From positions 1 through 32,168 of the forward strand of contig JAPYQN010000014.1 of assembly GCA_029941465.1 (NCBI GenBank): 32,168 nucleotides of DNA, written 5' to 3'. Positions within the stretch are counted from its first letter, which is position 1. Every line of letters starts with the position of its first letter. Positions 1-32,168 of this stretch are shown here, piece after piece. The notes beneath the pieces were generated by a model. The model was given only the letters and a program-made list of their open reading frames with translations. It made no database searches and was not told where the DNA came from. The position numbers were made by a program, and so were the translations under genes. The DNA comes from Gammaproteobacteria bacterium (lineage in GTDB: Bacteria; Pseudomonadota; Gammaproteobacteria; Steroidobacterales; UBA11654).

Positions 1-68
1 AACAACCAAATAATTCTTACAGACCTACTACCTTTGGCATGAAATAATTTAATCATAGCAAGACTATA
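1..68. other. Left edge, no feature found
   Basis: Sixty-eight AT-rich bases downstream of the ferredoxin gene. I see no convincing hairpin terminator, start codon with ribosome site or promoter. The unit it belongs to lies outside the window. Confidence 0.5.
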
Positions 69-386
69 TTATTCATCGGGAGCAATCTCTACTCTAATGC
101 CATCCATATCTTCAGTAAATTCAACCTGGCAAGTCAAGCGTGATTGATCATCTTTAAAAGATTCTAAATCTTCTAGCAGCTCTAATTCATCATCTTGACG
201 CTCAGGTAAAGAAGAAACCCAAGACTCTTCAATATAGCAATGACATGTCGCACAAGAACACATGCCGCCACAAAGAGCTAAAACCCCATCATCTAGATCT
301 CTTAAGCTTTCCATTAGAGACAAGCCTAGCTGACCTTCAACGGTGTGCTCCTCTCCCTCGCTATCAATAACATGAATAATTGGCAT
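69..386 (-). CDS. 2Fe-2S ferredoxin, adrenodoxin/putidaredoxin type
   Basis: Small soluble electron carrier of 105 residues. The cluster ligands are Cys39, Cys45, Cys48 and Cys86, in the C-x5-C-x2-C-x37-C spacing of the adrenodoxin/putidaredoxin class; the final Cys lies in an SRLTCQ motif typical of that class. Length is normal for the family. The ATG has an AGG about ten bases upstream. It lies 79 bases downstream of, and on the same strand as, the histidine kinase gene, so it may be the last gene of the RCCR-like/regulator/kinase unit. The class usually serves P450s and other monooxygenases; no such partner is in the window. Supplying electrons to the RCCR-like reductase is an inference from position only. 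Family assignment is certain; partner unknown. Confidence 0.9.
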   Translation of the reverse strand: MPIIHVIDSEGEEHTVEGQLGLSLMESLRDLDDGVLALCGGMCSCATCHCYIEESWVSSLPERQDDELELLEDLESFKDDQSRLTCQVEFTEDMDGIRVEIAPDE

Positions 387-465
387 AAGATTATTACCTA
401 AAAAAACAGTGACGATTTAAACATAGAATCTCTCAGATTTCTAGGTAGAAAAGTCAGTGCGAACT

Positions 466-1839
466 CTAGGAGGTTGAATTTTGCCTAAGTGGGAGCTCAA
501 CGGAGACAACTGCACCTTGGTCATGGTGGTTTTTTATCTTCAAAAAACCAGCATGTGCTAAGATAATTTGTTTACTTAAATACAAGCCTAAACCAAACCC
601 ACCACTCTCTCTGCTTCTTGACTGTGAGGTTCTAAAAAAAGGTTCTGTGACTTTCTCCAAGTCGTCCTTATTAAAACCAGGGCCAAAATCCCTAATTGTG
701 ATATGAATTGATTGTGAATTAATTGCTTCAAGTGTGAGTTCAATAAGCGCCTTATTAGATGGGGTAAAACGAGAAGCATTTTCTAATACATTCTTAAGCA
801 TGACTTCAAAAAGCACTTCATCGGCTTCTATCTCTAAGTTATTAATATTTGATGAAATTGAAGTTTGAATATTCTCAAGATAAGGGGCTGTAGATATGAG
901 TGCGTTTATCTTGCTCTCTATATGAAAAGTTTTTAGATCTAATTTTTTGTGCCCATAATTAATTGCCTCACTGTCCAACAAATTAGAGATGATGGTTTCC
1001 ATTGCATTAATTTCATTCAATAATTCCTCTTTATTCTGACTTTGTTCTAGCATTTCTATTTGTAATCTGGCTCTTGTTATAGGCGATCTTAGTTCATGAC
1101 TAACGCCTAAATTAAGACGTTGTTTAGCCTCTAACATGTCTTGAACATTTTTTGCCAAAAGATTAATTTCCTTTGCCAATATTCCTAACTCATCTTTTTG
1201 CTTAATAACAATACGATGCTGTAGCTCGCCTGATCCTATTCTAGTTGTCCCGTCTTGTATGGTTTGGATAGGGCTAATAATTCTTTGCACCACTAAGAAT
1301 GCTATCAGCAGAACCAATAAACTGATCGCTAAAAAGGTTTCAAATAAAAATGTTGTGTTAACCGCTTGACTCATTTTGGGATTTACCAGAACTACGGTGT
1401 AATCACCATAAGGAATCTTAAAAAAAGATCGATTCATATAACGTGCAAATTCTGCGCCTTCAATATAAGTTTCTTGACCGATCTCTATGTCCGTTTTGAT
1501 TTTCAGGAAATCCCAATTTCTGCTTTCAAAACTGAGAACGTCCAAATTCGGAAATTCTTGGTTAGATGACCAATCAATATCACTCCCAATGATCTTCATA
1601 TCAAACGGCATGGATAAAATAATCTCCTCGGCTCTTTCTTGGGTTGGAGGGTATTGGAGATCTTCTAAAACATGTTCTAAATAACTGTTTTGATAATAAC
1701 TCAGTGTTTCCCTTACCTCATCATTTAAGATTATCTGTCGAACCCCAATTGTTAAAAGATACAAGTAAGCGAATGCTGTGAACATAAAGACAGCAGTCAA
1801 TTTTAAAGACAAGGATTGGAAAATATTTCGCATCTTCAT
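466..1839 (-). CDS. Membrane sensor histidine kinase of a two-component system
   Basis: Class I sensor kinase, 457 residues. TM helix at about 12-32, a periplasmic sensor region of about 130 residues (33-162) that I do not recognise, a second TM helix at about 163-185, then a HAMP linker (about 187-237). The HisKA H-box carries the phospho-acceptor His248 (motif VSHELRSP). The HATPase domain shows an N box (NVLENASRF), a G1 box (DFGPGF) and a G2 box (GFGLGL). All catalytic elements are present, so it should autophosphorylate and act on the adjacent regulator. Its ATG overlaps the regulator's TGA by four bases (ATGA, 1836-1839), giving translational coupling. The stimulus cannot be read from sequence; the cotranscribed RCCR-like gene is the only hint. 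Confidence 0.93.
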   Translation of the reverse strand: MKMRNIFQSLSLKLTAVFMFTAFAYLYLLTIGVRQIILNDEVRETLSYYQNSYLEHVLEDLQYPPTQERAEEIILSMPFDMKIIGSDIDWSSNQEFPNLDVLSFESRNWDFLKIKTDIEIGQETYIEGAEFARYMNRSFFKIPYGDYTVVLVNPKMSQAVNTTFLFETFLAISLLVLLIAFLVVQRIISPIQTIQDGTTRIGSGELQHRIVIKQKDELGILAKEINLLAKNVQDMLEAKQRLNLGVSHELRSPITRARLQIEMLEQSQNKEELLNEINAMETIISNLLDSEAINYGHKKLDLKTFHIESKINALISTAPYLENIQTSISSNINNLEIEADEVLFEVMLKNVLENASRFTPSNKALIELTLEAINSQSIHITIRDFGPGFNKDDLEKVTEPFFRTSQSRSRESGGFGLGLYLSKQIILAHAGFLKIKNHHDQGAVVSVELPLRQNSTS

Positions 1840-2513
1840 GCTTTGTTAGCGCCTAAAAACATATAACCCTTACCCCATATGGTTTTAATAAGCTCAGGTG
1901 ATTTAGGGTTTGACTCAATTTTCTGTCTGAGCCTAGAGATCAAAATATCGATTGAACGAGAAAATAAATGGGCTTGGATGCCTTTAATCTCTAAAATAAT
2001 GTCATCTCTAGTAAAAACCACCCCAGGATTATCAATAAATAAAGTCAATAAATCGTATTCTTTGGTTGTCAAATCTAATGCCTTTCCTTTCATTTTGATT
2101 TCCAGATGCAAGTCATCTATTTCAAAAATCGAGTCTTTTATTCTTTTATTGTCTGGAGCCCTTCTATTTAAACTGATGATCCTAGCAGCTAACTCTCTGG
2201 GTTCAAACGGTTTAGCTATATAGTCATCCGCACCTAGTTCTAGCCCATGGATTTTATCATTGGCTTCACCGCGTGCGCTGAGCATGATAATAGGTACTGA
2301 GTAACTCTTACGAATCAATCGACACACATCAAACCCATTCATATTTGGCATCATAACATCGAGAACGATGACCTCAGGTCGATGAGCCTTGATTGCTTGT
2401 TTTGTTTGCAGTGGATCTGAAATAGACACTAGTTTTATTTTGAACTTACTTAAATAATTCTCTAGAAGCTTTGCTAACTGTAGATCATCATCAATAAGTA
2501 GAACTCTGATCAT
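1836..2513 (-). CDS. OmpR/PhoB-family response regulator
   Basis: 225 residues, the usual length for the family. N-terminal receiver domain with acidic pocket Asp8-Asp9-Asp10, phospho-acceptor Asp52 (VLDVMMP), Ser79 and Lys101. C-terminal winged-helix DNA-binding domain at about 130-222, with the typical LTTKEYDLL segment and the C-terminal GKGYMF wing. It is the cognate partner of the following kinase, with which it overlaps by four bases. It starts only eight bases after the stop of the RCCR-like gene, so the three genes are almost certainly one transcript. Targets are unknown; autoregulation of this operon from the 3353-3469 intergenic region would be typical for the family but is not shown by the sequence. 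Confidence 0.94.
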   Translation of the reverse strand: MIRVLLIDDDLQLAKLLENYLSKFKIKLVSISDPLQTKQAIKAHRPEVIVLDVMMPNMNGFDVCRLIRKSYSVPIIMLSARGEANDKIHGLELGADDYIAKPFEPRELAARIISLNRRAPDNKRIKDSIFEIDDLHLEIKMKGKALDLTTKEYDLLTLFIDNPGVVFTRDDIILEIKGIQAHLFSRSIDILISRLRQKIESNPKSPELIKTIWGKGYMFLGANKA

Positions 2514-2521
2514 ACTTGATC

Positions 2522-3352
2522 TTATTTCCAGCGACCCTTGCTTGCTTTGATTTGATCCGTTCCAATTCTCATTTCTAACATTCTATTGGCCTCTTCTTCT
2601 CCAAAGACTTGCACAGGAAGAATATTCATTGGGTCATTTCGGTAACCTAATTCTCTAACCTGATAATCATAGATTTGTTGTTCATTGCGCTCAGCTTCTG
2701 GAACAACTTCAGCTTCATCCAACCATGAAAACCAACGACCTACGAAACGCTCAAGATAATCTTCACAAAAATCTATATTTTCATCCGTTAGTTCAGTATG
2801 AGAACTAATACAAACTGGAGACATTAGAGACCTAAGATAAGTACCGTGACTAACAAATCGAGTCCAATTAGGATTTGCTCTAAATTCCAAGAAATCTTGA
2901 TTCACTGGCTCATAGTATTGATTCAAGTAATCCGGATTAGTTCTTAAATCCATTCTTGGTGTGTATTCAGCATAAAAGTAAAGGCGAGGAATAGTTCCAA
3001 ATATAACTGTCAAATGAGGCACTCTTGTTTCTTGTCCTAAAAAAACAGTGGCATTGATATCTAAGATACTTCGTTGTCGATTACCTAACCAGGAATGCAC
3101 TAACCAATCAACTTTTTCGCCGGTATAAGAATTAAATGATCCTTCCAATTGGCCGTGATCTGAGTGTTCGTTGGAAGTAAAATAATCTCTGCCTTCACAA
3201 GAGGGATGCTTGTCTACTTCGAAACGATCTCTAACTCGTTCAATAATGCTTGTCTGTATCCCCCAGCATCGTTCCCAAGCTTTGCTGACATCAACATTTG
3301 GATTTTCTGAGAGAAACTCCATGATGGTTTTAGTTTCTTTATTTGAACTCAA
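2522..3352 (-). CDS. Red chlorophyll catabolite reductase (RCCR)-like protein
   Basis: 276 residues, no signal peptide, predicted cytoplasmic. From memory of the plant RCCR (Arabidopsis ACD2) sequence, three blocks match: VDWLVHSWLG (81-90) against plant IDFVIGSW; RMDLRTNPDYLNQYY (133-147) against plant RKDLVLNPDYLKEYY; and FGEE (250-253) near the C-terminus. Plant RCCR is a ferredoxin-dependent enzyme of the bilin-reductase superfamily that reduces an open-chain chlorophyll breakdown product. The Glu after the conserved plant strand (FVVEL) appears to be Ile here (LTVIF, 114-118), so substrate or chemistry may differ. The start is TTG, chosen because a perfect AGGAGGT lies five bases upstream; an in-frame ATG ten codons later has no such site. 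First gene of the regulator/kinase operon. Family assignment is fairly secure; substrate is unknown. Confidence 0.68.
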   Translation of the reverse strand: MSSNKETKTIMEFLSENPNVDVSKAWERCWGIQTSIIERVRDRFEVDKHPSCEGRDYFTSNEHSDHGQLEGSFNSYTGEKVDWLVHSWLGNRQRSILDINATVFLGQETRVPHLTVIFGTIPRLYFYAEYTPRMDLRTNPDYLNQYYEPVNQDFLEFRANPNWTRFVSHGTYLRSLMSPVCISSHTELTDENIDFCEDYLERFVGRWFSWLDEAEVVPEAERNEQQIYDYQVRELGYRNDPMNILPVQVFGEEEANRMLEMRIGTDQIKASKGRWK

Positions 3353-3356
3353 GATT

Positions 3357-3363
3357 ACCTCCT
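3357..3363 (-). promoter_or_regulatory. Strong Shine-Dalgarno fixing a TTG start
   Basis: On the minus strand this reads AGGAGGT, followed by four bases and then the TTG codon at 3352-3350. It decides the TTG start of the RCCR-like gene over the ATG at 3322. A consensus ribosome site combined with the weak TTG codon is an unusual pairing. Confidence 0.75.
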
Positions 3364-3469
3364 GTTATCTAATATTGATCTACAGTATTCCATCAAGAAA
3401 GTGATAGATCCAGTTAATCCCAATCTATATAATCAATTTTGAATTAAAAAATGAATTGGGTGCAGAATT

Positions 3470-4273
3470 ATGCCAATACTAGAGATCAATAATCACAGTA
3501 TGTACTACGAAATCCATGGGGAAGGACCGCCTGCAGTTTGTATGGGTGGCTGGGGAACCTTCTGTCATGGTAATGAAAAATTATTAGCTAGAGGATTGAC
3601 TGATGAGTATCAGGTTTTAGTTTTTGATTATCGGGGCATCTGTGAATCTGAAGATGACTCCAATATAGAACCTTCCATGAAAATGCATGCTGATGATTTG
3701 ATTGGTCTTTTGGATCATCTGCAATGGTATAATGTGCATTTGATTGGGTTAGTTGGAATGGGGTGTTGCGTCGCACAAGAGGTTGCTATTAATCGTCCTG
3801 ATCTTGTCCGCAGCATGATAAATATGGGTGCTTGGGCACACTGCGATACTTATCTATATGATCAACTTAAATTATTTAGGGACGTGCATAGAGACTCTGG
3901 CTTTCTCACTTTTCAGGAAAAGGTTTCAATCTACTCATTCCTTCCAGAATATTACAATGAAAACAAAGATAAATTATTAGGACCCAATGCAGGGTGGAAG
4001 GAATTAAGAGATAACTATAAAACTCATGCAAGACTTGTTGAAGCATGCTTAAACCATGATGTTCGAGATCAATTAGGAAAGATAAAAGCTCCAACACTTA
4101 TTATTCATGCCGGTAAAGACTTAGTCACTGGTCCTAGGACAACTCTACCGCTAGAAGAAGGCATTCCAAATGCAAAAGGTGTTCTCATGGAAGACGTGGC
4201 TCATGTGGTCGCAGGTAAAGAGCAAAAAATTGCTTTTTGTAAACTACTCTTCGAATTTTTACAAACACATTAG
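3470..4273 (+). CDS. Alpha/beta-hydrolase-fold protein without nucleophile serine
   Basis: 267 residues with the layout of small alpha/beta hydrolases. An HGEGPP segment lies near the N-terminus, followed by the strand VLVFDYRG (typical VIAFDNRG motif), the nucleophile-elbow region at 91-104, an acid Asp in HAGKD and a C-terminal His in VAHVVAG. At the elbow the usual G-x-S-x-G reads L-V-G-M-G: the catalytic Ser is replaced by Gly96 (codon GGA, 3755-3757). Acid and His are kept. It is therefore probably not a classical esterase or lactonase; it could be a lyase, a cofactor-free enzyme, a binding protein, or use other residues. It is divergent from the RCCR-like gene across a 117-base gap. No strong ribosome site is seen. 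Fold assignment is secure; activity is unknown. Confidence 0.8.
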   Translation: MPILEINNHSMYYEIHGEGPPAVCMGGWGTFCHGNEKLLARGLTDEYQVLVFDYRGICESEDDSNIEPSMKMHADDLIGLLDHLQWYNVHLIGLVGMGCCVAQEVAINRPDLVRSMINMGAWAHCDTYLYDQLKLFRDVHRDSGFLTFQEKVSIYSFLPEYYNENKDKLLGPNAGWKELRDNYKTHARLVEACLNHDVRDQLGKIKAPTLIIHAGKDLVTGPRTTLPLEEGIPNAKGVLMEDVAHVVAGKEQKIAFCKLLFEFLQTH

Positions 4274-4345
4274 TGGTTTTTTAGGTTGTATAAAACTTAT
4301 AAAATATTCATAATGTGCCCGCAATAGAGTTTAAGGGAGAGTAAA

Positions 4346-5626
4346 ATGACAAGTTCGGGTTCAATAATTAAGATTCAAAACGGCAAGCTTGATGTCCCTA
4401 ATGATCCTATTATTCCATATATTGAAGGCGATGGTATTGGTCCGGATATCTGGAAATCAGCTGTCCGTGTGCTAGATGCAGCTGTCGAAAAAGCATATAA
4501 GGGCGACAAGAAAATAACCTGGCTAGAAGTCTATGCTGGCGAAAAAGCTTTTAAGAAATTTAATAATTGGTTGCCAGACGAAACCATTGAACAATGTAAG
4601 AAATATTTAGTTTCGATTAAAGGCCCACTGACAACCCCAATTGGTGGTGGCATGAGATCTCTCAATGTGGCTTTAAGACAACTAATGGATTTGTATGTCT
4701 GTCTTAGGCCAATAAGATGGTTTAAAGGAGTGCCGTCTCCGGTAAAGGCTCCTGAAAAAATTGACATGGTGATCTTCAGAGAGAACACCGAAGATATCTA
4801 TGCTGGTATTGAATTTGAGCAAGGAACTGAGGCGACGAAGAATTTCCTTTCACTGTTTGAGACATCCTTCCCCGATGAGTTTTCAAAAATAAGATTCCCT
4901 GAAACATCAGGTATTGGGATCAAACCAGTTTCTATCGAAGGGTCTGAACGTTTACTTAGATCAGCTTTTGAATACGCCATAGAAAATAATCGTAAAAGTG
5001 TTACTTTTGTCCATAAAGGCAACATTATGAAGTTTACCGAAGGTGCGTTTAGAAATTGGGGTTATGCTTTAGCAGAGAGGGAATACGGAGAACACGTTTA
5101 CACTTGGGATCAATGGGAGAGAACAAAATCAGAACAAGGCGAAGAAGCTGCCAATGATGAACAACGAGAAGCCTTAGAAAACGGCGCTATCTTGGTTAAA
5201 GATGCGATTGCTGATATCACTCTTCAGCAAGTTCTTACTAGACCATCTGAGTTTGATGTGATCGCTACAATGAACTTGAATGGTGATTATTTATCCGATG
5301 CTCTGGCTGCACAAGTTGGAGGCATAGGGATTGCTCCAGGAGGCAATATTAATTATTTAACAGGCCATGCTGTGTTTGAAGCCACTCATGGGACAGCACC
5401 TAAATACAGTGGCCAAGATAAAGTAAATCCTGGATCTGTGATTCTCTCAGGTGAGATGATGTTGCGTTATTTAGGCTGGAATGAAGCAGCTGATCTGATA
5501 ATTAAAGCAATGGAAAAGACCATACGAAACCAAACTGTTACCTATGACTTTGCCCGATTAATGGATGATGTGGACCCAATCAAATGCAGTGAGTTTGGTG
5601 ATCAACTCATAAAAAATATGAACTGA
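4346..5626 (+). CDS. icd: NADP-dependent isocitrate dehydrogenase
   Basis: TCA-cycle enzyme that oxidatively decarboxylates isocitrate to 2-oxoglutarate, forming NADPH. 426 residues, close to E. coli Icd (416). Substrate site RSLNVALRQ contains the Ser corresponding to the E. coli phosphorylation site. The metal/substrate segment [12 protein letters not shown] is intact. The coenzyme loop [17 protein letters not shown] has the Lys-Tyr pair that marks NADP rather than NAD use. The ATG is preceded by an AGGGAGAG ribosome site. Its own short upstream gap and the 45-base gap to azurin leave transcription units open. No aceK (Icd kinase) is in the window, so regulation through the Ser is not testable here. 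Confidence 0.97.
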
Positions 5627-5671
5627 TCTGGAATCCTAACTGAACACCCAACCAACCAAAAGAGACTACTT

Positions 5672-6127
5672 ATGATGAAGATCATTAAAACTGTTTTAAT
5701 TACCCTTATTGTGTCACAAGCTAATTCTGTTGTAGCGGCATCCTGTGAGCAGACTATTGAAGGCAATGATATGCTCCAATTTAACCTTAAAGAGATTGTT
5801 ATGAGCTCAACTTGCTCAGAAGTAACTATTAACTTAAAACACACAGGCCAATTAGCTGGTAATATCATGGGACACAATTGGGTTTTATCAAAAACAGAAG
5901 ATTTTATGGCCGTGGCACTCGCTGGAGGCTCAGCTGGTCCTTCAGAAAACTATGTTCCATTAAATGACTCGAGAGTGATTGCTTCTACAGTCATTATTGG
6001 TGGTGGTGAAGAGACATCAGTCACTTTCTCGTTAGCATCGTTGGGTATTGGAGAGGACTATACTTTTTTCTGCTCCTTTCCAGGGCACTATGCCATCATG
6101 AAAGGTGCTTTTATAATTACAAACTGA
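5672..6127 (+). CDS. Azurin (type I blue copper protein)
   Basis: Periplasmic single-electron carrier of 151 residues including a Sec signal peptide (about 1-22, cleaved before the mature Ala-Ser-Cys). Copper ligands are all present: His68 (in MGHNW), Cys134, His139 and Met143, with the exact C-x4-H-x3-M spacing of azurins (segment CSFPGHYAIMKG). The conserved N-terminal disulfide pair is Cys25 and Cys48. An alternative ATG is the next codon. A GAG-type ribosome site (AAAAGAGA) lies upstream. Likely exchanges electrons with the respiratory chain or with a periplasmic oxidoreductase or peroxidase. Its 3' end overlaps ilvH tail-to-tail by 11 bases (6117-6127), with no room for an intergenic terminator. 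Confidence 0.95.
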   Translation: MMKIIKTVLITLIVSQANSVVAASCEQTIEGNDMLQFNLKEIVMSSTCSEVTINLKHTGQLAGNIMGHNWVLSKTEDFMAVALAGGSAGPSENYVPLNDSRVIASTVIIGGGEETSVTFSLASLGIGEDYTFFCSFPGHYAIMKGAFIITN

Positions 6128-6611
6128 TTTTTAAGGCTCCTTTAGCCAATGCTAAAGGTCCGGTTCTAGCAATTGCTACTAGGGTGCTTATGCCCTCTAA
6201 AGCTTCTAATAATTCATCATTTTTTGAAGTATTTGCCATAACTTCTACAATTAAAAGATCATCCTGGTCATTAATAATTTTTGCTGAATAATCATAAAAA
6301 ATAGTTTTAATAATCTCTTCTTTATCAGGATGAACATTTATTTTGATCATCATTAATTCACGCTCTATATGATCATGTTTACTGATATTAAGAACATCTA
6401 TCACATCAATAAGTTTATAAAGTTGCTTCGTTATCTGTCCGATGACTTCATCAGACCCTTCTGTCACCAAAGTCAATCTTGAAATCATTGGATCTTGTGT
6501 TGGAGCAACACTTAATGAATCAATGTTGTAGCCTCGAGTAGAGAACATGGAAGCAACTCGAGTTAATGCTCCCGATTCGTTTTGCAGTAATATTGCAATC
6601 GTATGTTTCAT
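6117..6611 (-). CDS. ilvH: Acetolactate synthase small (regulatory) subunit
   Basis: 164 residues, essentially the E. coli IlvH length (163). N-terminal ACT domain with the hallmark NESGALTRVASMFS and RGYNIDSLSVAPT segments, followed by the C-terminal ALS small-subunit domain. It binds branched-chain amino acids, gives feedback inhibition (usually valine) and activates the catalytic subunit. The catalytic gene lies immediately next to it but on the opposite strand, divergent across 166 bases, instead of the usual catalytic-then-regulatory operon order. Coordination would have to come from a shared divergent control region. Confidence 0.95.
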   Translation of the reverse strand: MKHTIAILLQNESGALTRVASMFSTRGYNIDSLSVAPTQDPMISRLTLVTEGSDEVIGQITKQLYKLIDVIDVLNISKHDHIERELMMIKINVHPDKEEIIKTIFYDYSAKIINDQDDLLIVEVMANTSKNDELLEALEGISTLVAIARTGPLALAKGALKISL

Positions 6612-6777
6612 CTATGTGCCTTACTCATTTAATAATACAGACAAAGGATTGTACAGGTACAGGGTTTGAAGAACAAATGAAGATACTAATCACTATTACT
6701 TTTCAACTTGGTTTATAGTAAGGTGTCTTCCTCAACCTTTTGTGAGATTGAGATAATGCTAAGAAAGTTGAGTTAAT
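6612..6777. promoter_or_regulatory. Divergent intergenic control region of ilvH and ilvI
   Basis: 166 bases between two divergent genes encoding the two subunits of one enzyme, so it must hold both promoters. A possible -10 element (TATAGT) for the rightward gene lies at 6714-6719, without a convincing -35. I find no attenuator hairpin and no leader peptide rich in Ile, Val or Leu codons. A six-codon ORF (MLRKLS, 6756-6776) ends one base before the ilvI start and is probably chance. Boundaries are inferred from gene positions. Confidence 0.45.
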
Positions 6778-8580
6778 ATGGCAGAAAAACAAATACTAAC
6801 AGGCTCAGATATTATCGTTAAAGTCCTTGCAGAACAGGGAGTTGAGACGATTTTTGGTTATAGTGGTGGCGCTATATTACCAACCTATGACGCTGTGTTT
6901 CAATACAATGAAATACACAAGGACAATCCGATACCCCTGATTGTTCCTGCCAATGAGCAAGGAGCTGGTTTTATGGCATCTGGTTATGCAAGAGCAACGG
7001 GTAAGCCTGGAATTGTCTTAGTAACTTCAGGCCCTGGAGCGACAAACACTGTGACTCCAGTAAGAGATGCAATGGCTGACTCAATACCGATGATTGTTAT
7101 ATGTGGGCAAGTTAATAGATCATCAATTGGCAGTGATGCTTTCCAAGAAGCCCCTATTACAAGTGTTATGGGATCTGTTGCTAAACATGTTTTCTTGGTT
7201 ACTAAAGAAGAAAAGTTAGCTGCCACACTTAGAGCTGCATTCGAAATTTCTACTTCTGGAAGACCCGGCCCTGTGGTAGTGGATGTTCCAAAAGACGTAC
7301 AAACAGCCAGCATAGAGTTTGAAATTAATTCAACACTTAATATTAACGCTTACAGGGACCGTCTTAAGACTATCGAAAATAATCGGCTAAGCGATCAACA
7401 ATGTGAAAGTTTTTATAATTATCTAAGAGCCTCCAATAGACCTTTGATTTATTCAGGTGGCGGAACAATTGCTGCTGAGGCATCAAAAGAATTAAGAAGC
7501 TTTTCTGATCGCTTTCAAATCCCAGTAACCACCACCCTTATGGGTATAGGAGCGGTTGATACACAATCTCAATTATCTCTCCAGATGTTGGGTATGCATG
7601 GTACTGCCTTTGCTAATTATGCGGTTGAAGACTGTGATTTTATTATTGCAATGGGTTCTAGATTTGATGATCGAGTCGCAGCCTTGCCCAAACAATTCGC
7701 ACCTAAAGCTAAAGCTGTGGCCCATTTTGATATCGATGCATCTGAAATTGATAAAGTAAAACAAACCGATTGGTCTCATGTTGGACTTCTAAAAACTGCT
7801 CTGAACGACCTCATGGCTTACGCTGATAAAAATAATATTAAGGATGTGTTTTCTGATTGGGCAAATGAGATTCAAGAATTAAAGTCCACATATCCACTGG
7901 ATTACGACAGAACCTCGGATTTAATACAACCTCAAATGGTTTTGGATGAAATTAATCATTTAACCAAAGGCAACGCCATCGTTTCAACAGGTGTGGGTCA
8001 ACACCAAATGTGGTCTGCTCAGTATTTTGATTTTAAGGAACCTAGACAATGGCTAACATCTGGAAGTATGGGGACCATGGGTTTTGGTTTGCCTGCAGCA
8101 ATTGGTGCTCAGTTTGCCCATCCTGATAAACTTGTTATTGATGTGGATGGAGACGGTAGTATCAGAATGAATCTAGGTGATTTGGAAACTGTCACCACTT
8201 ATGATTTACCGATTAAGATCCTCTTGCTTAACAATGCCGGTGATGGGATGGTGAAGCAATGGCAAAAGCTCTATTATGGTGGTCGCTTGTCAGCAAGCGA
8301 CAAAACACTTTATAAAAAGGATTTCGTGTTATCAGCCCAGTCAGATGGTTTTGAATACGCTGAACGTTTAACCGATAAAACCCAAATTCAAAAGACCATT
8401 AAAGAATTTATTGGCTGTAAAAAGGCCGCTTTTCTTGAAGTTATTATTGATCCGGATGCTATGGTCTTTCCAATGGTGGGTCCTGGGATGTCTTACAGTC
8501 AAATGATCACTGGGGAGCATATCAAAAGCCGAAATGAAGATCCTGAAGTAGAGCCCATTGACCCTAAAGCAATGTTCTAA
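6778..8580 (+). CDS. ilvI: Acetolactate synthase catalytic subunit
   Basis: Thiamine-diphosphate enzyme for the first common step of valine, leucine and isoleucine synthesis. 600 residues. The N-terminal pyrimidine-binding domain has the activating Glu60 (ANEQGAG). The C-terminal ThDP motif begins GDGS at 458-461 and ends NN at 485-486. A GMVKQWQ motif follows. Two features differ from the enteric enzyme: the usual FGYPGG reads FGYSGG (residues 26-30), and the SDAFQEA segment recalls the fungal/plant-type branch, as does a C-terminal tail of about 20 residues. The ribosome site is weak (GTTGAG). Partner subunit is the divergent ilvH. ilvB would be an equally acceptable name. Confidence 0.93.
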   Translation: MAEKQILTGSDIIVKVLAEQGVETIFGYSGGAILPTYDAVFQYNEIHKDNPIPLIVPANEQGAGFMASGYARATGKPGIVLVTSGPGATNTVTPVRDAMADSIPMIVICGQVNRSSIGSDAFQEAPITSVMGSVAKHVFLVTKEEKLAATLRAAFEISTSGRPGPVVVDVPKDVQTASIEFEINSTLNINAYRDRLKTIENNRLSDQQCESFYNYLRASNRPLIYSGGGTIAAEASKELRSFSDRFQIPVTTTLMGIGAVDTQSQLSLQMLGMHGTAFANYAVEDCDFIIAMGSRFDDRVAALPKQFAPKAKAVAHFDIDASEIDKVKQTDWSHVGLLKTALNDLMAYADKNNIKDVFSDWANEIQELKSTYPLDYDRTSDLIQPQMVLDEINHLTKGNAIVSTGVGQHQMWSAQYFDFKEPRQWLTSGSMGTMGFGLPAAIGAQFAHPDKLVIDVDGDGSIRMNLGDLETVTTYDLPIKILLLNNAGDGMVKQWQKLYYGGRLSASDKTLYKKDFVLSAQSDGFEYAERLTDKTQIQKTIKEFIGCKKAAFLEVIIDPDAMVFPMVGPGMSYSQMITGEHIKSRNEDPEVEPIDPKAMF

Positions 8581-8585
8581 AAGAT

Positions 8586-10031
8586 CTACCTTTCCCCCAT
8601 TGCATGAATATCATGGGGTTCTCCAGTTTGAGTATAGAGAACTTTTTTTCTAAAAAATCTTAACATTCCCATTTCACCCATTCGTGAGGCGCCAATGCCT
8701 GAGTATTTAAACCAATTTTTCTCACCATCAAAAACATAAGTGGTTGCACCACAATCTTGAATAGTGATAGCACCCGCATCAATTTGTTGGGCAATCTCAG
8801 TTGCCTCTTCAGTGCTCCCAGCCAGAACAGCTGCTGATAAGCCATAGCGGGTGTCATTGGCCAAGTGAATTGCTTCACTAACATCACTGTAGCTCATCAC
8901 AGGAATAACAGGTCCAAACGTCTCATCAGTCATAACCTTCATAGAATGATCCACATCTCTTATCACTGTGGGTCTAATCCACTTTCCGCCTCCATGATTC
9001 TCAATAGAGCCTCCCGTAAGCACAGTAGCCCCTTTATCGATAGCATCGCTTATATGAGACTCGATAATAACTGCCTGTTGGTCAAAGATTAATGGTCCTA
9101 TATGACCTTCCCTAATATTGGGGTAATTAAGTTGTACTTCATCGGCTAATCGAGCTAATTCTTTGATTAACTCTTCAGCAATGGATTCATGGGCATAAAC
9201 TCGTTCAATCGATTGACAAGCTTGACCAGTTGCTTGAACTGATGCTCTTAAAATAATTTTCGCACTCTCTTTAGGCTCTGCATTTTCTGTAACGATCACA
9301 GGGTCTTTACCGCCAAGTTCTGCGTACACAGGTATAAAATTTTTGGCCCCACTTTCATAGACTAATTTTCCAGTCTTTACACTACCGGTAAAACACACGG
9401 CATCAACATTATTAATTAAATCCTGCCCTGTTTGGCCATCGCCTTGGATATAACGACACACTGCATGTAACTCTGGGACCTGTTCCAGAGTCTCCTGAAG
9501 AGGTTTAATGAACCTTGGAGTAATCTCGCTTGGCTTAGTAATGGCTGCTGATCCTGCCATTAAAGCAGGCAGAAGGTCAATTAAGGAAATTAAAAAAGGA
9601 AAATTCCAAGGGCCAACAATACCCACCACCTCAAAAGGTTTGTATTGATGGCTATAAATGACACTTGGAATTGAAGATTGGATCGGTTCTTGTTCAGTAA
9701 AAACTTGGCGTCCTATCATGTGCCACCCTTCGATCGACTTTGCTAAATTCTCTATTTCGGCAGTGGCTATAAAATAACGACCTGTATCGGTAACTAGAGC
9801 TTCTAACAAATCACTGCTCTTGGAAACAATATTAGCCCATTCTTTAAGAATCTCTGCTCGCTCATCCACTGTTAGCGAAGCCCATTTTGGCTGATTAGAA
9901 CGTAGTTCTTTTACAGTGTTTTCAATTTCAGTTTTAGAGGTCACTTCAAATGAATAATCGCGCTCGCCTGTTCTTGGATTTCTGGCGTCTATAGTTCGAG
10001 TTCCTGCGGTTCCAGTATTCACAATGCCCAC
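8586..10031 (-). CDS. NAD(P)-dependent aldehyde dehydrogenase
   Basis: 481 residues, full length for the superfamily. Oxidises an aldehyde to the acid. Conserved residues: Asn143 in PWNFP, coenzyme Lys166 in TKPSE, the FTGS Rossmann motif (214-217), general base Glu238 (AELGGKDP) and nucleophile Cys272 (GQACQSIERV). Substrate cannot be told; the fold is of the general ALDH/succinic-semialdehyde group. Start codon: the longest reading frame begins at a GTG (10031), but GAGGA directly abuts it. The GTG three codons later (10022) has that GAGGA at a better spacing of nine bases and may be the true start. It follows the dehydratase gene by 54 bases on the same strand, a probable operon. Its stop lies five bases from the convergent ilvI stop. 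Confidence 0.92.
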   Translation of the reverse strand: MGIVNTGTAGTRTIDARNPRTGERDYSFEVTSKTEIENTVKELRSNQPKWASLTVDERAEILKEWANIVSKSSDLLEALVTDTGRYFIATAEIENLAKSIEGWHMIGRQVFTEQEPIQSSIPSVIYSHQYKPFEVVGIVGPWNFPFLISLIDLLPALMAGSAAITKPSEITPRFIKPLQETLEQVPELHAVCRYIQGDGQTGQDLINNVDAVCFTGSVKTGKLVYESGAKNFIPVYAELGGKDPVIVTENAEPKESAKIILRASVQATGQACQSIERVYAHESIAEELIKELARLADEVQLNYPNIREGHIGPLIFDQQAVIIESHISDAIDKGATVLTGGSIENHGGGKWIRPTVIRDVDHSMKVMTDETFGPVIPVMSYSDVSEAIHLANDTRYGLSAAVLAGSTEEATEIAQQIDAGAITIQDCGATTYVFDGEKNWFKYSGIGASRMGEMGMLRFFRKKVLYTQTGEPHDIHAMGER

Positions 10032-10085
10032 TCCTCAGCAAATTAGATGGTTAAGACTACGATTAAAAATAATAGACATCAATAT

Positions 10086-11051
10086 TTATTTTATCAATTC
10101 ATCAAAGCGATCTGGATCAATATTACCCCCACTTAATAAGATCAGAATATTTGCATTCTTTATCGGGAAATTATGATTCAGAGCAAAAGCCAAAGCTACC
10201 GCACCACCAGGTTCAACAACAAGGTTAAATTCTTCGAATGCAAAACGCATGGCCTGTTTAATTTGCTGTTCATTCACTGTTTCTACTGAGGTTAAAAGGT
10301 CTTGATTAATCGGAAATGTTAATTCTCCTGGTGTACGAGCCATTAAAGCATCACAGAGAGTTGATTGGCTGATATCAATAGATGTTCTTTTACCATTTTT
10401 GATCGATAATTGTGTGTCATTAAATAATTCCGGCTCAACACCAATAATTTTGCTCTGATCAAAGTAATGCTTAATCGCTATACTGCAGCCCGCTATTAAA
10501 CCTCCTCCTCCCACAGGGCAGATAAAATAGTTAATCTGCTCTTCTATAAGAGCCATCTGATGTATAGCCTCTAGAGCAGCTGTTCCTTGCCCTGAGATAA
10601 CATCAAAGTGATCATAAGCTGGGATCAGGAATGCAGCGGTTTCCAAAGCGATTTTTTTAGCTATTGCCTGTCTCGATTCTTTATATCGATTGTAAAAGAC
10701 AACTTTTGCTCCCAAAGATTTAGTCTTTTCTATTTTCATTATGGGAGTGTCCTCGGGCATAACAATTGTTGCATTGACTTCCATAAGAGATGCTGCATAG
10801 GCCACTCCTTGAGCATGATTTCCAGAAGAAAAGGCAACCACATCTTTCTTTTTGTGCTCTTTAAAATACTGATGCATTGCAAAATATGCTCCTCTAGATT
10901 TAAAAGAACCATTGATTTGATTGCACTCAGCTTTCAAGAACAGATTGGCGCCCAATGCTTTATTCAGTTCTTCTGAAAAAAGAACGGGAGTTTCTCTGAC
11001 GATCCCCGCCAAAACTTCATTAGCATTCAGAATGTTATTAATGTTGATCAA
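10086..11051 (-). CDS. PLP-dependent threonine/serine dehydratase-family enzyme
   Basis: Fold-type II PLP enzyme, 321 residues, catalytic domain only, with no C-terminal ACT regulatory domain. PLP lysine is Lys51 in GSFKSRGA; substrate-binding SSGNHAQGVA (75-84); phosphate-binding GGGGLIAG (181-188); a C-terminal LSGGN contacts the pyridine ring. This is the catabolic TdcB / serine racemase / 3-hydroxyaspartate dehydratase group; members look alike and the exact substrate cannot be decided by eye. Start is TTG at 11051, with an in-frame TAA five codons before it and no ATG nearby, but no clear ribosome site. The aldehyde dehydrogenase follows on the same strand, suggesting an amino-acid breakdown unit. 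ABM-like gene is divergent, 66 bases away. Confidence 0.87.
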   Translation of the reverse strand: MININNILNANEVLAGIVRETPVLFSEELNKALGANLFLKAECNQINGSFKSRGAYFAMHQYFKEHKKKDVVAFSSGNHAQGVAYAASLMEVNATIVMPEDTPIMKIEKTKSLGAKVVFYNRYKESRQAIAKKIALETAAFLIPAYDHFDVISGQGTAALEAIHQMALIEEQINYFICPVGGGGLIAGCSIAIKHYFDQSKIIGVEPELFNDTQLSIKNGKRTSIDISQSTLCDALMARTPGELTFPINQDLLTSVETVNEQQIKQAMRFAFEEFNLVVEPGGAVALAFALNHNFPIKNANILILLSGGNIDPDRFDELIK

Positions 11052-11117
11052 TCTAATATTTACTTTTTACATCTGTCATTTAATATTAAGTTTCATTCAA
11101 TTAATAGGTGGAATCAA

Positions 11118-11474
11118 ATGGAAACTTACATTGTGACAATCTACGCTAAAGAAGACCATGCCAATCAAGTAGAACAATATTACAAAGAACTTCAACCGCT
11201 TTATGAAGAAGCCACTGGATTTGTTGGTAGAAAAATTTATCGAGCAAAAACTGGTGCAATGGTGAGTGCTGTCCGTTCAACCTATTCAAAAGAAGAGTTG
11301 GCTAATACTCCAGAAGAAGATCACGATCACGGAGAACACTTTGTTATGATCGAAGAATGGGAGTCTGTCCAAGACCGTATTAACTTTGGACGAGGACTTA
11401 GCAAGGAACATCATATGAAGGTAATACCTTACCTTCTCCCTAATCACTCACATGAATTTTATAAGGGCGTCTAA
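11118..11474 (+). CDS. Small ABM-like (dimeric alpha-beta barrel) protein
   Basis: 118 residues, no signal peptide. The layout fits the antibiotic-biosynthesis-monooxygenase/dimeric alpha-beta barrel fold: a first strand (YIVTIYAK), a helix (ANQVEQYYKELQPLYEE), a middle strand, then the characteristic HFVMIEEWES strand followed by a helix. His residues are frequent (HDHGEH at about 75-80, EHH, NHSHE), which could bind metal. Ribosome site AGGTGG seven bases before the ATG. Function unknown; family members range from heme-degrading and quinol monooxygenases to stress proteins. Its end overlaps the pterin dehydratase gene tail-to-tail by four bases. Confidence 0.6.
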   Translation: METYIVTIYAKEDHANQVEQYYKELQPLYEEATGFVGRKIYRAKTGAMVSAVRSTYSKEELANTPEEDHDHGEHFVMIEEWESVQDRINFGRGLSKEHHMKVIPYLLPNHSHEFYKGV

Positions 11475-11812
11475 GTTAATATATTGTCTATTTTCTTAGC
11501 ACAAATAAAATCATTCTCGGAGAGCCCTCCGATAGCATGAGTAGTATAGACAACCTTACAGGAACCATATTTAACAGTTAAATCAGGGTGATGATCCTCT
11601 GATTCAGCTATCCACGCCACTGCGTTTACAAAGGAAATAGTTTTATTAAAGGTGGAGAATTTAAATTCTTTAGATATTTCTTTGGCGTCATTTGAAATTT
11701 TCCACCCTGGGTCAATGGCTTCAGAAATTTGCTTGGCAGCAGCCATATCAAGTGGCTGCACGCCTCCCTCACAGGGCACACAGTGTTTTTTTTCAAGTTC
11801 ATTTGAATTCAT
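11471..11812 (-). CDS. phhB: 4a-hydroxytetrahydrobiopterin dehydratase (PCD/DCoH)
   Basis: 113 residues, normal for the family. Carries the PCD signature ESEDHHPDL (70-78) with the two catalytic His residues and the GLSENDF segment near the end. It dehydrates pterin-4a-carbinolamine formed by aromatic amino-acid hydroxylases, or acts in molybdopterin or DCoH-type roles. No phenylalanine hydroxylase is in the window. A near-consensus AAGGAGAG ribosome site overlaps the stop codon of the upstream vWA gene, and only 14 bases separate the two coding regions, so it is very probably cotranscribed as the last gene of the envelope operon, an odd combination. Confidence 0.92.
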   Translation of the reverse strand: MNSNELEKKHCVPCEGGVQPLDMAAAKQISEAIDPGWKISNDAKEISKEFKFSTFNKTISFVNAVAWIAESEDHHPDLTVKYGSCKVVYTTHAIGGLSENDFICAKKIDNILT

Positions 11813-11826
11813 CTCTATTCTCTCCT

Positions 11827-12804
11827 TTAAAGATGAGACAAGGCAACGAAAGTGCCGCCATTGTCTTCTGATAATTTTCTCATTAAATGTGCAAATCTTG
11901 CACCATTAGCTGTCCCTGCTTGAGTCGGAAAACCAATGCCATGTATTCTAACTAGTCGGTTACCATAACGATCTGCCTTATTAAGACGAGCAACATATCG
12001 ACTCACAGCTTCAACCGACCCTCTAGGAAAATCATCGCCAAACACATAAATACTAATTTTTTTATCGGTGTCATAGAAAGTAGTGATTGCTTCTGTAATG
12101 CCTTCAACAGGGCTCGAATCGCTATAAGGATTCCAAAATTGAAGGGTACGAGTTATGTTTCGTCTAATTGCAGGTGAATCAGGTATCCAAGAACCACTTG
12201 TTGTCGAGAACATATACTCTCCCTCATCATTAAGAACTTGGATACCCTTCACTGTTGGATAGACAGCAAGTGTTTCAGTGATTTTTTCTATAACAAGATT
12301 CCAAGGGCCTTGAAACATACTCCCTGATGTATCAATCACAAAGATAATGTATTCGCTATCAACTGGAATGCCCCCGACAGTGCTATCATCTATGGGGTTA
12401 TAATCTTTTAACAATCGCTTCATTTCATCCGTCAACATTTGTTTAGCTGACAAAAGACTATTTAACAATCCTGATGATTCTTCTGAGATCGCCTGTGTTG
12501 CACTGAACTCTCCCTGCTTTTCAGATAAATCTCCAGCCAATTTATTTTTCTTCTTTGTATTTTCAGATAATTGCTCCTTGATTTCATCTAGTTCTATATT
12601 CAAAACAGTGGAATCCCCTCTCAATTCATTAAGTTCATTTTCTAACCTAATAACTAATTCCTGCATGTCCTCTTTACTCTTTTGAATGGTGACAGGTTCA
12701 TAAATCTTTGTTATTACTAACAATAAAATAACGGCGCCAAAGCCACAGCAAACCACGTCTAAAAAAGACAAGTTAAAGGTTTCCATGTTACGTCTATGTC
12801 TCAT
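11827..12804 (-). CDS. vWA-domain protein with ExbD/TolR-like membrane anchor (second copy)
   Basis: 325 residues. Short basic N-terminus (RHRR), one TM helix at about 11-32 containing Asp16 in NLSFLDV, a coiled coil at about 40-130, then a von Willebrand A domain with an intact D-x-S-x-S metal site (Asp158, Ser160, Ser162). Orientation by the positive-inside rule puts the vWA domain in the periplasm. The helix resembles ExbD/TolR/MotB, where an equivalent Asp carries protons, but the rest of the protein does not. Its first 25 residues closely match the preceding gene, so the two are paralogues with differing vWA domains. Start overlaps the previous stop by one base (TAATG). Function inferred, not known. 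Confidence 0.82.
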   Translation of the reverse strand: MRHRRNMETFNLSFLDVVCCGFGAVILLLVITKIYEPVTIQKSKEDMQELVIRLENELNELRGDSTVLNIELDEIKEQLSENTKKKNKLAGDLSEKQGEFSATQAISEESSGLLNSLLSAKQMLTDEMKRLLKDYNPIDDSTVGGIPVDSEYIIFVIDTSGSMFQGPWNLVIEKITETLAVYPTVKGIQVLNDEGEYMFSTTSGSWIPDSPAIRRNITRTLQFWNPYSDSSPVEGITEAITTFYDTDKKISIYVFGDDFPRGSVEAVSRYVARLNKADRYGNRLVRIHGIGFPTQAGTANGARFAHLMRKLSEDNGGTFVALSHL

Positions 12805-13898
12805 TAAGGCCAGTCCCTGGATGGAGCCATAAAACTACCCTTTGAGCGAATAGCTAATCGCCAATAAGCTTCAGCAGCTAAAGGATCACCGTCCATTGGA
12901 AACAAAAGAACATTAACAGGGATTGGTGGAAGTTCCCTTAGAGCTTGTTCAAAATACCTAATTCTTTGCTCTGGTTTAACCATTGTCTCTGAGACAGGGC
13001 TGCGTTTTCCTTGTGTAGGCAGTCCGTCAGTTAACAAAAAAATATTATCAGGACGAGGTTGAAGGTCACTAATTTTTTCAAAAGCATTTATTAGACTAGT
13101 CCCGTTTTGTGGAACAGTTGATCTCAATTCTTTAATCGCTTTTTTAATTGTTGTGCCATCATCAACCTCAAGCCACTCTCCCTGAGATTCTTCAATAGCA
13201 CTAACCGCTGATTCATTGAAAGTGTAGATTTGGAATTTTGTTCCACCTTGCAATCGAGTGGTCAACCAGTCGACACTATTCACAGTCTGTCTCCATTTAG
13301 GTGCCTTGATCTTTTGGCTGTCCTCCATGTTTCTATAACGTATAACATTTACATAGGTTCTACCAAGCATGCTAGCAGATGCATCAACCAGAAAAAGAAC
13401 ATGTTTGCCCCCCATTTTTAATTCTGTAAGGTACTGTCTATCTCCTTCTCCCACAAATTCCCTTAGAGATTTTCCAGTGTTTGATGAGTCTAGTTGAGCC
13501 TGGGCAGACATTCTCTTATTAGATTCAGTTAACTGTTTTACATCGGCTTGCAAACGTTTAATATCATCATCTGAAGCAAGTGAATTTGCTTTGTAGAATT
13601 CGATTTCTTTTAGTAGTGCTTCAATAATCTCAGTTAATTCATCAACACTGCCCTCAATGATTGCATTCTCTTGCTCAGTCTTATCCAGTGCATTTGTAAT
13701 TCTTACCAGTTGCTTTTGTTCATTAAAGATCCGTTCTTCTAAAAGCCTGCTTTCTGATTGCAGATCTGAACTGGCCTGATCACTTCTATTTTTTACTTGC
13801 GAGTTAATAATCATAAAAAATAAAATTACTGCACCAAAACCGCAAGCAATTACATCCAAGAAAGATAAGTTAAAGACGTTAAATTGCCTTCTAGCCAT
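12804..13898 (-). CDS. vWA-domain protein with ExbD/TolR-like membrane anchor (first copy)
   Basis: 364 residues. Basic N-terminus (ARR), a TM helix at about 10-32 with Asp15 in NLSFLDV, a long coiled coil (about 40-135), and a vWA domain whose MIDAS residues are all visible: Asp172, Ser174, Ser176, a Thr in NGTSL and an Asp in LLTDGLP. The complete MIDAS predicts a divalent-cation-dependent binding domain, which should lie in the periplasm. The helix has the motif L-D-V at the start of the membrane span, as in ExbD and TolR. It begins 12 bases after the ExbB/TolQ-like gene, which supports pairing of the two as a channel. Paralogue of the next gene. No known system is identified. Confidence 0.83.
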   Translation of the reverse strand: MARRQFNVFNLSFLDVIACGFGAVILFFMIINSQVKNRSDQASSDLQSESRLLEERIFNEQKQLVRITNALDKTEQENAIIEGSVDELTEIIEALLKEIEFYKANSLASDDDIKRLQADVKQLTESNKRMSAQAQLDSSNTGKSLREFVGEGDRQYLTELKMGGKHVLFLVDASASMLGRTYVNVIRYRNMEDSQKIKAPKWRQTVNSVDWLTTRLQGGTKFQIYTFNESAVSAIEESQGEWLEVDDGTTIKKAIKELRSTVPQNGTSLINAFEKISDLQPRPDNIFLLTDGLPTQGKRSPVSETMVKPEQRIRYFEQALRELPPIPVNVLLFPMDGDPLAAEAYWRLAIRSKGSFMAPSRDWP

Positions 13899-13910
13899 AA
13901 AAAATTTTGC

Positions 13911-14711
13911 TCAGTCTCCCTTCAAATGGGTAATAAGATTCTGATCGCAATACTTCTCTGTCTCAAAAATTTGACGTTCTTGCAATAACTGCAATTGGTG
14001 CACCAAAAACATGATGACAATACTGATCAAAAGAGCAATAAAGGTTGAGTTAAAAGCCACACCTAAGTTCTGTGTTACGCCACTAATATCACCATCTACA
14101 GCTCTATGTGCTAAAGATAGAGCAGCACCTATACCTCGTACCGTTCCAATAAAACCAATTGACGGTATTGCCCATGCAATATAACGGATCATTGATAACT
14201 CTGATTCTAATCGGTCGGCCTCAGATTCCACCATGGTGTGTGTGGTCGTAGAAACATCTTGAATATTTTTTGTAGTAGAAAAACGTTTTAATCCATTCAT
14301 AAGAATTCGAGGCAATAAAAGATCTTTTTTAGACTCAGGTAAATTTTCTAACTGCCTAAGAAAATCGTTGATCTCATTGGGTCTGATACTCTGACCTTCT
14401 CTTACCGGTACTAGATCTTCTTGGAGAAGTTTTCTTTCATTGATAGAAGATTGGGCCTTTAAGGTCATAATAGCGAATGCCCAAAGCATAAGGATAAAAC
14501 AAGATTCTTGCTCAAAATCCCTAACAATGACATAAAATGATCGTTCAGGAATATAATTAATATCTTGTGCAATCATTGCCTGCTGTTCTTGGATAATTGA
14601 AGTTGCCTCTGGTCTAACAATGGAGACATAAAAAGCATGGACCAATATGACAGAAATTATCAATGCAAATCCTTGATATAAAAATTCTTTCGAAAGATTC
14701 TGACCGTTCAT
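13911..14711 (-). CDS. MotA/TolQ/ExbB-family proton channel subunit
   Basis: 266 residues with TM helices at about 11-32, 69-85, 175-198 and 217-238 and a cytoplasmic region of roughly 90 residues between the second and third. The third helix carries the family signature PSIGFIGTVRGIG (183-195) and the fourth the AFNSTFIALLISI segment corresponding to the conserved Thr-bearing helix of ExbB/TolQ. In known members, five such subunits surround two ExbD/TolR/MotB helices and convert the proton motive force into movement. The likely partners here are the two downstream vWA proteins. An extra N-terminal helix compared with TolQ makes the topology closer to MotA-like variants. No TonB, TolA or OmpA-domain protein is nearby. 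Confidence 0.85.
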   Translation of the reverse strand: MNGQNLSKEFLYQGFALIISVILVHAFYVSIVRPEATSIIQEQQAMIAQDINYIPERSFYVIVRDFEQESCFILMLWAFAIMTLKAQSSINERKLLQEDLVPVREGQSIRPNEINDFLRQLENLPESKKDLLLPRILMNGLKRFSTTKNIQDVSTTTHTMVESEADRLESELSMIRYIAWAIPSIGFIGTVRGIGAALSLAHRAVDGDISGVTQNLGVAFNSTFIALLISIVIMFLVHQLQLLQERQIFETEKYCDQNLITHLKGD

Positions 14712-14725
14712 GTGATCTCTCCTAT

Positions 14726-15001
14726 TTATATATCGGATGGAAAGCTGACTGCAACATCTGCTGATAGTGACTCTGAAGGAGTAAATTCTTCAAGTGTTTC
14801 TTCCTCATAGGCTGCCTGAATTCTTTCCAATTCTTGTTTTAATTCTCTATCAATCTCTTCTTGGCTTTTCGTTGTAACTGATTCCATATCAATTGTCTCA
14901 TCTTCTTGAGAAACAACAAAACTGCTAGTTAAACAACAACTCACTACAAGCACGATTAAATATTTCAATATCCCTGTTTGCATAATCTTCAAATTATTCA
15001 T
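14726..15001 (-). CDS. Small exported protein of the envelope operon
   Basis: 91 residues. Signal-type N-terminus (hydrophobic ILKYLIVLVV segment at about 11-20, cleavage probable near residue 31), then an acidic, Glu-rich stretch predicted to be helical (about 45-75) and a short tail. It contains no domain I recognise. Its start overlaps the end of the FGE-domain gene by eight bases and it sits 14 bases before the channel gene, so its position inside the operon argues that it is real and acts with its neighbours in the periplasm. Two Cys lie at about 22-23, within the signal region; without a clear lipobox I do not call it a lipoprotein. Confidence 0.7.
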   Translation of the reverse strand: MNNLKIMQTGILKYLIVLVVSCCLTSSFVVSQEDETIDMESVTTKSQEEIDRELKQELERIQAAYEEETLEEFTPSESLSADVAVSFPSDI

Positions 15002-17423
15002 TATCAGTATACCTTGCTATCCTAAAACCGACATCTAATCTACCTTGGGTTCCATAATCTCGGTAGGCATATCTTAATGCCGTAATGGTTGAATGACGCC
15101 AACTGGATCCCTTGATAACCCTGACAGTCCCATCATCTGGACCATATGGGTCCTTATCAAGTTGATCAAGGTCTCGATTAACTACAGCATAATAATCATT
15201 GACCCATTCAGAAACATTACCTCCCAGATCATAGAGACCGAGTTTATTCGTCTCAAATTTAGCCACAGGTGAAGACACTGGATAACCGTCCCAATAATTT
15301 GTTAACACATTGGTCATAAGGCTTTCCGCTGATTCATCAGCATAATTTCCTGAGTTTTCAGTGGGAGGCATACTTGCTCCCCAAGGATACTTTTGTACTC
15401 CGCCACCTCCATTATACCGTGCCACCCATTCCCATTCAGCTTCTGTCAACAAACGATAGCCATTGGTCATCGGTTGGATTAACTGATGTTGACCGTCAAC
15501 TACTCTATAAGCTGGATCCAATGCTTCTCTCTTGCTTAACCAATTACAATATCCAACTGCATCTTCCCATGTGACCATCACTGTTGGATGAAGTCCATTT
15601 GATAGTTCTCTATATGTTTCTGCTCCTGAGGTATGTTTTGGTTTAAATTTTCTGAATTCATTGTTCATTATTTCTCTAGTGCCAACATAAAACGGTTTAG
15701 TAATTTCAACTAATCTTTCACTTTCATTCGACTGTCGCCCTTGGGTTCTTCTGGGGGTTCCAATAATAAACTGTCCGCTAGATATTAACCTCATTTGAAG
15801 GCCTTGAGAGGTTTTAATGGACTGGGGCATAGCTGCTAGCACTGCCTCTTCTGGAGTTAATAATTTTATTTCCAGTGTTTGATCAAAACCAGGAGTAGGT
15901 TTTACATTAATATCCTGTGTTAAAAGCCCATCCTTTTTGATAGTCAATATTTGCTCCTTAGCAATCAGGTTCACTTTAAGAGGAATATTTCCTAAACTCT
16001 TATCACCTTGGATTACCTCAGCATCTTGAGTGCCTTGGATTAGAATTCTTCCAAACATTGGTTGTAACTCTAAATTTATAACCTCAGAATCTTTTTCCAT
16101 GGATCTCAATGTTTCAACAGTCTTTAATTCAATGATCTGATCCATAGCTTTGTAACCAGGTTTAGAGACACTAACACTATGAGCAACTAAGGGTTCGAGA
16201 TCTATTTCAACAGGTGTCATCCCTCGATACACTGAGTCTATATTTACAGAGGCACCCTTAGGGTAGGAAACAATAGTAAGTTTGCTGTCTAAGCGACTCA
16301 AGTTAAATGGTTCTAAGACAATAGTTTCTCTCGCCTTTACAGCTATCTCAGTTGTAAAATTCTTGTAACCATTTTTTTTAATCCCAAGAACATGTTCACC
16401 TTCTATGAGATCAAGGTCTAAGGGAGTCAATCCTACATTTTTACTGTCGATAAATATTTCAGCCCCACTTGGTTTAGTGTCTATCTGAACATCAGCCCAA
16501 GCAGGCTCGAGATCAAAAATAAATTCTTGTTCTTCACCCATCCCATTGATGACCAATTGCTCCTTAATCGGAAAATACTTTTCAAATCGCAACTCAACAT
16601 CTCTTGTTCCAGCTGCCAAAATAGCGCCCAAACCAAGCCAGTTGTGTCGACATTCCTCTAAGCTTATCTCTACATCTTCACAAATAGATGGCGTTGATCT
16701 TTTTCCCTCGAGATACAGCTCAGAATCAACATCGGGTCGGGTTGTGAATGTAATAATACCTGGTGTTTTTTTTAATTTGATATCAATAACTTGTGAGGAT
16801 TCCTTATTGATTTTAATATCCAAGTTGCTGGGATAATAGCCAGGTCTAGAGTAATTAGTCTTATATTCACCAGGCCGAAGCAAAAATCGTCCACTAATTT
16901 TTAAATGTGGGAAAAAACCACCAGAGACTGAAACTTTAGCATCAGTTGGCATTGTGTTTATTTCGACAGCTTTAGAGGTAAATAAATAAAATAAAAAGTA
17001 GCCAACTAAAAATACTAGTCCTATAGCAATTCTCTGAACGGTCTTGTTTTGGAAAATACTCTCACTTTGGCGTTTTTGAAACTGCGTTGGTTGCTCCTCT
17101 AAAGAAACATTCTCAACATTAAACTCTATTTGATGGGTAGATATTTTAAACTGGACTCGCTTATCAGCCACAATCAACTCGTCACCATCTTTGATCCAAT
17201 AATTTCCAGAAAATTCATTGTCATTGATTGTGGTGTCAATACCGGAGTTAATCTTTTGCAAGACCAAACGATCATCAATTAAATCGATGATCATAGCTAT
17301 ACCTAATGAAAGCGAGCCAATGACCACAATATCTGAGTTCAAATCTGTACCTATTTTAATAGGTAGGTCCTCTTGGCTTAATAAGATCTCTTTATTATTT
17401 TCTCTAAGGATAAAATTCGTCAT
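14994..17423 (-). CDS. FHA-like / TM / PEGA repeats / FGE-sulfatase-fold fusion protein
   Basis: 809 residues. An N-terminal cytoplasmic FHA-like domain (about 1-103) is followed by a TM helix (131-149). A periplasmic part has several PEGA-type repeats: clear ones at about 310-360 (GLTPLDLDLIEGEH), 380-430 (GMTPVEIDLEP) and 455-505, and weaker ones at 155-300. A C-terminal FGE-sulfatase/SUMF1 domain spans about 541-805 with GYRLLTEAEWEW and GGNVSEWV. The segment where formylglycine-generating enzymes carry their cysteines (GSSWRHSTITALRYAYR, 772-788) has none, so copper-dependent formylglycine formation is unlikely; a binding or structural role is expected. FHA domains usually bind phosphothreonine, but this one is degenerate. 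Start overlaps the TPR gene's stop by four bases. Confidence 0.85.
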   Translation of the reverse strand: MTNFILRENNKEILLSQEDLPIKIGTDLNSDIVVIGSLSLGIAMIIDLIDDRLVLQKINSGIDTTINDNEFSGNYWIKDGDELIVADKRVQFKISTHQIEFNVENVSLEEQPTQFQKRQSESIFQNKTVQRIAIGLVFLVGYFLFYLFTSKAVEINTMPTDAKVSVSGGFFPHLKISGRFLLRPGEYKTNYSRPGYYPSNLDIKINKESSQVIDIKLKKTPGIITFTTRPDVDSELYLEGKRSTPSICEDVEISLEECRHNWLGLGAILAAGTRDVELRFEKYFPIKEQLVINGMGEEQEFIFDLEPAWADVQIDTKPSGAEIFIDSKNVGLTPLDLDLIEGEHVLGIKKNGYKNFTTEIAVKARETIVLEPFNLSRLDSKLTIVSYPKGASVNIDSVYRGMTPVEIDLEPLVAHSVSVSKPGYKAMDQIIELKTVETLRSMEKDSEVINLELQPMFGRILIQGTQDAEVIQGDKSLGNIPLKVNLIAKEQILTIKKDGLLTQDINVKPTPGFDQTLEIKLLTPEEAVLAAMPQSIKTSQGLQMRLISSGQFIIGTPRRTQGRQSNESERLVEITKPFYVGTREIMNNEFRKFKPKHTSGAETYRELSNGLHPTVMVTWEDAVGYCNWLSKREALDPAYRVVDGQHQLIQPMTNGYRLLTEAEWEWVARYNGGGGVQKYPWGASMPPTENSGNYADESAESLMTNVLTNYWDGYPVSSPVAKFETNKLGLYDLGGNVSEWVNDYYAVVNRDLDQLDKDPYGPDDGTVRVIKGSSWRHSTITALRYAYRDYGTQGRLDVGFRIARYTDNE

Positions 17424-18925
17424 ATTTTTTCTCTACAGATTACTGTAAAGCTCTGATCTGATTGGTTGGGGTTAACTTTGAACCTTAAGGTTGTGTCTCT
17501 GTAGCCCATTCTCATTCCTTTTGCTGTGTATATACCCGGTTTTAATAAAACTGACTGACGTTCAAATAGTCCAAAATCACCTTTTTTGTATATCACTACA
17601 TTTGTTTTTTGATCAGATATTAGAGTAACTTGGACAGGTGTGGAAGCAACCTTTAATACTTGCTGCATTTGGCTAACTTGCTCAATCAGCTCTGGGCCCT
17701 TATTAAGAATTGCCTCAGCTTGGTTGAGCGTTGCTTGTGCTTGGGAAAATAATTTGTCATCATTCAGTTGCTCTGCTTTAGCAACAAATGAAATCATTTG
17801 GTTTATTAGCTTAATCCTCTGCCTAACTCTGAAAAGACTGTCTTTAACTTCCTGAATATTAGGGTCTAAAGATAGTATGGTTTCATAATAAGACTCAGCG
17901 TTATCCCACTCTTCATTAACTTCAGCAATTAGTGCTTTGTATTTCAACGACTTCGTCAACACCATTCTTCTTTGGATTTCTAATTCCTCAATCGCTTGTT
18001 GACCCTCTTTAGAGTCAGGAACAATAGATAAACTTTTTCTAAAAAAAACCTCAGCTTCTTCAAATTTTTGTTCTTTCATCAATGCATAACCCTCAGACAA
18101 AGACAGCTGAAATTGCTCCTCATCATTAGACACAATAGATGAAGTCAATCCTTCCAAAGCTGGCTTCCAATTAGAATCAATTGCCAATGCTGCTTGAAAA
18201 GCTTCGATGGATTCAACCCATTCTCTTTCTTCAGCTAAACGTTTACCTTGATTTGAAAGGGCTATAACTTTGTCAAGTTTTAAGGCACGATCAAGCCCTG
18301 CTTTGGCTAACTGATTAGCCCCATCGATCGCTAGGGCCGTCTCATAATTTGATATAGCTAGTGGTTTATTTTCTTGCAGAATGGCTTCTTGTCCTTGGTT
18401 TAGAGATTGTTGCAAGATTGATGGAACAGTAACCTCAAGGTCTATAAGTAATTGCATAGCAGTACGATAACTTTCTGCAGCAATATCATAACTCCTATTA
18501 ATGTAAGCTGTGTCACCTTGCTGTTGTATTGTATTGATTGTTTTCCATTCTGACTGGGCCCAAATTTGGACACCGCTTAATTTTAATTCATCAATTTTAG
18601 CGAGTAATTCAGATAATAAAGCTTGTGCGATAGGTTTTTGAGCTAACACAGCTTCATCTAATTGTATTTGCTCTTCTATGGTTTCATTCGAGTTTTGATT
18701 GGTAGTTAATGCCTGATCTTCATTAACCATTCTAGGCAAGAGAAACACCACGAGAATTAAAATCAATGCCGTGCTTCCTAATAAGGCATAAGCAATTATT
18801 GGTCTAACTGTTTGTTCTTGACGACGATCTAATCTTTGCTGGTAGATCGTTTTCTTCTCAGACTTCTCTGCATTATTATCATTCGATTGAATAGACTCTG
18901 ATTCTTCAGACATAATCTCTTTCAT
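17420..18925 (-). CDS. Membrane-anchored TPR protein with C-terminal PEGA-like domain
   Basis: 501 residues. Charged cytoplasmic N-terminus, TM helix at about 42-64, then a periplasmic array of tetratricopeptide-like helices (repeating units such as AISNYETALAID, SIEAFQAALAID, EAEVFFRKSLSI, NAESYYETILSLD). It ends in a beta-rich segment of about 80 residues (KPGIYTAKGMRMGY) that resembles a PEGA domain. TPR arrays mediate protein contacts, so this may be a periplasmic scaffold for the complex. Start is ATG at 18925; a second in-frame ATG four codons on (18913) has an AGAG before it and could be used instead. It begins six bases after the upstream gene and overlaps the next by four. No enzymatic motif is visible. 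Confidence 0.82.
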   Translation of the reverse strand: MKEIMSEESESIQSNDNNAEKSEKKTIYQQRLDRRQEQTVRPIIAYALLGSTALILILVVFLLPRMVNEDQALTTNQNSNETIEEQIQLDEAVLAQKPIAQALLSELLAKIDELKLSGVQIWAQSEWKTINTIQQQGDTAYINRSYDIAAESYRTAMQLLIDLEVTVPSILQQSLNQGQEAILQENKPLAISNYETALAIDGANQLAKAGLDRALKLDKVIALSNQGKRLAEEREWVESIEAFQAALAIDSNWKPALEGLTSSIVSNDEEQFQLSLSEGYALMKEQKFEEAEVFFRKSLSIVPDSKEGQQAIEELEIQRRMVLTKSLKYKALIAEVNEEWDNAESYYETILSLDPNIQEVKDSLFRVRQRIKLINQMISFVAKAEQLNDDKLFSQAQATLNQAEAILNKGPELIEQVSQMQQVLKVASTPVQVTLISDQKTNVVIYKKGDFGLFERQSVLLKPGIYTAKGMRMGYRDTTLRFKVNPNQSDQSFTVICREKI

Positions 18926-18931
18926 ATAGGT

Positions 18932-20122
18932 TTATTGAACTGATGGAGTAGAAATTAGAAAGCCAGTTTCATCGGTATAAATCTGTTTGAGCAATTTCCT
19001 CCACTCTAAGAATTTTTCTTGGGCTGATCCAGTTAATCTAATAGTTTGCCCTTCCAACTCAATAATTAATGGTTCAGCTTCTGAGTCAAATGCTGTGCCT
19101 AATTCTTTCATAGATTCTTTATATATTTTTGCTTCTGAGGCTTTACCAAAACCGCTTTTCATTGCTTCCATTCCACCATAAATAGCCATTTGTTGCATTG
19201 TGCTACTGGCTTGACTGTCACCATCAGAAACAATTGCCCCTATTAAGGCCGTTATTCCAAGAATTTGCCTTGTACGGGCTGATTTTTTCAATTCTTCATA
19301 AGTGATCATGTCTTCTCTAGACAGCTTTCTCCAATCCTCGTAAGGCTGAGAAATATTCTCATATAGTTGAGCATAGTATTCATTAAGAGTGTCTAGAAGA
19401 AGAAACTCTCTCTCTTGAATATTATAAACTCGTTGCATAATACTATCCCCATCATCTGGAAGACGTTGAGCCTCATAGATGTTTTTTTTGTTCTTGGTTA
19501 AATAGTCCTTATACACCCCAGGAATAAGTTCAGCAGCAAATCGTATGTCACCAATTTCATTAATTCTTTGAAGTTGTTGTTGTTTGAGATCTTGCTTAAT
19601 CTTAACTAAATCATTAGCAATTTTATTATATATATTCTGATACGGATCTTGAGTCAAATCTCGTCTCTTGCTGTAAGAACTCTGGGCTACTGTTGAAGAA
19701 TAAACCTTATTAACCCATTCTTTGCCTGTGATATCCCAGGCACCAATTCTGATAGAAACATCTAATCCGTTTGAAACTTCAATACGACCAGAGATAATAA
19801 GATCGATTGCTTCAGATTTTTCAGGTAAGACCCAAACCCCTCCCCAAAAGCCAGTATCTTGTAGAGTTTTTTTAAGATGATAAGGGATATATCTGGCTTC
19901 AGCCTTTCTAATTTCAGGAAAAATCAGTTCGTTGTCTTCATCAGGTATATTAGGATCAAACAACAAGATACCAATATCAAGAAGCTCCTCCTCAGGAATT
20001 TCTATCTGCGCCCTCTCTAGTGAAATCTTTTCATATTGAATCGTTTTAGCCTGTAGCAAGCCACTAACTAAACACACTAGCAAGGAACAAATTATTTGAA
20101 TTCTTTTTGATTGGGCTCTCAT
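18932..20122 (-). CDS. Exported protein of unknown function (envelope operon)
   Basis: 396 residues. Sec signal peptide at about 1-25 (hydrophobic ICSLLVCLVSGLLQA). The segment DLIISGRIEVSNGL followed by IRIGAWDITGKEW recalls the N-terminal domains of TolB/CsgG/LpoB-like envelope proteins, but I cannot name the family. The middle is strongly helical (KQDLKQQQLQRI, DTLNEYYAQLYENI), and a Gly/Ala-rich stretch (about 292-330) could contact membrane. No lipobox. The start overlaps the lipoprotein gene's stop by four bases, and six bases separate it from the TPR gene. Probably periplasmic or outer-membrane associated, acting with the other operon products; that is inference from position. Confidence 0.7.
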   Translation of the reverse strand: MRAQSKRIQIICSLLVCLVSGLLQAKTIQYEKISLERAQIEIPEEELLDIGILLFDPNIPDEDNELIFPEIRKAEARYIPYHLKKTLQDTGFWGGVWVLPEKSEAIDLIISGRIEVSNGLDVSIRIGAWDITGKEWVNKVYSSTVAQSSYSKRRDLTQDPYQNIYNKIANDLVKIKQDLKQQQLQRINEIGDIRFAAELIPGVYKDYLTKNKKNIYEAQRLPDDGDSIMQRVYNIQEREFLLLDTLNEYYAQLYENISQPYEDWRKLSREDMITYEELKKSARTRQILGITALIGAIVSDGDSQASSTMQQMAIYGGMEAMKSGFGKASEAKIYKESMKELGTAFDSEAEPLIIELEGQTIRLTGSAQEKFLEWRKLLKQIYTDETGFLISTPSVQ

Positions 20123-20985
20123 TTTTTGATACCCATGTGTTTCCTATATTCATCCCAAAGAGCTGCTCTAATCATTGGATCCTCTTCCTGAATAGCTGCT
20201 TCTCTAATTTGCCTAGCAATAACATCTTCGCCGGTTCCATCCATTGGAATATCATCAGGAATTCTTTCTTTTATTTTTTCTTGGTCACCCGTTGTGTTCT
20301 CAGATGCCTTGTCCAACTCCGTCTCTGAACTGTCTTCATCTTGGGTTTGCCCTGCTGTTGCTGAAGTTGATGAATTGCCTGATTCTGATGACTCAATATC
20401 CAATGGTCCATCTAAACCACCCTGTTGAACAGCATCAGCATCAGCACTCTCTTGTGAAGTCATACCGCCAAGAGTTTGATTTGCAGCAGCAATAATGACA
20501 CGTTCACCAGCTATTTCATTATCAAAATCACCTAATGATTCATCAAAAATAGAAGATGCTGACTGCCCAGACCCTAAATCAGATGACATGACACCAGATC
20601 CTGACTGACTATCTTCACCCTGATTGGATGAGGCATTGCTTGTGGTCCCACTATTATTCCCAGAAGCAGCATCAGAACTCTGATTACCACCTGCAGATTG
20701 GCCTCCAGATGTTGAGGAGGAACCGGATTGTGAAGATTGTGAGCTTGATTGTGAAGATTGTGAGCCTGATTGTGAAGATTGTGAACCACTCGGTAAAGAC
20801 GGTGACGGCATAGAAATTCCACCACTAGTAGGAGGAGATGATGAACCAGAAGTTGATGGCATCGATGGAGATGGCATTCCGCTTGCAGAACTAGGAGACG
20901 ATGGATTAGATGCTCCACCACTCATTTGCTGGACTGCACACCCATTAATTGTGATTAAAACTAGTATTAATACAAATTTTTTCAT
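20119..20985 (-). CDS. Ser/Gln/Gly-rich low-complexity lipoprotein
   Basis: 288 residues. A lipoprotein signal peptide ends in the lipobox I-N-G-C (Cys16), so it should be lipid-anchored, probably to the outer membrane. Residues about 22-160 are almost entirely Ser, Gly, Gln, Pro and Asn, including three near-perfect seven-residue units (GSQSSQS type). The C-terminal 50 residues are ordinary and charged (ERIPDDIPMDGTGEDVIARQ), likely a folded helix that contacts partners. A long flexible tether between the membrane and a small domain is the plainest reading. First gene of the operon, behind an extended -10 promoter. Low complexity makes homology calls unreliable; the reading frame is supported by the four-base overlap with the next gene. 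Confidence 0.75.
   Translation of the reverse strand: MKKFVLILVLITINGCAVQQMSGGASNPSSPSSASGMPSPSMPSTSGSSSPPTSGGISMPSPSLPSGSQSSQSGSQSSQSSSQSSQSGSSSTSGGQSAGGNQSSDAASGNNSGTTSNASSNQGEDSQSGSGVMSSDLGSGQSASSIFDESLGDFDNEIAGERVIIAAANQTLGGMTSQESADADAVQQGGLDGPLDIESSESGNSSTSATAGQTQDEDSSETELDKASENTTGDQEKIKERIPDDIPMDGTGEDVIARQIREAAIQEEDPMIRAALWDEYRKHMGIKK
20726..20788. repeat. Three tandem 21-bp copies inside the lipoprotein gene
   Basis: Copies at 20726-20746, 20747-20767 and 20768-20788, differing from each other at only a few positions (core gattgtgaagattgtga). Each encodes one seven-residue Ser/Gln unit on the minus strand. Since 21 is a multiple of three, gain or loss of copies would lengthen or shorten the tether without a frameshift. 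Confidence 0.9.
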
Positions 20986-21031
20986 TGCTGACGTCTCTTT
21001 CTCTTATCGCCAGCTTAGCAGAACTAAACCC

Positions 21032-21040
21032 ATTATATCA
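21032..21040 (-). promoter_or_regulatory. Extended -10 promoter of the envelope operon
   Basis: The minus strand reads TGATATAAT, a perfect TATAAT (21037-21032) with the TG extension, 47 bases upstream of the lipoprotein ATG. No good -35 hexamer is seen at 16-18 bases, which fits an extended -10 type of sigma-70 promoter. Predicted transcription start is near 21025, giving a leader of about 40 bases. All downstream gaps in the run are 14 bases or less, so this may drive all nine genes. Confidence 0.5.
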
Positions 21041-21144
21041 TCAAAATAAGCAGTTAAAAAATCTCAAAAAAATAATAACTTCTCGAAAGATTTATTCTTA
21101 TTTTGTTAGGATTTGATTTCAACAAAAAAATTTTTGGAGAAGAT

Positions 21145-21612
21145 ATGGGCATGCAACAAGTGTTCGAAGCATTAAAAAGTAAGGTTGGTACATTGATACA
21201 TCAAAGTGACTGGATTGAAATTACCCAAGAAAGGATTAATGCATTTGCTGATGCGACAGATGATCATCAATGGATACATATTGATCAAACAAGAGCAGCA
21301 GTAGAATCCCCTTTCAAAGCAACAATTGCTCACGGTTACTTTACCTTGTCCTTATACCCAAAATTAAGAGGCTTGGTTAACCCAGAGAACCCACCATACC
21401 CAGGAACCAAAAATATCATCAATTATGGGATCAATAAACTCCGTTTTCCAGGCCCAGTGATCTCTGGAAGCAGGATTAGATCAAATTGCACTCTGCTCTC
21501 AGTAGAGGAGGTCAAAGGCACCATTGAGTTAGTTGAAGAATATTCAGTAGAAGTTGAGAATCAATCTCGCCCTGCTTGTGTGGCAGAAAATATTATGAGG
21601 CTCTATTTCTGA
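21145..21612 (+). CDS. MaoC-like (R)-enoyl-CoA hydratase
   Basis: Hotdog-fold hydratase of 155 residues. The catalytic pair motif is present: ADATDDHQWIHID, with the Asp and His five apart as in (R)-specific enoyl-CoA hydratases, followed by the helix AHGYFTLSL. It hydrates a trans-2-enoyl-CoA to an (R)-3-hydroxyacyl-CoA. I chose the ATG at 21145 because GGAGAAG lies directly upstream. A longer frame opening with TTG at 21103 would add 14 residues but has no ribosome site. It is followed after three bases by the crotonase gene, so both form a small operon for acyl-CoA metabolism. Physiological substrate is unknown. Confidence 0.88.
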   Translation: MGMQQVFEALKSKVGTLIHQSDWIEITQERINAFADATDDHQWIHIDQTRAAVESPFKATIAHGYFTLSLYPKLRGLVNPENPPYPGTKNIINYGINKLRFPGPVISGSRIRSNCTLLSVEEVKGTIELVEEYSVEVENQSRPACVAENIMRLYF

Positions 21613-21615
21613 ATT

Positions 21616-22383
21616 ATGGCCAATATTCTGGTTAATAAAAACGCCTCACTACTTGAAGTCATCTTAAACCGACCTGATGACGGAAATGCTCTTAGTTTAG
21701 AGTTAATTGAAGAATTAAATGACATTCTAGAAGACTATCAGAATGACCTTGAGATCAAATTGGTCACAATTAGAGGTCAAGGAGATAAATTTTTTATAGC
21801 CGGCGGTGACATCAAGGAATTGGCTGAAGTTCGGTCTGAATCAGATATAGAGAAAATGATTGAATTAGGCCGAAGAACTTTGGACACGATTCGTTATTAC
21901 CCGGTCCCAGTGATTGCTCTAATCAATGGCTATGCATTGGGTGGTGGTGCAGAACTGGCTATGGCTTGTGATTACAGGCTAGCTATAGAGAAAGCATCGA
22001 TTGGCTTTGTGCATTCAACCTTAAATATCACCACAGCATGGGGCGGGATTATCGATTTAATTTATTCGCTCGGTCACACCAAAGCCCTATTTACTCTAAT
22101 TGAAGGCAAAACAATAAAAGCAAAAGAAGCCCAAAAGCTTGGCCTTATTGATAGCGTGTTTGATGATATTGACTCAGCATACCTATCAATTGAGACCATT
22201 AAAAAAACCTTTGAGAAATGCAACACGGATATCGTTAGAGGCAACAAAGCCATCATTAATGAGAGTAAACGGTTATTTCACCAAAACTTGGAAACAGCTG
22301 AGACAGTTGAATTCAAAAAAACTTGGGGCAGCAAAGAGCATTGGGATGCCTTGGAAATCCTACTCTCGGAGCTTCCTTCTTAA
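21616..22383 (+). CDS. Crotonase-family protein, ethylmalonyl-CoA-decarboxylase-like
   Basis: 255 residues, crotonase fold. Oxyanion-hole segments AGGDIKEL and GYALGGGAELAMACD are present, the latter with the first catalytic Glu of hydratases. The second catalytic Glu of enoyl-CoA hydratase is missing: its region reads FVHSTLNITTAWGG, with His in place of Glu. From memory this resembles animal ECHDC1 (ethylmalonyl-CoA decarboxylase, FVHKEMGIIPSWGG), a metabolite-repair enzyme. It is therefore more likely a decarboxylase or repair enzyme than a hydratase, and it does not look like DmdD, which keeps both Glu. Last 24 bases overlap the convergent ligase gene. Activity call is moderate; fold is certain. 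Confidence 0.78.
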   Translation: MANILVNKNASLLEVILNRPDDGNALSLELIEELNDILEDYQNDLEIKLVTIRGQGDKFFIAGGDIKELAEVRSESDIEKMIELGRRTLDTIRYYPVPVIALINGYALGGGAELAMACDYRLAIEKASIGFVHSTLNITTAWGGIIDLIYSLGHTKALFTLIEGKTIKAKEAQKLGLIDSVFDDIDSAYLSIETIKKTFEKCNTDIVRGNKAIINESKRLFHQNLETAETVEFKKTWGSKEHWDALEILLSELPS

Positions 22384-24021
22384 AACCTTACCGACATTGG
22401 TTTTTGGTAATTCGTTAATAAATTCTATTTGTTTTGGGATTTTATAGGCTGCTAGATTCTCTTTGCAATAAACAATAATTTCTTTTTCATTTAAACTTGG
22501 ATTACTTTTCACAATAAATAACTTGACTGCCTCACCGGTCTTTTTATCAGGAACACCAATACAAGCTGCTTCAATTATGTCAGGATGAAGACTAACAACA
22601 TCTTCAATTTCATTAGGGTACACATTGAAGCCAGACACAAGAATCATGTCTTTTTTCCGATCAACAATTGCTAGGAATCCACCTTTATTTAAGGTTCCAA
22701 TGTCACCAGTTTTAAGAAAACCATCCTCTCCAATAGTCTCAGCAGTTGCCTCTTCATTCTGCCAATAGCCCTTCATAACTTGAGGACCTCTGACACATAT
22801 CTCCCCAGGTTCACCGCGTTTGACTTCTTTTCCATCATCATCTCTGATTGAAATTTCTGTGTTTGGAATCGGTAATCCAACAAAACCATTGAACTCAGTC
22901 AAGTGCGGCGGAGATATAGACACACTAGGTGAAGTTTCAGATAATCCGTAACCTTCAAGCAGCACTTTTCCAGTGAGTTGTTGCCATCTATCAGCTGTGG
23001 ATTTTCGACAAGCAGACCCTCCAGTTCCAGACAATTTCATAGAACTAAAATCAACTGTATTAATGTCCGGATGATTCAATAAACTTTCATACAATGTGTT
23101 GACTCCATTGAAGAAAGTAAAAGGCCATTTTTTCAACTCTTTAATAAACCCTTCGGTGTCTCTCGGGTTGGTGATTAGTACATTCAATCCTCCTTTGCTG
23201 TATCCAGCTAAAACAAGAACAACTAATGAATAGATGTGATATATCGGTAAAGCATTGATATGGATATCCTGGCCCTCTTCAAAAACGTCTGCAAGCATGC
23301 TATTGAGTTGATCTAGATTAGCTACAACATTACCATGCGAGAGCATAACGCCTTTGGATAACCCAGTTGTTGCTCCGGTGTATTGTAAAAAAGCTAAATC
23401 ATCAATTGAAATTGCTGTTTCATTAAAATCAGCAGGGGGGCGATAGAGCATTGATTTGAAGCGTATAGTATTGGGAATGCTATAACGAGGAATTAATCTT
23501 TTTATATATTTCAAGACAAAATTCATAAATGTGCCTTTGATAGCTCCTTGATAGTCACCAATCTTGGTAATAATCACATGCTCAATTTTGACATTGTCTA
23601 AAACGGGTTGAAGAACATGAGCAGAATTTTCGAAAATAATAATGGCTTTAGCACCAGAGTCCCTTAACTGATGCTCTAGTTCTCTTGATGTATAGAGAGG
23701 GTTGACATTGACAACAATCAGGCCAGCTCTTAAAGCGCCAAATATTACCACTGGGTATTGAAGAAGGTTAGGCATCATCATCGCGATTCTATCGCCTTTT
23801 CTCAAGCCAAGAACATTCTGCAGATAAGCAGCAAAACTTTTGGAATCTTTAGCAACTTGTTCATATTTCATTGAAACACCAAAATTAACAAATGCTTCAT
23901 TTGAAGAATAATCAGCGTCTGCTGCATTTAAAAGTTTAACCAGCGTGCCTCTGGGGTCAAACACTAGCTCCTCTGAAGCACATTCCGGATAATTTTTTAA
24001 CCAAGGTTTTTTTCTATTCAT
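22360..24021 (-). CDS. FadD-type acyl-CoA ligase
   Basis: AMP-forming ligase that activates a carboxylic acid, probably a fatty acid, to its CoA thioester. About 553 residues. P-loop-like motif YTGATTGLSKG (normally YTGGTTG), VNPLYTSRELEHQL as in E. coli FadD, GYGLSETSP, the hinge TGDIG, DRKKDMI, and the C-terminal catalytic Lys in GKVLRRKLRE. The frame can be extended to a TTG at 24030, but I prefer the ATG at 24021. The 5' leader contains a consensus ribosome site feeding a three-codon ORF. Its close position to DMSP genes raises DmdB (methylmercaptopropionate-CoA ligase) as an alternative, but the FadD-like motifs and separate location favour a general ligase. Confidence 0.9.
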   Translation of the reverse strand: MNRKKPWLKNYPECASEELVFDPRGTLVKLLNAADADYSSNEAFVNFGVSMKYEQVAKDSKSFAAYLQNVLGLRKGDRIAMMMPNLLQYPVVIFGALRAGLIVVNVNPLYTSRELEHQLRDSGAKAIIIFENSAHVLQPVLDNVKIEHVIITKIGDYQGAIKGTFMNFVLKYIKRLIPRYSIPNTIRFKSMLYRPPADFNETAISIDDLAFLQYTGATTGLSKGVMLSHGNVVANLDQLNSMLADVFEEGQDIHINALPIYHIYSLVVLVLAGYSKGGLNVLITNPRDTEGFIKELKKWPFTFFNGVNTLYESLLNHPDINTVDFSSMKLSGTGGSACRKSTADRWQQLTGKVLLEGYGLSETSPSVSISPPHLTEFNGFVGLPIPNTEISIRDDDGKEVKRGEPGEICVRGPQVMKGYWQNEEATAETIGEDGFLKTGDIGTLNKGGFLAIVDRKKDMILVSGFNVYPNEIEDVVSLHPDIIEAACIGVPDKKTGEAVKLFIVKSNPSLNEKEIIVYCKENLAAYKIPKQIEFINELPKTNVGKVLRRKLRE

Positions 24022-24099
24022 AATCTTCAATGAAATTTTATTATGAATAATCTAACTCAGAGCGATCATTTTTTCACGTTATTAGTTGCATCAAGATGA

Positions 24100-24124
24100 T
24101 CAAAAGTTCATTATTTCCTCCTTA
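24100..24124 (-). promoter_or_regulatory. Leader mini-ORF with consensus ribosome site upstream of the ligase gene
   Basis: The minus strand carries TAAGGAGG (24124-24117), five spacer bases, then ATG AAC TTT TGA (24111-24100). It encodes only Met-Asn-Phe and lies about 80 bases before the ligase ATG, in the same frame but separated by several stops. It is the best ribosome site in this region yet serves no evident gene. It may be a translated leader, a relic start, or chance. Confidence 0.4.
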
Positions 24125-24137
24125 ACGGTTAAATGAA

Positions 24138-26396
24138 ATGGGTAAATCTAGATTTCCAAATTTTTATCAAATGCCTATCAAAGAACGAATCGAAGCGGTC
24201 TTTGAGAGAGGCTTAATTACTGAAGACGATTACCAGACATTAAAAAATCAGCAACAACGTCTGGATATAGAAACCGCAGACAAGATGATAGAGAATGTCA
24301 TTGGCGTACTAGGGATACCAATTGGTCTAGGCTTAAATTTTTCTATCAACAAAAAAGACTATATTATACCGCTCGCTGTTGAGGAACCTTCAATCGTTGC
24401 TGCGTTAAGCTCTGCTGCAAAAATAGCAAACATAGGTGGTGGGTTCACAGCAACAAGCACTGACCCTATTCTTACTGGGCAAATTCAAGTGATTAATATT
24501 AAAAACATAGAGCAAGCCAGAAACAACTTATTATCTCGAAAAGAAGAAATACTCAATCTTGCCAATAGCCTACACCCAAGAATGGTCGCCAGAGGTGGAG
24601 GGGCCATTAACTTTAAAATAAAAACCTACCCTTTGGAATCGTTTGATGGTGATATGCTCATTATTGACTTACACGTCAACACTATGGATGCCATGGGTGC
24701 AAATCTAGTGAATAGCATGTGTGAGGGCGTGGCTTCGTTAGTTGAAACCATTACAGAAGGTGAAGTGTTTCTCAGAATCTTGTCAAATTTAACGGATCAG
24801 TCACTGGCTTCTGCATCAGTAAAAATTCCACTTCAATCCTTAGCAATTGATGGTTATGCAGGAGAACGAGTAAGGGACGGTATTATTCTTGCATCTGATT
24901 TTGCACACGCAGACCCTTATAGGGCATCCACACATAACAAAGGCATAATGAATGGGATTGACGCACTAGCACTCGCTACTGGAAATGATTGGAGAGCAAT
25001 CGAAGCCGGTGCACATGCATATGCAGCCCGATTAGGCCGTTACTCAGCCCTATCAAAGTGGTCAAGCAATAATGATGGGGACTTAGTTGGACACATTGAA
25101 TTACCGATAAAAGTAGGCATTGTTGGAGGCTCAATTGAGTCTAATCCTGCGGTTGCTTTAAATTTAAGGATTCTCAATGTCACATCAGCCACAGAATTGT
25201 CCAGTGTGATGGCGGCTGTGGGTTTAGCACAAAATTTCTCTGCTCTAAGAGCACTGGCAACCGATGGCATCCAAAAAGGCCATATGACACTGCATGCAAG
25301 AACAGTTGTAAAAGCAGCCAATGCCCCTCACAACCTTTTTGATCAAGTGCTGGAAAAAGTTATCTTGAGCGGTGAAATTAAAGTATGGAAGGCCAGAGAA
25401 ATATTAGAAAAATTACAACAAGCACCTCCTAAAGTTTCTGCAAAAAAACCAGTTAAGCAAGCAATCTCTGCTGCAATTGAAGGCATCGGATATGGCAAAG
25501 TGATTCTTCTTGGCGAACACTCTGTAGTGTATAACCGTCATGCAATTGCTGTTCCGGCACCATTGAGTATAAGAACCAAAATTGAAGACACTAAAGATCA
25601 AATCGTTTTACTTATGCCGTCTTGGGGAGTCGAGTATCAATTGGATAAAGACCCTGATAAAAGACAATCATTTGAAAAACCAGCCGGACTTATTTTGGAT
25701 CAATTAGGCTTAAATGATCGGGGAATGAAGATAGAAGTCTTTTCTGACATCCCAAGAGGCATGGGCCTTGGTGGGTCTGCTGCCATAGCTGTATCAATTA
25801 TTAAAGCATTAAACAAACATTTTGATTTAAGACTAAAAAATGATGAGATCAATCAAATGGCCTTTGAGTCAGAAAAAATAGCCCATGGAAATCCCAGTGG
25901 GATAGATAACATCATGGCCACTTTTGGCTTTCCTCTCATATACAGAACTGGGGATCAACCTTTGATTGAACCCTTAAATATTAATGATCCGTTTTCTTTG
26001 GTCATAGGCTTTTCAAAAAAAGAAGGTTTGACTGCAACAACAGTTAATAAAGTCAGAGGCTTATGGAAGAAAAACACCAATGTTTTTGAAAAGATTTTTG
26101 ATGAGATTGATGCTTTAGTCATTCAATCCATTCAAGCTATCCAAAATAATGATTTTGAGCTACTGGGCCAGTTAATGAATCTTAATCATGGTTTATTAAA
26201 CGCTCTTCAGGTCTCGACACCAGAGCTTGAACGATTGGTTATGATTGCTAGAGAATCTGGTGCATTGGGAGCAAAATTAACCGGTGGTGGTGGTGGCGGA
26301 GCGATGATTGCATTATGCAACAATGTGAGGGCAACTCAAGATGCAATAGAATCAGAAGGTTTTGAAACCCTGACATTCGAAATCAAGAATTCATGA
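24138..26396 (+). CDS. Fused class II HMG-CoA reductase - mevalonate kinase
   Basis: 752 residues joining two successive mevalonate-pathway enzymes. Residues 1-430 are class II HMG-CoA reductase with all four catalytic residues in their motifs: Glu83 (VEEPS), Lys268 (HNKGIMNGID), Asp284 (TGNDWRA) and His382 (GHMTLHAR), one off from the Pseudomonas mevalonii numbering. A Lys/Ala/Pro linker (about 428-447) leads to a GHMP-family mevalonate kinase (451-752) with LLGEHSVVY, the ATP loop PRGMGLGGSAA (539-549), the HGNPSGID motif and the TGGGGGG loop (715-721). It would convert HMG-CoA to mevalonate and then phosphomevalonate. The frame is uninterrupted across the junction. The upstream ribosome site is poor. 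Coupled to idi by a four-base overlap. Confidence 0.93.
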   Translation: MGKSRFPNFYQMPIKERIEAVFERGLITEDDYQTLKNQQQRLDIETADKMIENVIGVLGIPIGLGLNFSINKKDYIIPLAVEEPSIVAALSSAAKIANIGGGFTATSTDPILTGQIQVINIKNIEQARNNLLSRKEEILNLANSLHPRMVARGGGAINFKIKTYPLESFDGDMLIIDLHVNTMDAMGANLVNSMCEGVASLVETITEGEVFLRILSNLTDQSLASASVKIPLQSLAIDGYAGERVRDGIILASDFAHADPYRASTHNKGIMNGIDALALATGNDWRAIEAGAHAYAARLGRYSALSKWSSNNDGDLVGHIELPIKVGIVGGSIESNPAVALNLRILNVTSATELSSVMAAVGLAQNFSALRALATDGIQKGHMTLHARTVVKAANAPHNLFDQVLEKVILSGEIKVWKAREILEKLQQAPPKVSAKKPVKQAISAAIEGIGYGKVILLGEHSVVYNRHAIAVPAPLSIRTKIEDTKDQIVLLMPSWGVEYQLDKDPDKRQSFEKPAGLILDQLGLNDRGMKIEVFSDIPRGMGLGGSAAIAVSIIKALNKHFDLRLKNDEINQMAFESEKIAHGNPSGIDNIMATFGFPLIYRTGDQPLIEPLNINDPFSLVIGFSKKEGLTATTVNKVRGLWKKNTNVFEKIFDEIDALVIQSIQAIQNNDFELLGQLMNLNHGLLNALQVSTPELERLVMIARESGALGAKLTGGGGGGAMIALCNNVRATQDAIESEGFETLTFEIKNS

Positions 26397-26971
26397 CCAT
26401 AGAAAACCTACCCCCCGACAACCAAGAAGATATGCTAATACTGGTTGATTCTTCTGATAATGAAATAGGATTTCTTTCTAAATCAGAGTGTCATATGGAT
26501 GCAGGACAATTACATCGGGCATTTTCAGTCTTTATTTTTAACAGTTCTGGTGAGGTTCTTATTCAAAAACGAGGCCCTGAAAAAGAACTTTGGGGACTTC
26601 ACTGGTCCAATAGCTGTTGCAGTCACCCTAGAAAAAATGAAAATATTGAGAGTGCGGTTAACAGACGCTTAGCAGAAGAATTAACGATTCAATGCCCTAT
26701 TCACTTTCTATACAAATTTACCTACCAAGAAAATTTTGAAAATGTAGGCAGTGAGAATGAACTTTGTTATGTTTATGTGGGTCTTTTTGATGGTGAAATA
26801 AAAGCAGATCCCAATGAGGTTGCGGAATACAAATTTATAAGCCCTCAAAAACTTGATCAAGAGATAAAGGCTTCATCTGAAAACTTCACACCCTGGATGA
26901 AAATGGAATGGAACACTATCTTGGACAGTTATAAGAACGATATCGAAAATAAAATTGCTTTAAGACTCTAG
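26393..26971 (+). CDS. idi: Isopentenyl-diphosphate delta-isomerase, type I
   Basis: 192 residues, Nudix-like fold, interconverting IPP and DMAPP. Active-site Cys76 in SNSCCSHP, metal- and acid-site Glu121 and Glu123 in ENELC, and His41 in LHRAFS, the positions equivalent to E. coli Idi. ATG overlaps the TGA of the fusion gene (ATGA, 26393-26396), so the two are translated together. Type I isomerase is dispensable in MEP organisms but required in mevalonate organisms, so the pairing supports a biosynthetic mevalonate route. The remaining enzymes (HMG-CoA synthase, phosphomevalonate kinase, diphosphomevalonate decarboxylase) are not in the window. Ends four bases from the convergent acyl-CoA dehydrogenase gene. 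Confidence 0.95.
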   Translation: MTIENLPPDNQEDMLILVDSSDNEIGFLSKSECHMDAGQLHRAFSVFIFNSSGEVLIQKRGPEKELWGLHWSNSCCSHPRKNENIESAVNRRLAEELTIQCPIHFLYKFTYQENFENVGSENELCYVYVGLFDGEIKADPNEVAEYKFISPQKLDQEIKASSENFTPWMKMEWNTILDSYKNDIENKIALRL

Positions 26972-26975
26972 ATAA

Positions 26976-28730
26976 TCAGAACTGATCTTCAGTTAGCGTC
27001 ATGGTTGAGACTGACCCAGACATTAATGATTTTGAATAGGAATCAACCAGCGGTAAACATTGCTCGATAAAAAAAGTGGATGAAACAAGTTTTGCTTCAT
27101 AGAATTCTGAATCCTCAGTATTTTTAAGATTCATTATGGCTATTGCTGCTGACCGACTTGCTACCCATCCCCCCATAAACGTGCCCATCATCATCAAAAA
27201 ATTATAACTTACTGAGCCCGCTAAAAAAGGATCCTTAGGATGTTCTTGTAAAATATAATCAAGGGATTTTTCAATCATAGCAATTGAATGAATCATGTAT
27301 TCTTTGATTAACTGAAGGCGTTGCTCATTAGAATCTAGAGCTTTAATCTCTGAAGAAATCTCAGCAATCAATCGTCTTAATTCTTGGCCTTGATCTCTAA
27401 TTACCTTTCGACCAATCAAATCATTAGCTTGAATGCCAGTGGTGCCTTCATAAATTGTAGTAATTCTGGAGTCTCTAAAATGTTGTGCAGCACCTGTTTC
27501 TTCGACATAACCCATACCTCCATGTATTTGCAATCCAATGGAGGTGATCTCTTGGCATAATTCACTACACCAACCTTTTGTTATCGGGGTTAGCAAATCA
27601 GCTCTTTGAGAATGTCCTTGATCGAAGCCAGCTAAATCCAGTTCTAGGGTATTAACATAAACAAGCACTCGCATCATTTCGATTTGTGACCTCATCTTTA
27701 ATAACATACGCCTTACATCAGGGTGATGAATAATGGTTGTTCGCCCTTTTTGGCCATGAGCTTCACCTTGTACCCTGTCTTTAGCATAAGTTAGTGCTTG
27801 CTGATAGGCTCGTTCTGCTATAGCCACACTTTCACAAGCCACCCCAATTCTTGCATCGTTCATCATCGTAAACATGCAGTAGAGACCTTGATTCATCTCA
27901 CCAACCAAATAACCTGTTGCATCCTCAAAATTCATAACACAGGTTGCACAACCATGAATCCCAAGCTTATGCTCTATAGAGGCAGCTTCAAGTGAATTTC
28001 TTTCCCCTAAACTTCTGTCCTCATTCACCAGATACTTAGGGACCAAAAACAAAGAAATACCTTTAACCCCTTCAGGTGCATCAGGCAATCGAGCAAGAAC
28101 CATGTGTATTATGTTCTCAGACAAATCGTGCTCCCCCCAGGTGATAAATATTTTCTGGCCCGTGATCTTGTAATGATCCCCATTTGGAACAGCACTGGTG
28201 TTTAGTGCTGAGAGATCAGAACCGGCTTGAGGTTCAGTTAAAACCATAGTTCCTGAATACTCTCCTGCGATGAGTTTCTTTAAAAATAGGTCCTTTAACG
28301 ATGACCCAGCATGAGTTTCAACCGCACGAATCACTGAATTTGTTAGCAATACCAAATGAGCCCATGAAAAATTGGCTGCCATAACCATTTCATTGACTGG
28401 CATAGAAACCAAACTTGGTAAGCCTTGCCCTCCAAATTCTGGGTTACAACTTAAAGTGGACCAACCTCCAGAAACATATGCTCCATATGCTTCTTTGTAA
28501 CCTCTAGGAACACTAACCTTTCCTTTCTCTAATGAAACTCCCATTCGATCCCCATCAACGTTTGTTGGAGCAATCACTTCCGAGGCGATCTGTGAAGCAC
28601 TGTCATAGATAGATTCTAAAAATTCCTTGTCAATCTCATCACAACCTTTGATTCTGCTTAATTGGTCAAGACCAATGAATTGATCCAAAACAAACATCAT
28701 GTCTTTAACAGGGGGAACAAAATGGCTCAT
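26976..28730 (-). CDS. dmdC: Acyl-CoA dehydrogenase, DmdC-like (methylmercaptopropionyl-CoA dehydrogenase)
   Basis: FAD-dependent dehydrogenase of 584 residues, the long form with a C-terminal extension as in DmdC (about 590). FAD/substrate segment VLTEPQAGSDL, flavin-binding KIFITWGEHD, and catalytic base Glu428 in IYEGTTGIQANDL. DmdC oxidises methylmercaptopropionyl-CoA to methylthioacryloyl-CoA in DMSP demethylation. Long acyl-CoA dehydrogenases of this shape also serve ordinary fatty acids, so the call rests partly on the adjacent dmdA-like gene, whose stop is one base before this gene's ATG; the ribosome site (AAAGAG) lies inside the end of that gene. DmdB and DmdD partners are not clearly present in the window. 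Confidence 0.75.
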   Translation of the reverse strand: MSHFVPPVKDMMFVLDQFIGLDQLSRIKGCDEIDKEFLESIYDSASQIASEVIAPTNVDGDRMGVSLEKGKVSVPRGYKEAYGAYVSGGWSTLSCNPEFGGQGLPSLVSMPVNEMVMAANFSWAHLVLLTNSVIRAVETHAGSSLKDLFLKKLIAGEYSGTMVLTEPQAGSDLSALNTSAVPNGDHYKITGQKIFITWGEHDLSENIIHMVLARLPDAPEGVKGISLFLVPKYLVNEDRSLGERNSLEAASIEHKLGIHGCATCVMNFEDATGYLVGEMNQGLYCMFTMMNDARIGVACESVAIAERAYQQALTYAKDRVQGEAHGQKGRTTIIHHPDVRRMLLKMRSQIEMMRVLVYVNTLELDLAGFDQGHSQRADLLTPITKGWCSELCQEITSIGLQIHGGMGYVEETGAAQHFRDSRITTIYEGTTGIQANDLIGRKVIRDQGQELRRLIAEISSEIKALDSNEQRLQLIKEYMIHSIAMIEKSLDYILQEHPKDPFLAGSVSYNFLMMMGTFMGGWVASRSAAIAIMNLKNTEDSEFYEAKLVSSTFFIEQCLPLVDSYSKSLMSGSVSTMTLTEDQF

Positions 28731-28731
28731 A

Positions 28732-29859
28732 TCAAGCTCTTTCTTTAAACCATGGAAGATTCACAATCACGGCCTCTAATTCTGCATCAGGAGTCACAAC
28801 TATTACTTCTTGCCCCTCAATGGCAAAAGTAGTTTCAATAATCACATAAGAAATATTCTTTTTTAATCGAGGTGAATAGGCAACGACCATCATAGACCCT
28901 ATTCTTTTATCCTCAATGAACACAGGCCAATGTTCATCATTAAAAACTGTCATTGCTTCACCGGCTATCTCTGCCCCCATTAATTTGTTTACAGGGCCAG
29001 TTTCTTTGATTGCTTTTAATGCATCCTTGCCAATGAAATCATCTTCTTGGTCAAGATCTATCATCCAGTCTAACCCAACTTCATAAGGGTTATTGGTTCT
29101 GTCCATATCGGACAAATAGCTGAGAATACCTGCTTCAAGCCTTAAAATTTGATTAGGTGTTCCTGCGCTAATGCTCAAATCATCTCCATGCTTCCAAAGG
29201 AGTTCCCATAAGTCATTGCCTTTGTCATAATCTTGTAAAAATATTTCATAACATCGTTCCCTACTGTATCCCATTCTGGCAATAACCATCGGAATACCCT
29301 CATGTGTAAATTCTCTGAACTTATAAAAATCTAAATCATTAATCCAATCTCCAAAAACTCTTGCCATCAATGCTGTGGAATTTGGTCCTTGAACCTGTAA
29401 GGGTGAAACATCAGGTTCATTCACATTGACATCAAATTTATATCCGGCTGCCATACCTTGTACCCATAGGAGTGAATCACCGTCAGCTAGGGAGAACCAG
29501 AAATGATTTTCATCAATTTTTAACATCACGGGATCATTAATAAACCCTCCATCAAAATCCAAGAAAGGTGCATACATTGCTTGACCTTTTGCACATTTTT
29601 TAATGTTTCTAGGGGTTAAAAATTGGGACAGCTTTTCTGCGTCTTTTCCTTTAATTTCAATCTGACGTTCACAACCAACATCCCATAACTGGACCCCATT
29701 AATAACTTTTTTATAATCTTCTAAAGTTCCCTCAAAACCTATGGGTAAATACATATGGTTATACACAGTAAAAGCGGTTGCTCCATGTTTAATGGTTGAA
29801 TCAAAATAAGGCGATTTCCTTACCCTGGGACTGAATATTATTTTTGATGTCTTATACAT
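28732..29859 (-). CDS. dmdA: DmdA-like DMSP demethylase (GcvT-fold, THF-dependent)
   Basis: 375 residues, matching DmdA (369 in Pelagibacter). DmdA moves a methyl group from dimethylsulfoniopropionate to tetrahydrofolate, giving methylmercaptopropionate and 5-methyl-THF. Segments recalled from Pelagibacter DmdA match: TVYNHMYLP (31-39), LWDVGCERQ (58-66) and GGFINDPVMLK (104-114). The last has the Asn-Asp-Pro form of DmdA rather than the Asp-Asp-Leu/Ile form of glycine-cleavage GcvT. C-terminal GcvT domain is complete. Neighbours fit: a DmdC-like gene behind, a BCCT betaine-type transporter and a methylene-THF-reductase-like gene divergently in front. A related betaine or dimethylglycine demethylase is the main alternative. 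Confidence 0.8.
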   Translation of the reverse strand: MYKTSKIIFSPRVRKSPYFDSTIKHGATAFTVYNHMYLPIGFEGTLEDYKKVINGVQLWDVGCERQIEIKGKDAEKLSQFLTPRNIKKCAKGQAMYAPFLDFDGGFINDPVMLKIDENHFWFSLADGDSLLWVQGMAAGYKFDVNVNEPDVSPLQVQGPNSTALMARVFGDWINDLDFYKFREFTHEGIPMVIARMGYSRERCYEIFLQDYDKGNDLWELLWKHGDDLSISAGTPNQILRLEAGILSYLSDMDRTNNPYEVGLDWMIDLDQEDDFIGKDALKAIKETGPVNKLMGAEIAGEAMTVFNDEHWPVFIEDKRIGSMMVVAYSPRLKKNISYVIIETTFAIEGQEVIVVTPDAELEAVIVNLPWFKERA

Positions 29860-29998
29860 AATAAATTGCTAGTCATAATACTGAAATATCTAAAAAAATG
29901 GAAAGACATAAGAATTAAACTTATATTACTGGTTTAAAATTAATGTTGGACTCTCAATACTTTTTATCTAGACTGGATTAACTTCAAAATGATGTGGA
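29860..29998. promoter_or_regulatory. Divergent control region of the DMSP locus
   Basis: 139 bases between the leftward dmdA-like gene and the rightward transporter gene, so it holds both promoters. It is very AT-rich. For the leftward gene TATTAT (rc of 29882-29877 vicinity) is a possible -10; for the rightward gene TTGGAC followed after 17 bases by TAGACT (about 29946-29974) is a weak candidate. No clear operator palindrome is seen. Joint substrate-dependent control is likely from gene arrangement only. Confidence 0.35.
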
Positions 29999-31549
29999 GT
30001 GAGCATCCTAAAAAACAAAGACAATATAGATTGGACAAATTTCTTCTTAACTGTCCTAGTGACGATAACCATTTGTATTCCAATGTTTATCGCCCCGGAG
30101 AGGACTGATCAAGCCTTAAATAAAGCGTACAACTATGTTGCTACAAACTTAGGGTCTACCTATTTAATATTAGGGATATGCATACTCGTATTTCTTTTAT
30201 ACCTTGCTCTTAGTAAATATGGCAATCTTATTTTAGGTCAGAAAGATGAGGAACCCGAATATGGAATGTTTGGTTGGTCAGCGATGTTATTTTGCTGTGG
30301 TATTGGAGCATCTCTGGTTTTGTGGGGATCAACTGAATGGGTAAATTACTATCTGAATCCCCCCTTCGGTGTAAATCCAGAATCCCCAGAAGCTATACCT
30401 TGGGCTACATCATATGGAATATTTCATTGGGGTATTACAGGGTGGGCAATCTATTGCCTCCCTGCAGTAGCAATTGGTTACAGCTATCATGTAAGAAAAT
30501 TTGGTAGTTTAAAAACCAGTGCAGGTTGTCATGCAATTCTTGGGGACAAAACAAACGGTCCCATAGGAAGGTTTATTGACCTGATCTACATGATTGCTCT
30601 TTTAGGGGTATTGGGGGCAGGACTTGGTTTCTCATCGCCCACAGTAAGTGCAACAATTACTGAGTTCTTTGATGTAGAAGAAAGCATAACAATAACTGTT
30701 TCAGGTCTATTAGTGTGTATTGCGATGTATTCTGTCAGTGTCTATTTTGGAGTAGAAAAAGGCATACAACGGTTAAGTAAAATGTGTGTGTATATGGCCT
30801 TCTTTGTATTGTTGTACATATTTATTTTCGGACCCACGAAGTTCTTGATACAAACCTCATATGAAAGCTTGGTGTTTATGACAAAAAACTTTGTGACAAT
30901 GAGTATAGGCCCACCTCCTTTTGGTCAATCTGAATTCTCAAAATCATGGACAATTTTCTACTGGGCATGGTTTTTTGGTCTTGGCCCCTTCATGGGTATT
31001 TTTGTTGCAAGAATTTCTAGAGGAAGAACTCTGAGGACTATGATTCTTGGTACTTTAGGTTATGGAACACTCGGTTGTGCGTTATTTTTTATGATTATGG
31101 GGAATAACGCGCTTTATCTAGAAATCAATGGATTGATGCCCGTAATAGATATTTGGAGTAATGAAGGAGCGGCTATTATGGCTTCAAGAAGCATAACTGA
31201 AATGGCTCTAGGAAAGTGGATACTTCCTTTTGTGGGTATTTTTTGTCTTGTCTTTATGGCCACAACTTTTGACTCAGGAGCCTACACACTAGCCTCATCG
31301 GCTACTAAAAAAATGAATCCAGGTGAAAATCCAGAAATTTGGCATAGAATATTCTGGGCTATTTTTATAGGGATACTACCGCTGGTACTGCTGATAGGAG
31401 CCGCTGACTCTAGTGATCCTGTACAAAAATTAAAACCTTTTCAAACTATTGTCTTATTAATTTCACCTCCAATGCTAATTGTATATATAATCATGGCCGT
31501 TGGATTAATGAAAAGCATCTTTGAAGATACAAAAACAGAGGATTTATGA
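29999..31549 (+). CDS. BCCT-family transporter, probable DMSP/betaine uptake
   Basis: Inner-membrane sodium- or proton-coupled symporter of 516 residues with about 12 TM helices. Family hallmarks: MLFCCGIGASLVLWGSTEW, FHWGITGWAIY, the YWAWFFGLGPFMGIFVARISRGRTLR signature (substrate-side aromatic box then the cytoplasmic loop), and TTFDSGAYTLAS. The start is GTG; a TGA lies in frame three codons upstream and the next ATG would delete part of the first helix. The ribosome site is weak. Substrates of the family are quaternary ammonium and sulfonium compounds; DMSP is favoured by the divergent dmdA-like gene. Overlaps the next gene by four bases. Confidence 0.92.
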   Translation: MSILKNKDNIDWTNFFLTVLVTITICIPMFIAPERTDQALNKAYNYVATNLGSTYLILGICILVFLLYLALSKYGNLILGQKDEEPEYGMFGWSAMLFCCGIGASLVLWGSTEWVNYYLNPPFGVNPESPEAIPWATSYGIFHWGITGWAIYCLPAVAIGYSYHVRKFGSLKTSAGCHAILGDKTNGPIGRFIDLIYMIALLGVLGAGLGFSSPTVSATITEFFDVEESITITVSGLLVCIAMYSVSVYFGVEKGIQRLSKMCVYMAFFVLLYIFIFGPTKFLIQTSYESLVFMTKNFVTMSIGPPPFGQSEFSKSWTIFYWAWFFGLGPFMGIFVARISRGRTLRTMILGTLGYGTLGCALFFMIMGNNALYLEINGLMPVIDIWSNEGAAIMASRSITEMALGKWILPFVGIFCLVFMATTFDSGAYTLASSATKKMNPGENPEIWHRIFWAIFIGILPLVLLIGAADSSDPVQKLKPFQTIVLLISPPMLIVYIIMAVGLMKSIFEDTKTEDL

Positions 31550-32168
31550 AGGCCAATATAAAAACCTTAGAACAAACTTTAAAAGCTAATGAGTTTGCTG
31601 TTACTGCAGAAATCCCGGCACCCATTAGTGCCTCAGCTAGTGAAATGGAAGAAAAAATCGATTTATTAACAGGCCACGTTCATGCAATCAATGTAACTGA
31701 TAACCCTGGTGCAACAGCACATATGTCAAGCCTTGCAGGATGCAGTATTGTAAGAAATAAAGGGATTGATCCAATTTTTCAGGTGACTTGCAGAGATCGA
31801 AACAGGTTAGCTATACAAAGTGATCTCATGGGGGCATCAGCTCTTGGTATCAATAATGTTTTAACTTTGGCAGGTGATCCTATAAAAAATGGGGATCAAC
31901 CAGAGGCAAAGGCAGTTTTTGATGTCAACTCTAAGAAGATTTTATCCATAATGCAGTCAATGAATGATCTTGGCGAAACCATGTCAGGACGAGAACTGCA
32001 AACCAAATCAAAGTTTTTTCCGGGTGGCGCTGCTATCATCCATGAACCAGAAAATCATTGGGATCCTATAGCTCTCAAAGACAAAGTTGCCCATGGAGCT
32101 AAATTTATACAAACTCAGTTTTGTTATGACGTTGATTTACTCAGAGACTATATGAAACATATTGTTGA
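31546..32168 (+). CDS. Methylenetetrahydrofolate reductase-like protein (3' end beyond window)
   Basis: Partial: 207 codons visible, frame open at the window edge. TIM-barrel flavoprotein family that interconverts 5,10-methylene-THF and 5-methyl-THF. The recognisable core is VTCRDRNRLAIQSDLMG and ALGINNVLTLAGDP. This wording is nearer to the MTHFR domain of YitJ-type proteins than to E. coli MetF. The ATG overlaps the transporter's TGA (ATGA, 31546-31549), so both are co-translated. With a DmdA-like demethylase producing 5-methyl-THF next door, the likely role is oxidising that C1 unit back to methylene-THF, the reverse of its role in methionine synthesis. Direction is inference. Confidence 0.88.
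   Translation, partial: MKANIKTLEQTLKANEFAVTAEIPAPISASASEMEEKIDLLTGHVHAINVTDNPGATAHMSSLAGCSIVRNKGIDPIFQVTCRDRNRLAIQSDLMGASALGINNVLTLAGDPIKNGDQPEAKAVFDVNSKKILSIMQSMNDLGETMSGRELQTKSKFFPGGAAIIHEPENHWDPIALKDKVAHGAKFIQTQFCYDVDLLRDYMKHIV

Follow-up and report, generated by a model that had tools for sequence, protein, structure and literature searches.

The window analysed here (32,168 nucleotides, contig JAPYQN010000014.1 of the gammaproteobacterial assembly GCA_029941465.1) contains an eight-gene operon on the minus strand between positions 11827 and 20985, as found by checking its open reading frames. From upstream to downstream, the junctions measure -4, +6, -4, -8, +14, +12 and -1 bases, exactly in line with an earlier note on this DNA, which had described eight minus-strand genes with overlaps or gaps of at most 14 bases. 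The start of the span given there, 11827, is likewise correct; its end, 21040, lies 55 bases past the last ATG. The genes and one junction are the following.

LIPO, 20119-20985, minus strand: lipoprotein with lipobox ING-C, a Ser/Gly-rich linker and a conserved C-terminal helix, DDxVARQIREAA...DP..R..LWxEYRK (43/48 loci with room)
EXP, 18932-20122, minus strand: exported protein with an alpha/beta domain of predicted TolB-N-domain-like fold and a long helical hairpin
TPR, 17420-18925, minus strand: inner-membrane protein with one TM segment (43-61, by hydropathy) and a C-terminal TPR domain (59/60 loci)
FGE, 14994-17423, minus strand: weakly FHA-like N-terminus, TM segment 132-150, PEGA domains and a C-terminal FGE fold (67/67 loci)
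SMALL, 14726-15001, minus strand: short protein with an N-terminal hydrophobic segment and, by alignment, a conserved C-terminal peptide, EFxPSExxSADxAVxFPxDI (69/74 loci)
EXB, 13911-14711, minus strand: channel subunit of the MotA/TolQ/ExbB family with invariant pore Thr190 and Thr223 (81/81)
vWA1, 12804-13898, minus strand: N-terminal TM segment with invariant Asp15, coiled coil, vWA domain with MIDAS, invariant C-terminal DWP
vWA2, 11827-12804, minus strand: N-terminal TM segment homologous to that of vWA1, with Asp16, coiled coil, vWA domain with MIDAS DTSGS
EXB/vWA1 junction, 13899-13910, minus strand: site of an extra gene of about 1.35 kb (Hsp70-NBD fold and FHA) in most relatives, absent in the window's family

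Conservation of the gene set

The fixed core of the cluster consists of seven genes, namely LIPO, EXP, TPR, the PEGA/FGE gene, the ExbB-like gene, vWA1 and vWA2. The ExbB-like protein has at least 572 relatives, and in 38 of the 43 with enough flanking sequence all seven core genes are kept in one order, so that the cluster is conserved far beyond chance. This agrees with the earlier proposal of one conserved apparatus, against which scattered genes were to have counted; the genes stay together. Even a divergent subtype in another class, represented by three loci, keeps the core seven in the same order, while SMALL was not found in it. Where loci have room, vWA1 stands beside EXB in 70/70 and vWA2 in 64/69; in one group vWA2 has been relocated elsewhere in the genome, but is retained. 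Within its order the cluster is almost universal, and its synteny is conserved.

In most relatives a ninth gene, absent in the window's family, lies between the ExbB-like gene and vWA1 and encodes a cytoplasmic protein combining an Hsp70-NBD fold with FHA. Its AF2 model (pLDDT 90) was matched by Foldseek to DnaK NBDs with E of about 1e-14 and a TM score of 0.70 by target length, and on this model the protein is assigned an Hsp70/actin-like NBD fold. The phosphate-binding motifs DLGTT and DLGGG are not intact, these positions reading NDAGI-like and HLDxxLHR-like.

Motor core and its published counterpart

EXB belongs to the MotA_ExbB family (PF01618, E 1.7e-15, 57.3 bits against a Pfam cut-off of 22.9), which bears out the earlier description of an ExbB/TolQ/MotA-like subunit, and its two invariant threonines lie in the last two TM helices. 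The vWA domain of vWA1 was recognized by Pfam (VWA_2, E 1.7e-6); that of vWA2 remains sub-threshold, yet its MIDAS DxSxS is invariant (67/67). In both proteins this motif and one later Asp never vary, and the aspartate of the TM helix is found in 77/77 vWA1 (D15) and in 66 of 67 vWA2 sequences (D16). The N-terminal helix is common to the two proteins (hhalign, 99.5%), which matches the expectation for a heterodimer within one pore. No ExbD match was obtained with Pfam in the vWA proteins, and hhalign comparison of ExbD with their N-termini gave only 3.5% and 0.3%. In a sequence search of the PDB, vWA1 retrieved essentially coiled coils and EXB had no match. That the vWA pair takes the ExbD/TolR place in the EXB motor, as the earlier note had suggested in casting the pair as ExbD/TolR/MotB-like partners, is well supported by the helix Asp, the two pore threonines and the lack of an ExbD gene in the cluster; its label of 'effector' for the vWA domains found no support.

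A similar core has been described. The main text of PMC12204202 (Mol Biol Evol 2025, msaf138) reports heterologous vWA pairs adjoining tolQ, without tolR or exbD, a TolR-like transpore helix in which an Asp is conserved, and a 5:2 model of TPH-vWA/TolQ made with AF3; in its AF3 models the Asp pair lies inside the Thr ring, for the Idiomarina family only. These proteobacterial proteins are predicted there to be force transducers (Fig. 4c-d). By description, the window's cluster resembles them in its vWA pair beside a tolQ-like gene without ExbD and in its helix with a conserved Asp, and the pentamer Thr ring is a further likeness. The motor core, likened by description, was therefore already predicted in that paper, and the earlier word 'undescribed' cannot be kept for it. 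LIPO, EXP, FGE/PEGA, SMALL and the Hsp70-FHA gene do not appear in its main text. In the literature covered, mainly open journal articles and the main text of PMC12204202, this paper alone was relevant to the domain combination, and no description exists there of the complete conserved set of genes or of its task. New features are the Hsp70-NBD/FHA gene of most relatives, an EXP that is usually a lipoprotein with a predicted TolB-N-like fold, an FGE domain devoid of catalytic cysteines, and a family, f1, that keeps the cluster without TolQ, TolB or Pal.

Envelope components

EXP is a lipoprotein in most relatives, whereas the alignment shows that most members of the window's clade have lost the lipobox Cys. 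The earlier placement of lipoproteins at the outer-membrane end is supported, from topology and gene order. The AF2 model of EXP (pLDDT 79) had TolB (4r40) as its best PDB match in Foldseek, with E 6.3e-4, and TolB chains made up 17 of the 19 top matches, with a TM score of 0.2 over the whole chain. By sequence profile the comparison with TolB was not significant (0.9%), and a sequence search of the PDB gave no match. The model therefore suggests that EXP resembles the TolB N-domain in fold only.

The TPR protein matches TPR_2 (Pfam, E 7e-17), and its C-terminal TPR domain would be periplasmic, as would the PEGA and FGE parts of the FGE protein (Pfam, PEGA E 1.2e-33, FGE-sulfatase E 4.7e-37). 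Of the FHA/TM/PEGA/FGE architecture proposed earlier, the last three elements stand. FHA had no Pfam match in the window and just passed the cut-off in one relative (21.5 vs 20.7 bits), and the domain is degenerate at best. The region of the catalytic-Cys motif in the FGE domain reads VIKGSSWRHSTITALRYAYRD in the window, and the Cys pair is lacking from the FGE domain in all six family members in which this motif was compared. An active formylglycine-generating enzyme was rejected because these cysteines are missing.

Competing readings and proposed mechanism

A first question is whether the vWA proteins are instead TolA/TonB-like transducers at the motor rim, ExbD being borrowed from another locus. 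The host genome does contain three ExbD genes at other loci, besides five MotA_ExbB genes, and a rim-bound vWA family in other phyla is presented in the main text of PMC12204202. Nevertheless, every ExbD already adjoins its own ExbB pair: the three are confined to contigs C1 and C11, next to the four remaining ExbBs, as two separate ExbB/ExbD sets, and none is in the window. According to the same text, the SHLS motif is missing from the pore family, and an intramembrane Asp that never varies and vWA genes that come in pairs fit a pore position, which makes borrowing highly improbable. ExbBD-TonB itself resembles the cluster in where the helix Asp sits and in the family of its channel subunit, but neither ExbD nor TonB is encoded in the cluster. 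In the same way, Zorya ZorAB is a MotA/ExbB-type motor with specialised partners and EXB matches ZorA weakly (16.7 bits, E 7e-4), whereas ZorB, ZorC, ZorD and ZorE had no match in the proteins tested, and a near-universal, syntenic core locus is unlike patchy defence islands. A Zorya-type phage-defence motor, or another defence system, was accordingly rejected and has a negligible likelihood.

Type IX secretion and gliding, with the GldLM motor and GldJ/GldK (PorK), likewise combine a PMF motor, an FGE-fold protein and lipoproteins. GldK is the best NCBIfam model of the FGE domain, whose PDB matches include structures of PorK, as expected if the pseudo-FGE and PEGA proteins formed a periplasmic ring or channel scaffold, a GldLM-like motor energised export or surface assembly, and the lipoproteins were the outer-membrane part. 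This reading is rather unlikely: the FGE domain scores 102.5 bits, a long way short of the 350 required by the GldK model, the FGE protein carries PEGA domains and is held by a TM segment instead of being a lipoprotein, EXB is of the ExbB/TolQ family, and the operon has no large outer-membrane translocon gene, nor any T9SS translocon. The parallel drawn earlier thus holds as analogy and not as homology. Tol-Pal (TolQRAB-Pal-CpoB) is also close in having a TolQ-like pentamer subunit, a TPR protein and lipoproteins in one operon, to which the TolB-N-like fold predicted for EXP may be added, although the cluster has a vWA pair and lacks TolR, TolA, the TolB propeller and, by Pfam, any peptidoglycan-binding OmpA/Pal domain; EXB reaches 29.4 bits with the TolQ model (cut-off 221). 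In the streamlined f1 family of the window, TolQ, TolB and Pal each exceed the cut-off in 0/11 genomes, and the host's own draft genome, 92% complete, likewise contains neither TolB nor Pal above it; in genomes from other families of the order, TolQ exceeds it in 29/29, TolB in 29/29 and Pal in 28/29 (the 29th at 109 bits). All 11 f1 genomes keep vWA1 or vWA2. An envelope tethering or constriction machine that took over Tol-Pal work in this family is still clearly unlikely, most cluster owners having both systems. Class-wide, Tol loss does not correlate with the cluster, present in 2/30 TolQ-less and 27/340 other genomes, and a general Tol-Pal replacement found no support in this sample. Finally, vWA domains moved by the motor could serve as adhesins or focal-adhesion partners in an AglRQS/Glt/CglB-like machine. 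Ligand binding is common for vWA/MIDAS domains, the cluster encodes two probable outer-membrane lipoproteins, and the main text of PMC12204202 suggests gliding for its other vWA family. Here, the vWA domains are anchored to the inner membrane, Agl/Glt relatives were not found in the family matches of the cluster, and streamlined 1.4 Mb genomes retain it, all of which renders motility or adhesion very unlikely.

The operon probably encodes an ion-driven trans-envelope motor, composed of an EXB pore with a vWA1/vWA2 partner, a periplasmic scaffold and outer-membrane lipoproteins. Powered by the proton (or ion) motive force, an EXB pentamer would enclose the N-terminal TM helices of the heterodimer, at a putative 5:2 stoichiometry, and ions passing between the helix Asp (D15/D16) and the Thr190/Thr223 ring would turn it, as in MotAB, ExbBD and TolQR. 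The two periplasmic vWA domains would stand in for the periplasmic domain of ExbD/TolR/MotB, and their metal sites may grip and release a scaffold made of the PEGA/pseudo-FGE and TPR proteins, both anchored in the inner membrane. From topology and gene order, we infer that this scaffold transmits force to the outer-membrane lipoproteins LIPO and TolB-N-like EXP, and possibly to a cargo. In most relatives the Hsp70-NBD-like/FHA protein would act as a cytoplasmic regulatory input, lost in the window's lineage.

Bacteria rely on PMF-driven 5:2 motors for nutrient uptake, division, motility, secretion and phage defence. It is conceivable, if speculative and on balance doubtful, that the cluster is a third general trans-envelope energy transducer in addition to Ton and Tol-Pal, built from a fixed inventory of its own, namely paired pore vWAs, scaffolds of PEGA/pseudo-FGE and TPR proteins, a TolB-N-like and a Ser-rich lipoprotein, and often an Hsp70-like/FHA controller; in f1 it would then be the only non-Ton motor coupling both membranes and would do the outer-membrane maintenance of Tol-Pal. 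The parts list points to the proteins suited for tagging and deletion. The f1 family, having lost Tol-Pal and kept the cluster, and the lineages without the Hsp70/FHA gene constitute natural experiments on core versus accessory parts. A motor branch with a ligand-binding vWA pair as inner partner, and a parts list conserved across phyla, would represent a sizeable gap in envelope biology.

Gene content and conservation of the cluster

The eight minus-strand genes listed in the earlier note were all found as described, with junctions from LIPO to vWA2 of -4, +6, -4, -8, +14, +12 and -1 bases. Their features from Pfam searches and hydropathy are the following:

20119-20985, minus strand: LIPO, lipoprotein; no Pfam family match; signal-type N-terminal segment
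18932-20122, minus strand: EXP, exported protein; no Pfam family match; signal-type N-terminal segment
17420-18925, minus strand: TPR protein; Pfam TPR match; single N-terminal transmembrane segment (TM)
14994-17423, minus strand: FGE protein; PEGA (115 bits) and FGE-sulfatase (128 bits); TM at 132-150
14726-15001, minus strand: SMALL; no Pfam family match; single N-terminal TM
13911-14711, minus strand: EXB, ExbB-like; MotA_ExbB, 57.3 bits against a cut-off of 22.9
12804-13898, minus strand: vWA1; VWA_2, 29 bits against a cut-off of 27; single N-terminal TM
11827-12804, minus strand: vWA2; below the Pfam threshold for vWA, yet with an invariant DxSxS; single N-terminal TM

The FHA domain also attributed to the FGE protein was undetectable in the window and marginal in one relative. 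Beyond vWA2, the interval 11118-11812 contains two genes, a small one at 11118-11474 and, at 11471-11812, one for a pterin-4a-carbinolamine dehydratase. Related genes also follow the cluster in the close clade, so its border at the vWA2 end appears stable there.

When one genome per species was scanned, at least 572 EXB relatives were found. The best 80, which were kept, are mostly gammaproteobacterial and include Acidobacteria-type records (L069, L071, L077) and two loci labelled Desulfobacterales/Desulfobacteraceae (L067, L084). Among these 80, gene presence was counted only in loci with enough sequence on the relevant side: FGE was found in 67/67, vWA1 in 70/70, TPR in 59/60, EXP in 50/51, SMALL in 69/74, vWA2 in 64/69 and LIPO in 43/48. 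All seven core genes (every one except SMALL) were present and in unchanged order in 38/43 loci with enough flank. The five exceptions form one group (L019-L022, L026) in which ~4 kb is inserted between SMALL and EXB and the locus lacks vWA2; in two genomes of this group (G022 and G035, L197-L201), vWA2 is kept elsewhere. In a close relative, vWA2 is broken into two overlapping reading frames (L009:9656-10665), by either a frameshift or an assembly error.

With a vWA1 profile, the cluster was detected in 35/40 relatives, 29/370 genomes sampled class-wide and 11/397 phylum-wide. A divergent subtype (about 230 bits) occurs in genome G140 and in genus g375 of another class, and its loci L189, L190 and L193 contain the same seven genes contiguously. 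Two genomes harbor a second, divergent copy of the cluster (L191 on G018:C132; L192 at G031:C9:27500-47000), in which LIPO stands at the vWA2 end rather than at the start.

A probable motor core with a vWA pair

The pore threonines T190 and T223 of EXB were both present in 81/81 sequences, and a TM aspartate is conserved in vWA1 (D15, 77/77) and vWA2 (D16, 66/67). The two vWA proteins share their N-terminal helix (hhalign 99.5%), and in both a DxSxS motif followed by a further invariant Asp preserves the pattern of a metal site. At its C-terminus, vWA1 has an invariant DWP. In the window's genome, MotA_ExbB was found in five genes and ExbD in three. As all the ExbDs, located on contigs C1 and C11, adjoin the other four ExbBs, EXB is an ExbB without ExbD, the vWA pair standing in ExbD's place. 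In each of those two further ExbB sets (C1:171051-172388; C11:24110-25911), a long ExbB-like gene with a frame of 466-474 aa is accompanied by a short one with a frame of 173-208 aa and by either one ExbD or two. No sequence link of vWA1 or vWA2 to ExbD was found (hhalign 3.5% and 0.3%), and therefore no homology is claimed.

A vWA family co-occurring with tolQ and not with tolR/exbD has been reported (PMC12204202, Mol Biol Evol 2025, msaf138). Its members, seeded from Idiomarina, are heterologous pairs with a TolR-like transpore helix and an essential Asp, and AF3 models place the Asp pair inside the Thr ring. Compared by published description, the window cluster matches this pore family point by point, and thus most likely belongs to it. 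The proposal that the vWA pair partners the channel in place of ExbD/TolR is supported, but it had already been published and is not undescribed. None of the other cluster genes found here is named in the main text of that study, where the sole remark on neighbours concerns a TPR gene for the other, rim-bound vWA family.

Envelope components and an Hsp70/FHA accessory

Most relatives have an EXP with a lipobox, which marks it as a lipoprotein; in most of the window's clade the lipobox cysteine has been lost. Its AF2 model (pLDDT 79) matched TolB best in the PDB (E 6.3e-4), TolB chains making up 17 of the top 19 hits. A profile comparison with TolB aligned the N-terminal alpha/beta region in register yet was not significant (0.9%), which places the resemblance at fold level. 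LIPO combines a Ser/Gly-rich linker with a conserved C-terminal helix. The catalytic pair of cysteines is missing from the FGE domain, which is nearest to GldK/PorK, at a score far below cut-off. About 20 residues are conserved at the C-terminus of SMALL, perhaps a binding peptide.

In 70/80 loci (best 80 of at least 572 relatives), EXB and vWA1 are separated by an extra gene of about 1.35 kb. Its product ends in an FHA domain (Pfam E 3e-12). In the AlphaFold2 model from L036 (pLDDT 90), the N-terminal part matched DnaK nucleotide-binding domains in Foldseek (E about 1e-14, TM 0.70 by target length) and is predicted to be an Hsp70-NBD fold. Its phosphate-loop motifs differ from the active type, suggesting that the protein is likely a pseudo-ATPase regulator. 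The gene was present in 16/19 other sampled genomes of the order and missing in 11/11 genomes of the window's family, in L189, L190 and L193, and between EXB and vWA1 in L075 (9971-11269), outside that family; it is thus accessory to the seven-gene core. It is also absent from L191 and L192.

Relation to Tol-Pal and proposed mechanism

The window's family comprises 11 streamlined genomes of 1.1-1.6 Mb. TolQ, TolB and Pal exceeded cut-off in 0/11 of them; among 29 genomes sampled from the other families of the order, TolQ and TolB were each found in 29/29 and Pal in 28/29, scoring 109 bits in the remaining one. With completeness at 64-92% across the 11 genomes, chance cannot credibly explain the joint absence. 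vWA1 or vWA2 was kept in all 11. One of these genomes, G009, has, beside an intact copy on C13, another vWA1-vWA2 stretch (C15:1-1355) interrupted by in-frame stop codons, which is either a duplicate in decay or a contaminant contig. A general role as substitute for Tol-Pal is not supported by the class sample, where the cluster occurred at similar rates with TolQ missing (2/30 genomes) and present (27/340). Replacement of Tol-Pal in the window's family in particular remains hypothetical.

In the best-supported model, a PMF-driven EXB pentamer would turn the vWA1/vWA2 heterodimer, whose periplasmic metal-site domains would engage an inner-membrane-anchored scaffold of the PEGA/pseudo-FGE and TPR proteins, connecting them onward to outer-membrane lipoproteins. 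The motor part, on its own, is quite probable; that force reaches the outer membrane is an inference, as is any biological role. The motor type is already known and the vWA pairing was predicted before, while the literature searched contains no description of the apparatus as a whole, with its conserved gene set, Hsp70/FHA accessory and Tol-less host family.
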